A stretch of DNA of 64,000 bases from Ferruginibacter sp. (GTDB taxonomy: Bacteria; Bacteroidota; Bacteroidia; Chitinophagales; Chitinophagaceae): the NCBI GenBank assembly GCA_025963635.1, contig JAOQAK010000052.1:248001-312000 (forward strand). The letters are read 5' to 3'. The notes under the pieces are model-generated. The model searched no databases, had not been told where the DNA came from, and saw nothing but the letters and a program-made list of their open reading frames with translations. Each line of letters opens with the position of its first letter. Position 1 is the first letter of the stretch. Made by a program: the position numbers and the translations under genes. Below are positions 1 to 64,000 of this stretch, piece by piece.

Positions 1-1287
1 GCGTCAGCGATAGATTTCAATAAGATTTCCAGAACCAATGTAATGAAGCGTTTTATTGTTTGGGATCCAAAATTAAATACCGTGGGAGGGTTTGTAACAG
101 TTGATGATTTTGACAATGATGGGATTTATAGTATAACGCCCCCAAGTTTAGGCGGACAGGACCTGAACATACAATCCAGCCAGGCATTCTTTTTTGAAAC
201 GGATGCAATGGGCGACTGTAATGTAACTTTCAATGAAAGCAGTAAATCAACAGCCAACAACTTGGGAATATTTCGGCCGGTATCGACAACGCCTTTTTTC
301 AGATCTTATCTATACTTGTTGGACGATGATCAATCAACGAGGTTAGCAGATGGAAATCTTGCCGAGTTTGGCGACAGTTTTCACGACACAGTTGATCTGC
401 AGGATGCCTTGAAATTTGGCAATGTAAATGAGACATTCGGCTTATTTCGCACAGGTAGCGCTATGGCCATTGAAAGAAGGCCCTTGATCACAACAATGGA
501 TACACTGTTTTATACTTTAACCAGAACAACCCCGCGGGCATACGAACTTCTATTTGAACCTGGTAACCTGAACCCTTTACTAAGTGCGTACCTCAACGAC
601 AACTATACCCGTATGAAAATTCCTTTAAACGTTAATTCATCCGGGAGGTACAAATTCATCGTCAATAGTGATGCGGGGAGTACCGCTCCAGATCGGTTTA
701 GCGTGATATTTAAATCGGAGCGTGCAGTCACGCTGGCAGTTATTTTTAACAGCATAAAAGCAATGCGGAAGGATAATTCGATTTTCGTTCAATGGACTTT
801 GCAAAACGAATCCAACATTGTGCAATATGAAGTGTGGAAGAGTGATGATGGCATCAATTTCAACAAAGTTGCGACGATAAATTCAAACAGTTTAAACGGC
901 GCTGACCATATTTATAGTTGGTTGGATTTGCATCCTGGCAGTGCTGCCAACTTTTATCGCATCTGCAGCATTGATGCGGCAGGAAAGACAGATTGTAGCC
1001 GGGTTGTGAGCCAAAGTTTTGATGCTTTGCCTGCCATCAGCGTTTTTCCGAATCCCGTAAGGGGCCGCACAATTAATTTGCAATTCAATAATTCACCCAC
1101 AGGATTTTATTTTTTTAGATTGATCAATAGCTCTGGGCAAATCGTTTTTAGTAAAATGATTTTTCATGCGATGCCTGATGTGACAGAAGCGATTACGCCT
1201 GGCACTCCGTTACCTTCCGGAATGTATCAATTGGAAATAAGCTTACCCACAAAAACTACCAGCATACTGCAAATGATCATTCAGTAG
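1..1287 (+). CDS. T9SS-sorted secreted protein, 3' end (cut by window start)
   Basis: The reading frame is open from base 1, and the residues before the first methionine (base 43) align with the 2282-residue protein that follows. The gene therefore starts upstream of the window, and the ATG at 43 is not a real start. The visible 428 residues match roughly the last 420 residues of that neighbour: the VWDPKLN motif, the SSQAFF motif, an AIERRPL motif, a fibronectin-like segment (VQWTLQNESNIVQYEVWKS) and a C-terminal domain with FPNP and GMYQLEI motifs typical of type IX secretion sorting domains. The product should be secreted or anchored at the cell surface. Its N-terminal activity cannot be seen here. 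The tandem paralogue next door suggests a local duplication of large adhesin or glycan-binding genes. Confidence 0.85.
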   Translation, partial: ASAIDFNKISRTNVMKRFIVWDPKLNTVGGFVTVDDFDNDGIYSITPPSLGGQDLNIQSSQAFFFETDAMGDCNVTFNESSKSTANNLGIFRPVSTTPFFRSYLYLLDDDQSTRLADGNLAEFGDSFHDTVDLQDALKFGNVNETFGLFRTGSAMAIERRPLITTMDTLFYTLTRTTPRAYELLFEPGNLNPLLSAYLNDNYTRMKIPLNVNSSGRYKFIVNSDAGSTAPDRFSVIFKSERAVTLAVIFNSIKAMRKDNSIFVQWTLQNESNIVQYEVWKSDDGINFNKVATINSNSLNGADHIYSWLDLHPGSAANFYRICSIDAAGKTDCSRVVSQSFDALPAISVFPNPVRGRTINLQFNNSPTGFYFFRLINSSGQIVFSKMIFHAMPDVTEAITPGTPLPSGMYQLEISLPTKTTSILQMIIQ

Positions 1288-1924
1288 ATTGTTTCTACAG
1301 ACATTCAGTTTTTCAAAACCCTCACATTGTCCCGGCCACCGCGGCTATCTTTCCTCGTGTAATCGCCTCTGTTAGTTTGAGATAAGGCTGCCCCATAAAA
1401 AGATTTGGTAAAAAGCAATATTTATTTATCTTTGAGCTCCTTACATCTACCTGAATCACGTACAATAGTTTTAAATATCACCGGCAGTCTATTTTTGACA
1501 ACATGATTACATGTAGTGCAAATATTTTTAAAATTAAAAGTATTTAATGAGCGGTTTTAATACATTTTCTTACTTAAGAATATATTTGGTACTCATAAGT
1601 GACGTAAAATAGGTTTTCAAATCTCCAATTCCCTGAATTTCTGCAGAGATGGCTGTAATTGCTTTAAACGCATACCCGGCGCTCATCTCCAATCCCAACC
1701 AAAAGATCACAGAAAAGTAATATATCGTCTTCGGATGATCACAATTATTGTTTCTACCCATTTTCCAATCCCCACGATCGATCAGTTTATTTGCTTTTGC
1801 TACGCATCGTCGCTAGCCATCAAGAGTTTAAATGCATGTTGAATAATTAAGCTTGCTAAGAGTTATTCATTTTTGAGAATAAAAGCAGCCCACGGGCGCT
1901 ACGTCAGGGAAACAGAAATTTAGT
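1288..1924. other. 637-bp intergenic region without a convincing gene
   Basis: This gap separates two paralogous T9SS genes. It contains one 63-codon open frame on the minus strand (1570-1761) with no recognisable domain, no clear promoter and no conserved start context, which I do not call. I see no strong hairpin plus T-tract after the first gene. The region may hold decayed sequence from the duplication that produced the paralogues, but that is inference. Confidence 0.5.
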
Positions 1925-4900
1925 ATGGAGCAAATTTACCATTTACAGCAAAACAATATTAAAGGAAGCAAATCAGCGTATTTTTTTTCCAATGGAATTG
2001 TTGGTTTGTTTTTTTATAGCTTTTTATTCCTGCTACAGGTGTGGCCGATACATAAGGTTGATGCACAAAACCTCGACCTTTTAGGCCTTTCTTCTACGGC
2101 TCCGTCAGCAGCCTATAGCTTACGCAAAGTTAACAGTGCCTATACCGGCCAGGCAATTAGGGTAAAACGAAGTACGGATAGTGCCGAGGTGGACGTGGCG
2201 TTCGATGGCAGGAACGAAGTGAGTGCTTTAAGCACGGTTAAATTTAAACCAGGTATTGCACTGGTAAACACTTCATCTTTCTTCAAACCTGGTGGGGCAT
2301 TGGATGTTACCGCGGGCTCTGCAGTAGTGACAGGAACAATGACAACCTTCACCACGGAATTAAGCGTAGGCGATATTTTGGTCGATATCAATACAAAGAC
2401 AACCATCGGGATTGTGAGTGTAATAACTGACGACACACACCTGGTGCTAGAAGCTAATGCTTTAACTTCGGCTACCGGTCAATTTAGAGCCGCCAATAGC
2501 ATGACTTTTGGCGATTTTTTCGTGGGAGCTAAATGTTACCTACACACATGGTATGATCAAAGCGGAAACAGTAAAAATGTTGTCAGCTCATTGTCAGGCG
2601 CCTACCAGGCAATCGTTGTCGAAGGAGATACTTTAAAAAAGGTGAATGGAAAAGCTGCGATAATATGGCAAGGTTCTTCAATAACTCAGTATCTCGTTTG
2701 CAGTTCCAGTACAACCGTGCAAACTGTAAATGCCGTACGGATGCTTTACAGTACAGGATCCTCAGCTTACCAAACACTTTTTGCTATGCCTGCACATGCA
2801 GATTTTTCGATCAGGGCAGGCTACGGTAACGGGCCAAATACGGCCGACTGGGTATATGGTACCGGCGTACCTCCAACTAATTGGGTAAATGGGGTACAAA
2901 CTATGACAGGAAATACAACCTTGCATACATTGACTTCATCCGCCACATCGCCCTTCAACAATAATTTCTCCATAAGTTCCAATATTAGCAGTAACACCAG
3001 GGGCTTGAAGAATAATGATTGCGTTTCTGAATTAATATTGTTTGCAGGAACATTATCAGCTTCCGAAAAAGGATTGCTGGAATGTAACCAGAGTTTTTAT
3101 TTTTCGATCAATAATTCAGCACAGCTTATTATCTCAAACCAGGCAGTTACAAGTTGTAGTGCTTCCACATTTTCGTCAACACCAGGGGCTTCTAATGTTA
3201 CTTACACCTGGGGTGCCCCGGTAATCAGCCCGATAAATTCAATAACCGGAGGTTCAGCACAAACATCCGGAGTTTTTGCCGTAAGCGAGGCCCTGACCAA
3301 TATAACAGCCAACCCGGCCACAGCCACATATACCGTTACACCTTCCTTATGTGGAGTTTCAGGAGCAACATTCACTGTGACTGTTACGGTTAATCCCTTG
3401 CCGGCAGTACCTGTTATTTCAACCAATTATTGCACTGGTAACGGTTTTGTTACTCTGACATCCAGTGCTGGTTCTGCCTACTTATGGAGTACCGGTCAGA
3501 CTACACAGGTTATTAACATAAATAATGCTGGCACCTATTCTGTTTCAACCAGTACAAGCACACATGGTTGTGCAGCTAATGCTTCCATCACTGTGGCCCA
3601 GGAGCTTGTACCTAATGGTAATTTTAGCTCAGGAAATACCGGGTTTACCACTGCATATATTTACAATTTCAATAACACCAGTGTTGAAGGAACATATTCT
3701 GTGAGAACGGATGCTCATCTTACTAATGGACCGTTTAATGGAAAAGATCATACTACCGGTACCGGTAATTTTATGATTGTGAATGGTGCTCCGGCACCTG
3801 CAGGTGCACTGGCGTGGGCTCCAATTGCTCCTCTGGTGGTGCAACCCAATACCACTTATTATTTTTCTGCCTGGGCGCTCACCCTTACCAATATAACTGG
3901 TAAGCCAAGTAGTTTCACCGCGATATTGCAATTCAAGATAAATGGTGTTCAGAGCGGAAGTATTGCTTACCTGCCAAACGGGTATACAGTTACTAGTGGT
4001 CCATATACCTGGGTACGTTTTTTTGGACAATGGAATTCTGGACCGGCTACTACTGCTGATATTTCTATTGTTGACCTCAGCACTGCGGCAGGTGGCAATG
4101 ATTTTGGCCTAGACGACATTTCGTTTGGAACTCTTTCACCTGTTTCACTTTCTGCTCTACCAATTTCCAACTCAGGAGCTTCAGTTTGCAGTGCAGGTTC
4201 TTTATATCTAACTGCTAATGCCGCAGGAGGAGCAAGCCCTTATACTTACACATGGACGGGTCCGAATTCATTTAATATCACAACTTCCGCTCCGTTAGTT
4301 ACAGTTACTCCAGTTGCCACTGCTACAAATAATGGCGTGTATCATCTTACGATTACCGATGGACTCGGCTGCCAGGTCGCTGCGAGTACTACAGTTAACG
4401 TTAGCGCTTTACCCCAGTACCAAACACCCAAGCCATTGACAACAACATTGTGTTCCGGAATTGCAACCAGCATCAGTATGCAATCAGAAACTGGTGTAAC
4501 GTACCAATTGAGGGCTCCCCTGGATTTAAGTACAACCGTTGCCGGCACCGGCAGTACTATTTACTTGCCGACCGGAGTTTTGGATACAACTACTACATTT
4601 CAAGTTTTTGCAACCAATGACAGCACGGGTTGTGGTATACTAATGATAGATTCGGCAATCGTAACCATCGCATCCACGCCTGTTCTTCAGATAACCAACC
4701 AGGCGGTATGTTCTGGCACAGTTAATTTGACCTCAAATTCTGTTACAGCAGGTACAACGGGACTTGGGGCCGGATCTTTATTTTATTGGAACAATTCCGC
4801 CGCAACAAGTACTTTAGTAACCCCGGCAAGTGTAGGAACCGGCACCTATTATATCCAGGCGGTTAATGGAGCGTGTTCAGACATTGAAGCTGTTGTCGTA

Positions 4901-7900
4901 TCCATAAATTCAAACCCTCAGCCAGGGATTAGTTATGCCAGTCCTTTTTGCAACACCGGCATCAACCCTTTTCCAAGTTTCACTGGTTCTGGCGTAGCGG
5001 GCATCTTCTCTTTTACTCCGGCAATTCCGGGCTCAGTATTAAAATTTGTGAACAGTAGTACCGGGCAGATAGATTTGTCTGCCAGTACCCCCGGAACGTA
5101 CACAATTAAAAACACTGTAGCACCCATAGGTTGCACTGCGGGAGTGGGAACAAAAACAATTACCATTACTGCTTTACCAGTAGCAAATTTTCACTATAGT
5201 GCAACTAACGACTTATGCCAGAGTATAAACGTTGCGAACCAGTCACCAGTCTTTGATCATACTGCTTACGCAGGTACTTTTTCCTCAACTTCCGCCTCTT
5301 CTTCTTCAGGATTGTCCTACACATCGCTTGGGGTTATTAATGTTGGTGCATCCACTCCCGGCAACTATGTGATTTGGAATACGATTGCTGCGCTGAACGG
5401 CTGTCCGGCAGTTGCTGACACAGTCTTTTTAGATATAAACCCTTATTCAAATAACGGAATGGTTTCAGCATATGCTTCCAATAATTCCATCTGCAATGGC
5501 TCTGCAATTAATTTGTTCGCGGTTCCGGATTCCTCTTATCTTTCAGCTTTGTTTCGAGAAAAATTTAACTCCGGGGGATTGGGCTGGACCAAGCAAAACA
5601 CCTCTACTGGTACAAATTTGGCTCTGGCTGCCTGGGCCATTCAGCCGGATGGATTTCTTTACCAGTCTGTTTCGATCCATTCTAATGATAACAGCAAGTT
5701 CTATTTTACAAATAGCGGCGCAAACACAGGCGGTATTACACATGTTACTTTAACATCCGCCGTAATGAGTACAGTTGGCTATGACAGTTTGAAATTGGAC
5801 TTCTACCAATTTCTCAAAACCGTGAGCGATGATAATGCGAGGGTAGAAGTGTCTACTAACGGTACTACCTGGACAGCGGTAGCAACTTATTCGTCCAGCC
5901 TGGGCTCGCAGGCAGCCTTTTTGAGTTCTGCTGTCAACCTGGCAAGTTATATTGGGAAAGCGACTTTTTATATCCGGTTTAAATACGATGCAACAGTTGG
6001 CGGATGCTGGGCAATAGACAATATTTCCATCACCGGCAAATCAAAAAACTATAGTTATAGCTGGGCTTCATTCCCTGCAGGCTTCAGTTCAGCAATTGGC
6101 AATCCTACCGGGGTAGCACCAACAATTAATACATTTTATGTTTTAACTTCGACTAATTCATTTGGCTGCGCACAACCTGCTACACCTGTGCCTGTTACAG
6201 TAATCCCCGCATCAACACTTAGTGGTGTTTCGCAACCTTCAGTGGGCTGCATCGGAAGCGGGGCAACTATCACACTAAACGGCTTGGTTCCTCTGAGTAC
6301 ATCTAATGTTTATTATTCTATTGCAGGAATACAACAAACTCCGGTTATGGGGGTAGCTGCAGACGCAGCTGGTGTGGCCACTTTTGTGAGCAGTACGCTT
6401 TCCGCCGCAAATAATGGTCAGTCGTTAAAAATTGACTCTCTCAGTAACGGGAGTTGCACCGCATCATCTCCGTTTAGTTTAATGATCAATGTTCAATCCA
6501 CAGTTACGTGGCGGGGGATAAACAGCAGTGATTGGTTCGACGCTCAAAACTGGTGTGGCGGTATACCGGTGAGTTCTACCAATATCATTATCCCGGCGTC
6601 GGCTATAAATTTTCCGGTTTTAACCGGCGGGTCAGGAAGTGTTCGAAAGATTCGCATCAACATCGGTGCGTCCGTGACGGTTACTGGCGGAAAATTGTGC
6701 GTCAGTGATAGCATCATTAATAACGGGATATTTAATGCTTCTGCCGGTACAATTGAATTCAATGGTTCAGCACCTCAGCCGGTGATTAAAGGAAGCTGGT
6801 TTAAAAATAATAGCATTGGAGGGTTAATAGCAAACAATATTAATGGGCTTGCAATTTCTTCTGTCCCTGCTGATTTTTTGAGTATATTAGATTCCCTTAC
6901 GTTTGGCGCCGATAATATAACCTTAAATACAGGTGACAATTTAATTCTGGGATCCACGGTTACCCGTACGGCACGGGTAGCTGATATTACTAACAGAGGG
7001 GCTTATACCAATACCCATATTAGTGGCCAAGCCACTGTTCAGCGATACTTCCCCGCCCTTAGAGCGTGGCGCCTCGTTACATCGCCGCTCTCTAATACAG
7101 GATCAATTTCCAGTAACTGGCAAAATGGTGGTATTAATGTGCCTGGAAAAGGAACGCTGGTTACCGGTCCGGCGGCAGTTCCAAGTGCGAACGGCCTGGA
7201 TATTAGCCCAAATAATTCGTCCTCGATGAAATACGGTGTTAGCCTTTCACCGGTTTTAAATACCAAAACCACGCTATTGTCGGGCAATTCAGTAAGTGCT
7301 GCTAATATTGGCTATTTTCTTTTTGTACGGGGCGATAGGGATCCCGCAAATACCAATGGCATCACCAGTAACATCACAACACTCAGCAGCAAAGGGAATT
7401 TACAAACAGGGCAGCAAATTTTTGCAGCTGATCCTTTTTTCAGAGCATTTACTTTAGTAGGTAACCCTTATGCTTCACCGGTCAATTTCTCAATGGTCCA
7501 AAGATCTAATGTAGAAAATATGTTCTATGTATGGGATCCAAAACTTAATAGTGTGGGCGGTTACATTTTAGTGAGTTATTCTCCTGCAGATTCTACATAT
7601 TCCCCTACACCCCCAAGCCCAAGTGGTCAGGACTCAATTATACAATCAAGCCAGGCTTTCTTCATTCAAACTAATGCCGACGGTGCGGCTTCCATTGAAT
7701 TTAATGAGAGTAATAAAACGGCAAAAAACAATCTCGGCATGTTTCGCCCGACAGGTAAAGCAATTAATTCAAGCCAGACATTGAGAATTAATTTATACGT
7801 TCCAAATACTGACAATTCATCCACCCTGGCTGATGGAACATTAGCGGAATTCTATACTGGTGGTAACGCTGCGGTGGACATAAAGGATCCGCTTAAATTT

Positions 7901-8773
7901 ACAAATACAGGTGAGAACGTTTCTTTAATGAGAAATACCAAATCATTGGCGATTGAAAGAAGGCCTCTACTTACCGTTGATGACACATTATTTATTCAAC
8001 TTTCAAGAACCACCCAACGTAGTTACCGGTGGGAATTTATTCCATCCCGTTTCGATCCGTTACTAACCGCCTGGTTAGAAGACAGCTATACAGGTATAAA
8101 AACCCCGTTGAATATTTCAGCAAAGTCTCTTTATGATTTTGTTATCAATGGAGAAGCCCGCAGCGCCGCTATAAACAGGTTCAGGATTGTATTTAAAAAA
8201 TCGGGTGGACCATTACCCGTTACCTACAAGAGCATCAGGGCATACCAGCAAACTGCCGGCAATATGGTAGAATGGTCGGTTGCAAATGAAATCAATATTA
8301 CCCGGTACGAAGTGGAGAAAAGTGGTGATGGGATCAATTTTGTGAAAGTAAATGCTACACCAGCTACTGGTACCAACCAAAATAGTGCTGATTATAAGTG
8401 GCTTGATGCAAATCCGCTGCAAGGAAATAATTTTTATCGCATCGGTAGTATCAGCCCGGACGGCAAAATTGAATATAGCAATATTGTACTTGTAAAAACT
8501 GTGCAAACTACAGGCAGTGGTATAAGAATCTATCCTAACCCGGTTACCAATGGCATCATTGGAGCTGAATTTAAAAGCATGCTAGCAGGCGTATATGATG
8601 TAAAATTGATAAACAACCTGGGCCAAACAATATTTACCAAAACCATCAGCCATGCCGCGGGAACGGCTATGGAAAACATTCAACCTGATTTCAGACTGGT
8701 CACAGGTATCTACCAGCTAAAAGTAACTGCACCCGACAAGGATATTTCAACGGTTAAGGTGATTGTAAAGTAA
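1925..8773 (+). CDS. Giant T9SS-secreted multidomain protein with arabinofuranosidase-B-like/LamG domain
   Basis: A 2282-residue protein. Residues 1 to about 47 form a long N-terminal signal with a hydrophobic stretch ending in VDAQ. Residues about 50-400 contain AYSLRKVNSAYTGQAIRV and TWYDQSG, hallmarks of the alpha-L-arabinofuranosidase B catalytic-type/concanavalin-like fold often found on Bacteroidota surface proteins. Many Thr/Ser/Gly-rich Ig/PKD-like repeats follow, with a carbohydrate-binding-like jelly roll near 560-720, an adhesin-like segment near 1210-1370, and a WRGINSSDWFDAQNWCGG segment near 1530. The last ~80 residues are a T9SS type A sorting domain (IYPNPV, GIYQLKV). It is probably exported by T9SS and displayed or released for glycan binding or degradation. 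Catalytic competence cannot be judged by eye. The C-terminal ~420 residues are paralogous to the truncated gene upstream. Confidence 0.85.
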   Translation: MEQIYHLQQNNIKGSKSAYFFSNGIVGLFFYSFLFLLQVWPIHKVDAQNLDLLGLSSTAPSAAYSLRKVNSAYTGQAIRVKRSTDSAEVDVAFDGRNEVSALSTVKFKPGIALVNTSSFFKPGGALDVTAGSAVVTGTMTTFTTELSVGDILVDINTKTTIGIVSVITDDTHLVLEANALTSATGQFRAANSMTFGDFFVGAKCYLHTWYDQSGNSKNVVSSLSGAYQAIVVEGDTLKKVNGKAAIIWQGSSITQYLVCSSSTTVQTVNAVRMLYSTGSSAYQTLFAMPAHADFSIRAGYGNGPNTADWVYGTGVPPTNWVNGVQTMTGNTTLHTLTSSATSPFNNNFSISSNISSNTRGLKNNDCVSELILFAGTLSASEKGLLECNQSFYFSINNSAQLIISNQAVTSCSASTFSSTPGASNVTYTWGAPVISPINSITGGSAQTSGVFAVSEALTNITANPATATYTVTPSLCGVSGATFTVTVTVNPLPAVPVISTNYCTGNGFVTLTSSAGSAYLWSTGQTTQVININNAGTYSVSTSTSTHGCAANASITVAQELVPNGNFSSGNTGFTTAYIYNFNNTSVEGTYSVRTDAHLTNGPFNGKDHTTGTGNFMIVNGAPAPAGALAWAPIAPLVVQPNTTYYFSAWALTLTNITGKPSSFTAILQFKINGVQSGSIAYLPNGYTVTSGPYTWVRFFGQWNSGPATTADISIVDLSTAAGGNDFGLDDISFGTLSPVSLSALPISNSGASVCSAGSLYLTANAAGGASPYTYTWTGPNSFNITTSAPLVTVTPVATATNNGVYHLTITDGLGCQVAASTTVNVSALPQYQTPKPLTTTLCSGIATSISMQSETGVTYQLRAPLDLSTTVAGTGSTIYLPTGVLDTTTTFQVFATNDSTGCGILMIDSAIVTIASTPVLQITNQAVCSGTVNLTSNSVTAGTTGLGAGSLFYWNNSAATSTLVTPASVGTGTYYIQAVNGACSDIEAVVVSINSNPQPGISYASPFCNTGINPFPSFTGSGVAGIFSFTPAIPGSVLKFVNSSTGQIDLSASTPGTYTIKNTVAPIGCTAGVGTKTITITALPVANFHYSATNDLCQSINVANQSPVFDHTAYAGTFSSTSASSSSGLSYTSLGVINVGASTPGNYVIWNTIAALNGCPAVADTVFLDINPYSNNGMVSAYASNNSICNGSAINLFAVPDSSYLSALFREKFNSGGLGWTKQNTSTGTNLALAAWAIQPDGFLYQSVSIHSNDNSKFYFTNSGANTGGITHVTLTSAVMSTVGYDSLKLDFYQFLKTVSDDNARVEVSTNGTTWTAVATYSSSLGSQAAFLSSAVNLASYIGKATFYIRFKYDATVGGCWAIDNISITGKSKNYSYSWASFPAGFSSAIGNPTGVAPTINTFYVLTSTNSFGCAQPATPVPVTVIPASTLSGVSQPSVGCIGSGATITLNGLVPLSTSNVYYSIAGIQQTPVMGVAADAAGVATFVSSTLSAANNGQSLKIDSLSNGSCTASSPFSLMINVQSTVTWRGINSSDWFDAQNWCGGIPVSSTNIIIPASAINFPVLTGGSGSVRKIRINIGASVTVTGGKLCVSDSIINNGIFNASAGTIEFNGSAPQPVIKGSWFKNNSIGGLIANNINGLAISSVPADFLSILDSLTFGADNITLNTGDNLILGSTVTRTARVADITNRGAYTNTHISGQATVQRYFPALRAWRLVTSPLSNTGSISSNWQNGGINVPGKGTLVTGPAAVPSANGLDISPNNSSSMKYGVSLSPVLNTKTTLLSGNSVSAANIGYFLFVRGDRDPANTNGITSNITTLSSKGNLQTGQQIFAADPFFRAFTLVGNPYASPVNFSMVQRSNVENMFYVWDPKLNSVGGYILVSYSPADSTYSPTPPSPSGQDSIIQSSQAFFIQTNADGAASIEFNESNKTAKNNLGMFRPTGKAINSSQTLRINLYVPNTDNSSTLADGTLAEFYTGGNAAVDIKDPLKFTNTGENVSLMRNTKSLAIERRPLLTVDDTLFIQLSRTTQRSYRWEFIPSRFDPLLTAWLEDSYTGIKTPLNISAKSLYDFVINGEARSAAINRFRIVFKKSGGPLPVTYKSIRAYQQTAGNMVEWSVANEINITRYEVEKSGDGINFVKVNATPATGTNQNSADYKWLDANPLQGNNFYRIGSISPDGKIEYSNIVLVKTVQTTGSGIRIYPNPVTNGIIGAEFKSMLAGVYDVKLINNLGQTIFTKTISHAAGTAMENIQPDFRLVTGIYQLKVTAPDKDISTVKVIVK

Positions 8774-8790
8774 CACACACATGGATTACC

Positions 8791-8820
8791 GGCTGTTTCA
8801 ATCCTGGGACAGCCTTTTTT
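8791..8820 (+). terminator. Intrinsic terminator after the giant T9SS gene
   Basis: Ten base pairs form between 8791-8800 and 8805-8814 (GGCTGTTTCA with TGGGACAGCC, two G-U pairs) around a four-base loop, followed by six T. It lies 18 bp past the stop codon. Confidence 0.8.
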
Positions 8821-8935
8821 AAATCAAGTTTCGAAAGGGGATTCAGGTATGTACAACTGGTACAAAGCTGCAACCTGCAAATGACATAATACTTGTAAAA
8901 CAAGGGGAATAAAAGAACAGGCAACGATTGGAACT

Positions 8936-10192
8936 TTACTTCTGTTTTACCTTGTATTTCTTGTTTACTTTAGGATTGTTAAAGTAATCATCCAGTTCCT
9001 TACTGTTTAAATTTTCATCAGCAATCGGTATATCAATGAGTTGAATTTGCATTTGCTTCAACTCATCCTTTAACCTTTTTGTTTTGTTTAATATCTCCGG
9101 GTCTTTTTCACCTACGATCGTATTATCCGCCACCAGGTATTCGAGCCTTTTGATGCTGTTTCTTATTAAAGATGCTGTATTTTGATCAGAGCTGTTATTA
9201 GGGGCAGTAGCTTCTTTTACCGGCACCAGCGCCACGCCAACGCTGGGTAAAATTTTACCGGCAGTTTTTTGATCACTGTTGGGCATAGAGGAAAAAACTG
9301 TTCCCCCAAGCCCTGTAGCAGCAGAGCCTAAATCAAATCCGGTCCGGGTTTTTTTTGTTCTTTTTAGTTTCCTGTCAACAATTCTAAAACTGCTCTTGAG
9401 CTGAACAATATAATTCTGAACATCAGTTCGGAGCTTTTCAAATTCCATCACCCTTTGAGGATAATTGATGTTTTCCCGTACATACACATGAACAATGGCC
9501 GTATCCCTGCTGTTGAACTTATTAGTGCCTACAAAGTATAAGTCCAGCAACTTTTGCCTGTCCTTATCCGTATCTTTTACAAAATCGAAAGGAGCAAACC
9601 AGGTATAATCGTCGTTGCATTTGCCAACGGGTGTAAGGGATTTCGCCTGGTAATTACTGAAATAAGTAATTTCTTCGATGGGAAAACTTCCGTTGTCGCA
9701 TTGCAATTTAAAGCTAATGGTATCTCCTTCATCGATATACAAAGTGCTGGTTACTGTAGGTTTTATTCTGGAAGGAATAATTTCGGTGCTGTAAAAAAGG
9801 AGTATAAAAGAAGTATCGATCCTTTCTGCCGGATTATTTAGATTTTGAAGTCCTATATTCACTTTATACTCGTAGTCATACTTTAGTTTTCCGGAAAGGA
9901 AATACGACTTTTCGGCTTTAAATGTTAATACGCCATTGTCTTTATTGATCTTTAATCCAACGGGTGAATTTTTTAAATACCAGTAGTATTGAGATTGGTC
10001 TTTGTTGATTTCAAATGCATACTTCAGTGTGGAATCAACGTGTAAGGTAAAGTATGGATTGATATTTTTTATTCGTAAAGCAGAATCCGCGTAATTGACA
10101 ACCTTGTGTATAGAATCCTGAATAATTTGAGCCTGGCCGGAAAAAGAGGAAAAATAAAACAAACCTGCAATGATCAACTTTTTTATACCCAT
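8936..10192 (-). CDS. Secreted hypothetical protein with Ig/cadherin-like segment
   Basis: A 418-residue protein. The N-terminus (MGIKKLIIAGLFYFSSFSGQAQ) is a clear signal peptide, so the product is exported. Residues about 40-200 look beta-rich and resemble a putative-Ig/cadherin-like domain (KINKDNGVLTFKA is typical of such repeats). The C-terminal half is charged and helical, with a possible coiled coil near 330-395, and ends in a Lys-rich tail. There is no T9SS sorting domain and no lipobox. I recognise no enzymatic motif, so function is unknown. A CAAATATA element at 10223-10230 (TATATTTG on the minus strand) is a possible -7 promoter box about 31 bp before the start. Confidence 0.7.
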   Translation of the reverse strand: MGIKKLIIAGLFYFSSFSGQAQIIQDSIHKVVNYADSALRIKNINPYFTLHVDSTLKYAFEINKDQSQYYWYLKNSPVGLKINKDNGVLTFKAEKSYFLSGKLKYDYEYKVNIGLQNLNNPAERIDTSFILLFYSTEIIPSRIKPTVTSTLYIDEGDTISFKLQCDNGSFPIEEITYFSNYQAKSLTPVGKCNDDYTWFAPFDFVKDTDKDRQKLLDLYFVGTNKFNSRDTAIVHVYVRENINYPQRVMEFEKLRTDVQNYIVQLKSSFRIVDRKLKRTKKTRTGFDLGSAATGLGGTVFSSMPNSDQKTAGKILPSVGVALVPVKEATAPNNSSDQNTASLIRNSIKRLEYLVADNTIVGEKDPEILNKTKRLKDELKQMQIQLIDIPIADENLNSKELDDYFNNPKVNKKYKVKQK

Positions 10193-10235
10193 GTTGGAAT
10201 TTAAAACTTAAACCGTAAAATACAAATATAACAGT

Positions 10236-10270
10236 AAAAAAGCCATCCCGATAAATCAGGACGGCTTTTT
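10236..10270 (-). terminator. Intrinsic terminator downstream of the Hsp20 gene
   Basis: AAAAAAGCC at 10236-10244 pairs with GGCTTTTT at 10263-10270. The inner TCC/GGA extends the stem past one mismatch. The symmetric A and T tracts could allow bidirectional function. Only the minus-strand Hsp20 gene ends nearby. Confidence 0.7.
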
Positions 10271-10326
10271 AACCAAAATCAACCTTATACTCTTAGGTAT
10301 TATAAAAACTAATACCTGAGGGTTTA

Positions 10327-10767
10327 TTACTGGATAGTGATATCCCTTGTTGTAACCTTGGCCACTTCTTTCTTGGGCAAGTTTAGCTTTAAAATGCCGT
10401 TTTCATATTGAGCATCTATTGCTGAAGCTTCGATTTTCTCATCCAATGTAAAGCTGCGCTTGAAAGCCTTGTTGCCAAATTCTTTCCGAATCACTTTCTC
10501 ATTTTCTTTTTTTACAGTTTCCTTTTTGTCTGCACTGATGGTTAACAAATTACCATCGAGCTTGATATTGAAATCCGCCTTTTCCAATCCCGGTACGGAT
10601 ACTTCTAATTGGTAAGCATTGGCATTTTCCAAAATATTCACAGGGGGAAAACCTAAAACATCTTCCCTGAAAGTTTTACCAAAACTTACTGGTAAATCGT
10701 TAAAGAGGTCGTTCATTAATCCGTCAATGGATTTTGCGAGCGGGTTGTTTACTTTTACAAGTGTCAT
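10327..10767 (-). CDS. Hsp20/alpha-crystallin family small heat shock protein
   Basis: A cytosolic ATP-independent holdase that binds unfolding proteins. I place the start at the ATG at 10767 (MTLVKVNN), giving 146 residues, because the longer frame adds an unconserved Lys/Ile-rich stretch. The alpha-crystallin domain spans about residues 35-140, with the typical NILENANAYQLEVSVPG opening, the GNLLTISADKK strand, the RKEFGNKAFKRSFTLDE segment and the ENGILKLNLPKKE ending that includes the G-x-L signature. It is transcribed alone, ending at the terminator at 10236-10270. No sigma-32-like element is obvious upstream. Confidence 0.95.
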   Translation of the reverse strand: MTLVKVNNPLAKSIDGLMNDLFNDLPVSFGKTFREDVLGFPPVNILENANAYQLEVSVPGLEKADFNIKLDGNLLTISADKKETVKKENEKVIRKEFGNKAFKRSFTLDEKIEASAIDAQYENGILKLNLPKKEVAKVTTRDITIQ

Positions 10768-10984
10768 AATATTAGTTTTTAAGTTTTTTATTTTGATGAT
10801 AAATTTCAAATACCATTCCAATGGAAAATTACAAGTAAAATCGTCAAGGTGAAAGATTTTTTTATGACAGGTTGTCTTCTTATGGAGATAAAACTATCTA
10901 TTAATAGCCATTATGTCAGAATGATTCATTCCTGTTGGGTAAAAAACATTGACCTTCTTCGATGAATAATTCAATGCAAGTATG

Positions 10985-10992
10985 TAAATTTG
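10985..10992 (+). promoter_or_regulatory. Candidate -7 box for the bacilliredoxin gene
   Basis: TAAATTTG matches the Bacteroidota -7 consensus TAnnTTTG, 20 bp before the start codon at 11013. I find no good TTTG box at the expected -33 distance, so this is a half-promoter match only. Confidence 0.35.
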
Positions 10993-11012
10993 TATTTCAA
11001 AAAAGATAACAT

Positions 11013-11429
11013 ATGTATCCAGCAGAAATTGTAATACCAATGAAAGAAGAGTTAACGGAGAACGGTTTTGCCGAAATGTTAACTGCAACAGAAGTAGAAG
11101 AAAAAATAACAGATGAGGGAACTACACTGGTGGTGATTAATTCGGTTTGCGGCTGTAGCGCCGGTACTGCGAGGCCTGGTGTTTTGTTGGCTGTGCACAA
11201 TAGCACCAAAAAGCCAGATAATTTAACAACCAGTTTTGCAGGTTTTGATGTAGATGCGGTAAAAAAGATAAGAGAACATCTTTTACCTTATCCCCCTTCT
11301 TCACCATCCATTGCCTTGTTTAAGAATGGCCAGTTAGTTCACTTTATCGAACGCCATAATATAGAAGGCAGAAGCGCTCAAATGATCGCAGAAAACCTCA
11401 TCGGTGCATTTGAACAATATTGCAACTGA
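11013..11429 (+). CDS. BrxA/BrxB family bacilliredoxin
   Basis: A 138-residue thioredoxin-fold protein of the YphP/DUF1094 family. The signature CGC motif is present (Cys46 and Cys48, in NSVCGCSAGTARPG) and the N-terminus MYPAEIVIPMKEEL is typical. Bacilliredoxins remove bacillithiol from S-bacillithiolated proteins. In Bacteroidota the homologue is widespread, and its thiol partner may be bacillithiol or another low-molecular-weight thiol. The length equals that of the family. It is a single gene followed by a strong terminator. Confidence 0.93.
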   Translation: MYPAEIVIPMKEELTENGFAEMLTATEVEEKITDEGTTLVVINSVCGCSAGTARPGVLLAVHNSTKKPDNLTTSFAGFDVDAVKKIREHLLPYPPSSPSIALFKNGQLVHFIERHNIEGRSAQMIAENLIGAFEQYCN

Positions 11430-11461
11430 GCGAATAAATTTTTCGATGGGTTAGTAATTGA

Positions 11462-11492
11462 TCCTGTAGTGAATAACTGCAGGATTTTTTTG
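11462..11492 (+). terminator. Intrinsic terminator after the bacilliredoxin gene
   Basis: A 10-bp stem (ATCCTGTAGT with ACTGCAGGAT, one G-U pair) closes a GAATA loop and is followed by a run of T. Confidence 0.85.
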
Positions 11493-11637
11493 TTGTTTAA
11501 TAATACCAGCATGTTTTTTAAGAGGTTAGATTCAACACCTTCTTGTCACACTTGGCGGTTCCTGCCACTGAGTTAATCTAAAATTTTGAATCATGATAAT
11601 TGAATATCTTGCAGCACAATAATTTTAATTTCATATA

Positions 11638-12981
11638 ATGTATCCTAATTTATATTACGTTGTTAAAGACTGGTTTGGTGTTGAGTGGGAAGCGCTTAAA
11701 ATTTTAAACACATTTGGTTTGATGGTTGCTACGGGGTTTATCGTAGCAGCCATCGTTATTGCGAGTGAATTAAAAAGAAAGGAAAAACAAGGTCTCCTTT
11801 TTCCCAGGGAAGAATTTATCACCGTTGGCAAACCGGCTACAATGGCAGATTTGCTGATTAACCTCGTAGTCGGGTTTATTTTTGGGTTCAAATTATTGGG
11901 GCTAATTTTCAGTAAGCCGGACGACATGAGCCCTCAGTCGTATATTTTTTCTGGTGAAGGTAGTATCGCTGGCGGTTTGCTGTTGGGTATTGTTTTAACA
12001 GCATTGAAATGGTGGGAGAAGAATAAGCAAAAACTTAAGGAACCTGAGCAGCGGAGCATTCGCATCTGGCCGCACGATAGGGTGGGAGATATTGTTATTA
12101 TCTCCCTGATCTTTGGGATTCTGGGTGCGAAGCTTTTTGATAACCTGGAAAATTGGGATGATTTTATACAACATCCGATCGAAAGAATCTTTTCTGCCGG
12201 CGGACTAACATTTTATGGAGGATTGATTGCAGCCGGAATTGCTCTTTGTGTATACGCTGCCAAGAAAGGAATTAAATTAATTCACCTGATCGATTCCATT
12301 ACTGTTGCCATGTTGCTTGCTTATGCAGTTGGACGCATAGGATGCCAGGTTTCAGGTGATGGGGACTGGGGGATTTATAACAGTGCGTATGTTACCGATG
12401 CAAGCGGAAAAGTAGTTGAAGCCAAGCCGGGCGAATTTGAAGAAAAGCTTGCCCAACACAAAACCTACTTCCTTGAAGGAACGGTGCTGGATTCAGGTAA
12501 AATTACCCCCACATTCGTAACAGATAGAAAGAGCGCTTCCTTAGCAACAGTGCCGCACAGATATTTAAAAGCACCTTCTTTTGTTCCCACCTGGATGGTA
12601 GCCTACAACTATCCACAGAATGTGAACAATGATGGAATACTTATACCGGGTAATTACCAGGACCATAACAGGGTACTGCCGCTGCCGGTTTTTCCAACAC
12701 CCTTTTACGAAACAGTTGTTTGTACATTACTTTTCTTACTGGTATGGGCCGTTAGAAAACGAATTAAAGTTGCCGGAACGATTTCTGGTATCTACTTCAT
12801 TTTGAATGGTTTAGAGCGTTTTATGATAGAAAAAATACGGGTAAACAACCAGTATCATTTTTTTGGCATACATCCAACGCAGGCTGAGATCATCTCTTTC
12901 TTTTTAATCTTAACTGGTATCATTATAATAGCCCTTGTTCAACTCAGAGCGGCGGGTAAGGGTAGCAAACAAATTCTTTAA
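11638..12981 (+). CDS. lgt: Prolipoprotein diacylglyceryl transferase
   Basis: Lgt moves diacylglycerol from phosphatidylglycerol to the lipobox cysteine of prolipoproteins at the inner membrane. The 447-residue protein has several membrane helices, the signature region AYAVGRIGCQVSGDGDWG and the C-terminal FYETVVCTLLF and LERFMIEKIRVN segments of the family. It is much longer than the ~270-300 residues of proteobacterial Lgt. Most of the excess is a hydrophilic insert of about 90 residues right after the signature (about 245-340, ending near MVAYNYPQNVNNDG) plus a cytoplasmic segment near residues 125-145. The window encodes likely lipoprotein clients (M13 peptidase, MsrBA). The gene stands alone. 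Confidence 0.93.
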   Translation: MYPNLYYVVKDWFGVEWEALKILNTFGLMVATGFIVAAIVIASELKRKEKQGLLFPREEFITVGKPATMADLLINLVVGFIFGFKLLGLIFSKPDDMSPQSYIFSGEGSIAGGLLLGIVLTALKWWEKNKQKLKEPEQRSIRIWPHDRVGDIVIISLIFGILGAKLFDNLENWDDFIQHPIERIFSAGGLTFYGGLIAAGIALCVYAAKKGIKLIHLIDSITVAMLLAYAVGRIGCQVSGDGDWGIYNSAYVTDASGKVVEAKPGEFEEKLAQHKTYFLEGTVLDSGKITPTFVTDRKSASLATVPHRYLKAPSFVPTWMVAYNYPQNVNNDGILIPGNYQDHNRVLPLPVFPTPFYETVVCTLLFLLVWAVRKRIKVAGTISGIYFILNGLERFMIEKIRVNNQYHFFGIHPTQAEIISFFLILTGIIIIALVQLRAAGKGSKQIL

Positions 12982-13326
12982 AGTTTATATGATAAACATC
13001 TGTTTTAGAACTAGTTATAGTATATTATTGGAAAAAAAAGATTAAACTAAAGCTATTTACTCCCAAGAATACAATACTTAATTTGGCCGGGCAAACTGCA
13101 GCCTGCCGCCACCACATCTTCATATTACACTTTACACTGCTTATTTTAGGTATCTATTTGTGCGCCGTAATGTAGTAGAGCTATCTCCCATAATCCTTAT
13201 CGCAGGTAAATACCGGTAATTACCGGTTATCGTTTTCTACTACCGTTTATGTAAACTACTGTTCCTTGTATTGCAAAGTACCTAATTTTGTTATGTACAT
13301 TTCAAAACAAAGTATAAAGTATAACC
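12982..13326. other. 345-bp intergenic region with a 16-bp palindrome
   Basis: No gene is visible. The region holds a perfect palindrome, ACCGGTAATTACCGGT at 13212-13227, and a TAATTTTG -7-like box at 13283-13290, 36 bp before the outer-membrane protein gene. It is probably the control region of that gene. Confidence 0.5.
13212..13227. promoter_or_regulatory. Candidate operator palindrome upstream of the outer-membrane barrel gene
   Basis: ACCGGTAATTACCGGT is a perfect 16-bp inverted repeat, built from two ACCGGT hexamers, 99 bp before the start codon at 13327. Its size and position suit a dimeric regulator, but which one is unknown. Confidence 0.35.
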
Positions 13327-15771
13327 ATGAAACATTTATTTTACCTGCTAACGTTTATAGCTATCACATTTACGAGCTTTGGTCAAAATGTAGGAAAAAT
13401 TTCCGGAACGATTAAAGATGGAGGCAATCAAAAAATTATTGATGCAGCTACAATCTCTTTATTAAGAAGCAATGACAGCGGCCTCGCAAAAGTCGGCATC
13501 ACTGACAAAGAAGGAAATTTTATCTTCGAAAATGTAAAGCCGGGTAATTACATGGTACAGGCATCTTCCCTGGGCCATAGTATTGTGTATAGTAAAACAG
13601 TCTCAGTTTCAGCTGCTCAAAATTCAGCAGAAGTAGGAGTGCTGCAGTTGATCGCACTGGATAAAAGCCTAAAAGAAGTAACCGTCACCTCAAAAAAAAT
13701 GCTGATTGAGCGCAAAATTGATAGGACTGTTATCAATGTAGAAGCTGCCATCAGCAATGAAGGCTCTACCGCTTTGGAAGTACTTGAAAAAAGTCCGGGC
13801 GTTACGGTTGATAAAGATGGAAATATTAGTTTGAAGGGCAAAGCAGGCGTTATGATCATGCTGGATGGTAAGCCATCTTACCTTAATGGCCAGGAATTGG
13901 CAAATCTTTTGAGATCCATGCCTTCCAATAACCTCGACCAGATCGAAATTATGACTAACCCGTCTGCCAAATATGACGCCGCGGGCAATTCGGGAATCAT
14001 CAACATTAAAACTAAAAAGAATAAGCAGAAAGGATTTAACGGAAGTGTAAACCTCGCTTACGGCCAGGGAGTATATGAAAAAACAAATAATAGTCTGAAC
14101 CTCAATTACCGCAATGGAAAATTCAACGTTTTCGGTAATATCGGAGCCAATTACAGAGAGACTTTCAACATCCTGACCATCAGGCGCAGGTATAAAAACG
14201 AAGACAAATCGCTCAATGCCATTTTTGAACAAACTTCCAACGAAATGCGTTTTAATAATAATTACAATGCAAAAGTGGGAGCTGATTTTTATGCTACTAA
14301 GAAGACGACCTTTGGCATTGTACTAACCGGCTTCACTACGCCCTCCAACCAGGTTGCTAAGAATATAAGTTATCTTAAAAGCAATACAGGCACAGTTGAT
14401 TCCATTGTGACCGCCGCCAGCGCTGAAAAATCTTCATGGAAGAACGGTGCTGTCAATCTTAATTTCCGTCACCAGTTCGACAGTACCGGCAGGGAAATTA
14501 CCGCCGATATTGATTACCTGACCTATGACGCTCATAAGGATCAAAATTTCACCAACACATCCTATACACCCGACTGGATCATTAAAAATAGTGATAAACT
14601 CATGGGTGAATTACCCTCGTTGATCAATATCTATTCTGGTAAAATTGATTATACACATCCGTTAAAAAGCGGTTTGAAGATAGAAACAGGTTTAAAGACC
14701 AGCTTTGTGGAAACAGATAACACAGCCGGTTACTATAATATTATCGGTAATGCTAAGGTGGTGGATTACGATAAAACAAACCAATTTGTCTACAAAGAAA
14801 ATATCAATGCGGCTTACCTGAATATGAACAAACAAATTAAAAAATGGGGTTTACAGGCGGGTTTGCGGGTGGAGAATACTAATTACAACGGTCGCCAGTT
14901 TGGTAATCCACAGCGGCAGGACAGTGCTTTTAAGAAAAGTTATACAGGAGTATTTCCAACCATGTTCGTAAGTTACAATGCAAACGAGAAAAATCAATTC
15001 GGAGTTTCGTATGGTCGCCGTATTAACAGGCCCGACTATGAAGATCTGAACCCCTTTCTCTTTTTCATTGACAAGTACACTTATGGATCTGGTAATCCTT
15101 TCCTGAAGCCATCCTACGCACATGCATTTGAATTGTCGCACACCTACAACCAGTTTTTGACAACAACTATCAATTATTCCAATACAAAGGATTTGTTTAA
15201 TGAAACCTTCGAGCAAAAGGGTTATGCTACGATTGTTAAACAAGGCAATTTTGGTTCTGCAAACAATGCGAGTATTTCAGTGAGTGCGCAAATACCCGTG
15301 GAAAAATGGTGGACTTCGATCATTTACTCAGAATACAATTACAGGAATTACAAGGGATTACTGAACGGTGATAATATAAATGTGAAAGCAGGTAATTTTT
15401 TAGTGAATATCAACAACCAGTTTAAGTTCAAAAAAGGATGGAGTGCTGAGTTGTCTGGTTTTTACCGCACAAGTGGCATCGAAGGTCAGATAATCATCAG
15501 GCCAATGGGACAGTTAAATGCGGGAGTGCAAAAACAGGTATTAAAGAATAAGGGAACATTGAAATTGAATGTCCGGGATATGTTGTACACAATGACTGCT
15601 ACTGGCGACATCAATTTTCAACGGACAGAAGCTTACTTCCACAATGAGAGAGATTCAAGAGTGGTTACACTTAGTTTTGGATATCGGTTTGGAAAACCTA
15701 TCAAGGGTACCGAAAAAAGGAAAACAGGCGGAGCCGACACCGAGCAAAACAGGGTGAAAGGAGGAAATTAG
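13327..15771 (+). CDS. TonB-dependent receptor-like outer-membrane beta-barrel protein
   Basis: An 814-residue protein with signal peptide MKHLFYLLTFIAITFTSFGQ. Residues about 22-110 form a carboxypeptidase-regulatory-like (CarboxypepD_reg) domain (GKISGTIKDGGNQKIIDAATI, DKEGNFIFENVKPGNY). A plug-like domain at about 120-230 contains LEVLEKSPGVTVDKDGNISL and DAAGNSGIINIKTKK. The rest is a beta-barrel of the outer-membrane-beta-barrel family 3 type (OMP_b-brl_3), with the IRRPDYEDLNPF-like motif seen as INRPDYEDLNPFLFF. Such proteins sit in the outer membrane. The substrate is unknown, and no SusD-like partner lies beside it, which argues against a classical polysaccharide utilisation locus. 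Confidence 0.88.
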   Translation: MKHLFYLLTFIAITFTSFGQNVGKISGTIKDGGNQKIIDAATISLLRSNDSGLAKVGITDKEGNFIFENVKPGNYMVQASSLGHSIVYSKTVSVSAAQNSAEVGVLQLIALDKSLKEVTVTSKKMLIERKIDRTVINVEAAISNEGSTALEVLEKSPGVTVDKDGNISLKGKAGVMIMLDGKPSYLNGQELANLLRSMPSNNLDQIEIMTNPSAKYDAAGNSGIINIKTKKNKQKGFNGSVNLAYGQGVYEKTNNSLNLNYRNGKFNVFGNIGANYRETFNILTIRRRYKNEDKSLNAIFEQTSNEMRFNNNYNAKVGADFYATKKTTFGIVLTGFTTPSNQVAKNISYLKSNTGTVDSIVTAASAEKSSWKNGAVNLNFRHQFDSTGREITADIDYLTYDAHKDQNFTNTSYTPDWIIKNSDKLMGELPSLINIYSGKIDYTHPLKSGLKIETGLKTSFVETDNTAGYYNIIGNAKVVDYDKTNQFVYKENINAAYLNMNKQIKKWGLQAGLRVENTNYNGRQFGNPQRQDSAFKKSYTGVFPTMFVSYNANEKNQFGVSYGRRINRPDYEDLNPFLFFIDKYTYGSGNPFLKPSYAHAFELSHTYNQFLTTTINYSNTKDLFNETFEQKGYATIVKQGNFGSANNASISVSAQIPVEKWWTSIIYSEYNYRNYKGLLNGDNINVKAGNFLVNINNQFKFKKGWSAELSGFYRTSGIEGQIIIRPMGQLNAGVQKQVLKNKGTLKLNVRDMLYTMTATGDINFQRTEAYFHNERDSRVVTLSFGYRFGKPIKGTEKRKTGGADTEQNRVKGGN

Positions 15772-15925
15772 CAAAGAGTACTAAAATAAATCTGACGTGA
15801 AGAAGATGGAAGAGCAACGGATGCAATGAAAATGCGAATGATGAATTCAGTCAGTTTCCTTGAAATGAAAAAACAGGCAGTCGATGTCCTTCACCACTTA
15901 AATTGATTACGCTGCGAAAAAAAAT

Positions 15926-15955
15926 AAACACAGTCCATTTTGGGCTGTGTTTTTT
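15926..15955 (+). terminator. Intrinsic terminator after the outer-membrane barrel gene
   Basis: An 11-bp stem forms between 15926-15936 and 15942-15952 (AAACACAG with CTGTGTTT, then a T-G pair and CC/GG) with loop ATTTT and a T-rich tail. Its tail overlaps the candidate yajQ -7 box. Confidence 0.8.
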
Positions 15956-15962
15956 ATATTTG
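15955..15962 (+). promoter_or_regulatory. Candidate -7 box for yajQ
   Basis: TATATTTG fits TAnnTTTG exactly and lies 23 bp before the ATG at 15986. No clear -33 box is visible, because the expected position lies in the preceding terminator. Confidence 0.35.
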
Positions 15963-15985
15963 CTTAATCTTAACATAAAATTTGT

Positions 15986-16477
15986 ATGCCATCATTCGAT
16001 TTTGCCAGTAAGGTTGATCTGCAAACACTTGACAATGCAATCAATACCGTAAGTAAGGAAATAACTAACCGGTTCGATTTCAAGGGGTCACACGTTGTAA
16101 TTGAATTAAATAAAAAGGAGTTCAAGTTAAACTTGGAGGCGGATAGTGAAATGAAGTTGAACCAGATTATTGATGTTTTGATTAGCCGTAGTATGAAGCA
16201 GGGCTTGGCAGCAGAAATTTATGATCTCAGTAAGGAGCCTCATCAAAGCGGCAAAGTGGTAAAAAAAGAGGTTCCGGTTAGAAATGGTATAAAGCAGGAA
16301 GATGCCAAGAAGATCGTTAAACTGATAAAAGATAGCGGCTTAAAAGTTCAGGTTGCTATTATGGATGATATTATAAGAGTAACCGGAAAAAAGATCGATG
16401 ATCTGCAGGATGTGATCCAGGCTTCGAAAGGCTGGAATTTGGGAATAGCGCTGCAGCAAACAAATATGAAGAGTTAA
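15986..16477 (+). CDS. yajQ: YajQ family cyclic-di-GMP/nucleotide-binding protein
   Basis: A 163-residue cytosolic protein with the typical start MPSFDFASKVDLQTLDNAIN and the NRFDFKGSHVVIELNKKE, MKQGLAAEIYDLS and GKKIDDLQDVI segments of the YajQ family. It folds as two ferredoxin-like domains. Some family members bind cyclic di-GMP and assist transcription regulators (Xanthomonas) or bind RNA and nucleotides. The role in Bacteroidota is unproven. Length and sequence are ordinary. Confidence 0.93.
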   Translation: MPSFDFASKVDLQTLDNAINTVSKEITNRFDFKGSHVVIELNKKEFKLNLEADSEMKLNQIIDVLISRSMKQGLAAEIYDLSKEPHQSGKVVKKEVPVRNGIKQEDAKKIVKLIKDSGLKVQVAIMDDIIRVTGKKIDDLQDVIQASKGWNLGIALQQTNMKS

Positions 16478-16502
16478 AGGATAGCTCAATAGCATAAAGA
16501 GA

Positions 16503-16537
16503 GATACTGGATACTAGATGCTGGATGCTGGATACTT
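16503..16537. repeat. Heptameric tandem array (GATACTG-like, 5 units)
   Basis: Five consecutive 7-bp units: GATACTG, GATACTA, GATGCTG, GATGCTG, GATACTT. The unit is the reverse complement of the CAGTATC unit in the array at 57338-57414. It lies 26 bp after the yajQ stop. Confidence 0.8.
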
Positions 16538-16632
16538 TCGATTCACCTTTTAATTTACTGTTGCGTGCTTTCAAAAAACATATAATTCCCATGTGCCGTT
16601 GGGAGATATTCATGAATTTGGGTGCATCTTCG

Positions 16633-16663
16633 TTTGTTTTTTATCCAAATAACCTTACATTTG
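16633..16663 (+). promoter_or_regulatory. Bacteroidota-type promoter for the L31 gene
   Basis: TTTG at 16633-16636 is followed by 19 bp and TACATTTG at 16656-16663, a full match to the Bacteroidota TTTG-N19-TAnnTTTG promoter. The L31 start codon lies 50 bp downstream. Confidence 0.65.
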
Positions 16664-16713
16664 CACTCACAAAAAATCGCATGGCAAAATCCATGCACAA
16701 ACTTTTAATTATT

Positions 16714-16968
16714 ATGAAAAAAGATTTGCATCCAAAAAATTACCGCTTTGTAGTTTTTAAAGATATGAGTAATGGTACTACTTTCTTAAGTCGTTCTACT
16801 GCACATTCCAATGAAACCATCAAACATGAAGATGGTAAAGATTACCCTGTAATTAAATTAGAAATTTCTAATACATCTCACCCGTTTTACACTGGTAAAA
16901 ATGTATTGGTTGATACTGCGGGGCGTATTGACAAGTTTAAGAAACGTTACGAAAAGAAAGCGAATTAG
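16714..16968 (+). CDS. rpmE2: 50S ribosomal protein L31 type B (zinc-free form)
   Basis: An 84-residue ribosomal protein of the large subunit. I chose the ATG at 16714 ([19 protein letters not shown]), which matches the conserved L31 start. An upstream in-frame extension to 16525 runs through the promoter and a repeat array and is spurious. The protein contains no cysteine, so it is the C-minus (YkgM-like) form that does not bind zinc, which in other bacteria can replace zinc-binding L31. The segments [22 protein letters not shown] are typical. It is transcribed alone from a canonical promoter and ends at a GC-rich terminator. Confidence 0.95.
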
Positions 16969-17009
16969 TACATTTACTAAAGTTTGTTTTTCATGGCTAT
17001 ACTTTAAAG

Positions 17010-17041
17010 TCCCTTCGGTTTACCCCGGGGGGATTTTTTTT
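17010..17041 (+). terminator. Intrinsic terminator after rpmE2
   Basis: TCCCTTCGG (17010-17018) pairs with CCGGGGGGA (17025-17033), nine pairs including two G-U, around a six-base loop and followed by eight T. Confidence 0.8.
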
Positions 17042-17125
17042 GGATAGCAATGCATCCCGATCCGGAACCCTATACTTACACATTAACTATCTTTTCAACT
17101 CTGATCAATTTGTGAAAATTCGCCA

Positions 17126-18232
17126 GTGAATATAATTCTTGATGATAGCAAAGCAAAACTGGCCTTGTATCCTTTTACGGCTACGAGGCATGTTGCTGAT
17201 ATACGGATCGGTATACTAACGCTCCGCGAAAAATGGGCCCGTTTTCCTGGTTTTAATCTTCATGCTAACGAAATAGCCCTTCCTAATAAAAATACAGGTG
17301 AGGGGGCCGCTTCATACGTTACCATTGACGCTGGTTTTATTCCACACAAAGAGGGGCTCGAAGGGCTTACGATCAGCCGGGAAAGGCTATTTTCTGCTAT
17401 TGATAATGACCAACCACCAACCACCAACCTTCAACCTTCAATCATCAACCATCAACCTAAGCTGGAGTATCCGTGGCAAATTTTCCAATACAATGACTGG
17501 GCACTGCGGAAAGATTTTGAAATGATCACGCTGGGGAGACTTTCACAGCCAATTTCATCCTCTAACAAAATAATTTGCCCCGAAAATATTTTTTTGGAAG
17601 ACGGCGCGGTAGTTGAACATAGCATTCTAAATGCATCCTTCGGTCCGATCTATATTGGTAAAAATGCGCAAGTGATGGAAGGGTGCATGATCCGTGGCGC
17701 ATTTGCATTGTGTGAAGGGGCTGTTTTGAAATTGGGTACCAGGATATACGGCGCTACCACAATTGGTCCATATTGTACTGTTGGGGGCGAGATAAAAAAT
17801 TCAGTGATGTTCGGCTACAGCAATAAAGCACATGATGGCTACCTGGGTGATAGCGTTATAGGTGAATGGTGTAACCTTGGAGCAGGTACTACCAATTCAA
17901 ATGTAAAAAATACAGCAGGGGAGGTGAAGGTATGGAGCAGGGTCGCCAACGATTATTTGCCGGCCGGACTAAAATGCGGTTTGTTAATGGGCGATTATAC
18001 CAGGTCCGCAATCAATACCAGTTTTAATACAGGTACCGTAGCCGGGGTGGGCTGTAATATCTTTGGAGCCGGCTTTCCTCCAAAATTGATTGCTGATTTT
18101 ACATGGGGAAAAGAAAGGTATATCTTTGAAAAAGTATTGCAGGATATCAGTAATTGGAAAAAACTCAAAGGAAAGAGCATCACGGAAGAAGAAAAAAATA
18201 CATTGCATCAACTTTATTTTCAATCACAATAA
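17126..18232 (+). CDS. GlmU-like putative sugar nucleotidyltransferase/acyltransferase
   Basis: A 368-residue protein starting at GTG. It belongs to the Bacteroidota GlmU-like family: a degenerate nucleotidyltransferase-like N-terminus (MNIILDDSKAKLALYPFT, VADIRIGILTLREKW) and a C-terminal left-handed beta-helix with hexapeptide repeats (about residues 150-310: ICPENIFLEDGAVVEH, IGKNAQVMEGCMI, GTRIYGATTIGPYCTVGG). The family is often annotated as UDP-GlcNAc diphosphorylase/glucosamine-1-P acetyltransferase, but the substrate here is uncertain. Residues about 95-112 are encoded by a seven-unit heptameric DNA repeat (17411-17459) and read NDQPPTTNLQPSIINHQPK, an unconserved loop before the PWQIFQYND segment. 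It is followed 9 bp later by tpiA and likely co-transcribed. Confidence 0.8.
   Translation: MNIILDDSKAKLALYPFTATRHVADIRIGILTLREKWARFPGFNLHANEIALPNKNTGEGAASYVTIDAGFIPHKEGLEGLTISRERLFSAIDNDQPPTTNLQPSIINHQPKLEYPWQIFQYNDWALRKDFEMITLGRLSQPISSSNKIICPENIFLEDGAVVEHSILNASFGPIYIGKNAQVMEGCMIRGAFALCEGAVLKLGTRIYGATTIGPYCTVGGEIKNSVMFGYSNKAHDGYLGDSVIGEWCNLGAGTTNSNVKNTAGEVKVWSRVANDYLPAGLKCGLLMGDYTRSAINTSFNTGTVAGVGCNIFGAGFPPKLIADFTWGKERYIFEKVLQDISNWKKLKGKSITEEEKNTLHQLYFQSQ
17411..17459. repeat. Heptameric tandem array inside a coding sequence (CAACCTT-like, 7 units)
   Basis: Seven consecutive 7-bp units: CAACCAC, CAACCAC, CAACCTT, CAACCTT, CAATCAT, CAACCAT, CAACCTA. The reverse complement of CAACCTT is AAGGTTG, the unit of the array after hisB (29141). 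The array keeps the reading frame of the GlmU-like gene open. Confidence 0.85.
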
Positions 18233-18241
18233 ATACACAAC

Positions 18242-19003
18242 ATGAGAAAACAAATAGCTGCGGCTAATTGGAAAATGAATCTTACGATTCAGCAGGCAGA
18301 AACCTTAGTCAGTGATTTGCTATCAGCTTCGTTCGATCTAAACCAGGAAAGAGAAGTGGTCTTTGCAGTACCCTTTCCTTACCTGGTTAGTATCCAAAAT
18401 ATCATCGCTGGCAAAGAGCATGTATCTGTTGCAGCTCAAAATTGTTATAATAAATTGTCTGGTGCATATACAGGCGAGGTAAGCGCTGAAATGCTAAAAA
18501 GTATCGGTGTGCCTTATGTGATTATCGGCCACAGCGAGCGCCGGGAATATTTTAATGAAACAAATGCAGTGCTTGCGGAGAAAGTAAGTATTTGCTTTGA
18601 ATATGGATTAAAACCTATCTTCTGTTGCGGCGAAGCATTGTCAATAAGAGAAGCCGGAACGCAAAATAGCCATGTTGAGAATCAATTAAAGGAAAGTTTA
18701 TTTCATTTAACCGAAGAACATTTGACAGGCTTTGTCATTGCTTACGAACCCATCTGGGCAATCGGCACGGGTAAAACTGCCACCAGCGAACAGGCACAGG
18801 AAATGCATGCGCATATAAGAAAGGTGTTGGCCACTCAATACAGTGAAGCCCTTGCAAACAGTATTTCCATATTATATGGAGGAAGCGTTAAAGCTGCAAA
18901 TGCAAAGGAAATATTCGGTCAGCCAGATGTAGACGGAGGATTGGTAGGCGGATCTTCATTGATCGCTACAGAATTCTCCGTTATCATTAATAGTCTTAAG
19001 TAA
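18242..19003 (+). CDS. tpiA: Triosephosphate isomerase
   Basis: Interconverts dihydroxyacetone phosphate and glyceraldehyde 3-phosphate in glycolysis and gluconeogenesis. The 253-residue protein has all catalytic motifs: NWKMN with the active-site Lys near the N-terminus, the electrophilic His in IIGHSERR, the general-base Glu in AYEPIWAIGTGKTA followed by the mobile loop, and the phosphate-binding LYGGSVKAANA and GLVGGSSL segments. It starts 9 bp after the GlmU-like gene, so the two probably share a transcript. Confidence 0.98.
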   Translation: MRKQIAAANWKMNLTIQQAETLVSDLLSASFDLNQEREVVFAVPFPYLVSIQNIIAGKEHVSVAAQNCYNKLSGAYTGEVSAEMLKSIGVPYVIIGHSERREYFNETNAVLAEKVSICFEYGLKPIFCCGEALSIREAGTQNSHVENQLKESLFHLTEEHLTGFVIAYEPIWAIGTGKTATSEQAQEMHAHIRKVLATQYSEALANSISILYGGSVKAANAKEIFGQPDVDGGLVGGSSLIATEFSVIINSLK

Positions 19004-19019
19004 ATAAAAGGGTAACCAA

Positions 19020-19175
19020 TTACATTATGTCAAGCGCCTTTACCAAAAAGGTTAGGTTGAAAGGTAATACCATTGAACTATATCCACCGCCGATTTTATA
19101 AACAACAACAGAAGCAACTAAAGAAACAAAAAACAATATCCAATACGTGCCGGTAGATTTTTTCGCGGTATCCAT
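19020..19175 (-). CDS. Small single/double-pass membrane protein of unknown function
   Basis: A 51-residue frame from the ATG at 19175 (MDTAKKSTGTYWILFFVSLV). It has a hydrophilic Lys-rich N-terminus, a strong hydrophobic helix (YWILFFVSLVASVVVYKI), a Gly-rich turn and a second hydrophobic stretch (MVLPFNLTFLVKALDIM). The charge distribution and membrane helix look like a genuine small inner-membrane protein rather than noise, but I recognise no family. It is convergent with tpiA, with 16 bp between them. Confidence 0.5.
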   Translation of the reverse strand: MDTAKKSTGTYWILFFVSLVASVVVYKIGGGYSSMVLPFNLTFLVKALDIM

Positions 19176-19377
19176 GTTAAAATAAATTTTGACAAAAATA
19201 GGGCAAAACAAACAAAATTGAATTAGCTGCTCTTAGTTATTTCAATTTTGTTGTATCCTATAACTCTGTAAGTGCTTTCTGATTTATTTTTTTATACTTT
19301 GCACAGTTTATTTATTGTGTATTTTTTACATTGTGCCGCAAAGGTTTTATATTGCTGCTTCTTAACCTTGCCAATAG

Positions 19378-22074
19378 ATGATACTTAATTTTTACATCCG
19401 GTTTTCAACGGAATTCGGAGAATCTTTATTTGTTTCCGGTAATCACGATGCATTAGGAAATGATGATTTTACCAAAGCCATTCCACTGCAATATTTTAAC
19501 GAGGAATTTTGGCAGGGCCGTGTGGAAGTACCCATGACCGAGTTTAACAGTCATGATATTCAATACAGGTATATATTAGTTGAAAAGGATGCAACCCAAA
19601 TTGTGGAGTGGGGTGATGACAGGATATTGGATGGAAACAAAATTACAGCGAATCAACTAGTATTAATCGATACCTGGAACCATGCCGGTCTTATTGAAAA
19701 TGCGTTTTACACAAAGCCCTTCCAGGAAGTTTTATTAAAGACCAAACTTTCATCCGTAAAACAGAAATCACCCCAAAATTTTACACATGAATTTAGGGTA
19801 AAAGCTCCTTTATTAAAAGATGGGGAAGTGTTGTGTATTGGCGGAAGTGGTGTTCAACTGGGCGAATGGGCCAGCACCAACCCATCAACTCTTTCAAAAG
19901 ACGGCAACTGGTGGACCATCAAAGTGAATCTCGCAAGTGAAATTTTTCCCATTGCCTATAAGTATGGAGTATACAATGTAGACGAAAAAATGTTCCTCGG
20001 TTTTGAAAAGGGGAGGAACAGAACATTAAACAGTTCAGGTATCAAATCTGCTCATACTATTATTCATGATGGCTTTGCACAACTCGAATCGCCCAATTGG
20101 AAAGGAGCAGGGGTGGCGATCCCGGTTTTTAGCTTGCGAAGTGAGGGCGGATTCGGAACAGGCGAATTTACCGACATAAAATTGCTGGTGGATTGGGCAA
20201 AAATTACGGGACTGAAATTGATCCAGTTATTGCCAATTAATGATACCACCGCTACACATAACTTCGTTGATTCTTATCCCTACGCGGCCATTTCAACCTT
20301 TGCACTCCATCCTCTGTACCTTAATCTTGATAAAGTTGCGGGAAGCAAAAATGCGGCAGTCCTCAAACCATTAAAAAAGAAGCAGGCTGAGTTGAATAAC
20401 CTGCCGGACATTGACTACGAAGCTGTGATGAATGTAAAATTCTCTGTCGCTGGAGAATTATATAATTTACAGAAGAAGGAGGTTCTGAATAACACCCGTT
20501 ATTTTGAATTTTTTGATCTTAACCGCCATTGGCTGGTTCCTTATGCCGTATTTTGTTATTTGCGGGATAAGTATAAAACCGCAGACTATACACAGTGGAA
20601 GTTGCAAAGCAGGTTTGATGAATCAGCCATACAGGCTTTGGCCTCGCCCACTGAAAAACATTACGATAGTATAGCGATACACTATTTTATTCAATACCAC
20701 CTTTACTTACAGCTAAAAGAAGTTACTGCCTATGCCCATGGGAATGGGATTGTCGTTAAAGGTGACCTTCCGATCGGGATTTATCGTTATGGCTGCGATG
20801 CCTGGATGAGTCCTGAATTGTATAACATGGATGCACAGGCGGGAGCGCCGCCGGATGATTTTGCTGTCAAAGGACAAAATTGGGGATTTCCAACCTATAA
20901 CTGGAAGAAGATGCAGGAAGATGGATTTTCGTGGTGGCGTAAGCGTTTTGAACAGATGAGCGAATATTTCGATGCCTTTCGGATCGATCATATCCTTGGA
21001 TTTTTCCGTATCTGGAGTATACCGTTGCACGCTGTGGAGGGAATAATGGGAAAATTTGTTCCTGTCATCCCTATTCACCTTAACGAACTGCACCAACTGG
21101 GGATTTCGTTCCAGGCTGACCGTTACTGTAAGCCTTATATTACTGATGAAATTGTAAATGAGCGTTTTGGAGCAGAAGCATCCTATGTAAAAAATCATTT
21201 TCTTTTGTGGAATGAAGGCAGTTTTCAATTAAACGCGGATTTTGATACTCAAAGAAAAGTTGAACATTACTTTGCCCAATTACCTGAAACAGACAAACAC
21301 TTGTTGATTAAAGCCGGCCTGTTTGACGTGATCAGCAATGTGATATTTTTTGAAGAAGAAGGATCGGGATTGCAACAGTTTCATTTCCGCATCAACATGG
21401 ATCAAACTACATCCTTCAGGGACCTTGATGAGATCACCCAGCAAGAGCTAAAACAGCTGTATATAAATTATTTCTTCCGCCGGCAAGATGATTTTTGGAA
21501 AAAAGAGGCGATGAATAAATTGCCAGGCCTTAAAAGAAGCACCAATATGCTGGTATGCGGTGAAGACCTGGGTATGGTGCCGGATTGCGTTCCGGAAGTA
21601 ATGCGCCAGTTAGGGCTACTTAGTTTAGAGATACAACGCATGCCTAAAGACCCTCACAAAGAATTTTTTCATCCGGCAGATGCTCCTTACTTATCGGTGG
21701 TAACACCTTCTACTCATGATATGAGCACCATTCGCGGATGGTGGGAGGAGGATCCGGCTAAAACTCAACGTTTTTACAATTTAATTCTCGGGCACCAGGG
21801 AGCCTCTCCATTTTATTGCGAAGCGGCCATTAATAAAGAAATCCTGGTGCAGCATCTGAATTCTCCGGCCATGTGGAGCATCTTTCAATTACAGGACATC
21901 ATGGGAATTGATGAAGTGCTCAGAAGAGAAAACCCAAATGATGAACGCATTAATATTCCCGCAAATCCAAAGCACTACTGGCGATACAGAATGCATGTTC
22001 CTTTGGAAGAACTGGTAAATAAAACGGAATTTAATAAAGAATTGCGGTCCTATATAAAAGCTGGAGGAAGGTAA
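19378..22074 (+). CDS. malQ: 4-alpha-glucanotransferase with N-terminal starch-binding domains (DPE2 type)
   Basis: An 898-residue GH77 enzyme that transfers maltosyl or glucosyl units between alpha-1,4-glucans in maltose and glycogen metabolism. Two CBM20-like starch-binding modules occupy about residues 1-110 and 135-245 (FSTEFGESLFVSGNHDALGN; VLCIGGSGVQLGEWASTNP). The catalytic domain follows, with the nucleophile Asp in FDAFRIDHILGFFRIW, the acid/base Glu in LVCGEDLGMVPDCV and the third acid in TPSTHDMSTIRGWW. This two-CBM20 layout is that of plant cytosolic DPE2 and some bacterial homologues, not the shorter E. coli MalQ. No signal peptide, so cytosolic. It stands alone and ends at a perfect palindromic terminator. 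Confidence 0.93.
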   Translation: MILNFYIRFSTEFGESLFVSGNHDALGNDDFTKAIPLQYFNEEFWQGRVEVPMTEFNSHDIQYRYILVEKDATQIVEWGDDRILDGNKITANQLVLIDTWNHAGLIENAFYTKPFQEVLLKTKLSSVKQKSPQNFTHEFRVKAPLLKDGEVLCIGGSGVQLGEWASTNPSTLSKDGNWWTIKVNLASEIFPIAYKYGVYNVDEKMFLGFEKGRNRTLNSSGIKSAHTIIHDGFAQLESPNWKGAGVAIPVFSLRSEGGFGTGEFTDIKLLVDWAKITGLKLIQLLPINDTTATHNFVDSYPYAAISTFALHPLYLNLDKVAGSKNAAVLKPLKKKQAELNNLPDIDYEAVMNVKFSVAGELYNLQKKEVLNNTRYFEFFDLNRHWLVPYAVFCYLRDKYKTADYTQWKLQSRFDESAIQALASPTEKHYDSIAIHYFIQYHLYLQLKEVTAYAHGNGIVVKGDLPIGIYRYGCDAWMSPELYNMDAQAGAPPDDFAVKGQNWGFPTYNWKKMQEDGFSWWRKRFEQMSEYFDAFRIDHILGFFRIWSIPLHAVEGIMGKFVPVIPIHLNELHQLGISFQADRYCKPYITDEIVNERFGAEASYVKNHFLLWNEGSFQLNADFDTQRKVEHYFAQLPETDKHLLIKAGLFDVISNVIFFEEEGSGLQQFHFRINMDQTTSFRDLDEITQQELKQLYINYFFRRQDDFWKKEAMNKLPGLKRSTNMLVCGEDLGMVPDCVPEVMRQLGLLSLEIQRMPKDPHKEFFHPADAPYLSVVTPSTHDMSTIRGWWEEDPAKTQRFYNLILGHQGASPFYCEAAINKEILVQHLNSPAMWSIFQLQDIMGIDEVLRRENPNDERINIPANPKHYWRYRMHVPLEELVNKTEFNKELRSYIKAGGR

Positions 22075-22210
22075 AGCGCATATATATTCACAATACTATA
22101 GGCCTGGAAAGAATGTCGGTAAGGATTTGATAGATTAGTGAAGTAGCAAATAAAAAGGCCTGTTTGCTATGCATACTGTGGATGATTAAAATAGTACTCC
22201 TATTAATTCT

Positions 22211-22256
22211 ATGCAATAAAAAAAGGATACAATTTTGTATCCTTTTTTTATTGCAT
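22211..22256. terminator. Bidirectional terminator, perfect 22-nt inverted repeat
   Basis: Arms 22211-22232 and 22235-22256 are exact reverse complements (core GGATACAA/TTGTATCC with A7 and T7 tracts). It sits between the convergent malQ and T9SS protein genes and can serve both. Confidence 0.9.
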
Positions 22257-22265
22257 AATACTATC

Positions 22266-23255
22266 CTATTTTTTAATAAAAGGAATCGCAACTTCATCCG
22301 TACCGGCAATTATTTTCAAGAAATATTTACCAGCGGGCAGCTTTCTTACATCCAGTGTTAAAAGCGCCTGGTTACTGAAACTGTACTGCCCGCTTTGCAG
22401 GGTAAGTCCGGCAGCATTTATAACGGAAACAGCGGCTTTTTTATTAAGCATGGAAATCGCTTCAACCTGCAGGTAGTCGTCAGCAGGATTTGGAAATGCC
22501 TTAAGATTTGCAATTCCTGTGGTATTGTTTTTTACAACAGCGATAAGACTATAACTGGTGGCGCCTGATCTTTCAATTATTTTCAAACGATAATAGTTAT
22601 AACCCGTAACAGGTGATTTATCCACAAAAGAATAGCTTGTAGCGGCTGCACTGTTTTTTGCGACAATATTTCCATTTGGCAAATCAGTGAGATTTTTATC
22701 ATTATTTCCACGCTGCACCTGGTACGAAACAAGATCGCTCTCTTCTTCACTTGACCACTTAAGTATATTGCTGTTACCGGTTTCCTTTGCCGCAGTGAAC
22801 GAAACGAGTTTAACTGGTAAAACTACCGTGGGAGTTGTTGTAACGGTGTAAGCGCCGGTAACATTTGGGTCATAAGAGCAAACAACTAAATAATAATCGC
22901 CGGCGGCAGGGAAATTGTATGTAAATCCGGAGTTAAGAGAACCGCTGCTAAAGTCATCATTTGCAACTAACGCATTGGTCGTAGACGATGCGGGAAAAAA
23001 TCCGCCAATATCATACAGCACTACAAAATTATCCCAGGTACTGGTAATGTTAAAAGTAATCATACCGGGTCCGGTAACTTTGATGGTAGCTAAATCATAA
23101 TGTACCGTTGATGTAGAAAGGTTGACAGGTGCAAGCCCTGGCTTAGGCCGTATAAATGTGGGGTCCGACGCCGCCAATGTTCCGTTGGTTACGCCTTGGG
23201 AAAAAGTTGGAACAAAACAAATTCCAAGTAAAAGAGCAAGTAAAGTTTTTTTCAT
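22266..23255 (-). CDS. Secreted protein with T9SS type A sorting domain
   Basis: A 329-residue protein with signal peptide (MKKTLLALLLGICFVPTFSQG). Residues about 50-145 form a beta-rich domain resembling bacterial pre-peptidase C-terminal-like domains (MITFNITSTWDNFVVLYDIGG, GDYYLVVCSYDPNVTGAYTV). A fibronectin-like linker follows (LKWSSEEESDLVSYQVQRG), then a C-terminal T9SS sorting domain (FPNPADDYLQVE, LPAGKYFLKI). It should be exported across the outer membrane by T9SS. There is no catalytic domain, so it is perhaps a surface or binding protein. Confidence 0.85.
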   Translation of the reverse strand: MKKTLLALLLGICFVPTFSQGVTNGTLAASDPTFIRPKPGLAPVNLSTSTVHYDLATIKVTGPGMITFNITSTWDNFVVLYDIGGFFPASSTTNALVANDDFSSGSLNSGFTYNFPAAGDYYLVVCSYDPNVTGAYTVTTTPTVVLPVKLVSFTAAKETGNSNILKWSSEEESDLVSYQVQRGNNDKNLTDLPNGNIVAKNSAAATSYSFVDKSPVTGYNYYRLKIIERSGATSYSLIAVVKNNTTGIANLKAFPNPADDYLQVEAISMLNKKAAVSVINAAGLTLQSGQYSFSNQALLTLDVRKLPAGKYFLKIIAGTDEVAIPFIKK

Positions 23256-23334
23256 ATTTAATTATTTTTTTATAAAATATTGGATTACTCCCTTTTAATT
23301 ATTTTAAGTGAATTAGTGAGTAACTTTAACCATT

Positions 23335-24351
23335 ATGAACGTTAAATGTAAGGATTTTAATTTATTGTTTAAGCATAGGTTTACTATTTCTAAAGGGTCC
23401 AAAACTCATCAACCTACTTTAATTATAGAACTTGATTACTTTGGTGTGAAAGGCTACGGCGAAGCGCCTGCGATCAGCTATTACAACATCCCTATTGAAA
23501 AGATGAAGGAAGATCTTGAGCAGAAAAAAGTCTTCCTGGAAAAATTTGCATTTTCTGACCCGGAAAGATATTGGCACTACCTGCATCACCTGTTTCCGAA
23601 TAATTCATTTTTGGTGTGTGCACTCGATATGGCTGGTTGGGATTTACATGGCAAAATAAAGCGTAAACAACTCCATGAGTTGTGGAAGTTGGATACAGGT
23701 AAAACTCCGGTTACTGATTTCACCATTGGAATAGATACCATCGAAAACATGGTTGCAAAAATGAATGAAAGGCCCTGGCCGATTTACAAAATAAAAGTAG
23801 GGGTAGAGGGTGATATGGAAATGGTAGCTGCCTTACGAAAACATACCGACGCTATTTTCAGGGTAGATGCGAACGCAGGATGGACGTTGGAAGAAGCTTT
23901 ACAAAAAATTCCGAAATTAAAAGAGCTTGGAGTAGAACTGGTAGAACAACCCCTGGCCAAAGATAATTGGGAGGGAATGAAAACATTGTTCCAACAATCC
24001 GTATTACCGCTAATGGCGGATGAAAGCTGTGTTGCGGAGTCAGATGTTGAAAAATGTCACCAGCACTTTCACGGTATTAATATCAAACTGACGAAGTGCA
24101 GTGGCATCACTCCTGCACGCCGGATGATCGCAAAGGCAAGGCAACTGGATATGAAAATTATGGTTGGCTGCATGAATGAAAGCTCCGTCGGAACTGCCGC
24201 AATTGCACAATTGGCACCTATGGTAGATTTTATTGATATGGATGGCCCGCTTTTGCTTTCAGAAGATACAGCCAGTGGAGTAGGCTTTGATTTTGGGAAA
24301 ATCATCTATACCCACGGACCCGGATTGGGCATTACGATCAACCCTTTCTAA
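23335..24351 (+). CDS. Dipeptide epimerase (enolase superfamily)
   Basis: A 338-residue muconate-lactonizing-enzyme subgroup protein, probably an L-Ala-D/L-Glu epimerase of murein peptide recycling or a related dipeptide epimerase. The barrel motifs are present: KIKVG with the catalytic KxK pair, VDANAGW, VEQPL, DES (the three metal ligands), KLTKCSG with the second catalytic Lys, and FIDMDGP with the Asp that binds the dipeptide alpha-amino group. The N-terminal capping domain is intact. It ends 7 bp before the his promoter and has its own divergent upstream region facing the T9SS gene. Exact dipeptide specificity cannot be read from sequence by eye. Confidence 0.88.
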   Translation: MNVKCKDFNLLFKHRFTISKGSKTHQPTLIIELDYFGVKGYGEAPAISYYNIPIEKMKEDLEQKKVFLEKFAFSDPERYWHYLHHLFPNNSFLVCALDMAGWDLHGKIKRKQLHELWKLDTGKTPVTDFTIGIDTIENMVAKMNERPWPIYKIKVGVEGDMEMVAALRKHTDAIFRVDANAGWTLEEALQKIPKLKELGVELVEQPLAKDNWEGMKTLFQQSVLPLMADESCVAESDVEKCHQHFHGINIKLTKCSGITPARRMIAKARQLDMKIMVGCMNESSVGTAAIAQLAPMVDFIDMDGPLLLSEDTASGVGFDFGKIIYTHGPGLGITINPF

Positions 24352-24358
24352 ATTTTTA

Positions 24359-24390
24359 TTTGGTGAAATAATTTATCAGGCTTTACTTTG
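24359..24390 (+). promoter_or_regulatory. Candidate promoter of the his operon
   Basis: TTTG at 24359-24362, a 20-bp spacer, and TTACTTTG at 24383-24390, one mismatch from TAnnTTTG. It would start transcription only a few bases before the leader-peptide ATG at 24399, giving an almost leaderless leader peptide. Confidence 0.45.
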
Positions 24391-24398
24391 CACTTCAA

Positions 24399-24449
24399 AT
24401 GAAACAAAACAGTCACATCCATCATCATCATTATTTTGCCCAAGGGTAA
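24399..24449 (+). CDS. hisL: His operon leader peptide (attenuator peptide)
   Basis: A 16-codon frame reading MKQNSHIHHHHYFAQG then TAA. Five of 16 residues are histidine, four of them consecutive (codons 8-11). It lies 132 bp before hisG and directly before a terminator hairpin, exactly where a His attenuation peptide is expected. When charged tRNA-His is scarce the ribosome should stall on the His codons. When it is plentiful the ribosome should reach the stop codon, which overlaps the antiterminator strand. The arrangement parallels enterobacterial hisL but is a separate sequence. Confidence 0.85.
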   Translation: MKQNSHIHHHHYFAQG

Positions 24450-24521
24450 GCTGTGCTGATGTGTATGTAACTAAACATATTTTCAAAAAAGGGCTTACTC
24501 GAAAAGTAAGCTCTTTTTTTT
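24444..24521 (+). promoter_or_regulatory. Transcription attenuator of the his operon (antiterminator/terminator)
   Basis: Terminator: GGGCTTACT (24491-24499) pairs with AGTAAGCTC (24505-24513) around loop CGAAA, nine pairs with one G-U, followed by eight T, with an A6 run before the stem. Antiterminator: GGGTAAGCT (24444-24452), which includes the leader stop codon, can pair with 24492-24500 over nine pairs, two of them G-U. The two structures share the strand 24491-24500 and are mutually exclusive. A ribosome at the stop codon would mask 24444-24452 and favour termination. One stalled at the His codons would leave it free and favour read-through into hisG. Confidence 0.8.
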
Positions 24522-24581
24522 GTCATACGGAGAACCGCCGTCTGATTTACTAACCGGACAAATGATGAATAAAAAATAGCT

Positions 24582-25433
24582 ATGCTTAAAATTGCGATTC
24601 AAAAATCGGGGCGACTTTACGAAGACTCTATCAAACTGCTAAAAGAGTGTGGGATAGAACTAAACAATGGTAACAAGCAATTAAAAGCGGTTGCTTTTAA
24701 TTTTCCCCTGGAAGTATATTTTTTAAGGGATGATGATATTCCGCAATATGTATATGATGGTGTTGCTGATATTGGCATCGTAGGCGAAAATGTAATGCTT
24801 GAAAAAGCCAAAGAGATCGATCTGGTGTATCGCCTGGGATTTGGAAGATGTCGCCTGAGTATCGCTGTTCCCAAAACGATGCAGTATACTTCTTTGAATG
24901 ATCTGACAGGACTGAAAATAGCCACTACCTATTCAACCATCCTGCAGCAATATTTGTCTGAAAAACAATGTAATGCAGAGATTCACGAAATCAGCGGTTC
25001 GGTGGAAATTGCGCCGGGTATTGGGTTAGCGGATGCTATTTGCGACCTGGTAAGTAGTGGAAGCACTCTTTTTACAAATGGATTGAAAGAGGTGGAGACG
25101 GTGCTGAAGTCAGAGGCTGTTCTCGCAGCCAATAAAAATTTGTCTGAAGGAAAAAAGCTGTTGCTCGACAAATTGCTATTGCGCATCAATGCTGTTAAAA
25201 CCGCAAAAAATAACAAATACATTTTATTGAATGCACCCAATCACCAGCTGAAGAATATTTTTTCCCTTTTGCCCGGGATGAAAAGTCCTACGGTGGTGCC
25301 ACTTGCAGAAGAGGGATGGAGCAGTGTTCAAAGTGTAGTGAATGAAAATGACTTTTGGGAAGTAATTGAAAAGCTAAAACAATTTGAAGCGGAAGGAATT
25401 ATTGTAATACCAATAGAGAAGATGATCGTTTAA
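24582..25433 (+). CDS. hisG: ATP phosphoribosyltransferase, long form
   Basis: Catalyses the first step of histidine synthesis, ATP plus PRPP to phosphoribosyl-ATP. The 283-residue length and C-terminal segment (MKSPTVVPLAEEGWSSVQSVVNENDFWEVIEKLK) show the long form with a regulatory ACT/PII-like domain, which is feedback-inhibited by histidine and needs no HisZ. The N-terminus LKIAIQKSGRLYEDSIKLLKECGI and the PRPP-binding loop region (EISGSVEIAPGIGLADAICDLVSSGSTL) are typical. It is the first structural gene of the complete operon and lies right after the attenuator. Confidence 0.97.
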   Translation: MLKIAIQKSGRLYEDSIKLLKECGIELNNGNKQLKAVAFNFPLEVYFLRDDDIPQYVYDGVADIGIVGENVMLEKAKEIDLVYRLGFGRCRLSIAVPKTMQYTSLNDLTGLKIATTYSTILQQYLSEKQCNAEIHEISGSVEIAPGIGLADAICDLVSSGSTLFTNGLKEVETVLKSEAVLAANKNLSEGKKLLLDKLLLRINAVKTAKNNKYILLNAPNHQLKNIFSLLPGMKSPTVVPLAEEGWSSVQSVVNENDFWEVIEKLKQFEAEGIIVIPIEKMIV

Positions 25434-25485
25434 AACGATGTCTTTAATAATCAATTCCGGCTTTCATTTTCTTTAAACAGAAATT

Positions 25486-26790
25486 ATGCAAAAAACATTT
25501 TTAAACCCGGGACAAGAAGAATGGAAATCCATTTTGCAACGGCCTGTGTTCGATAGTAAATCATTGGAAGACACAGTTGCAGCTGTATTGATAGATGTGA
25601 AGCTGAATGGGGATGAAGCAATAAAAAAATACACACAACAATTCGATCATGTTGAAGTAGATGATTTTCAGGTAAGCGATGCCGAAATAGAAAAGGCATC
25701 GTCGATGGTAAGCGATGAACTGAAATCTGCGATACTGCAGGCAAAGAACAATATAGAAAAGTTTCATATCGCGCAAGTTCAATCCATAGAACAAATTGAA
25801 ACTACCAAAGGCGTACTGTGCTGGAGGAAATCTATTGCAATACAAAAAGTAGGATTGTACATTCCCGGAGGATCAGCTCCACTATTTTCAACTTTGCTGA
25901 TGTTAGGCATACCGGCAATCATAGCGGGTTGTAACGAAATCATTGTTTGTACTCCCTGCGATAAAGATGGCAATGTGAATGCAGTAATATTGTACACTGC
26001 CCAATTGATCGGCATAAAAAACATTTATAAAATTGGCGGTATACAGGCTATTGGGGCGATGGCCTATGGCACTTCATCCATTCAACAGGTGTACAAAATA
26101 TTCGGACCTGGAAACCAATATGTTACCTGTGCCAAACAACTCGTTAGCAAAGATGGATTGGCAATTGACATGCCTGCGGGCCCGAGTGAAGTAGCGGTAT
26201 ATGCAGATGATAGTTGCCACCCGGTTTTTGTAGCCGCTGACCTGTTAAGCCAGGCAGAACATGGAGCTGATAGCCAGGTGATTTTAGTAGCCAGTTCTCC
26301 TGCAATAATTGATGACATACAAGTGGAAATCAATCGCCAGTTGCCATTGCTTTTAAGAAATAAAATTGCTGCCGCAGCATTAAAAAACAGCCGTTTTATT
26401 GTAATGGAAAATGTTGACAATGCTTTTGATTTGCTGAATGAATATGCCGCTGAACATTTGATCATTGCATCAGGTGACGCGATCGCTTTATCCAACAAGA
26501 TCATAAATGCGGGCAGTGTGTTTTTAGGGCATCACTCTCCTGAAAGCGTTGGTGACTATGCTTCCGGCACCAACCATACCTTGCCTACCAACGGGTATGC
26601 CAAAGCGTATAGTGGCGTATCTTTGGATAGCTTTGTAAAAAAGATCACCTTCCAATCTTTAAGTGAAGAGGGTATTCAAAACATAGGCAATACCGTGGAA
26701 ATAATGGCCGCGGCGGAGGGCTTGGATGCTCATAAAAATGCGGTAACGGTGAGGCTGGAAGACATTCGTCGAAGCGCTGGATCCGAGTAG
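25486..26790 (+). CDS. hisD: Histidinol dehydrogenase
   Basis: Oxidises L-histidinol twice with NAD+ to L-histidine, the last step of the pathway, using Zn. The 434-residue protein has the family segments VGLYIPGGSAPLFSTLLMLGIPA, IQAIGAMAYGT, FGPGNQYVTCAKQLV, DMPAGPSEVAVYAD, LSQAEHGADSQVIL, AAEHLII and GSVFLGHHSPESVGDYASGTNHTLPT, which carry the Zn ligands and catalytic Glu/His. Second gene of the operon, 52 bp after hisG. Confidence 0.98.
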   Translation: MQKTFLNPGQEEWKSILQRPVFDSKSLEDTVAAVLIDVKLNGDEAIKKYTQQFDHVEVDDFQVSDAEIEKASSMVSDELKSAILQAKNNIEKFHIAQVQSIEQIETTKGVLCWRKSIAIQKVGLYIPGGSAPLFSTLLMLGIPAIIAGCNEIIVCTPCDKDGNVNAVILYTAQLIGIKNIYKIGGIQAIGAMAYGTSSIQQVYKIFGPGNQYVTCAKQLVSKDGLAIDMPAGPSEVAVYADDSCHPVFVAADLLSQAEHGADSQVILVASSPAIIDDIQVEINRQLPLLLRNKIAAAALKNSRFIVMENVDNAFDLLNEYAAEHLIIASGDAIALSNKIINAGSVFLGHHSPESVGDYASGTNHTLPTNGYAKAYSGVSLDSFVKKITFQSLSEEGIQNIGNTVEIMAAAEGLDAHKNAVTVRLEDIRRSAGSE

Positions 26791-26838
26791 CATAAGGTCA
26801 GTAGATTAACACCTTTAACAACGAATAAAAATCTGAAT

Positions 26839-27945
26839 ATGATAGACGCTGAAGAAGAATATAGTAAAAATCCATCCAGAGTTTCTTTAAGGCAGGAACC
26901 CCTGGATATACATTCTTTGGTACGTGAGAACATAAAAAAACTAACGCCCTATTCAACCGCCCGGCATGAATTTAAAGGGAAGGCTACTGTTTTGTTGGAC
27001 GCCAATGAAAATGCCTATGGGTCGCCCCTCGAAGACAATTTTAACCGTTATCCGGATCCCCTGCAGTGGCAGTTAAAATTTGCAATTGCAAAAATTAAAG
27101 GCGTGCCGGCGGAAAACATATTTATAGGCAACGGAAGCGATGAAGTAATCGATCTTGCTTACCGAATCTTTTGCGACCCCGCTAAAGACAATGTAATCAT
27201 TTGTCCACCTACCTATGGCATGTATGAAGTGAGCGCCAACATTAACAATGTGCCGATAAAAAAAGTAAGTCTTACCCGAGATTTTCAATTGAATGTAACG
27301 GCCATAATGGATGCTGTGGATGCCAATACAAAGTTGTTATTCATCTGTTCGCCCAACAACCCAACAGGTAATAATATGAACCGGCAGGATGTAGAATTAT
27401 TGTTGAATAATTTTCCGGGAATTGTTTTGATAGATGAGGCTTATATCAATTATTCAAAACAAAAAACATTCATCCAGGAGTTAACAGAATACCCCAACTT
27501 AATTGTGATGCAAACATTGTCCAAAGCGTGGGGACTTGCTGCATTGCGTTTAGGCCTTGGCTATGCATCGATGGACATCATTGATATCTTCAACAAAGTA
27601 AAACCTCCTTACAACATCAATGAAGCCTCGCAGGAACTGGCTATTGAGGCATTGCAACATACCGAGCAGGTGAATGCCTGGATAAAAGAAGTAGTTTCAG
27701 AAAAAGAATTTTTAGTGAGTAAATTACTGAAGTTGCCATTTGTAGAGAAGATTCATCCCAGCGATGCTAATTTTATACTGATCAAAGTGAAAGATGCCAA
27801 TGCATTATACCAGTACCTGGCAAAAAACGAAATTGTGGTTCGAAATCGCAGTAAGGAAATCCTATGTGATAATTGCCTGCGGATTACCATTGGTACACCG
27901 GATGAAAATTTACATTTTTTAAAGATATTCGCGGCTTATGAATAA
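26839..27945 (+). CDS. hisC: Histidinol-phosphate aminotransferase
   Basis: A PLP-dependent class I/II aminotransferase converting imidazole-acetol phosphate and glutamate to histidinol phosphate. The 368-residue protein shows [55 protein letters not shown] (PLP pyridine-binding Asp) and [14 protein letters not shown] with the Schiff-base Lys. The first ~30 residues ([22 protein letters not shown]) are longer than usual. An internal start would remove them, but no methionine occurs between residue 1 and the conserved region, so I keep the full frame. Its stop codon overlaps the hisB start. Confidence 0.96.
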
Positions 27946-29137
27946 TATGGAAACAACAGAAACGGACATCTTCAATCCCGGATTAATGGAAAGGAAGACA
28001 AAGATATTATTCATCGACAGGGATGGAGTATTGATAAAGGAAGCTCCGCCAACCTATCAATTGGATTCGTTTGATAAACTTACTTTTTACCCGGATATGT
28101 TCTGCTATTTGAGGAAGATAGCTTCGGAATTGGATTATATATTTGTAATGGTCACCAACCAGGATGGATTAGGAACAGCATCCTTTCCTGAAGATACATT
28201 TTGGCCGGTACATAATTTTGTAGTAAAGAGTTTGGAAAATGAAGGAATCCGTTTCAGCGAAGTGTGTATCGACAGAACCTTTGCAAAAGACAACGCACCT
28301 ACGCGGAAACCAGGGATCGGGATGCTAAAAAAATATTTAAATGATGAGATGTATGACATGGCCAATTCATTTGTAATTGGCGACCGAATAACAGACATGC
28401 AATTGGCGAAGAACCTGGGCTGTAAAGGGTTTTGGCTGAATAATGATGCCGGATTAGGCGCTGCAGAAATAAGTGGTACTATAGATGAGTTGAGACAAAA
28501 CACAATTATTAAAGAATCACCCGATTGGAAAGACATCTATGAATATTTAAAATTGCTGCCGAGGGTTGTTGTACACGAGCGCAATACAAAAGAAACGAAA
28601 ATAAAGGTAGCAATCAATCTTGATGGAACGGGTAAAGCTAACAATTTAACAGGACTGCCGTTCTTTGATCATATGCTCGACCAGGTTGCACGCCATGGCA
28701 ACATTGATCTTGCTGTTGAATGTAATGGCGACCTGCATATTGATGAACACCATAGTATCGAAGACACCGGAATTGCATTGGGCGAAGCATTTTTGAAAGC
28801 CTTGGGCGATAAGCGGGGCATAGAAAGATATGGGTTTTTATTACCAATGGATGATTGCCTGGCGCAGGTAGCCATCGATTTTGGTGGCCGCAACTGGATT
28901 GTATGGGATGCTGCATTTAAAAGAGAAAAAATAGGTGAAATGCCTACTGAAATGTTTTTTCATTTTTTCAAATCCTTTAGCGATGCCTCTAAAAGCAATC
29001 TGAATATAAAAGCCGAAGGAGACAATGAACATCACAAAATAGAATCTATTTTTAAGGCATTTGCAAAGGCAATTAAGATGGCAGTAAAAAGAGATATCAA
29101 TAATGATGCTTTGCCAAGTACCAAGGGAGTGCTTTAG
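27938..29137 (+). CDS. hisB: Bifunctional histidinol-phosphatase/imidazoleglycerol-phosphate dehydratase
   Basis: Two domains in 399 residues. The N-terminal HAD phosphatase (about 10-190) has the DxD nucleophile in [18 protein letters not shown], and [17 protein letters not shown]. It dephosphorylates histidinol phosphate. The C-terminal dehydratase (about 205-399) has [29 protein letters not shown] and [17 protein letters not shown] with the metal-binding His-rich motifs. The start overlaps hisC by 8 bp. A second ATG three codons later (27947) is equally possible. The fusion allows the pathway to be complete without a separate hisN. Confidence 0.97.
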
Positions 29138-29140
29138 AAG

Positions 29141-29206
29141 AAGGTTGAAGGTTGAAGGTCTCATTCAACTCCAATAGCTATCAACTATCAATTATCAATT
29201 ATCAAG
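29141..29206. repeat. Two short heptameric arrays between hisB and hisH
   Basis: AAGGTTG, AAGGTTG, AAGGTCT at 29141-29161, then TATCAAC, TATCAAT, TATCAAT, TATCAAG at 29179-29206. They fill almost the whole 75-bp gap and end 7 bp before the hisH start codon. Confidence 0.75.
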
Positions 29207-29212
29207 TCATTC

Positions 29213-29806
29213 ATGATAGTAATCATAAAATACAATGCGGGTAATGTGCAAAGCGTGCAATATGCTTTACAACGTTTAGGTGTAGACTCTATAGTGACCG
29301 ACGATATCGCCGAAATTCAAAAGGCGGATAAGGTTATTTTTCCCGGGGTTGGCCACGCGGCACCGGCAATGCAATATTTGCGTGAAAAGGAACTCGATAA
29401 ACTAATCATTTCTTTGCAACAACCTGTATTGGGAATTTGCCTTGGCCTGCAATTGATGTGCATGCACTCTGAGGAAGGCGATACATCCTGCCTTGGTATA
29501 TTTAATGAAGCCGTAAAGTTGTTCCCCACGTTGGCTGGTGAAAATCTTAAAATTCCGCAAATTGGGTGGAACAATATTTATGACTACAAATCAGTATTGT
29601 TTGATGGCCTGGGCGACAATGCTTTTGTGTATACAGTCCACAGCTATTTCGCGGCGCAAGGCAATGAAACCACGGCTACTACCGATTATATCATCCCCTA
29701 CAGCGCTGCGCTGGAAAAAGGTAATTTTTATGCAGTGCAATTTCACCCTGAAAAATCCGGCACCATAGGCGAAATAATTTTACAAAACTTTATCAATCTA
29801 CCATGA
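29213..29806 (+). CDS. hisH: Imidazole glycerol phosphate synthase, glutaminase subunit
   Basis: The class I glutamine amidotransferase that supplies ammonia to HisF. The 197-residue protein has IIKYNAGNVQSVQYAL at the N-terminus, the oxyanion strand PGVGHAAPAM, the catalytic Cys in GICLGLQLM, the glutaminase interface segment GWNNI, the HSYF segment, and the His/Glu pair in VQFHPEKSG. Its end overlaps hisA by 4 bp (ATGA), indicating translational coupling. Confidence 0.98.
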   Translation: MIVIIKYNAGNVQSVQYALQRLGVDSIVTDDIAEIQKADKVIFPGVGHAAPAMQYLREKELDKLIISLQQPVLGICLGLQLMCMHSEEGDTSCLGIFNEAVKLFPTLAGENLKIPQIGWNNIYDYKSVLFDGLGDNAFVYTVHSYFAAQGNETTATTDYIIPYSAALEKGNFYAVQFHPEKSGTIGEIILQNFINLP

Positions 29807-30540
29807 TCATTATCCCGGCAATTGACATTATTAACGGCAAATGTGTTCGCTTAACAAAGGGCGATTACACCCAACAGGTAGTGTACAATGAAAACCCTGT
29901 TGAAGTAGCAAAGCAGTTCGAAGATGCCGGCATAAAAAGATTGCATATCGTAGACCTCGATGGTGCTAAAGCCGGACGAATTATCAATTTAAAAGTATTG
30001 GAAGATATTGCCACAGCAACCGGACTGGTGATTGATTTTGGGGGTGGTGTCAAAACCATTACGGATGTAAGTAATATATTCAATTCAGGTGCGGCAATGG
30101 TAACTATCGGAAGCCTGGCTGTAAAACACCCCGAAATATTGGAAGAATGGCTGATGGAATTTGGGACTGATAAATTTTTGGTGGGGGCCGACGTATTGGA
30201 CGGTAAAATAAGGATCAGTGGCTGGCTGGAAGATGGAGGTATTAATGTGTTTGAATTTATTGGCAAAATGCTTAGCCTTGGAGTAACCAATATTTTCTGT
30301 ACCGATATTTCAAAAGATGGCGCAATGGAAGGCCCGTCGCCGGAATTGTACAAAACAATAATGGACGAACATCCCGAAGTGAATTTAATTGCGAGCGGCG
30401 GTGTAAGTAATATCAATGACGTATTTATTTTGAAAGAAATCGGGTGCAAGGGTGCAATTATAGGAAAGGCGATCTATGAAGCCAAAGTGCCTTTAAACCC
30501 GCTGACAGGGTCTGAGGGTAATTACATTTATTTTTACTGA
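29803..30540 (+). CDS. hisA: Phosphoribosylformimino-AICAR-phosphate isomerase
   Basis: A TIM-barrel isomerase converting ProFAR to PRFAR. In 245 residues, IPAIDIINGKCVRLTKGDY carries the catalytic base Asp at the end of strand 1 and GADVLDGKIRISGW the general acid Asp. IDFGGGVKT and IASGGVSNI form the two phosphate-binding sites, as expected for the HisA/HisF half-barrel repeat. The last residues (VPLNPLTGSEGNYIYFY) are unlike the usual HisA end and may have been rewritten by intergenic sequence. Translationally coupled to hisH. Confidence 0.98.
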   Translation: MIIIPAIDIINGKCVRLTKGDYTQQVVYNENPVEVAKQFEDAGIKRLHIVDLDGAKAGRIINLKVLEDIATATGLVIDFGGGVKTITDVSNIFNSGAAMVTIGSLAVKHPEILEEWLMEFGTDKFLVGADVLDGKIRISGWLEDGGINVFEFIGKMLSLGVTNIFCTDISKDGAMEGPSPELYKTIMDEHPEVNLIASGGVSNINDVFILKEIGCKGAIIGKAIYEAKVPLNPLTGSEGNYIYFY

Positions 30541-30564
30541 TTTTTTCACAACTTAATTTTATCG

Positions 30565-31383
30565 ATGAACAGAACACTGCCTAATGGTGAAGATTTACCG
30601 CCAGTCTCGCTTTCAGCGGGAAGGGGACTCACCAAAAGGATTATTCCCTGTCTTGATATCAGGGATGGCAGGACCGTAAAAGGCATCAATTTTGAAGATA
30701 TCCGTGATGCAGGCGATCCTGTTGAACTGGCAATAGCATACTCTAAAAAAGGGGCGGATGAATTGGTTTTTTTAGATATCACTGCCACCATTGAAAAGAG
30801 GAAAACGCTTGTTGAGCTGGTGAAACGCATTGCTGCAAATATCAACATCCCGTTTACTGTAGGAGGCGGAATCAGTTCCGTGGAAGATGTGGCGGTATTG
30901 TTGCAGAATGGTGCGGATAAGGTGTCGGTAAATACATCAGCTTTTAAGAACCCTGTTTTGCTGGAGCAATTGAGTAATCAATTTGGAAGCCAATGCGTGG
31001 TTTTGGCGATTGATACCAAAAAAGAAGCCGATGGCGAATGGTATGTTTACCTTAACGGGGGAAGAACAAAAACTGAAATGAAAACAACCGATTGGGCCGG
31101 CCAGGCAGTGGCATTGGGTGCGGGCGAAATACTACTAACGTCAATGAACAACGATGGAACCAAAAACGGTTTTGCGTTGGATATTACGGCTACACTTTCC
31201 CGTTCGCTACCGGTTCCGGTAATTGCGTCTGGCGGTGCAGGAACCATGCAACATTTTAAAGAAGTATTTGAAACCGGCAATGCCGATGCAGCATTGGCAG
31301 CAAGTATTTTTCATTATAAAGAAATTGAAATAGCTGCGCTGAAAAAATACCTTTCAGATCAACTGATAAGAGTTAGGTTATAA
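30565..31383 (+). CDS. hisF: Imidazole glycerol phosphate synthase, cyclase subunit
   Basis: Forms IGP and AICAR from PRFAR using ammonia from HisH. The barrel motifs are complete: [22 protein letters not shown] with the catalytic Asp, [23 protein letters not shown] with the second catalytic Asp, and [12 protein letters not shown]. At 272 residues it is about 20 longer than usual. The excess is an N-terminal extension ([20 protein letters not shown]) before the residues where HisF normally starts. No ATG, GTG or TTG occurs in frame between, so the extension appears to be translated. Confidence 0.97.
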
Positions 31384-31411
31384 TTATTCACCAATAGAAA
31401 TACCAGGGAAT

Positions 31412-32017
31412 ATGACAGTCGAATTTGATAAATATGCTGACGGGCTTGTGCCGGCGATCATTCAGGATGATATTACCGGGAAGGTATTGATGCTTGGTTT
31501 TATGAATGATGAAGCCCTTGCCAAAACCCGTGAACTCCAAAAAGTTACTTTTTATAGCAGGAGTAAAAAAAGGTTATGGACCAAAGGAGAGGAGAGTGGT
31601 AATTTTTTATTGCTGAAGGATATAAAGTCAGATTGTGATAATGATACGCTTTTGATAAAAGCAACTCCGGTTGGGCCAGTTTGCCATACCGGCGCCGATA
31701 CCTGCTGGAATGAAAAGAATAGCGATGATAATTTCCTTTTCCGGTTGGAAGAAATTATCAGGGAAAGAAAAAATAATCCTTCTGATAAATCTTACACCAG
31801 TTCATTATTTGAAAAGGGTATCAATAAAATTGCTCAAAAAGTAGGTGAAGAAGCGGTTGAGTTGGTAATAGAAGCCAAAGACAATGATGAAGGGCTTTTT
31901 AAAAATGAAGCTGCAGACCTGTTGTTTCATTATCTCATTTTACTACAGGCCAAAGGCCATACATTGAGCGAAATACAGGATGTATTGATTGAAAGGCACA
32001 AGGAGAAAGTTAAGTAA
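31412..32017 (+). CDS. hisI: Bifunctional phosphoribosyl-AMP cyclohydrolase/phosphoribosyl-ATP pyrophosphatase
   Basis: HisIE fusion, 201 residues, catalysing steps 2 and 3 of the pathway. The N-terminal HisI domain has VLMLGFMNDEAL, TFYSRSKKRLWTKGEESGN and the Zn/Mg ligands in DCDNDTLLIK and CHTGADTCW. The C-terminal HisE domain has TSSLFEKGINKIAQKVGEEAVELVIEAK and the NEAADLLFHYLILL metal-binding helix. Last gene of the operon. With it the operon encodes every enzyme from PRPP to histidine. Confidence 0.97.
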   Translation: MTVEFDKYADGLVPAIIQDDITGKVLMLGFMNDEALAKTRELQKVTFYSRSKKRLWTKGEESGNFLLLKDIKSDCDNDTLLIKATPVGPVCHTGADTCWNEKNSDDNFLFRLEEIIRERKNNPSDKSYTSSLFEKGINKIAQKVGEEAVELVIEAKDNDEGLFKNEAADLLFHYLILLQAKGHTLSEIQDVLIERHKEKVK

Positions 32018-32168
32018 CCTTTGCAGGAAAACCTTTGCAAATTTGGCTTTAGGCGGTTTGTGTTGTCCGATACATTTTATACCGCGTCAATAAAAGCTCC
32101 ACAATGGTTAGCAGTACAAGGGAGTGACACAACGATGTTTAATTGAAAAACAAATGCCTGAAACCAAA

Positions 32169-32789
32169 TTAACTCCTTAGTAATTTGTTTTTTTGCGCTA
32201 GATATTCTTCCTGCGTAATGGCTCCTTTTTGTAGCAGGTTAAATAATTTATGCAGTTCATCCGCGATCATTTGCTGCGAGGGTGCAAAAGACTGGTTGTT
32301 TGCTGCAATCGCTTTCGCCAACTCTGATGCCTGGTTGCTGATCTGTGCTCTTTTATATTCTTCCTGGGCGTGGGTGATTGTGTCTTTTAATAATTTGGGA
32401 TCATGAATCAACTCATAGGTAGTTTCGCCCATCTCGGCAGCAGTTTGGATATCTACATCACCAAAGCCAAAGAGCCTTCCCCAGATGCTTTGGTCGTATT
32501 CTACATTATTTATTTTATCAAGCGGACTCTCCTTCGAATAACGGCTGAAGAAGCCGCTTTCATCAACCACCCTCATATTGGTTACACACCACAAATTACT
32601 TCTATAATTTAAGTATTCATATAGCGGGTAGATTGCCAGTACCAGCGTGATAATGAAGCCAGTGGTGTCTGCAAGCCATATCAAAAGAGTTGCCGCTATC
32701 ATCCACACAAATATGGGAATCACCAACCTAATCCAGTGTTGCCTGGTGATCAGTAAAACTTTTTCTTCTTTTTTCAGTGTTGTTCTCAT
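32169..32789 (-). CDS. PH-domain membrane protein with SHOCT-like tail
   Basis: A 206-residue protein. Two adjacent membrane helices (about residues 20-60: LVIPIFVWMIAATLLIWLA and TTGFIITLVLAIYPLYEYL) are followed by a bacterial PH domain (bPH2/DUF304: NLWCVTNMRVVDESGFFSRYSKESPLDKINNVEYDQS, FGFGDVDIQTA). The C-terminal ~35 residues (ADELHKLFNLLQKGAITQEEYLAQKNKLL) match the short SHOCT oligomerisation motif. Such proteins are membrane-associated with unknown function. It is a single gene, convergent with the his operon. Confidence 0.85.
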   Translation of the reverse strand: MRTTLKKEEKVLLITRQHWIRLVIPIFVWMIAATLLIWLADTTGFIITLVLAIYPLYEYLNYRSNLWCVTNMRVVDESGFFSRYSKESPLDKINNVEYDQSIWGRLFGFGDVDIQTAAEMGETTYELIHDPKLLKDTITHAQEEYKRAQISNQASELAKAIAANNQSFAPSQQMIADELHKLFNLLQKGAITQEEYLAQKNKLLRS

Positions 32790-32858
32790 GCCATGGTTGT
32801 TGATCTTTTATTTCTGTTAAATTCCTCGCATCGGTGATCCTCTTGTGTAAATTTACTG

Positions 32859-34889
32859 CTACCAGATATTCACTCTTGAACTATCTGCCATGTATATCTT
32901 GTCAGTTGGTACAATGCCAAACGCGGTATAAAATTCCGGCACATTTACAAAGGGCCCGTTTACCCTGTATTTTGCAGGTGAATGCACATCGGTCATTAAT
33001 TGGTTTTTTAAGGATTGCTCGGTAGGATAGGCCATCCACCCTAACGCGTAGCCGAGGAAATAGCGTTGCAACGGATTTAGGCCTGCAATCTTTTCATTCT
33101 TTTTATATTGGTCGGTTTGTTTGAAGGCGTCGAGCCCAATCAGTATGCCACCAAGGTCGGCAATATTTTCGCCCAGTGTTGCCTTGCCATTTATATAGCT
33201 GCCGGGCAAGGGTTCAAATTTATTAAATTGGGATACCATCACGTCAGCCCGTTTCTTAAATTCTGCTTCATCATTTTTTGTCCACCAGCTTTTCAGGTTT
33301 CCCTTCTCATCAAACTGGCGGCCTTCGTCATCAAAGCCATGGGTAATTTCATGCCCAATGGTACTTGCTCCTCCATAGCCATACACCGTGGCGTCATCCA
33401 ATTCTTCATCCTTATAACCTGGCACGGTAAAAATGCCGGCAGGTAAAACAATCTCGTTATTACTTGCATTATAATATGCATTATAAGTCTGAGGCGTCAT
33501 GTCCCAATCATCCCTGTCAACCGGCTTACCCAGTTTATTCATTTCATAATGATGCCACCATTTGGCTGCATTCACCGCATTTTGTAAATAACTTTCTTTA
33601 CCGATTTCCATTGCCGAAAAATCTTTCCATTTGTCGGGAAAGCCCACTTTCTTTTTTACTGATGCCAATTTTATCAATGCTTTTTGTTTGGTACTGTCAC
33701 TCATCCAGGAAAGTTTTTTAATTCTTTCCCCGTAGGCTGTTTTCACCGCGTCCACCATGTCTTCATACCTTTTCTTTGCTTTTTCGTTGAAGAATTCCTT
33801 CACATATAATTGTCCCAACACTTCTCCCATAGCATTTTCTTCGGCTCTTATTACTCTTTTCCAGCGTGGCTTTCGTTCTTTTGCACCTGAAAATAATTTG
33901 CTGAATTCAAATGTTTCTATCCCAAACTTGTCCGGTAGCATCTCCGCAAATCTCTTTACCAGGCGGTAACGCATCAGGCTTTTCCAGGTATCCATAGAAG
34001 TGTTTTGTAATACTTTGTCCACGGCTTTATAATATTCCGGCTGGCCCACAATTACGGAATCTGTTTTACCAATTCCATTTGCCTGCATATAATTATTCCA
34101 GTTAACCAGCGTAGAAAGTTTTGAAAGATCGCCGATGGCCATTTTGTTATAATTGGCATAGGGATCCCGGAGGTCCTCCAGTTTGCGACTTACTTTGGCG
34201 AGCCTTGTTTCCATTGAGAGGATATCTGCGGCAGCCAGCTTTGCTTTTGAAGGATCGTCACCAAGCATCACCAAAATGTTGCCAATATTTTTCAAATAAG
34301 CCGAACGAATATTGACAGTGGAAGCATCCGTTTTAAAATAATATTCCCTTTCAGGCAATCCAATACCAGATTGCCAGGCATGCAACGCATTCAGCTCGCT
34401 ATTTTTTTCATCCTGCCAAACGTTGAAATCAATCAGGCCTTTTATCCCCAATTGATCAAATTCAGCGAAAGCAACTTGCAAAGATTTTGGATCTGATATG
34501 GCAGCTATTTTATCGAGGTAAGGCTGCAAAGGTTTTACTCCGTCTTTTTCAATTTGTATGGTATCCATGGCTGTTTCCCAAAAATCGCCGATCTTCTGGG
34601 ATGCGGTTCCCCTGGCAGCTTTTTCCTTAGCTGCACTTTCACTGATCTCTCTTAAGCGCCGGGCATTTTCTTCAACCACCAGGTTGCCGATGCCCCATTG
34701 GCTTTCCTCACCAGGGATCGGATGCGTTTTTATCCATCCTCCATTGGCATACATAAAAATATCGTCTCCTGGTTTCACAATGGTGTCCAGGTGGTCAGCA
34801 AGCACGTCTGTTTTATTGGTTTGGCTGGTGGGGTTATTGCATCCGAACAAAAAGCCTGCTCCAAAAATAAAAGCAATTAAATATTTCAT
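32859..34889 (-). CDS. M13 family zinc metallopeptidase, lipoprotein (PepO/neprilysin-like)
   Basis: A 676-residue endopeptidase. The signal MKYLIAFIFGAGFLFGCNN contains a lipobox (LFGC), so it is probably a lipoprotein of the periplasm or outer membrane. The catalytic domain carries the zinc motif HExxH at residues 513-517 (GHEITHGFDDEGRQ), the third ligand in ENIADLGG, the substrate-binding NAYYNASNNEIVLPAG and the C-terminal YRVNGPFVNVPEFYTAF typical of M13 peptidases. M13 enzymes cleave short peptides before hydrophobic residues. Length is normal. Confidence 0.95.
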   Translation of the reverse strand: MKYLIAFIFGAGFLFGCNNPTSQTNKTDVLADHLDTIVKPGDDIFMYANGGWIKTHPIPGEESQWGIGNLVVEENARRLREISESAAKEKAARGTASQKIGDFWETAMDTIQIEKDGVKPLQPYLDKIAAISDPKSLQVAFAEFDQLGIKGLIDFNVWQDEKNSELNALHAWQSGIGLPEREYYFKTDASTVNIRSAYLKNIGNILVMLGDDPSKAKLAAADILSMETRLAKVSRKLEDLRDPYANYNKMAIGDLSKLSTLVNWNNYMQANGIGKTDSVIVGQPEYYKAVDKVLQNTSMDTWKSLMRYRLVKRFAEMLPDKFGIETFEFSKLFSGAKERKPRWKRVIRAEENAMGEVLGQLYVKEFFNEKAKKRYEDMVDAVKTAYGERIKKLSWMSDSTKQKALIKLASVKKKVGFPDKWKDFSAMEIGKESYLQNAVNAAKWWHHYEMNKLGKPVDRDDWDMTPQTYNAYYNASNNEIVLPAGIFTVPGYKDEELDDATVYGYGGASTIGHEITHGFDDEGRQFDEKGNLKSWWTKNDEAEFKKRADVMVSQFNKFEPLPGSYINGKATLGENIADLGGILIGLDAFKQTDQYKKNEKIAGLNPLQRYFLGYALGWMAYPTEQSLKNQLMTDVHSPAKYRVNGPFVNVPEFYTAFGIVPTDKIYMADSSRVNIW

Positions 34890-35129
34890 CTGGTTATGTT
34901 TAGTTTTTTAAAAGTAATCAATGATTTGTGTAACAAATAAAAGATTGATAAATGGGATTATAAAATTTACTTCAATTCACTTTTTGTATTAACATTTCTT
35001 TAGCGGCTTTTTTTTTTAATATTTTGCTTTCAGGATGTTTGTATAACCATAAATAAAATACATGCATAAAGAACCTAATGCAGCTACTCAAAAAATCAAA
35101 TGCCTTATTTTTACTGCTTATTTATTGAT

Positions 35130-35732
35130 ATGACTCCTGAGCGAAATGAACGGCTTACTGCCGTTTTAAATAAACGACAACCTGATCTTACTGTTGTGCT
35201 GGAAAATGTATTTGACCCGCATAATATTTCAGCGGTTATGCGTACCTGCGATGCAGTCGGCATACAGGACATATATATATTAAATCATAAAATTCCTCCG
35301 CATAGAAAATGGGGCGCAAAAAGTTCTTCCAGTGCAGACAAATGGCTCACGATTCACCAGTTCACAGATGCGTCCGCTTGCTTTAGTGAGTTAAGGAAAC
35401 ATTATAAAAAGATTTATACAACTCATTTGAGCTCCGATGCAGTTGGACTATACGAGCTAAATTTAACTGAACGGGTGGCGCTTGTATTTGGCAATGAGCA
35501 CAGTGGCGTGAGTGAAGAGATTATTGCGATGGCCGACGGGAATTTTATCATTCCCCAGGTCGGTATCATAAAGTCGTTGAACATATCTGTTGCCTGTGCA
35601 GTAACATTGTACGAGGCATTTCGACAAAAGAATAGCGCCGGTCATTATGATAACCAAAAATTAACAGGAGAAAGATTAGCTACCCTCAGTGAGCACTGGG
35701 GTTTTACCAATGGAGAATTTGAGAATGAGTAA
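35130..35732 (+). CDS. trmH: TrmH-type tRNA 2'-O-methyltransferase
   Basis: A SPOUT-class RNA methyltransferase, 200 residues from the ATG at 35130 (MTPERNERLTAVLNKRQPDL), which matches the TrmH start. An in-frame ATG 30 bp upstream adds unconserved residues. Motif 1 (VFDPHNISAVMRTCDAVG) with the Asn/Arg catalytic pair, motif 2 (LVFGNEHSGVSEEI) and motif 3 (IIPQVGIIKSLNISVACAVTLYEA) form the trefoil knot. The likely substrate is the Gm18 ribose of tRNA. Confidence 0.92.
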   Translation: MTPERNERLTAVLNKRQPDLTVVLENVFDPHNISAVMRTCDAVGIQDIYILNHKIPPHRKWGAKSSSSADKWLTIHQFTDASACFSELRKHYKKIYTTHLSSDAVGLYELNLTERVALVFGNEHSGVSEEIIAMADGNFIIPQVGIIKSLNISVACAVTLYEAFRQKNSAGHYDNQKLTGERLATLSEHWGFTNGEFENE

Positions 35733-35811
35733 TGATAGGACCTTAGTTCAATGATCACTTAAAACTTGTTGAAGCCATCGATATAACAATTTAATACCCC
35801 TAATACATCTT

Positions 35812-38793
35812 ATGAAGCAATATTTTCTGGCAGCACTATTACTTTTAAATTTTTTTGGTGCCTCCTCACAAAGCAAAAAACCATTAGACCATTCGGTGTA
35901 CGACGGATGGAAAAGTATTGGCGAAAGAATGATCAGTAATGATGGAAAGTACATCGTTTATGCAGTGAACCCACAGGAAGGAGATGGGGAACTGGTGATC
36001 CAAAACATCGCTACCAAATACAAGAAAGTAATTAGCCGTGGCAGCGGAGCTGTTATTAGTAAAGATAGCCGGTTTGTTTTTTTAACAATTAAACCAGTCT
36101 TCCAGGAAACACGCCAGGCAAAAATTAAAAAGAAAAAGGCGGAGGAAATGCCGAAAGACAGCCTGGGCATTGTTGAATTGGGGAAAGACAGCATCATAAA
36201 AATTGCAAGAATAAAATCTTTTAAGATGCCGGAGAAAGCCGCTGGCTTTATAGCCTGGCATCTTGAAAAGCCTTTACCGGATACCAGCAAAAAGAAACAG
36301 GTGGCTGATTCTTTCAAAAAGAAAATGGATATGCTGGTTAAGCTAGCAGATTCAGTGATCAGGAAATCAATTGATTCTATCAATGGGAAGATCGAAAAGG
36401 AAGAAGTGATCGCAGTAGCGCAGAAGGCAGCGAAAGAAATTATACAGAAAGGTTTAGATGATGAGACAGCCAGCCAGGGATTGAATGATGCTGAAGGAGA
36501 TGAGTCGGCCGCAGCAGGAGTTACTGAGGGTACAGATCTGGTTGTAAGAAAGTTGAATGGCTCCGGTGAACGAACTTTTAAGCTGGTGAGCGAATATTAT
36601 TTTAACAAAAAAGGCACCCGGTTATTGGTTGAAACTACCAAAAATGCAAAAGATTCTTCAGGTAAAGCCATGGTATTGTTATATGATTTGATATCGGAGA
36701 AAGTGGATACGGTAATGAAGGGCTGCAATGATTGTAAGAATTATGCAATGGATGAAGATGGAAACCAGCTTGCTTTTGTTGCGGAAAGAGACAGCAGCAC
36801 GAAGGCATTGCAGAAATTGTATAAGCTCTGGTATTACCATCCGGGGCAGGATAGTGCCATTTTGCTGGCGGATAAAAATACGGAAGGTATGGCGTTAGGT
36901 TCTACCGTTAGTGAGCATGGAAACATCGTTTTTAGTAAAGATGGGAAGAAATTATTTTTTGGAGTAGCTGCCATCAAGCCTCCGAAGGATACGATGTTAG
37001 TGGATTTTGAACTGGCCCGCCTGGATATATGGCATTACAACGACGACTATCTTCAGCCTCAGCAATTGAAGCAACTTGATCTTGAATTAAAGCGAAGCTA
37101 CCTGGCAGTAACGTTGCCCGGTACTAATAAGATCGTTCAATTGGGAGATGCGAATGCTGAAAATATAACGCTGGTAAATGAAGGCAATGCAGATTTTGTG
37201 TTGGCCAACACCACCAAGGGCAACAGGATCGCATCACAATGGACCGGGCAAAGCATGCAAACCGGTTATCTTATCAGTACTGCCACTGGATTGAAAAAGC
37301 TGGTTAAAAGAAATGAAATGGCATTCATGCTGGCTTCTCCGCAAGGGAAATTTGTTTACTGGTATGAACCGGCGGCGAAAAATTATTTCACTTATGAAGC
37401 AACAACAGGCATAATTAGGAATGTGACTCAAAAAATTACCCTTCCTCTTTATGATACCGACAATGATGTACCCGATTATCCCCGTTCAGCCGGCATTACC
37501 GGGTGGACAGCCGATGACCGGTACTTACTTGTAAACGATGAATATGATATTTGGCAGGTTGATCCCGCGGGCGTTGAATCTCCTAAAAATATTACCAATG
37601 GTTTTGGAAGAAAAAACCACACCAGTTTTGATTATGTAAAAACTGATAATGAGAAAAGATATATCGGGGCAGGGGAAACCGTGTTGCTGAAATCGTTTAA
37701 TAAACAGGACAAGTATGCAGGTTATTTCACAAAAAAGGTAAATGAAGTGGCTGATCCTTTACTGATCACGAAAGGGCCCTATAGTTTTATTGGACCTTTA
37801 AAAGCCGACAGCGCTGAACAATTTATCTTACAGCGTGCTAACATCAACGGGAGTGAGTTATTTGCCGGTTCGGATTTGAATCACCTGACACAGCTTACGG
37901 ATATCGCCAGCCAGCAAACCGATTATAACTGGCTTACCGTTGAACTGGTAAAATGGAAAATGTTTGATGGGAAAATGAGTGAAGGTTTGTTATACAAGCC
38001 AGCCAATTTTGACCCGCTGAAAAAATATCCCATCATCTTTTATTTTTATGAACGCAATACGGATGGATTGTATAATTACAGGCCTCCGGCCCCGAGTGCT
38101 TCTACCGTGAATGTGCCTTATTTTGTAAGTAATGGCTACCTGGTTTTTGATCCCAATATTTATTACAAAACCGGCCAGCCCGGGCCCAGCGCTTACAATA
38201 GTGTGGTAAGTGCAGCAAAATTTTTATCAAAAAAGCCCTGGGTTGATAGTACAAGAATGGCTTTGCAAGGGCAAAGCTGGGGTGGCTACCAGATCGCATA
38301 TCTTATCACCAAAACCAATATTTTTAGGGCGGCGGGAGCCGGTGCACCCGTTGCCAATATGACAAGCGCTTATGGTGGTATTAGGTGGGGGCCCGGGGTC
38401 AACAGGCAATTTCAATACGAAAAAACACAGAGCAGGATTGGGGCTACTTTGTGGGAACGGCCGGACCTATATATCAAAAACTCGCCTTTATTTGCTGCTG
38501 ATAAAATAACTACGCCATTATTGATGACGCACAATGATGCAGACGACGCAGTGCCCTGGTACCAGGGTATTGAATTTTTTACTGCTTTGCGCAGGCTGAA
38601 TAAAAAAGTATGGATGCTGCAATATAATGGAGAAGCGCATAATTTATTGGAACGCAGAAATCGCAAAGATCTTTCGATAAGACTCGCACAATTTTTTGAT
38701 TATTATTTAAAAGATGCACCTCCGGCAAAATGGATAAAAGATGGTTTACCCGCCACCGAAAAAGGAAAAGATTGGGGCTTGAAAGTGGAATAA
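35812..38793 (+). CDS. S9 family serine peptidase (prolyl oligopeptidase type)
   Basis: A 993-residue exported peptidase with signal peptide MKQYFLAALLLLNFFGASSQ. The N-terminal two-thirds look like a beta-propeller, interrupted near residues 100-240 by a charged Lys/Glu/Asp-rich, probably helical segment. The C-terminal alpha/beta-hydrolase domain has the nucleophile Ser822 in GQSWGGYQ, the Asp in MTHNDADDAVPWYQG and the His in NGEAHNL, so the triad is complete. Family members cleave peptides in the periplasm. The charged insertion is unusual in length but has intact frame. Confidence 0.92.
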   Translation: MKQYFLAALLLLNFFGASSQSKKPLDHSVYDGWKSIGERMISNDGKYIVYAVNPQEGDGELVIQNIATKYKKVISRGSGAVISKDSRFVFLTIKPVFQETRQAKIKKKKAEEMPKDSLGIVELGKDSIIKIARIKSFKMPEKAAGFIAWHLEKPLPDTSKKKQVADSFKKKMDMLVKLADSVIRKSIDSINGKIEKEEVIAVAQKAAKEIIQKGLDDETASQGLNDAEGDESAAAGVTEGTDLVVRKLNGSGERTFKLVSEYYFNKKGTRLLVETTKNAKDSSGKAMVLLYDLISEKVDTVMKGCNDCKNYAMDEDGNQLAFVAERDSSTKALQKLYKLWYYHPGQDSAILLADKNTEGMALGSTVSEHGNIVFSKDGKKLFFGVAAIKPPKDTMLVDFELARLDIWHYNDDYLQPQQLKQLDLELKRSYLAVTLPGTNKIVQLGDANAENITLVNEGNADFVLANTTKGNRIASQWTGQSMQTGYLISTATGLKKLVKRNEMAFMLASPQGKFVYWYEPAAKNYFTYEATTGIIRNVTQKITLPLYDTDNDVPDYPRSAGITGWTADDRYLLVNDEYDIWQVDPAGVESPKNITNGFGRKNHTSFDYVKTDNEKRYIGAGETVLLKSFNKQDKYAGYFTKKVNEVADPLLITKGPYSFIGPLKADSAEQFILQRANINGSELFAGSDLNHLTQLTDIASQQTDYNWLTVELVKWKMFDGKMSEGLLYKPANFDPLKKYPIIFYFYERNTDGLYNYRPPAPSASTVNVPYFVSNGYLVFDPNIYYKTGQPGPSAYNSVVSAAKFLSKKPWVDSTRMALQGQSWGGYQIAYLITKTNIFRAAGAGAPVANMTSAYGGIRWGPGVNRQFQYEKTQSRIGATLWERPDLYIKNSPLFAADKITTPLLMTHNDADDAVPWYQGIEFFTALRRLNKKVWMLQYNGEAHNLLERRNRKDLSIRLAQFFDYYLKDAPPAKWIKDGLPATEKGKDWGLKVE

Positions 38794-38820
38794 TATTGTA
38801 GCCTATCTCGTCAACACTTG

Positions 38821-38858
38821 AATAAAAAAGCACCGGAATTAAGCGGTGCTTTTTTATT
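38821..38858. terminator. Bidirectional intrinsic terminator
   Basis: AATAAAAAAGCACCG (38821-38835) and CGGTGCTTTTTTATT (38844-38858) are exact reverse complements around an 8-base loop. It sits between the convergent S9 peptidase and MsrBA genes. Confidence 0.9.
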
Positions 38859-38879
38859 TACTGCAATATATTTTGTTTT

Positions 38880-39953
38880 TTATTTTAACAGCTTTTCTGG
38901 CTTGAATAATTCCGGAACCGCTTTTTGGGTTCTTTTTATACGCGGAATAGATTCAACCTGTACATAAGTTTCATTGGGATTATGTTGTATGTAGTTCTGG
39001 TGATAATCTTCTGCCTGCCAAAATTTTGTATAGGGGATTACCTGCGCTGCAATCGGTTTTGAATATGCACCGGATTTGTTTAGTTGTGCAATGTAATCTT
39101 CTATTGCCTGTTTTTCTGCATCATTACGATAAAAGGCGATCGAGCGGTATTGTTTGCCTTTGTCCGGCCCCTGCCCATTTACCTGGGTAGGATCCTGCGA
39201 AGCAAAAAACACCTTTAACAGCGAGGGAAAACTAACTTGAGTTGAATCATAATATATTTCAACAGATTCTGCATGCCCGGTGGCGCCGCTTCCTACCTGT
39301 TCATAAGTTGGGTTTTCTTCATTGCCACCTGCATACCCAGAGATTACTTCCCTTACACCCTTTACACCTTCAAAAACGGCTTCTTCGCACCAGAAGCATC
39401 CTGCGGCAAAAGTGGCTTTACTTAGTTTTTGATTGATATCTTCTTTTTGAAACTGCAAGGCTACTCCGTCCATGCAGTACCGTAAACCTGTTGGTTTTGG
39501 ACCGTCCCTGAAAACATGCCCCAGGTGGGCACCACAGCGCTGGCAGGAAATCTCATCCCTGCTTGTCCCTTCAGAATTGTCAACCGATACGTTTACACTT
39601 TTACCGGAATAAGGCGCATAAAAACTCGGCCAGCCAGTGCCTGAATCAAACTTGGTAGCCGAGCTAAACAGTGGATTTTTACAGCTCACACAATAATAAA
39701 TACCCGTGTCTTTATTGTGTTCATATTCACTTGAAAATGGTTTTTCAGTGCCCTGTTCACGGGTGATATTGTACTGTTCGGGCGTGAGCAGTTTTTTCCA
39801 TTCAGCATTGGTTTTTACCACGCTTGTTGTCCAGCTTGTATCGGGGATAAGATTGTCTGTAAGGGCTGATCCTGCAGCATTGGAATTCTTTGATGACTGG
39901 GTACAACCAAAGATTGTAAGCGCAGCAAACAAAAGGAAGAATATTTTTTTCAT
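38880..39953 (-). CDS. msrBA: MsrB-MsrA fusion methionine sulfoxide reductase, lipoprotein
   Basis: Repairs both R- and S-methionine sulfoxide. I place the start at the ATG at 39953 (MKKIFFLLFAALTIFGCTQS), which gives a lipoprotein signal with lipobox IFGC. A longer frame to 40034 is unlikely. The N-terminal MsrB domain has the Zn CxxC pairs (CVSCKNPLF and CQRCGAHLGHVF) and catalytic Cys in LRYCMDGVAL. The C-terminal MsrA domain has the catalytic motif AAGCFWCEEAVF and GHAESVEIYYD. The lipoprotein signal places the enzyme outside the cytoplasm, as for other secreted MsrBA repair proteins. Confidence 0.95.
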   Translation of the reverse strand: MKKIFFLLFAALTIFGCTQSSKNSNAAGSALTDNLIPDTSWTTSVVKTNAEWKKLLTPEQYNITREQGTEKPFSSEYEHNKDTGIYYCVSCKNPLFSSATKFDSGTGWPSFYAPYSGKSVNVSVDNSEGTSRDEISCQRCGAHLGHVFRDGPKPTGLRYCMDGVALQFQKEDINQKLSKATFAAGCFWCEEAVFEGVKGVREVISGYAGGNEENPTYEQVGSGATGHAESVEIYYDSTQVSFPSLLKVFFASQDPTQVNGQGPDKGKQYRSIAFYRNDAEKQAIEDYIAQLNKSGAYSKPIAAQVIPYTKFWQAEDYHQNYIQHNPNETYVQVESIPRIKRTQKAVPELFKPEKLLK

Positions 39954-40163
39954 TTTTAAAGATATAAGTAATTTTTTAGTTTTATTGACAGGTGCACGAC
40001 ATAATATACGTGCTCGTTGTGTGGCAGGTTGCAAAGAAATGTGAAAGCTTTGTTAGGGTTGAATGTTTTGGTAATATTCCGCAGTCAAATGGAGACGGTG
40101 TCAGCAAAAGGTCTACAAGAATTAAAGGAAAGTGACACATTGATCATATTGTGTCCAACATGT

Positions 40164-40547
40164 TTACCAAAGTAAAGGAACCTTGTAATCTTCAAAAATT
40201 TTATCTTTTGAAATAATTGTCAGCTTGTTAGTAAGACTTTGTGAAATAATGACCCTGTCGAATGGATCCCGGTGATGAAATGGTAAGCCTGATAATAAGG
40301 ATGTGTCATCAAAGGCTATTGGTAAAATTTGAAAGCCGTTGATCTTTATTTGTTCTGCAAGGTTAGCAAATGGGACGCTTAACTGAAGTTTCCCTAAACT
40401 TATTTTTATGGCTATTTCCTATAAACTTGCAATACTTATGAAGTTGATTACGTCCGTCTGTTCTATAGAGCCTCTTGCTTTTTCGGACAATTCGCTATCT
40501 CCGTTCAAAAACCAAATGAATGCATGCGTATCAATAAGGTTATTCAT
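40164..40547 (-). pseudogene. VapC-like PIN-domain toxin, interrupted by one nonsense codon
   Basis: Translating from the ATG at 40547, which overlaps the antitoxin stop (TAATG), gives a 127-codon PIN-domain toxin with one in-frame TAG at codon 43 (40421-40419). Around it the protein reads FISIASL-stop-EIAIKISLGKLQL. VapC relatives usually have SLWEIAIK here, so the stop looks like TGG to TAG. All four acidic positions of the PIN active site remain (Asp6, Glu44, Asp94 or Asp97, Asp115) and the frame then runs to a normal stop. The decay looks recent. A sequencing error, or read-through, are alternatives. Confidence 0.8.
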
Positions 40548-40762
40548 TAGTTCATATAATCTTTAAAATCGTTCAAGGGTTCATCGACATCAATATTCAT
40601 TTTAAACATTCCTTTTGCACTACCAAATACCGGAGTTGGCCGCTCTGTATTTTCATTTTTCTTTTCAGCTTTGCTTAGCAGAAAATCAATAAAATCTGCA
40701 ACTTCAGACCTTAAATTTTCAGGCAAAGTTTCCAGTTTAATATGTAATTGCTCATTGCTCAT
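40547..40762 (-). CDS. DUF2281/VapB-like antitoxin
   Basis: A 71-residue protein. The N-terminal half (LETLPENLRSEVADFIDFLLSK) is the DUF2281 signature found in antitoxins partnered with PIN toxins. The C-terminal tail is acidic and extended (MNIDVDEPLNDFKDYMN), as expected for the toxin-binding arm. It is translationally coupled to the toxin frame by TAATG. With the toxin interrupted, the antitoxin may be a remnant or may protect against related toxins. Confidence 0.85.
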   Translation of the reverse strand: MSNEQLHIKLETLPENLRSEVADFIDFLLSKAEKKNENTERPTPVFGSAKGMFKMNIDVDEPLNDFKDYMN

Positions 40763-40847
40763 GTATGAGTTTTAAACAAATTTAAACAAAAAACAATTGA
40801 ATCATCTTCAATTTTCCGGGCTAATTCTATCAATTCCTTTCCTGTCC

Positions 40848-41600
40848 TTAATGTCTTTTTTTAATCAAGTCTAGCACACCATTTATAAAAGTGAGGGGAT
40901 GAATTGGGTTTCCGGGAACGTACAGATCAATGATATATTTGGATAAAAAGCTCCGGTCGATTGCCGGGCCTCCTTCGAATATCCCGCCGCTGATAGCGTC
41001 TGTTCCTGCCAGTATAATGATCTTAGGTTGAGGAATCGCATCGTAGCAAATTTGTAATGGCAGGGCCATGTTTTTAGTGATCGGTCCTGTAATTACAATG
41101 CCATCCGCATGACGGGGAGAGGCAACAAAATCTATCCCGAAACGCCCCATATCAAAGTTTACATTACTACAGGCATTTAATTCCAGTTCACAACTATTAT
41201 CACCTCCTGCAGACACCTGTCGCAGTTTTAATGATCCGCCAAAATATTGATGAATTTCTTTCCGGATCAGCATCGGGTTCAGTTCTATTGGCTGGCCCTG
41301 TCCTTCGGGTATGATTAGCTGACGCCGCTCATTGGTGGCAATTTTATAATCCGTTGTAAATTTTATTTTACCTGGAAATGCAAACGCACATTCGCCGCAA
41401 AAAATACATTTCCCCAGGTCAATAGCCAATGGGCCGGATAAAATGGCATTGGTTGGACACAGATCCATCAATTCATTTTCATCGACCGGTTCATTGCTGA
41501 TGACCGGTCTGCCCCTGAAGATGCCCGGCACCTGCGCCCTCGTAATATCAGGAATATATTGTTTGCCCTGGTGAAACAGTATCTTAAGATTGTTTAACAT
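40848..41600 (-). CDS. Ferredoxin/NuoB-like small subunit of an Ehr-type complex
   Basis: A 250-residue fusion of a ferredoxin-like N-terminus with a NuoB/HycG-type domain. The NuoB-like part has FGIDFVASPRHADGIVITGPITKNMA and VPGNPIHP, clearly homologous to complex I and hydrogenase small subunits. Three of the four proximal [4Fe-4S] ligands are replaced: Asp134, Asp201 (GTD for GSC) and Asn231 (VPGN for VPGC). Only Cys137 remains. In the ferredoxin part, Cys65, Cys68 and Cys71 (CIFCGEC) plus Cys48 (CPTNAI) are kept, the set that ligates one of the two clusters of a 2[4Fe-4S] ferredoxin. The other set is absent (Phe75 replaces its Cys). Last gene of the operon. Confidence 0.82.
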   Translation of the reverse strand: MLNNLKILFHQGKQYIPDITRAQVPGIFRGRPVISNEPVDENELMDLCPTNAILSGPLAIDLGKCIFCGECAFAFPGKIKFTTDYKIATNERRQLIIPEGQGQPIELNPMLIRKEIHQYFGGSLKLRQVSAGGDNSCELELNACSNVNFDMGRFGIDFVASPRHADGIVITGPITKNMALPLQICYDAIPQPKIIILAGTDAISGGIFEGGPAIDRSFLSKYIIDLYVPGNPIHPLTFINGVLDLIKKRH

Positions 41601-41616
41601 TTTGAAAAGCTTTTAT

Positions 41617-43116
41617 TTACAGATCATGACCACAATACGACAGGTCGAAACTTTTATTACTAATGGGGAAATCAGAAATCTCATTATTACGCACTGCCAT
41701 TGCCAACGCAAGCCAGTTATGGAACGAGGGATCCTTGATTTTATAGTAAATCAATTCGCCGTTATCGCCCGTGATGGCACAATGGCAAATTTCGCCCCTC
41801 CATCCTTCAACCAAAGAAATAGTAAAAGAACCAGCCCCGGGAGAAGATAAAGAAGATCGATCATTCCTTTCAGCCGGGATTTCCTCCAATAATTTCCTGA
41901 TGTACCGGATCGATTTCCTGATCTCTTCCTTTCTGATTTGCGCTCTCGAATAAACATCCCCGTGGTGCTTGATAATGGGCTGATGATCGAATGCCCAATA
42001 TAGATCATGCGGATGGGATGACCTTATATCTCTGCTCACACCACTCATCCTTGCGCACATGCCCACGGTGCCCAATGTGGTAGCCAATTGTTGCGTGATA
42101 ACACCTGTTTTTTCAAAGCGCGCCAATGCGCTGGATAAACTGAATAATTCCTCACAGATCTCTTCAAAATCTTTTTCAAAATCATTCAATACGTTATTGA
42201 GCCCGGCCTTTAGCGCTGGAGTAAATGGGAAATTCGTTTTACCCGCTCTTATCAATCCTTTGGCCAGCCTGTTGCCACACCATGTTTGAAAGAAGTTGAT
42301 GATGGGCGTTCTTAGTCTTCCAAATACTGCACTTCCCAGTTGATAGGCTACATCGGTACACATGCCACTCAGGCCCCCGGTACAGATGGCGATTCTTTCG
42401 AGTTCCAATGCAAGTGTGCGGGACCATTGCAAATGTTTATCAGCCTGGAACCCGCATAGGCTTTCCCACAGGTTAACGAAGGCTACAGTATGTCCTGCGA
42501 CAGCATCACCGGAAATGCTTTCGGCCAGGGTTATCCGCTGAAGCAATTTTTTCTTTTCAACAAATAATGCTTCAATACCCCTGTGCTGGTAACCGAGTTG
42601 AATTTCAAGATGAAGGATTTGCTCGCCGTTACAAATAAAACGAAAATGCCCGGGTTCAATAATGCCGGCATGGATCGGGCCTACACCCACTTCATGCAAT
42701 TCTTCGCTATCAATTTTGAAGAAAGGGTAACCGGCAATAGAGCTATTTTTATCAAAGGCATTAAAGGGAAAGCGAACCGGTTTAAGCCAGGGATGATCTG
42801 CGTAGGCTATACCAAAATTTTCATGCAGTTCCCGTTCAAATTTTTCATAGGCAAGATGATGTTTGCTAAAGGAGGGTAGAACTTGTTGAGCTGTTACTAC
42901 ACAGGATGAAAGATGGATAAGGCCTAAATCATCATCCCCAATGCAACAGGTAAGCCTGATCTGCCCTGGTTGTGGAGATCCAAAATAATTTACACAGTGT
43001 GATGTATTGCTCTTCAATAAGGTGAAAACGTTTAGTTCAAAAAACGCAGGGTAATCCATTTCCGGAATAGAAGAAAGAGGAATGGTTTGATTATTTCTTA
43101 CACTTATATAGTTCAT
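41617..43116 (-). CDS. HycE/NuoCD-like large subunit lacking Ni-binding cysteines
   Basis: A 499-residue fusion of a NuoC-like domain (about 1-130) and a NuoD/hydrogenase large-subunit domain (VGVGPIHAGIIEPGHFRF, QLGYQHRGIEALF). In [NiFe] hydrogenases the nickel site uses CxxC near the N-terminus of this domain and DPCxxC at its C-terminus. Here the first motif reads ESISGDAVAGH, with Ser202 and Ala205 in place of Cys. The last residues read FDLSYCGHDL, where gap-free alignment puts Ser493 and Gly496 at the Cys positions and leaves a lone Cys495 one residue off. It cannot be a normal [NiFe] hydrogenase. It resembles the energy-converting-hydrogenase-related (Ehr) group. Confidence 0.85.
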   Translation of the reverse strand: MNYISVRNNQTIPLSSIPEMDYPAFFELNVFTLLKSNTSHCVNYFGSPQPGQIRLTCCIGDDDLGLIHLSSCVVTAQQVLPSFSKHHLAYEKFERELHENFGIAYADHPWLKPVRFPFNAFDKNSSIAGYPFFKIDSEELHEVGVGPIHAGIIEPGHFRFICNGEQILHLEIQLGYQHRGIEALFVEKKKLLQRITLAESISGDAVAGHTVAFVNLWESLCGFQADKHLQWSRTLALELERIAICTGGLSGMCTDVAYQLGSAVFGRLRTPIINFFQTWCGNRLAKGLIRAGKTNFPFTPALKAGLNNVLNDFEKDFEEICEELFSLSSALARFEKTGVITQQLATTLGTVGMCARMSGVSRDIRSSHPHDLYWAFDHQPIIKHHGDVYSRAQIRKEEIRKSIRYIRKLLEEIPAERNDRSSLSSPGAGSFTISLVEGWRGEICHCAITGDNGELIYYKIKDPSFHNWLALAMAVRNNEISDFPISNKSFDLSYCGHDL

Positions 43117-43117
43117 A

Positions 43118-44545
43118 TTAATGCGGTAAATTTATAATCGATTGCTGTATTAGTGTTACAAATTCCTGTGGCGGATTCAGTCCGAGCCAAACCACCAATC
43201 CAAGCAATACAAATTGTGATATTGATTCTGCCGGGTTTATTTTTTCAAGCGTATCCTCCTTAAAATCAACAGCCGGAGAAAATAATAATTTAAAAATATT
43301 TTTCCCAAACGCCCAAATGATCATTGTTAAAAAAAGCATTACCATTATCAATACCGCCAGGTGACCTGCTTCGAACAAAGAACGGAAAATCAAAAATTCA
43401 CTGATAAATAAACCGGATGGCGGCATGGCGGTTGCAAAAAAGAAACCAAGCAACATTACAAGGGATCCGGTTGGATTGTATTTAAAATAATTGCCCACAT
43501 CATAAATGCTTTTGCTTTTGTAAATGCGGTAGATCTGTCCCATTTGAAAAAAGAGACTTGATTTAACAAAAGCGTGTAAAATAATGTGTAACACCGCGGC
43601 ATAATACCCGATGCCACCGGCCGCCAGCCCGAGCATTACAATTCCCATATGCTCAATGCTCGAATACGCAAACATTCTTTTGATGTTTTTTACCTTGGTC
43701 ATGTAAACTGTTGCCACAAAAATGGAAAGTATGGCAGCGATCAGGATCACGTGGTTGGCCCAGGTGTGTAAAGGCGAATTTGCAATAACTGTATAGAACC
43801 GGAAAATGCCTACAAACCCAACATTCATCAAAACGCTTGAGAGCAGTGCACCGGCAGGAGAGGGGGCCTTATCTTTTGCATCAATGCCGGCTGTGTACAT
43901 TGGGACCAATCCAAGTTTTGCAGTAAACCCGGTGAAGATGAAAATGAAAGCCAGCCGAAGCCAGAATTGGTTGAGTTCGGGCGCTTTCTTTATTAAAACT
44001 GCAAAGGAAAGATCGTCTGTGCCTGCCTGGTGAAGTGTAAAACTTAAAAAGAGTATTCCGATGAATACCAGGGTAATGCTAATGGCGCAGACAAAGAGAT
44101 ATTTCCAGGTGCCTTCGAGTGAACGGTTATTCCTGCGGTGGTAAATTAACACGGATGCACTGAGTGTGGTAAGTTCCACAAAGATCCAGGTAACGGCTAT
44201 GTTATTGGCAAGATAAGCAGCGCTGATAGCGGTGAGCAGCATTACCATCGCAGCAAAATAAAAAGCGGTATGCCGGGCATTATCCTCCTTCGTTGATAAA
44301 TAAACATAGCTGTGATACATAGCAGGTATACTGATAATGCTTAGCGTAACCAGCAGCAAAATTCCCAGGGCATCTGCATTGAAGTAACGCAATTCAGTTG
44401 TGTTGATGTGCAGGTATTCATGCACTGTAAATGTGATTTGCAAAAGAAGGAAAGTCACCACCAGCAGGGTATTGATTACCCGCTTCCTGTTAAAAAATAA
44501 TAAGGCACTTATACTAAATGCACCTGCTAAATATACTCCTGTCAT
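43118..44545 (-). CDS. HyfF/NuoN-like proton-pumping membrane subunit
   Basis: A 475-residue Mrp-antiporter-type membrane protein with about 14 helices. The proton-channel motifs are kept: WIFVELTTLSASVLIYH with the conserved Glu and FTAKLGLVPMYTAGIDAKDKAPSPAGALLSSVLMNVG with the conserved Lys. It matches HyfF, the NuoN-like subunit of hydrogenase-4. It follows hyfE-like after 42 bp and its stop is 1 bp from the large-subunit start, so it is tightly co-transcribed. Confidence 0.88.
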   Translation of the reverse strand: MTGVYLAGAFSISALLFFNRKRVINTLLVVTFLLLQITFTVHEYLHINTTELRYFNADALGILLLVTLSIISIPAMYHSYVYLSTKEDNARHTAFYFAAMVMLLTAISAAYLANNIAVTWIFVELTTLSASVLIYHRRNNRSLEGTWKYLFVCAISITLVFIGILFLSFTLHQAGTDDLSFAVLIKKAPELNQFWLRLAFIFIFTGFTAKLGLVPMYTAGIDAKDKAPSPAGALLSSVLMNVGFVGIFRFYTVIANSPLHTWANHVILIAAILSIFVATVYMTKVKNIKRMFAYSSIEHMGIVMLGLAAGGIGYYAAVLHIILHAFVKSSLFFQMGQIYRIYKSKSIYDVGNYFKYNPTGSLVMLLGFFFATAMPPSGLFISEFLIFRSLFEAGHLAVLIMVMLFLTMIIWAFGKNIFKLLFSPAVDFKEDTLEKINPAESISQFVLLGLVVWLGLNPPQEFVTLIQQSIINLPH

Positions 44546-44587
44546 TCTCTGGTATTATTTGTACTGTGAAAGCATTCATTTTTTGAC

Positions 44588-45217
44588 TTAATCTTTTAAA
44601 CTCTTCAATTGGTCTACATCTGCATCTTTAAGTATATCGCCAATCTTATTCACGAAAATTCCCAGCAGGAATACGCTGGCAAAAATATCGAGCAGTATGC
44701 CCATGTTTACGAGCATGGGCATTTCGTTACCCACGGCAAGCGACAAAATAAAAACACCATTTTCTATCACGAGGTAACCCATCACATGAGTTATTAGTTT
44801 ATGACGGGTTACGATAATGTATAAACCGGTAAAGAGCGTGGAAAGAGCAACGACAAAATATATCTTGCTGATGCCCGAATCATCAATGGCATTGGACAAA
44901 ATAAACATTGAGATGATAATCATTGTAATGATGATCAATGATATAAAGTTGGATAAAAACGGTTCGGCATCCCGGGTGATCCGGTTCTTTTTAATGACAT
45001 AATTGAGAAATAACGGGATGGCAATCGCTTTAAAGGCAATGGTTTCCAGCAATACAAAGGCAAGGTTAAGTGCATTGATCTGGATCAGTTCAATAAAGGC
45101 AATTCCGAAGAGTATGATGCCCTGGAACACAAGTATCTTAATATAAGTGAGCAACCGGTGTGCAATGCCCAGGTATAGCAAAGAGATGGTGAATATGATT
45201 AGTAATACATTGGTCAT
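44588..45217 (-). CDS. Hydrogenase-4 component E-like membrane protein
   Basis: A 209-residue protein with about six membrane helices and the HyfE features: an N-terminal half specific to hydrogenase-4, and a NuoK-like C-terminal half (HKLITHVMGYLVIENGVFILSLAVG with the membrane Glu). It probably joins the proton-pumping arm. Its start codon is preceded immediately by a heptameric repeat array (45221-45246), so the leader sequence has been replaced by repeat DNA and translation signals may be altered. Confidence 0.85.
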   Translation of the reverse strand: MTNVLLIIFTISLLYLGIAHRLLTYIKILVFQGIILFGIAFIELIQINALNLAFVLLETIAFKAIAIPLFLNYVIKKNRITRDAEPFLSNFISLIIITMIIISMFILSNAIDDSGISKIYFVVALSTLFTGLYIIVTRHKLITHVMGYLVIENGVFILSLAVGNEMPMLVNMGILLDIFASVFLLGIFVNKIGDILKDADVDQLKSLKD

Positions 45218-45220
45218 ATC

Positions 45221-45246
45221 GTGAATGGTGAATGGTGAATGGTGAA
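45221..45246. repeat. Heptameric array (GTGAATG, ~3.7 units), left edge of inserted element
   Basis: GTGAATG repeated three times plus GTGAA, ending 3 bp before the hyfE-like start codon (minus strand). It is the inverted counterpart of the ATTCACC array at 45657-45698. Confidence 0.8.
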
Positions 45247-45656
45247 ATATTTCAATAGCTTTTTTCTATTGCTGATTGTCTTTGAATTGTTACCTATGAT
45301 CATTTTCTGTTGTCTTTTTTTTTGTTCGTCAATGCTGTATTGTACAAGTGAGTGTCCGCCGCGGCGGATTAATTGAAAAACAATGCCTGTAAGCAAATCT
45401 TTCAAAAATAAAGAACCGTTGAAATTCTCTACTGTCTATTGAGTATTCAATGTCGTTTTGTTAAAAGAGCGATTGCCCCATCGGGACATTTGGTGGGTAG
45501 TAAATCATGAACGGATATCTCACGTTCCATCGGAACGTCTGGTGTTACCCGCATTAGCAGCATGCGTTCCCATGGAACGCTTTTCCATTCCGGTTGTTTC
45601 TACCCACCAAATGTTCCTATGACATAAAACATTTAACTATACGACATTGATGGTCT

Positions 45657-45698
45657 ATTCACCATTCACGATTACCCATTCACCATTCACCATTCACC
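45657..45698. repeat. Heptameric array (ATTCACC, 6 units), right edge of inserted element
   Basis: ATTCACC, ATTCACG, ATTACCC, ATTCACC, ATTCACC, ATTCACC, ending 3 bp from the stop codon of the NuoH-like gene. Confidence 0.85.
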
Positions 45699-45701
45699 CC
45701 C

Positions 45702-46607
45702 TTAATTCAATTGCCCCAACATCAGCAACACCCCCAAAAAGATCAACAGGGAAACGGATGATAAGGCCAGTATATATTGTGCGTTGTGATTCATCCTGAA
45801 CCTTGCCGTAAAGGATTCCAGTAAACCGATTGTTATTGCAAATAGAAATTGAGTGCAAATAAAAATGGGTATCGCAAGGTATAACGGTGCAATGCCGATA
45901 AAAAGGTTGGCAATGATTGCGCCATACATTGCGAATTTCAGGTAGCTGCCATACAAGATCATACCAAGGTCAAAGCCACTGTTATCGAGGATCATTACTT
46001 CATGTACCATCGTTAATTCGAGATGCGTATTGGGATCATCAAATGGCATGCGGCTATTTTCGACCAGGGCTATCATCACAAAAACAAAGGTTGCCAGCAC
46101 TCCCAAAATATAAGATATATAGGAACCAAAATGTAGTGAAGCGAAAATTTCATGAAAAGATGTATGACCTGTAAGCAGCGCCAATGAACCCATTAAAATA
46201 AAAAAGGCTGGCTCTGCAAACATAGAAAATAAGGCTTCGCGGCTTGCGCCCATTCCTTCAAAGCTACTGCCGGTATCCAATGCGGATATGATGCTGAAAA
46301 ATTTCCCGGCGCCTAATACATAAGCAAAGAAAACAAAATCTCCCTCAAATGATATGAATCCTTTGTACTGGCCAAAAGGAATGATGCAGATCGCCATGAT
46401 GATGGAAGCAAAATAGATACTTGGCGCTACCTGGAAGATAATGCTGGTGGTTTTGCTATACACTGCTCCTTTCTTAAACAAGCGGATTACATCTTTCATT
46501 GGTTGAAAAATTCCCGGCCCTTTTCGACCCGACGTGATGCTCTTTGTCCGGATAATGATACCTGTGAAAAACAGGCTGGCAAGGACAATTAATAAAAAGC
46601 TTAACAT
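45702..46607 (-). CDS. NuoH/HyfC-like membrane subunit
   Basis: A 301-residue membrane protein with about eight helices. GRKGPGIFQPMKDVIRLFKK, AEPAFFILMGSLAL and VENSRMPFDDPNTHLELTMVHEVMILDNSG are the signature loops of HycD/HyfC and complex I NuoH, which connect the redox arm to the proton-pumping arm. The acidic residues of the coupling loop are intact. It starts 3 bp after the stop of the second HyfB-like gene. Confidence 0.9.
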   Translation of the reverse strand: MLSFLLIVLASLFFTGIIIRTKSITSGRKGPGIFQPMKDVIRLFKKGAVYSKTTSIIFQVAPSIYFASIIMAICIIPFGQYKGFISFEGDFVFFAYVLGAGKFFSIISALDTGSSFEGMGASREALFSMFAEPAFFILMGSLALLTGHTSFHEIFASLHFGSYISYILGVLATFVFVMIALVENSRMPFDDPNTHLELTMVHEVMILDNSGFDLGMILYGSYLKFAMYGAIIANLFIGIAPLYLAIPIFICTQFLFAITIGLLESFTARFRMNHNAQYILALSSVSLLIFLGVLLMLGQLN

Positions 46608-46610
46608 TTT

Positions 46611-48638
46611 TTAAAGTGTATTTAAAAAATTAATCAATGATGTAAGATATTCGAATACAAATGGAATCACCAGCACAAGACTTATAAATACTACGCCATA
46701 CAAGATGTAGAACTGGAGATTTCCGTTTTGCAAAAACGTAAAACCGTTAAAAAACTTTTTTAAAAAATTAATTGGATAATCTATCAGCCAGGCCTCGGCT
46801 TTATCGTATGGATGTGTTACTTGTCCGCCGGTTGTTGGGAATATACCTTTTATTTCTTTTTTCTTTTTGCTGATTGAAAAAAGCGGTTCAGCAAGTTTCC
46901 GGTATGCCCGGGTAAAAGAGCTGGCGGTATATTGCATTTTAGCCGTGGGTGCGATGTAACCACAATTCCATGTTGCGTCAATGTCCATGTGTTTACCAAG
47001 TGTGATTCGCTTCCTGGCGAAATAGATTAACCCAGTCAGCAGCAGGAAGATCAATGCATACAATCCAATAGCCGGGATCGCCTCCATAGCTGGTAAAGTT
47101 GATGCCTGTGTGGAAAAAACAATACGGCCGGTGAACAGTGCCAGTGGCCTGGAAAGTACGCTGATGAAAGTTTTCGGGAACAGACCAATGGCCATAATCA
47201 GCATCACTATTGCATACATCGGTATTAATTTCCCGAGGCCGGCCTCTTCCAGCTCATAGTGAAAATTATAGCGCGGTTGTCCCAGGAAAACGGATCCGAA
47301 TGCTTTTGTAAAGCAAAGCATGGCAAGTCCGCCGATCAGCGATAACCCAAATAATCCTAAAACGATAAAGGATAGCAATGTTTTATCGGAACCATTTAAC
47401 CCGGTAAACAGGCTATTATAGATTAGGAACTCTGAAACAAAACCATTGAAGGGTGGCAATCCGCAAATGGCAAGCGCAGCAATAAGAAACAGCAGGGAAG
47501 TATGGGGCATTCGTTTACCGAGTCCACCCAGTTTTTCTATATCCATTGTGTGGGTTGACTGGTACACATTACCCGCTCCATAAAATAATAGTGATTTAAA
47601 AAGAGAATGATTTAAGGTATGCAACAAGGCGCCGGCAAAACCCAGCACCGTTAAAATATAATTTGCCTTTCCTATTCCAATACAGCCAAGGCCAATGCCG
47701 ATGCCGATGATGCCGATGTTTTCGATGCTATGATAGGCAAGCAATCGCTTTAGATTGTGCTGTAGAATGGCAAGCATCACTCCATAAACGCCCGAAATAA
47801 TAGAAATCAATAAAATCAAATACCCGATTAACCCGTAATCGCACCGGATTAGCAGTAACATTCGCAGGATGCCGTAAATACCGATCTTGATTATTACTCC
47901 CGACATAATGCCTGATACATGTGATGGCGCAGCGGGGTGCGCATAAGGTAACCAGGTATGAAAAGGCACGAACCCTGCTTTGATCGCAAATCCTATAAAA
48001 AAACAAATAAATAAAGCAACGCCGGTAAGCAAAGAATTGTTTGCAGAGAACAACTGTATGGCTTTAAAATCATAAGCGTTCATGCGCATTGCAACCCATA
48101 AAAAACCGAGGGTTAAAAACATAATGCAGATATGCGACTGGATTAAAAAGTTTATCCCGGCCCTCAATGTTTCTTTTTTATGATGTTCAAAAATTACCAG
48201 TATAAAAGAAGATAAAGCCATGATTTCCCAGGCAATAAGAAAGGCCATAGAATTTTGAATGCAACAAATGCTTAACAGGCTTGATTGTAATAACACAAAG
48301 CAAATACAATGGAGACCAAGGCTGGTCTTTTGTGCGCTGTAGGCCTTCATATATTGCAGGCCGTATACTGCGCCGGTGATAACAGTAAAATTGATAATCA
48401 AAATAAACCAGCCCGATAATGCATCAATCCTGATGGGAATGATCCCGGTTACCAATGAACCCTTGAATAAATATTCATAATTTTCCCCTGCCAGTGCCTG
48501 TGCGGCTATGATGCTGCTGAGTATAGCTACTATGCTCACCGCAGCCATCGTAATAATTCCTTTCCACTGCACATTTACAAACGGAAGCACCAGCAAAACC
48601 GGGAGGATAATTAATATGATTGCTGTAATTATTGTCAT
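46611..48638 (-). CDS. HyfB/NuoL-like antiporter subunit, copy 2
   Basis: A 675-residue membrane protein with about 16 helices. AFLIAWEIMALSSFILVIFEH holds the proton-channel Glu, and FAIKAGFVPFHTWLPYAHPAAPSHVSGIMSGVIIKIGIYG holds the conserved Lys residues and loop. The C-terminus has the HyfB-type WNCGYIAPTAKMQYTASSF segment. It is a close paralogue of the preceding gene and overlaps its stop by one base (TGATG), so the two are translationally coupled. Confidence 0.9.
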   Translation of the reverse strand: MTIITAIILIILPVLLVLPFVNVQWKGIITMAAVSIVAILSSIIAAQALAGENYEYLFKGSLVTGIIPIRIDALSGWFILIINFTVITGAVYGLQYMKAYSAQKTSLGLHCICFVLLQSSLLSICCIQNSMAFLIAWEIMALSSFILVIFEHHKKETLRAGINFLIQSHICIMFLTLGFLWVAMRMNAYDFKAIQLFSANNSLLTGVALFICFFIGFAIKAGFVPFHTWLPYAHPAAPSHVSGIMSGVIIKIGIYGILRMLLLIRCDYGLIGYLILLISIISGVYGVMLAILQHNLKRLLAYHSIENIGIIGIGIGLGCIGIGKANYILTVLGFAGALLHTLNHSLFKSLLFYGAGNVYQSTHTMDIEKLGGLGKRMPHTSLLFLIAALAICGLPPFNGFVSEFLIYNSLFTGLNGSDKTLLSFIVLGLFGLSLIGGLAMLCFTKAFGSVFLGQPRYNFHYELEEAGLGKLIPMYAIVMLIMAIGLFPKTFISVLSRPLALFTGRIVFSTQASTLPAMEAIPAIGLYALIFLLLTGLIYFARKRITLGKHMDIDATWNCGYIAPTAKMQYTASSFTRAYRKLAEPLFSISKKKKEIKGIFPTTGGQVTHPYDKAEAWLIDYPINFLKKFFNGFTFLQNGNLQFYILYGVVFISLVLVIPFVFEYLTSLINFLNTL

Positions 48639-50641
48639 CAGATAAACTTAAAGATGGTTCCTAAAAACACAATGACAATAAAGAAAATGCCATACAAAAT
48701 ATAAGTTTGAATCTTACCGTTCTGTATAAACTTGAAGTAGTTCATTGAGAAAAGTAGCCGGTCCACAATTGTGTTAAATATTTTTATTACAAACAGGTCT
48801 TTGTAATGCGAGGAATGCTTTCGTTTCACGGGGAAAATGTCATCACCCGCAATCTCTCTATATTTCTTTTTTTCCAGCACAATGAAATTAAATAGTTTTC
48901 CCAGTGACTTGGAAAAGGATTTACCGGTATATTGTATTCTTGCCGTTGGCGCAATGTAACCACAGCCCCAGGTGGGCCCCGTCACGATGTTTCGTTGAAG
49001 GGAAACCCGTTTTCTTATATAAAAAATTAACGTCATCAACAACAGGAAGACGATGGAGAATTGTCCGGTGGCAGCTATGCTGTTAAGAAATGAATTCGGT
49101 ATCGGCAGGGTTGCGAGAGAAGTTGCCGGAACAAGACTAAGAACAATTTGATGTGCTATTGAAAAATAAAACTGTGGAAACAAGCCAATAGACAACATTA
49201 CCACTAAAATAAAATACTGGGGAAGCAGCATACTCCGTTTCACTTCAACAGGTAGCTGGTGTAAATGGGTTCGTGGCTGGCCAAGAAATATCGTTCCAAA
49301 ACATTTTGTAAAAGCGAGCATAGATACTCCGCCAACCAGTGCCAGGCCTGCAAATGAAAAGATCATCAGGGTAGTTTGCGCAATAGGACCGGAGCCATTA
49401 ATCCCCAGAAGGATGCCGCTATATATTACAAATTCCGAAACAAAGCCGTTAAAGGGTGGCAGGCCCCCGATCGCCAAAGCGCCCACTAAAAAAAGGATGG
49501 CGGTTTTCGGCATGGTATGGATCAATCCGCCCAACTTTTCCATATCACGCGTATGCGTTTGCTGGTAAACTGAGCCTGCGGAAAAGAACAGGAGCGATTT
49601 AAAGAGCGAATGATTCAAAGTATGCAACAAGGCCCCTGTAAATCCTAATATAGTCATCAGCGAATTTGCTCTTCCGATCCCGATCAATCCGATGCCAATA
49701 CCAATGCCAATAATGCCGATGTTTTCAATGGTGCAATAGGCAAGCATTTTCTTGAAATCACGATGAACAGCCGCGTTAAGAATGCCAAACACACCTGTAA
49801 GAACAGAAAGGATGATGATGATTTCACCGATAATAGTGTAATCCTGTCTTAATAAAAATACCACCCGCAATATCCCATAAATACCCAGTTTAACAATCAC
49901 TCCCGACATTACTCCTGAGATGTGTGAAGGCGCCGCCGGGTGAGCCTGGGGGAGCCAGGAATGTAAAGGAATAAATCCCGCCTTGATTCCAAACCCAACA
50001 AAAAATATAATAAACAACCAAAGATTTTGATGGTGAGAAAAGAACGTTCCAATTGCAGGAAATTCGAGCGAACCTTCGGAAAAATACACCCAGATAAATG
50101 CAGCTACCAGGAAGAGAACGCCGATGTGCATTTGAACAAAATAATTAATCCCCGCAGTCAGGGTCGTTTTGTTTTTGTGGTCGAAGATGACGAGCAGGAA
50201 AGAAGAAATAGACATCAGTTCCCAAACGATCAAAAAAGCCAGTCCGTTCTGCATCATGCAAACCCACAACATAGAGGACTGAAATAGCAGGAATAAGATC
50301 CAGTGCATCGAAAGATTTGCCTTTTGCTCATCATAGGGTTTCATATACCCGATGCCGTACAATGCTCCGTTAATACAAGTAAGATTAATGATGAGCATGA
50401 ACCAGGCAGATAAAGAATCTATATGAATTGAAACGGTTCCAAACAATGCAGCATGGGAAATAATGATATCCGGCACATTGCCGGTTAATGCTTTTATAGC
50501 CGGAACAGAAGTTATTACAGCTACCAGTATTACAAAAATTAAATGAGCCTTTGCACGGGTGAAATGTGGCAGGAATGGAATGGATATCATTCCGGCCAGC
50601 AGTATCAGGAGGGATAAGGAAAGTAAAATCGAATCGCTCAT
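48638..50641 (-). CDS. HyfB/NuoL-like antiporter subunit, copy 1
   Basis: A 667-residue paralogue of the next gene, with the same elements: WELMSISSFLLVIFDHK (Glu), FGIKAGFIPLHSWLPQAHPAAPSHISGVMSGVIVKLGIYG (Lys), HTLNHSLFKSLLFF and the C-terminal TWGCGYIAPTARIQYTGKSF. First gene of the seven-gene operon. E. coli hydrogenase-4 carries HyfB and HyfD. Here both slots are filled by HyfB-length proteins. Together with the HyfF-like subunit the complex would have three antiporter modules, as in complex I. Confidence 0.9.
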   Translation of the reverse strand: MSDSILLSLSLLILLAGMISIPFLPHFTRAKAHLIFVILVAVITSVPAIKALTGNVPDIIISHAALFGTVSIHIDSLSAWFMLIINLTCINGALYGIGYMKPYDEQKANLSMHWILFLLFQSSMLWVCMMQNGLAFLIVWELMSISSFLLVIFDHKNKTTLTAGINYFVQMHIGVLFLVAAFIWVYFSEGSLEFPAIGTFFSHHQNLWLFIIFFVGFGIKAGFIPLHSWLPQAHPAAPSHISGVMSGVIVKLGIYGILRVVFLLRQDYTIIGEIIIILSVLTGVFGILNAAVHRDFKKMLAYCTIENIGIIGIGIGIGLIGIGRANSLMTILGFTGALLHTLNHSLFKSLLFFSAGSVYQQTHTRDMEKLGGLIHTMPKTAILFLVGALAIGGLPPFNGFVSEFVIYSGILLGINGSGPIAQTTLMIFSFAGLALVGGVSMLAFTKCFGTIFLGQPRTHLHQLPVEVKRSMLLPQYFILVVMLSIGLFPQFYFSIAHQIVLSLVPATSLATLPIPNSFLNSIAATGQFSIVFLLLMTLIFYIRKRVSLQRNIVTGPTWGCGYIAPTARIQYTGKSFSKSLGKLFNFIVLEKKKYREIAGDDIFPVKRKHSSHYKDLFVIKIFNTIVDRLLFSMNYFKFIQNGKIQTYILYGIFFIVIVFLGTIFKFI

Positions 50642-50906
50642 GTTTTTTAGTAATGCTTGTATTTAGTTGTTATTGGAAAGGATGGAACGATATAATTAGT
50701 GTGTGCTGTTTTGAGGTAAAACTCTTTTCAGCCAATGGAGATATCGCTTCGAGTTCTACTAAAGTTATCGTTTCTCTTTCATCCTTCCTAAATAGATATT
50801 ATGCTGCTCTTTCAAATATTGCAACCAGTGTTGTGTTGCTGTTATATACTGTGGCCGCGACGGTTACAACCACTTCTCAAGAAAGAATTTATATCATACT
50901 CCATTA

Positions 50907-51197
50907 TCAGGCCGCCATGATCCAGGTGTGCCAATAAGCAGAGACGATCAGGGTATTTAAAAACCCGACTGCATAATCATAATTGATACATTGGGAATTA
51001 CCTTTTTCTCCCCTTGCCTTCTCTTCAAGAGACTGTTTTAATTTTTTGCAATAGTCTTCAATAACAGCTGCCTTGTGTCCATTTTTAAAATGCTTTTTTA
51101 TATTATTGATGATCACTCTTTCGCAATCCAAATAGCTGTCCGCCAGTTTAATGCCTTTAATAATTTCTTTTGTTTCGTTTTCTAATAGGATAGTCAT
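50907..51197 (-). CDS. Hypothetical protein upstream of the Ehr-type operon
   Basis: A 96-residue, mostly helical, charged cytosolic protein (KLADSYLDCERVIINNIKKHF, VIEDYCKKLKQSLEEKARGEKG). It contains three cysteines. I recognise no family. It starts 10 bp after the end of the methyltransferase gene on the same strand, so the two are probably co-transcribed, and it lies 265 bp upstream of the first antiporter gene. Location suggests an accessory role, which is inference. Confidence 0.6.
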   Translation of the reverse strand: MTILLENETKEIIKGIKLADSYLDCERVIINNIKKHFKNGHKAAVIEDYCKKLKQSLEEKARGEKGNSQCINYDYAVGFLNTLIVSAYWHTWIMAA

Positions 51198-51207
51198 TGC
51201 TTGTAGT

Positions 51208-51813
51208 TTATATTTTAATCCAAAATTTTAAGAGGTCATTCAGGTCTGTGCCTACAACATGGTAATCTGCCGGCACAACTGTTTCGCTGCTATGATAGGT
51301 TACCAGCTTTGTGCCCGCCGGCTTTTGGCCGAGCAGCCGGTGCAGGAACCGGTTGTAATACTTATACAGTTCGTCTGAATATTCAATACTGTCGTCGATT
51401 TTTTTTGCGCCCGGCAGGTTTTCATTAAACGAATTATAAAAATAAAAATGATCATAGGCCATGAAATCCAGCCGGGTAAAATTTGCGTGGATGAATGAAA
51501 GATTTTTCAATTGAAGTGTATTATTTGCGGCCATGGCATGAGCGACCAGGTACTCTCTTTGCTCTACTCCATAAAAAAAAGATGCCGGTTTATAAAAAGC
51601 CGCTGGCAGGCAAAACTTTCCCACGCCGCTTCCTATATCCAAAACGGTTGAATTGTCGTCTGCAGCTAAAAAATCAGCGATTTTTTTTACAATGCCTAAG
51701 GGTGTCCAGTGCCCCAAACCCAGGGCCCGAATGGATTGTGGGTAAAGTTGGTTCAGCTGATCGTCTGAATCAAACCATCCTTCTGTATGCTTTATTGTTT
51801 CTTCCGGGGTCAT
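51208..51813 (-). CDS. Class I SAM-dependent methyltransferase, paralogue 1
   Basis: A 201-residue soluble methyltransferase. Motif I is VLDIGSGVGKFCLPAA, followed by YGVEQREYLV (acidic end of strand 2) and DHFYFYNSFNEN (strand 4 region). The motif I sequence resembles that of DOT1-like and related small methyltransferases, but the substrate is unknown. It is a clear paralogue of the gene at 53639-54250: same length, same YPxSxxxLxxxHWTPLxxVKK block, same LKFWIKI C-terminus. It lies between the GcvH-like gene and the 96-residue protein on the same strand. Confidence 0.82.
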   Translation of the reverse strand: MTPEETIKHTEGWFDSDDQLNQLYPQSIRALGLGHWTPLGIVKKIADFLAADDNSTVLDIGSGVGKFCLPAAFYKPASFFYGVEQREYLVAHAMAANNTLQLKNLSFIHANFTRLDFMAYDHFYFYNSFNENLPGAKKIDDSIEYSDELYKYYNRFLHRLLGQKPAGTKLVTYHSSETVVPADYHVVGTDLNDLLKFWIKI

Positions 51814-51929
51814 ATAGGTTGCTTATTTAGCATTGCATCGTTGCATGGAATTGATGTTGAAAATAATGGCTGAACTGAATTAAAACTATCCATGTGGTGG
51901 TTAGTTCCATTGGCTACATACTGAGCTGA

Positions 51930-52322
51930 TTAGTGAGCGTTCGTGTGGTATTGCTGGGACTGCAATAATCCTATTCGCTCATAAGGTTGTGAGGGTAATA
52001 CCAGGGCAATCCAACCTTTGTTTTCGGGGTGATGCAGTAACATGTGCTTGTCGCCTGTCAATAATTTTTTATTCACTTTTAAAACCTTGCCATCCACCGG
52101 CATATGCGCTTCAATTGTGTAATCGCGATACTGTATGGTTGCAATTACTTCACCCTGTTTTCTGAAACCCAATGGCTCAGTAAAAGTGATGGCATCTATT
52201 TCTTTAAAGCCCAGGAGTTTGAAATTACAGATGCCGGTATAGGCGAGAATACCCTGGAAGTCAATCCACTCATGATCATGAGTGAAATAAAGATCTTTGT
52301 TGGTTGATTTTTCCATGTTCAT
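51930..52322 (-). CDS. GcvH-like protein without the lipoyl lysine
   Basis: A 130-residue protein aligned along its length with glycine cleavage H protein: LYFTHDHEWIDFQG, AYTGICNFKLLG, GEVIATIQYRDYTIEAHMPVDGKVLKVN. In true H proteins the hairpin carries lipoyl-lysine (for example IEVVKTVSDLFMPVSG). Here Asp67 occupies that place and the flanking residues differ too. It cannot be lipoylated at the usual site and no other gcv gene is nearby. It may be a structural or regulatory biotinyl-lipoyl-fold protein. It is divergent from the Crp/Fnr gene and heads the minus-strand block leading toward the Ehr-type operon. Confidence 0.75.
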   Translation of the reverse strand: MNMEKSTNKDLYFTHDHEWIDFQGILAYTGICNFKLLGFKEIDAITFTEPLGFRKQGEVIATIQYRDYTIEAHMPVDGKVLKVNKKLLTGDKHMLLHHPENKGWIALVLPSQPYERIGLLQSQQYHTNAH

Positions 52323-52343
52323 CCTGCAAAATTATTACGGGTG

Positions 52344-52364
52344 AGGTTTCATTGCGGTAAACCT
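52344..52364. promoter_or_regulatory. Candidate operator between the GcvH-like and Crp/Fnr genes
   Basis: AGGTTT at 52344-52349 and AAACCT at 52359-52364 form a perfect 6-bp inverted repeat spaced by 9 bp, inside the 96-bp divergent intergenic region. The size suits a Crp-type dimer, though the sequence is not the E. coli CRP or FNR consensus. Confidence 0.35.
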
Positions 52365-52404
52365 TATCATACTAAAAAGTGAGTTATATCAATTTTTAAA
52401 GGAT

Positions 52405-52412
52405 TAATTTTG
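52405..52412 (+). promoter_or_regulatory. Candidate -7 box for the Crp/Fnr gene
   Basis: TAATTTTG fits TAnnTTTG and ends 6 bp before the ATG at 52419, implying a very short or absent 5' leader. Confidence 0.4.
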
Positions 52413-52418
52413 ACGCAG

Positions 52419-53120
52419 ATGAGCATAAAAGGTATTTTTCCAATAGATAACTGGGATTTCAAAAGCGAGTCCATCCTGGCGGATTTACCTTCTGAAGATT
52501 TGCAACTGCTTACCGCTCACAAATCAGAGCAGATGTATAAAAAAGGGGAGATCATATTCAGGGAAGGAGCTTACCCTGGCGGCATCTTTTATATTTCCGC
52601 TGGAAAAGTAAAAAAATACAAACTCGATAACGAAGGAAGGGAGCATATCATTTATGTGGCCAACACTGGCGAGATATTTGGTTATCATGCTATTCTGTCG
52701 GAAGACCGTTACCCGGATTCCGCCGCTGCCCTCGAGGAAAGCCGCATCGCGTTTATCCCCAGGGAAGATTTTTTGGAAACACTTCACCAATCGGAAATAT
52801 TAAGCAGGCATTTACTAAAAACACTGAGCCATGAGTTTGCGGTTTTAACCAACAGCCTATCAATGTTCGCTCAAAAATCAGTACGGGAGCGGTTAGCATT
52901 ACAACTTATAGTGCTTCGGGAAAAATACAAGGTAAATTTTAAGCCGGGTATGCCCGTCGAAATAAACATGAGCCGCGATGATTTGGCCAGCCTGGTAGGT
53001 ACTGCGAGAGAAAATGTAGTGCGGGTATTAACAGAGTTCAAGGAGGCTGACATCCTCGAAACCAAGGGGCGGAAGATTATTGTGCACGATGTAAACAAAC
53101 TGATCCAAATCGCCAAATAG
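52419..53120 (+). CDS. Crp/Fnr family transcription regulator
   Basis: A 233-residue regulator, started at the ATG at 52419 (MSIKGIFPIDNW). An in-frame TTG 9 bp upstream lies within the likely -7 box. The N-terminal cyclic-nucleotide-binding-type beta-roll spans about 20-140 (KKGEIIFREGAYPGGIFYISAGKVKKYK, GEIFGYHAILSEDRYPDSAAALEES). The C-terminal winged helix is of the HTH_Crp type (INMSRDDLASLVGTARENVVRVLTEFKE). There are no cysteines, so it does not sense oxygen with an FNR-type cluster. It is the only regulator near the Ehr-type genes and is divergent from the GcvH-like gene. Confidence 0.9.
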   Translation: MSIKGIFPIDNWDFKSESILADLPSEDLQLLTAHKSEQMYKKGEIIFREGAYPGGIFYISAGKVKKYKLDNEGREHIIYVANTGEIFGYHAILSEDRYPDSAAALEESRIAFIPREDFLETLHQSEILSRHLLKTLSHEFAVLTNSLSMFAQKSVRERLALQLIVLREKYKVNFKPGMPVEINMSRDDLASLVGTARENVVRVLTEFKEADILETKGRKIIVHDVNKLIQIAK

Positions 53121-53178
53121 CACTCTGGCGCAAACAATTGAAATCGAACAGTTAAAACAAAGCCCCAGGTCAGGGGTA

Positions 53179-53206
53179 TTTTTAATTCTTAATTTTTTAT
53201 TTTTAA
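53179..53206. repeat. Heptameric AT-rich array (TTTTTAA-like, 4 units)
   Basis: TTTTTAA, TTCTTAA, TTTTTTA, TTTTTAA. The array overlaps the stop codon of the 91-residue protein at its right end. Because the units are AT-rich, chance is harder to exclude than for the other arrays. Confidence 0.5.
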
Positions 53207-53478
53207 TTGACCGACTCCAATTCTCTTTTTATGTGCTGAAAATGTATCCTGGCCATATTGATATTGCTCCATTGATTGGCGTCTTTATTCATCGGATTTA
53301 AACTTTCGAGATAGCTGATGGCAGTATCCAGGAAAGCGCTTGTCTGCTCTATTCCAACTTTATTTTTCCCGCGTTTTTCTAAAAAAGTATCTATTAAACT
53401 TTTCACCTCCTCCTGTGAACCCGCAACCATTATTTCGCTTAATAGCTGTGTCTCATACTGGTTTAATGAAATTGCCAT
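53203..53478 (-). CDS. Hypothetical 91-residue protein
   Basis: A soluble, mainly helical protein (YETQLLSEIMVAGSQEEVKSLIDTFLEKRG, FLDTAISYLESLNPMNKD). No family recognised. It is convergent with the Crp/Fnr gene and lies downstream of the second methyltransferase on the same strand, with 160 bp between them. A role with the methyltransferase or Ehr block is possible only by proximity. Confidence 0.6.
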   Translation of the reverse strand: MAISLNQYETQLLSEIMVAGSQEEVKSLIDTFLEKRGKNKVGIEQTSAFLDTAISYLESLNPMNKDANQWSNINMARIHFQHIKRELESVN

Positions 53479-53638
53479 AACTGCTGTTTAATTTTATTAA
53501 AATATAATGAATCATTCAGGGTTTTTAACCCAAAACCTTTTTCTAAATGGTGATTAACCGGAACCTTAATGTATCCGGGTTTTCATATGGCATGCAAATG
53601 TATTGTCTTATTATTATCGTTGGCTACTTTGTGTGTAA

Positions 53639-54250
53639 TTAAATTTTTATCCAGAATTTTAAATGGCTATCCATTTCCGACCCTACTGTGAGGAAATTTT
53701 CCGGTATTTCGTCTTCGCAGCTAAAGTATGTGGCCAGCCGGGTACCCGTAGGTTTTTGTGCTAATTGCTTCAAAAGGTGATGGGTGTAAAACTGGTATAG
53801 TTCATGCGAGTGCTGAACACTTGTGTCGATTTTTTCGGTAAAACCAAAATTTTCGTAAAATGAATTGAAAAAGTAAAAATGATCATAATCATCAAAATTC
53901 AGTTGGGTAAAATTGCCATGAATAAACTCAATGTTCCCAAAATCTAAATTCGTTCTTGTGTTTTCCGCATACTCCACAAGCGCCTCCCGCTGTTCGATAC
54001 CGGTATAAAAAGCTTCGGGCATAAAATGTGCAGCGCCCAGGCAGAATTTGCCCACCCCGCTGCCGATATCCAATATTCTCGCATTCTTTTCAGCGGCAAG
54101 AAACTCCGCCGCTTTCTTCACCACTTCCAAAGGTGTCCAATGGTCCCTGGCCAGGCTTTGCATGGATGCGGGGTATAATAAATGAAACCTTTCGTCTGAG
54201 TTAAACCATTTATCAATATGGGGATTAGCAGTAGTACCTGCAGATAGCAT
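53639..54250 (-). CDS. Class I SAM-dependent methyltransferase, paralogue 2
   Basis: A 203-residue methyltransferase closely related to the one at 51208-51813. Motif I is ILDIGSGVGKFCLGAA, then TGIEQREALVEYA and DHFYFFNSFYENFG, ending LKFWIKI. Substrate unknown. A CAAAGGTA element at 54420-54427 (TACCTTTG on the minus strand) is a possible -7 promoter box about 170 bp before the start. Confidence 0.82.
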   Translation of the reverse strand: MLSAGTTANPHIDKWFNSDERFHLLYPASMQSLARDHWTPLEVVKKAAEFLAAEKNARILDIGSGVGKFCLGAAHFMPEAFYTGIEQREALVEYAENTRTNLDFGNIEFIHGNFTQLNFDDYDHFYFFNSFYENFGFTEKIDTSVQHSHELYQFYTHHLLKQLAQKPTGTRLATYFSCEDEIPENFLTVGSEMDSHLKFWIKI

Positions 54251-54805
54251 AATTTTTCAAAATTTGTTTAATATAGATTTTAAAGTGTCGAAATTCTTGT
54301 GCCTTCAGTAAAACTGGTTTTTCAGTGCTTCTTATATATTAGCCGGGATATTTGCCCGGGATCTCCTTACAAAACACCTTTATGATCATTAAACGGTAAG
54401 AAGCGTACGAGGAATTTTGCAAAGGTAACTTCTATTTTGTCGTTAAACGGTATGTATTATCAACTTAAAACGTGACTTTGGTCAATTTTCTTTAAAAAGG
54501 ATTTGCTCCCTCAAGTAGGATAAGATTGAAAGGGATGCCTTTGTCGGTGAAATTTCCATGGATTCATCCGACCGCACACGAGGACCAATTCTATATAATA
54601 TTTTCGCCGACAATCCAACAGCATCACTATTTAGTATATAGAAGCGAATTCATCCCATTGAATATTAAAAACTTACGAGCTTACAAGCTGTGTGGGTATT
54701 TACCTCAAAGGTGATAACTTTGCCGAATCTTCATTAATTTTATTCAAAAAGCTTGACAACTGAACTTTCAAAATTTTGTTAAGTAGATAAGTAGCACGTC
54801 TCAAA
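54251..54805. other. 555-bp divergent intergenic region
   Basis: It lies between a minus-strand methyltransferase and a plus-strand cupin gene. It contains two direct copies of TTAAACGGTA (54389-54398 and 54443-54452), 54 bp apart start to start, and a minus-strand -7-like box between them. A 62-codon frame at 54526-54714 has no recognisable domain and is not called. Confidence 0.45.
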
Positions 54806-55417
54806 ATGGAAAATTTGAAATCCTTTATTGAATCAGGGATATTAGAACTATACGTTTCCGGTAGCAGCAGCCGGAAAGAAATGGACATTGTGGAACAAAT
54901 GGCGCTGGAATTCACCGAGGTTCGGACCGAAATTGAGTCAATCAGGGAGGCTTTTGAATTTTATGCAATGTCGCATGCTATCAACCCGGAAGCTACGGTT
55001 AAGCCTTTTTTGATGGCAAACATCGATTTCACCGAAAGAATAAAGAATGGTGAACAACCGGGAAATCCACCTGAATTGAACGAAAACTCCACGGTAAGTG
55101 ATTACGCTGAATGGATTAAACGAGCTGATATGGCTATTCCATCCGACTTCAAAGATTTATATGCAAAAATAATAGGATATACACCTAAAGCAATTACAGC
55201 GATTGTATGGATGAAAGAGCAGGCTCCCCGCGAAGTGCATGATAATGAACTCGAAAAATTTTTGATTGTGGAAGGCACTTGCAACATTGTTGTGGAAGAT
55301 ACCAGGTATGCTCTGAAGCCAGGCGATTATTTTGCAATACCACTTCATAAAATGCACCATGTTGAAGTTACTTCCTCGATACCCTGTAAGGTCATTTTGC
55401 AAAGGATTGCTGCCTAA
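54806..55417 (+). CDS. RskA-like N-terminus fused to a cupin domain
   Basis: A 203-residue protein. Residues 1-70 ([48 protein letters not shown]) match the N-terminal sigma-binding helix region of RskA-type anti-sigma factors. Residues about 120-203 form a cupin ([40 protein letters not shown]). There is no transmembrane helix and no ChrR-type zinc motif in the N-terminal part, and no sigma factor gene is adjacent. It may be a soluble, ligand-responsive anti-sigma-like regulator, an inference from the domain pair. Confidence 0.75.
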
Positions 55418-55583
55418 AAAGTGGCTTAAAAATTAAGATAGTTTCCTTGCTATTACGCTTTAATTTGGTAAAAACGCTCACATGCTGTAGCGTTCTTCCC
55501 CAATCAGAACAACGCATCAATGGCCCAGTGGAAGTTCGAAAGATGCGCTTCTACAAATCTCCTCAGCTCCGAGGTATTCACCG

Positions 55584-55615
55584 TTTGCAATACTGTTCAC
55601 CAAAGCTTACCTTTG
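55584..55615 (+). promoter_or_regulatory. Bacteroidota-type promoter for prfC
   Basis: TTTG at 55584-55587, a 20-bp spacer and TACCTTTG at 55608-55615 fit the Bacteroidota consensus. The prfC start codon lies 83 bp downstream. Confidence 0.55.
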
Positions 55616-55698
55616 CGCCCAATTTGAGTATTGGGCATATGTCATCGGGTGAACCGCCCTTAAACAGCAGCACGAATAAAGAACCACGAACAAAAAAG

Positions 55699-57285
55699 AT
55701 GAAGTACATCAACGAAATCAATAAACGCAAAACTTTCGCTATTATCTCTCACCCCGATGCCGGAAAAACTACCCTCACGGAAAAGTTTCTTTTATTTGGC
55801 GGCGCCATACAAACGGCAGGTGCGGTAAAAAGCAATAAAATAAAGAAACATGCCACTTCCGATTTTATGGAAATTGAGCGGCAGCGTGGTATCAGTGTAG
55901 CTACCAGTGTAATGACCTTTGAATATGATGGGCACCTGATCAACCTGCTGGATACACCGGGCCATAAGGATTTTGCCGAAGATACTTATCGCACCCTTAC
56001 TGCCGTGGACAGTGTAGTGCTTGTAATTGATAGTGTGAATGGGGTGGAAGAACAAACCAGGCGATTGATGGAAGTAATCGCCATGCGCAATACACCGGTA
56101 ATCGTATTTATTAATAAAATGGACCGTGATGGGAAAAACCGATTTGATCTCCTGGAGGAAATTGAAAACGAACTGAAGCTGCAATTGCATCCTATGACGG
56201 TGCCCATCAACAGCGGTAAAGATTTTAAAGGAGTGTATGATCTTCACAAAAAAAGTTTGGTTTTATTTACAGCCGGAACCAAGGCCAATGATGAAGATGT
56301 GCTTGAAATTCATGATTTGAATGAGGCGGTCTTAGATGTAAAAATCGGGGAGAAAGATGCAGCCACTTTAAGGGAAGATGTAGAGCTGATTGATGGCGTA
56401 TATGGCGAACTCAATTTACCCGACTATTTAACCGGAAAAACCGCCCCTGTTTTCTTTGGCAGTGCGGTGAATAATTTTGGCGTAAAAGAGATGCTGGATA
56501 CATTTATAAGGATAGCGCCAACTCCAAGACCGAGGGCCACTACCGAACGGGATGTAGAACCGGAAGAAGATAAGTTCAGTGGTTTTGTTTTTAAAATTCA
56601 TGCCAACCTCGATCCCAAACACAGGGACAGGATCGCTTTTTTAAGGGTATGCAGCGGCAGGTTTGAACGCAATAAATACTATAAACACGTGAGGCTGGAA
56701 AGAGATTTCCGGTTTAGCAATCCATATAGTTTTCTTGCCCGGCAAAAAGAGGTAATTGATGATGCCTACCCAGGTGACGTAGTGGGTTTGTTTGACACCG
56801 GCAACTTCAAGATCGGGGATACACTTACAGAAGGTGAAAAATTTTATTTCACTGGCATACCATCTTTTTCACCGGAGATATTTAAGGAAGTGCAGAATAA
56901 AGATCCGATGAAGACGAAACAGCTCGAAAAGGGGCTGTTGCAGTTAACAGATGAAGGAGTGGCGCAGCTGTTTACCCAGTTTGGAGGCAATAAAAAAATC
57001 ATCGGTTGTGTAGGCGAATTGCAGTTTGAAGTAATACAATACCGTCTTTTACAGGAATATGGCGCATCTGTTCAAATGAACAGTTTGCCTTTCTATAAAG
57101 CCTGCTGGCTTACCAGCAAGGACCCGAAAAAATTAGAAGATTTCATTCGTTTTAAGCAGGGAAATATTGCCGAAGATAAAGATGGCCACCTGGTTTATCT
57201 TGCGCAAAGTGAATGGTTCCTAAACACGGAAAGGCAGAATAACCCGGACATTGAGTTTCATTTTACCAGTGAGATACATAAATAG
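55699..57285 (+). CDS. prfC: Peptide chain release factor 3
   Basis: A translational GTPase that recycles RF1/RF2 from the ribosome after termination. I chose the ATG at 55699 ([20 protein letters not shown]), giving 528 residues, equal to E. coli RF3. An in-frame extension to 55447 runs through the promoter and is spurious. G1 HPDAGKTT, G3 DTPGHKDF and G4 NKMDRDG are intact. The C-terminal domains ([34 protein letters not shown]) are typical. Confidence 0.97.
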
Positions 57286-57307
57286 GGTGTTAATCCGGTG
57301 AAATCAA

Positions 57308-57414
57308 ATATCCAAAATTCAATATCCAATATCCAACCAGTATCAAGTATCCGGTATCAAGTATCCACTATCCGGTATCCAGTATTAAGGATCCAGTATC
57401 AAGTATCCAGCATC
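57308..57414. repeat. Heptameric arrays between prfC and purB (ATATCCA x4, CAGTATC-like x11)
   Basis: Four units at 57308-57335 (ATATCCA, AAATTCA, ATATCCA, ATATCCA), a 2-bp phase shift, then eleven at 57338-57414: CAGTATC, AAGTATC, CGGTATC, AAGTATC, CACTATC, CGGTATC, CAGTATT, AAGGATC, CAGTATC, AAGTATC, CAGCATC. It fills most of the convergent gap. The unit is the reverse complement of the array at 16503. Confidence 0.85.
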
Positions 57415-57427
57415 CCTGGTAATCCTC

Positions 57428-58762
57428 CTACATCCCCGTATAATTGTGTGGCGTAATGGCTTTTAATTCATTTTTGATTAGCGCAGGTATTTTTAATGAA
57501 TTAATAAAAGCATGCATGGATTTTTTGTCAATCGCATTCTTTCCCCTTGTTAGTTCTTTCAATGCTTCATAAGGTTGCGGATAGTTTTCCCTGCGCAGGA
57601 CGGTTTGGATAGCTTCCGCCACAACGGCCCAGTTATTGTCAAGGTCTGCCTTTAATTTAGGCTCATTGAGCACAAGTTTTTCCAACCCTTTTTCCATCGA
57701 TTTAATTGCCAGGATAGTATGCGCTACCGGTACACCGATATTTCTTAGTACAGTGGAATCCGTAAGATCACGCTGCAGCCGCGAAATGGGTAATTTAGCT
57801 GAAAGATGCTCCAGCAGTGCATTTGCTATTCCCAGGTTACCTTCAGCATTTTCAAAGTCGATTGGATTTACTTTGTGGGGCATCGCCGAAGATCCGATTT
57901 CGCCTTTCTTTGTCTTTTGCTTAAAATAATCCGTGCTCACATATGTCCAGATATCCCGGCAAAAGTCTATTAATATTGTGTTTATCCTTTTGATGGCATC
58001 AAAATGTGTAGCAAGCGTATCGTAATGTTCTATTTGCGTAGTGTATTGCTGGCGCTGTAAGCCAAGCTTTGTTTCTGTGAATTCATTGGCAAAATTCACC
58101 CAATTATATTTCGGGTAAGCCACATGATGGGCATTGAAATTTCCGGTAGCTCCACCAAACTTGGCTGCGAATGGTATATAGCTGAATAACTGGATTTGAT
58201 TTTCCAATCTTTCAACAAACACCATCATCTCCTTACCCAACCGGGTGGGGGAGGCGGATTGTCCGTGGGTTCGGGCCAGCATTGGTATATCTTCCCAGGC
58301 TTTTGCCAATTGTAATAAATTGCTTTGCAGGTTAAGAATTGCTGGCAGGTAATCATGCTCAACAGCATGTTTCCAGCTCAAAGGAATGGCTGTGTTATTA
58401 ATATCCTGTGATGTAAGTCCAAAATGAATCCATTCTTTCAGATGCCCTGCGTTGCATTTGTCCAGTTCTTCTTTTAAAAAGTATTCGACGGCCTTTACAT
58501 CATGGTTGGTGACCTTTTCCGTTTCTTTTATCATACCTGCATCCTGCAAGGAAAAATTAGCGGCAGTAGCTTGTAGTGTACGCTTTACCGCTGCCGGTAA
58601 TTTAAAGAACTTTTTTTCTGCCAGGAAAAAGAAATATTCCACTTCAACTAAAACCCTGTATTTAATGAGTGCAAATTCACTGAAGTATTCGTCTAAATGC
58701 TGTAATTGCCGGCGGTAACGTCCATCGATAGGAGAGATAGCAGTAAGTTCGTTTAAATCCAT
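57428..58762 (-). CDS. purB: Adenylosuccinate lyase
   Basis: Acts twice in purine synthesis, cleaving SAICAR and adenylosuccinate to release fumarate. The 444-residue protein has the N-terminal ISPIDGRYRRQL, THGQSASPTRLGKE with the catalytic His, and the superfamily signature GSSAMPHKVNPIDFENAEGN with the catalytic Ser loop. It resembles the E. coli-type PurB. It is divergent from mqnA with only 41 bp between start codons. Confidence 0.97.
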   Translation of the reverse strand: MDLNELTAISPIDGRYRRQLQHLDEYFSEFALIKYRVLVEVEYFFFLAEKKFFKLPAAVKRTLQATAANFSLQDAGMIKETEKVTNHDVKAVEYFLKEELDKCNAGHLKEWIHFGLTSQDINNTAIPLSWKHAVEHDYLPAILNLQSNLLQLAKAWEDIPMLARTHGQSASPTRLGKEMMVFVERLENQIQLFSYIPFAAKFGGATGNFNAHHVAYPKYNWVNFANEFTETKLGLQRQQYTTQIEHYDTLATHFDAIKRINTILIDFCRDIWTYVSTDYFKQKTKKGEIGSSAMPHKVNPIDFENAEGNLGIANALLEHLSAKLPISRLQRDLTDSTVLRNIGVPVAHTILAIKSMEKGLEKLVLNEPKLKADLDNNWAVVAEAIQTVLRRENYPQPYEALKELTRGKNAIDKKSMHAFINSLKIPALIKNELKAITPHNYTGM

Positions 58763-58772
58763 AATGAAACTG

Positions 58773-58792
58773 TAATTTTGCAGCCAAAATTA
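58773..58792. promoter_or_regulatory. Divergent palindromic -7 boxes for purB and mqnA
   Basis: TAATTTTG at 58773-58780 (plus strand) and its reverse complement CAAAATTA at 58785-58792 (so TAATTTTG on the minus strand) are separated by CAGC. Each fits the TAnnTTTG consensus and points to the gene on its side. The 41-bp gap between start codons must hold both promoters. Confidence 0.5.
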
Positions 58793-58803
58793 GATTAAAG
58801 CAA

Positions 58804-59571
58804 TTGGACAGAAAAATAAGAGTAGGAGCCGTAAGCTATCTCAACACGAAACCACTGATATACGGACTTGAAAAAGGGATGATGGAAAAAACTGTGGAAC
58901 TGGTCATTGATTATCCTTCAAATATCGCTTCGGCACTGTTAAAGGATGAAATTGATGTTGGATTGGTTCCCGTTGCGATTATCCCGGAAATGAAAAATCA
59001 TTATATCATTTCGGATTATGGTATCACCAGTGATGGTGAAGTGGCAAGTGTATGTTTATTTAGCGAGGTGCCTGTTGAAGATATTAAAGTCGTTTTGCTG
59101 GATTATCAGAGCAGGACCTCCGTAGAATTGATTCAAATTTTACTAACAGAATATTGGAAGATCAACCCTGTATTTCAGACGGCAGAGCTTGATTTTCAGC
59201 AAAAAATATCGGGCAGTACGGCTGCCGTTGTTATTGGAGACCGGGCTTTTGAACAAAGGACTGTCTCGAAATACAGCTATGATCTTGGAACCGCCTGGAA
59301 ACAACTCACCGGTTTACCGTTTGTATTTGCCGCCTGGGTAAGTAACAAACCCCTCGGGAACGAATTTATACAGAATTTTAACGAGGCAATTGCATTTGGG
59401 TTGAATCATATTGACGAGGTCGTAAAGCAAAATCCATTTCCATTATTCAATCTCCAGGAGTATTTTACGAGGTTTATCCGGTACGGGCTTACTACTGCTA
59501 ACCGGCGCGGATTGAAGATGTTTTTACAAAAGGTTGGTGAAAGATCGGGGAAGCAAATTCCTTTCTTTTAA
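58804..59571 (+). CDS. mqnA: Chorismate dehydratase-type menaquinone biosynthesis protein (MqnA/MqnD family)
   Basis: A 255-residue protein starting at TTG (MDRKIRVGAVSYLNTKPLIY). VGAVSYLNTKPL, DYPSNIASALLKDEIDVGLVPVAIIPEM and VFAAWVSNKPL identify the periplasmic-binding-protein-like MqnA family, which dehydrates chorismate to 3-enolpyruvyl-benzoate at the entry of the futalosine menaquinone pathway. MqnD is a related alternative, but the residue pattern favours MqnA. No signal peptide. Other mqn genes are not in the window. Confidence 0.88.
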   Translation: MDRKIRVGAVSYLNTKPLIYGLEKGMMEKTVELVIDYPSNIASALLKDEIDVGLVPVAIIPEMKNHYIISDYGITSDGEVASVCLFSEVPVEDIKVVLLDYQSRTSVELIQILLTEYWKINPVFQTAELDFQQKISGSTAAVVIGDRAFEQRTVSKYSYDLGTAWKQLTGLPFVFAAWVSNKPLGNEFIQNFNEAIAFGLNHIDEVVKQNPFPLFNLQEYFTRFIRYGLTTANRRGLKMFLQKVGERSGKQIPFF

Positions 59572-59615
59572 TAAAGTCAAAAACAATAATTTCGCAGCTC
59601 ATTAAATGAAAATAC

Positions 59616-60062
59616 ATGGCAGAAACCCTTGGAATGTTATGCGATAAGCTTACCATAGTGAAATTGAAGCAATATCATAGTACTGATGAAGCAAGATTGC
59701 AGAGTCTTAATCAGCAATGTAAGCAATTGCAAATTGAAATTGATGGCTATGTTGCCGATGCCATCGCGGGTAAAATTGAACCTGAACGGCTTACTTTTGC
59801 GAGCAATAAGGTATTTAAGCAGCAGGGCAACGAAGTGCAGGAAATACAAGGGCAAATAGGCGAAGTGTTTTCGCAACTGGCAGATATCAATTGCAGGCTA
59901 TGGCACGAGCAGGAGAAAGTATATGAGTTTGAAGCAGTGCCGCCGAATGAAAAAGATGTCGTTGTTAAACAGCTTGCGTTGCTTAACCTGGAACGTAACA
60001 AATGTATTGATGCAATTAATGCCCAGTTTGCTTTGCTTATTTCAAAAAATGTTAAAAATTAA
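59616..60062 (+). CDS. DUF4254-like protein of a sugar biosynthesis cluster
   Basis: A 148-residue helical protein. The opening (ETLGMLCDKLTIVKLKQYH) and the later pattern (LADINCRLWHEQEKVYEFE, VVKQLALLNLERNKCIDAIN) resemble DUF4254 proteins, which often lie beside glycosyltransferase genes. The match is by eye and function is unknown. It ends 3 bp before the C-methyltransferase gene, in an apparent four-gene operon. Confidence 0.6.
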   Translation: MAETLGMLCDKLTIVKLKQYHSTDEARLQSLNQQCKQLQIEIDGYVADAIAGKIEPERLTFASNKVFKQQGNEVQEIQGQIGEVFSQLADINCRLWHEQEKVYEFEAVPPNEKDVVVKQLALLNLERNKCIDAINAQFALLISKNVKN

Positions 60063-60065
60063 TCT

Positions 60066-61322
60066 ATGCATATCCGTAAAAGAACAACCTGTAGAGTGTG
60101 TGGTTCAGCATCTTTAACCCCTGTAATTGATCTTGGACCGCAATATTTGCAGGGATCTTTTGTGAAGCCTGGCAAAGAAATGCCATCCACAAGGAAGATT
60201 AACTGTTCCCTGGTAAGATGTAATCCACAGGAAGATGAAAATGCCTGTGGTCTCTTGCAGATGCAGCACAGTGTTCCACCCGAAATTTTGTATGCTGCTT
60301 ATTGGTATCGCAGCGGTACCAATACAACGATGAGAAATCATTTAAAAGGCATTGTAGATAGCACGATGGATTTGTTAAAAAAGGAAGATTGCAGTGTGCT
60401 GGATATTGGTTGCAATGATGGTACTTTACTGGATTATTATCCTGCCAATTTTGCAAAATTTGGTTGTGATCCCAGCGATGTGGCGCAGGAAGTTAAAAAT
60501 GCTATTGTGGTGCAGGATATCTTTCCTTCAGCTGAATTGTCGACCGCAATCGGTAGCAAGAAAATGGATGTCATTACTTCCATTGCGATGTTTTACGACC
60601 TGGAAAGTCCGGTTGAATTTGTAAGAAACATAAAGCGTTTTTTATCACCCGAAGGAATATGGGTTTTTGAGATGAGCTATATGCCGCACATGCTTGAACT
60701 GGATAGTTATGATACCATCTGCCACGAACACCTGGAGTTTTACAGTCTGGCGGTACTGGAGAAGATTGTTGCTATGGCAGAGATGAAAATCTTCAAAATT
60801 GCTTTTAATGATATCAATGGCGGAAGTATTCGTTGCTATGCCACTCATAAAGAAAGTGGTTTGTACTACAATAAAGAAAATCACAGGCTGATGAATGATA
60901 TCAGGCAAAAAGAATTTGATCTTGAACTGGATACGGATAAGCCGTATGTAGCTTTTCAATACCGGATTGAAAGGGTGAAGAATGAATTGCATGAATTGTT
61001 GGTGAGATTAAAACGGGAAGGTAAAAGAGTTCATATTTACGGAGCCTCCACCAAGGGCAATACCATCCTGCAGTGGTGCGATATCAATAGTATGCTGGTA
61101 GAGTATGCTGCAGAAAGAAACCCGGACAAGTACGGCGCTTATACACTGGGTACCAACATTCCCATCATAAGCGAGGCAGAGAGCAGGGCAATGAATCCGG
61201 ATTATTACCTGGTGCTTCCATGGCATTTCAAAGCAGAATTTATAGAAAGAGAAAAAGAAGCGCTTGCAAAAGGAACAGGTTTTATTTTTCCCATACCTAC
61301 GATAGATATTTATAAGAATTAA
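60066..61322 (+). CDS. Sugar C-methyltransferase-like SAM-dependent methyltransferase
   Basis: A 418-residue three-domain protein: N-terminal putative zinc domain (CRVCGSASLTPVIDLGPQYL with Cys9 and Cys12, then YAAYWYRSGTNTTMRNH), a central SAM-binding domain (VLDIGCNDGTLLDYYP) and a C-terminal domain (HIYGASTKGNTILQWCDI, DYYLVLPWHFKAEFI). This is the layout of NDP-hexose 3-C-methyltransferases such as TylCIII (Methyltransf_13/12/14). It probably makes a branched sugar for a surface polysaccharide. Two bases separate it from the next gene. Confidence 0.88.
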   Translation: MHIRKRTTCRVCGSASLTPVIDLGPQYLQGSFVKPGKEMPSTRKINCSLVRCNPQEDENACGLLQMQHSVPPEILYAAYWYRSGTNTTMRNHLKGIVDSTMDLLKKEDCSVLDIGCNDGTLLDYYPANFAKFGCDPSDVAQEVKNAIVVQDIFPSAELSTAIGSKKMDVITSIAMFYDLESPVEFVRNIKRFLSPEGIWVFEMSYMPHMLELDSYDTICHEHLEFYSLAVLEKIVAMAEMKIFKIAFNDINGGSIRCYATHKESGLYYNKENHRLMNDIRQKEFDLELDTDKPYVAFQYRIERVKNELHELLVRLKREGKRVHIYGASTKGNTILQWCDINSMLVEYAAERNPDKYGAYTLGTNIPIISEAESRAMNPDYYLVLPWHFKAEFIEREKEALAKGTGFIFPIPTIDIYKN

Positions 61323-61324
61323 TA

Positions 61325-63169
61325 ATGAATAACAGAACGGTTCTTTTTGTTTCGCATCCAAAAAAGCAATGCGGCGTTTTTGAGTTTGGTAAAAATATAT
61401 ACGATGCTATATCTGCCTCTGAAAAATATAATATTGTTTGGTTAGAATGTAATTCATTGGAGCAATTGCACGAGTCAATAAAGCAATACGGGCCCATTGC
61501 AATCATATATAATTATCATCCTGCAACAATGCGTTGGCTAGCTACTAAGTTAGGGCCAAAGCTGTACAAAAATAATGTGCGGAATGTTGAGGTAATGCAG
61601 TTGGGGATTATTCACGAAATAACCCAGGAAATTGCTGACAGTGCCACTGCTTACAGAACGGAAATTATTTTGGGCGGGTCGCAAAGGCTTTCGAGTGTAT
61701 TGTTTGATTATTATGTGGCTGCCGACCCCACATTACTTTTGAGAAACCCTTTTGTATATAAAACCGGCCGGCTTATTCCAGCTTTCGAGAATACTTCTAC
61801 CATGCCGGAAGTTACCACTATTGGAAGCTTTGGTTTTGGTACACCCAAGAAGGGATTTGAAAAAATTGTTACAAAGGTTCAGGAAGAATTTGATGAAGCA
61901 ATCATCCGCTTAAATATTCCTGCAGCAGATTTTGGGGATCCTCAGGGGGAAAATGCGCGTGCAATAGCCGCCAATTGTGAGGCACTGATACGAAAGAAAG
62001 GAATTAAACTGTATGTAACACATGATTTTTTAGATGGTCAGGGTATTCTCAATTTCCTGGCAAGAAATTCTATAAATGTGTTTTTGTATGAAGACAGCGT
62101 TGTTAGGGGCTTGTCAAGTGCAATTGATAATGCATTGGCGGTACAGCGGCCAATAGCAGTGTCCAATAGTTCTATGTTCAGGCATATCTTGCGAAGTGCC
62201 CCTTCAGTTTCCACGCAGAAGAACACTTTAGCCCACATTTTATCGGAAGGTTTTGAACCGCTAAAAGCATTTTTGGATCAATGGAATGCTGCAAACATGA
62301 AATGGGAATACGAACGGATACTGGACTCAGCTTTAAAGAAGTTTTCCCATAAAGAACAACAACAGCAACATCCGGGTATAGCACAGCGCCTTCAATCCCA
62401 ATTTAGAAGGGTGTTTTCCTTGCCTGATAAATCATTTACCTGGCTTAGAAATACAGTTACTGCCAGTGAAGATAAGATGGAGGTCGATGAATCAATTAGT
62501 CTTCAACCTATTGTTCTATCAAAAGATGACCCGTTAAACAGGATATTAGATAACAGAGCAAGAATATTATATTCACCCGTAATCGATAAATTATTTAAGA
62601 TCGTTCCTAAAACGATGGCAAAGAAAATTGCTGAGGCGAATGTACAACAGGCGTTTGTTTTTGATACTGTTTGCCGGTTCTTACCTGAATACCATCAACC
62701 GAAGATTTTATGTGTAGGCAGTTACGAAGATACAGCTTCAATGAGTTTGATAAGAATGGGATTACGAGTGGAAGAAATCGACCCGATGATAAATTATTTT
62801 CTACAGGAATATATCACCAAACCTACTACACAATTAAGTTCTTATAATATCATTTTAAGCACTTCAGTAATTGAGCATGATCCCAATGATGAATCATTTG
62901 TAAGATGCATTAATGATTTGTTGGCACCGGGCGGAGTTGCGATAATCACCTGTGATTATAAGGATGGATGGAAGCCGGGCGATGCGAAACCAAGCGTAGA
63001 CGAAAGGTTTTATACCCAGCATGATTTGAAAGTGCGCTTATTAAATAGTATGCCCGATTGTAAATTAGTAGATACTCCTCAATGGGATTGCCCTGAGCCC
63101 GACTTTCATTATTTAGGAAAATATGTATACACTTTTGCCACCTTCGTTGTAAAAAAGAACAATAATTAA
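61325..63169 (+). CDS. Glycosyltransferase-like/methyltransferase fusion protein
   Basis: A 614-residue protein. Residues 1 to about 345 look like a GT-B fold domain: LFVSHPKKQCGVFEFGKNIYDAI at the start, TTIGSFGFGTPKKGFEKIV in the middle and a final FLYEDSVVRGLSSAIDNALAVQRPIAVSNSSMF segment resembling the nucleotide-sugar region of GT4 enzymes. After a linker, residues about 450-614 form a class I methyltransferase (ILCVGSYEDTASMSLIRMG, ILSTSVIEHDPNDESFVRCINDLLAPGGVAIITCDY). Substrate unknown. It overlaps the next start codon by one base (TAATG). Confidence 0.72.
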   Translation: MNNRTVLFVSHPKKQCGVFEFGKNIYDAISASEKYNIVWLECNSLEQLHESIKQYGPIAIIYNYHPATMRWLATKLGPKLYKNNVRNVEVMQLGIIHEITQEIADSATAYRTEIILGGSQRLSSVLFDYYVAADPTLLLRNPFVYKTGRLIPAFENTSTMPEVTTIGSFGFGTPKKGFEKIVTKVQEEFDEAIIRLNIPAADFGDPQGENARAIAANCEALIRKKGIKLYVTHDFLDGQGILNFLARNSINVFLYEDSVVRGLSSAIDNALAVQRPIAVSNSSMFRHILRSAPSVSTQKNTLAHILSEGFEPLKAFLDQWNAANMKWEYERILDSALKKFSHKEQQQQHPGIAQRLQSQFRRVFSLPDKSFTWLRNTVTASEDKMEVDESISLQPIVLSKDDPLNRILDNRARILYSPVIDKLFKIVPKTMAKKIAEANVQQAFVFDTVCRFLPEYHQPKILCVGSYEDTASMSLIRMGLRVEEIDPMINYFLQEYITKPTTQLSSYNIILSTSVIEHDPNDESFVRCINDLLAPGGVAIITCDYKDGWKPGDAKPSVDERFYTQHDLKVRLLNSMPDCKLVDTPQWDCPEPDFHYLGKYVYTFATFVVKKNNN

Positions 63170-64000
63170 TGACAGCAATTATCTTTGGTGCCAATGGACA
63201 GGATGGGTATTACCTAACGGAACTTTTGCAACAACTTGGGCACAGGGTAATCGGAGTATCGAGATCAGGTGAAAATCAAAGCACTGACATTACTCTTTAC
63301 AGCGAGGTTTCAAATTTAATAAAAGGTACATCTCCTGATTTTATATTTCACCTGGCTGCCAATTCCACAACAAGACATGAGGCATTGTTTGAGAATCATG
63401 CAACAATAAGCACAGGGACATTAAACATCCTGGAAGCTGTTAAAAATTTTTCACCGAAATCCAAAGTCTTTATTTCCGGGAGCGGCCTGCAATTTGTGAA
63501 TAATGATCAGCCTATAAAAGAGGATGACCCTTTTGAAGCTCGCGACGCATATTCAATATGCCGCATTCAATCGGTGTATGCAGCAAGGTATTATCGTAGG
63601 CTGGGTTTGCAGGTATATGTAGGTTATTTTTTCAATCACGATAGCCCTAGACGAACAGAAAGGCATATGGCAAAAAAGATTGCTGAAGCCGCGAAACGGA
63701 TCGCAAACGGTAGCGGTGAAAAAATACAAATCGGCGATATCACTGTTATAAAAGAATGGACCTATGCCGGTGATGTTGTTAAGGGCATCTGGGCACTAGC
63801 GCAACAGGACAATGTTTTTGAATCCAATATTGGTTCGGGTTTGGGTTATTCGATAGAAGAATGGTTGCAGGCCTGCTTTACCATCATCGGGAAAGAATGG
63901 AGAGAGTATGTGGATTTGCGCAATGACTTTAAACCTGAATACAGATCGCTGGTCTGTGATCCATCATTAATCCAATCCCTGGGATGGATGCCTGAAGTGT
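63169..64000 (+). CDS. NDP-sugar epimerase/dehydratase (GDP-mannose dehydratase-like), cut by window end
   Basis: The first 277 residues of an extended short-chain dehydrogenase, open to the last base. The Rossmann motif GANGQDGYYL is at residues 7-16, followed by IFHLAANSTTRHEA and FISGSGLQF, most like GDP-mannose 4,6-dehydratase relatives. The active-site YxxxK motif reads YSICR (Tyr128, Arg132), an unusual Lys to Arg change. The later segments (GDITVIKEWTYAGDVVKGIWAL, NIGSGLGYSIEEWL) are typical of the family. It is translationally coupled to the fusion protein and continues the sugar cluster past the window. Confidence 0.85.
   Translation, partial: MTAIIFGANGQDGYYLTELLQQLGHRVIGVSRSGENQSTDITLYSEVSNLIKGTSPDFIFHLAANSTTRHEALFENHATISTGTLNILEAVKNFSPKSKVFISGSGLQFVNNDQPIKEDDPFEARDAYSICRIQSVYAARYYRRLGLQVYVGYFFNHDSPRRTERHMAKKIAEAAKRIANGSGEKIQIGDITVIKEWTYAGDVVKGIWALAQQDNVFESNIGSGLGYSIEEWLQACFTIIGKEWREYVDLRNDFKPEYRSLVCDPSLIQSLGWMPEV

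Follow-up and report, generated by a model that had tools for sequence, protein, structure and literature searches.

An Ehr-like seven-gene operon of Ferruginibacter whose small subunit retains the ligands of one ferredoxin cluster

Described relatives and the operon

How reduction near N2, the proximal cluster of complex I, drives pumping in the distant membrane arm is a long-standing question. Complex I (Nuo) shares NuoB-, NuoC-, NuoD-, NuoH-, NuoI- and L/M-like parts with the complex described here, although the present operon has neither the NADH module nor the N2 ligands (two adjacent Cys plus Cys plus Cys). A closer likeness is to the Ehr complexes, reportedly defined in a 2013 paper by Marreiros. 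Like Ehr, the operon has a group-4-like gene content with antiporter-like subunits, and its large subunit has no NiFe ligands (PMC6349859 and PMC7304191, accessible parts), but in its small subunit the ligands of the proximal cluster and one of the two ferredoxin sets are missing as well. This likeness is drawn from operon content and NiFe ligand absence. In the accessible portions of the literature, mostly outside subscription papers, we found no Ehr small subunit described as lacking its proximal ligands.

In the membrane-bound sulfane reductase (MBS) of Pyrococcus the NiFe ligands are lost and the proximal cluster is altered, as in the present complex, but the proximal cluster of MBS, held by three cysteines, serves as its catalyst and both ferredoxin clusters are present, whereas the proximal and distal sets are both absent here (PMC7684303, partial text). 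The same partial text describes, for MBH and MBS, three clusters leading to a chamber at the membrane-arm interface, with conserved loops carrying the coupling. In FHL the inter-cluster steps are <14 Å, and in aerobic preparations the weak parts are the NiFe site and the proximal cluster (PMC9474812, partial text). FHL and hydrogenase-4 (Hyc, Hyf) share HyfB-, HyfE- and HyfF-type membrane subunits with this operon, in which, however, NiFe motifs and proximal ligands are missing and the small subunit is fused to its ferredoxin. Finally, DAB2/MpsAB shows that a NuoL-like subunit can drive chemistry other than redox reactions (PMC13144422, accessible part), but no DabA-like gene is among the seven genes of the operon and anion transport is hinted at solely by sporadic SulP genes.

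The window (the whole stretch of Ferruginibacter sp. DNA that was analysed, 64,000 nucleotides) carries a seven-gene operon that begins at 50641 and ends at 40848, in the order B1, B2, C, E, F, L, S, with S last (Table 1). Among solved structures, FHL subunits are the best or nearly the best matches to S, L, B2 and C. The gene order recurs in most relatives on contigs of enough length, and in certain relatives a single HyfB-like gene stands in place of two. Residues E141, K220, K251, H340 and K348 of B1 (50 rows), E138, K220, K251, H340 and K348 of B2 (59 rows), and E124, K210 and K328 of the F subunit (72 rows) are conserved in 100% of the aligned rows, and supposed ion-path Glu/Lys/His residues are conserved in C as well (50 to 72 rows across B1, B2, F and C). 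We take these conserved residues of the antiporter-like subunits to line the ion path; judged by them, the membrane arm seems to be whole and would be expected to translocate ions. In five loci of relatives (L054, L059, L071, L076 and L078) L is not adjacent to S. S as a free-standing protein was considered and rejected for these loci, a split operon or incomplete assembly being likelier, since L turned up elsewhere for L054, L059 and L078 and C for L071, though neither did for L076.

Table 1. Features of the operon and its surroundings in the window
Feature	Position	Strand	Basis
S: fused one-cluster ferredoxin and NuoB-like small subunit without N2 ligands	40848..41600	-	Pfam, alignment
L: large subunit, NuoC/D-like (related to HycE/MbhL), lacking the NiFe CxxC motifs	41617..43116	-	
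F: HyfF-like antiporter-type membrane subunit	43118..44545	-	
E: HyfE-like membrane subunit	44588..45217	-	
Non-coding insert between C and E	45218-45701		
C: NuoH/HycD-like membrane anchor subunit	45702..46607	-	
B2: HyfB-like antiporter-type subunit	46611..48638	-	
B1: second HyfB-like antiporter-type subunit	48638..50641	-	
SAM methyltransferase	51208-51813	-	
GcvH-like protein	51930-52322	-	PF01597, E 4.5e-9
Crp-like regulator	52410-53120	+	
SAM methyltransferase, paralogue of the above	53639-54250	-	

The best solved relatives of the large subunit are HycE and MbhL. The NiFe CxxC motif was found in none of 88 rows at the N-terminal place and in none of 89 at the C-terminal place, the window included, and no HypD was found in the window's genome. 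A hydrogenase is thus ruled out by the missing NiFe cysteine motifs of L and the missing HypD of the genome. The proximal [4Fe-4S] ligands of a group 4 [NiFe]-hydrogenase are not present either, S having Asp/Cys/Asp/Asn at these places. HypD is present in 9 of 34 complex-bearing genomes and is rarer in those without the N2 ligands (1/18) than in those that keep them (8/16; Fisher p 0.006, kinship not corrected). The window's genome has two other NuoB-type places, and the one read retains its cysteines.

Ligands of the small subunit and their loss

The S gene is an ORF of 250 amino acids with an ATG start and no internal stops, in which Pfam places Fer4 at residues 60-73 and Oxidored_q6 (NuoB-type) at 136-244. 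The original prediction, made from the sequence of the window, was that Asp134, Cys137, Asp201 and Asn231 occupy the NuoB-type ligand places and that only one ferredoxin ligand set, Cys48/65/68/71, is left. Alignment with MbhJ (6cfw_J) and HycG (7z0s_G) bears out the former, the four proximal-cluster cysteines falling on just these residues. The latter holds as well: S has seven cysteines (48, 65, 68, 71, 137, 144 and 185), its ferredoxin part is devoid of cysteines 1-3 of the first motif, and Phe75 stands at the place of the fourth cysteine of motif 2, so that the second set is absent. Following the rule for 2[4Fe-4S] ferredoxins and NuoI, we take Cys65/68/71 together with Cys48 to be the ligands of one cluster, presumably the medial one (N6b), nearest the NuoB domain, the distal one being N6a. 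On this assignment, the distal ligand set appears to be gone from S and the medial set kept. An AlphaFold2 model of S has a mean pLDDT of 87, with 93-96 for residues 31-100 and only 60-65 for residues 131-150 (the former N2 loop, with Asp134 and Cys137), and a Foldseek search with it matched FHL subunit 7 (HycG), MbhJ and NuoB-type chains. The spacing of the proximal positions in S (3/64/30) is similar to that of C25/C28/C93/C123 in MbsJ (3/65/30; PMC7684303, partial text).

No relative in the conservation set varies at Cys48, Cys65, Cys68 or Cys71, each of which is present in 112 of 112 usable rows (106 different sequences), while the remaining cysteines vary (Cys137 in 91, Cys144 in 65 and Cys185 in 93 of 112). 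The relatives were found with six seed patterns, one of which was KCIFCGEC, so that some rows were selected for three of the four cysteines; 34 rows from whole-protein genome searches (33 different places, partly the same genes as the named loci) also retain all four. Of the 221 relatives from the pattern search the best 80 were kept, and weaker ones therefore lie outside the count. Left out of the 112 rows were L049 because of gaps, L064 because its match was split in two, L080 as a fragment, L001 (the window itself) and L002 and L003 (ordinary NuoB places); an earlier alignment of 83 rows, before exclusions, had Cys48 in 81, the exceptions being L064 and L080. In seven close pairs, dN/dS of S was 0.012-0.072. 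Strict retention of the four cysteines together with such strong purifying selection argues for function and not decay, as had been proposed from the one sequence.

Four ligand states occur among the 112 rows: one ferredoxin set with N2 absent (91 rows, the window included), two ferredoxin sets with N2 (13), two ferredoxin sets without N2 (4: L069, L070, L074 and L083), and N2 without a full distal set (4: L104, L107, L110 and L113). The medial ligand set is lost in none of the 112, and 22 of the 91 main rows have residual cysteines near the distal positions, at most two each. Because some relatives have N2 with one cluster and others two clusters without N2, the two losses are separable; the predicted selective retention of one cluster thus stands as far as the four cysteines are concerned, but not as a single event. 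In a careful tree of S, the 91 main rows form one group (97/86), as do the 95 N2-less rows (100/97), and L104, L107 and L110 are placed apart (100/95). This tree, which includes the cluster columns, would have N2 lost once and the distal set about three times. Its weight is reduced by these columns, as the other trees give different counts: a quick S tree with them masked, in which 26 of 103 branches are well supported, has two changes for N2 and five for the distal set. A quick tree built on an independent gene, L, has two changes for the main group and again puts L104, L107 and L110 together. The four states are certain, but the number and order of the losses are not; the distal cluster nevertheless appears to have been lost more than once.

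Evolution apparently did away step by step with N2, with NiFe or quinone chemistry and with one of the ferredoxin clusters, leaving the pump and one cluster site under strong selection. Since living bacteria carry the intermediate states, the parts of the coupling could be tested by comparing natural enzymes. The real interest of the complex lies in the survival of these intermediates with the pump kept, which offers a natural test of the link between electron flow and ion pumping.

The residues that took the place of N2 are regular. Between 15 N2-keeping and 95 N2-less rows of S, the fixed differences are C134D, C201D, C231N and C44L, the last of which sits in the distal motif; in L (10 vs 74 rows) they are R40H, L97I, H163N, Y168L and R286K. 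The deepest rows, L113 and L114, retain the proximal set and were left out of the N2-keeping rows in this comparison. Of the 91 main rows, 89 have Asp134, 88 Asp201, 89 Asn231 and all 91 His234, and the corresponding numbers for the four 8-Cys N2-less rows are 4, 2, 2 and 4. As His234 is found in 14 of 17 N2-keeping rows, it must be older than the loss of N2. The near-fixed Asp/Asp/Asn would hardly arise from random loss, which suggests a new role for the old N2 pocket; emptied of its cluster, it may be a proton site, a metal site or a polar core. In the pattern list, 94 of the 95 N2-less rows have at most one cysteine at the proximal places and none has the three that hold the proximal cluster of MBS. 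Oxygen damage is a possible driver of the N2 loss.

Possible roles of the retained cluster

We tentatively favour a seven-subunit, Ehr-like ion-translocating complex, related to group 4 membrane-bound hydrogenases and complex I but without a NiFe site, in which electrons reach the medial cluster only and this cluster probably acts as a redox switch. Provided that the cluster assembles, a soluble carrier would deliver electrons to the medial cluster of S alone, and its redox state would serve as a switch or input acting through the S-L-C interface on the antiporter-like subunits. No wire would lead from it onward to a quinone or NiFe chamber: with N2 lost the wire to the chamber would be broken, leaving the medial cluster as the sole electron-accepting centre. 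A more specific form is possible but doubtful: a single medial [4Fe-4S] cluster would gate or power a complete ion-translocating arm, no electrons would pass to a catalytic chamber, and the former N2 site would have become an Asp/Asp/Asn(/His) site for a proton or a metal. A redox path ending at the medial cluster fits the ligands, and the sequences would also suit a structural cluster or a pocket with a new cofactor; we rank a redox switch or input first, a site relocated to the emptied pocket second and a structural cluster third. Against a switch, no partner electron carrier was found, the medial cluster by itself may lie too far off the membrane chamber to have an effect once N2 is lost, the loop with Asp134 and Cys137 has low model confidence, and the SulP neighbours hint at a role that is not obviously redox-linked. 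The active site could instead have moved one step back, the old N2 pocket (Asp134, Asp201, Asn231 and His234) binding a new metal, or a substrate, to which the medial cluster passes its electrons directly, so that the pump would still be redox-driven. These residues are too regular for random loss, the short inter-cluster steps of FHL (PMC9474812, partial text) would put a ligand at the old N2 place within reach, and in MBS the proximal cluster itself turned catalyst (PMC7684303, partial text). However, His234 predates the change, positions 201 and 231 vary in the four 8-Cys N2-less rows, and the pocket loop is modelled with low confidence, and we consider such a site rather unlikely. Somewhat less likely still is a purely structural cluster in a redox-free ion translocator (a Mrp-like antiporter or a gradient-driven machine) with the soluble arm as scaffold. 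The intact membrane arm beside lost N2 and NiFe ligands, the non-redox chemistry driven by NuoL-like subunits in DAB2 (PMC13144422, partial text) and the SulP genes near some loci would all suit it, but a purely structural [4Fe-4S] would be costly in lineages that include aerobes, and all four cysteines are invariant where the others vary.

In 10 of 89 loci the retrieved sequence contains a full-length SulP gene. These genes lie directly after S in L061, L073, L082 and L103, one ORF further in L059, four ORFs off on the other strand in L054 and upstream in L105, L106 and L108, and in L114, an N2-keeping locus, a SulP-STAS-PTS EIIA fusion gene (L114:6921-9137) stands between L and S. By identity they form three groups: L054/L059/L061/L073/L082/L103 (38-76%), L105/L108 (86%, with L106 outside the comparison) and L114 (24-34% to the others). 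Nine loci (L104-L112) also have a gene of HTH plus PTS EIIA type immediately upstream of the operon. Such neighbours could point to a gradient-driven inorganic-anion (bicarbonate or sulfate) system with SulP, similar in function to DAB/MpsAB or the cyanobacterial CO2-uptake NDH-1. We regard this as improbable, since 79 of the 89 loci are without full-length SulP and since SulP, near 5 of 11 N2-keeping and 5 of 76 N2-less loci (two loci unclassed, no chance background computed), does not track the window's ligand state. A search with the L061 SulP, moreover, gave matches in 2 of 19 genomes that have the complex and in 20 of 23 that do not (kinship not corrected), which argues against an obligate link. 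SulP as an obligate partner is thus contradicted by both the loci and the genomes, and an anion role of the complex is a lead and not a result. Decay or an assembly artefact could be read from the patchy distribution of the operon and from three rows that are broken or fragmentary, but the operon is conserved and the same ligand state recurs in isolate genomes; given the conserved cysteines and the low dN/dS, we reject decay as scarcely credible.

Distribution and neighbouring genes

The contig scan returned 221 relatives, and nearly all labels among the best 80 are Bacteroidota. L014 and L038 are unplaced taxonomically, and the labels of L028 (Marinimicrobia) and L083 (Bifidobacterium breve) are probably those of misbinned MAG contigs. 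The operon is patchy in Bacteroidota: the complex was found in 3 of 147 genomes of a family sample (E<=1e-20), 17 of 395 of a phylum sample (1e-18) and 16 of 395 of a class sample (1e-25), the window's own genome included in each. The window's ligand state also occurs in the isolates Niastella vici, Flavihumibacter profundi and Breznakibacter xylanolyticus.

A Pfam tally of 207 flanking ORFs (103 + 104 of 258), which left out SulP, HTH-EIIA, very long and some short ORFs and covered the first 25 of 144 and 116 families, revealed no general operon partner. Recurring among the families listed are methyltransferases (6 members), DUF1275 (4) and Crp-like proteins (3). Beside the window's operon lie two paralogous SAM methyltransferase genes and one for a Crp-like regulator, and methyltransferase homologues occur near the operon, in varied arrangement, in seven loci (L007, L008, L010, L011, L012, L015 and L020). 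A DUF1275 membrane protein gene adjoins the operon in four (L011:588-1376, L016:10833-11576, L023:344-1159 and L025:10878-11621). The GcvH-like protein, which has a homologue in L007, presumably carries Asp at the place of the lipoylated Lys, judging by a hand alignment with the lipoyl motif. Between C and E, the window has a 484-base non-coding insert whose arms are inverted and of (GTGAATG)n type; parts of it recur at dozens of other sites in the genome (of the 68 matches listed, its own is the sole one over the full length), and in L008 the C and E ORFs lie ~10 bases apart.
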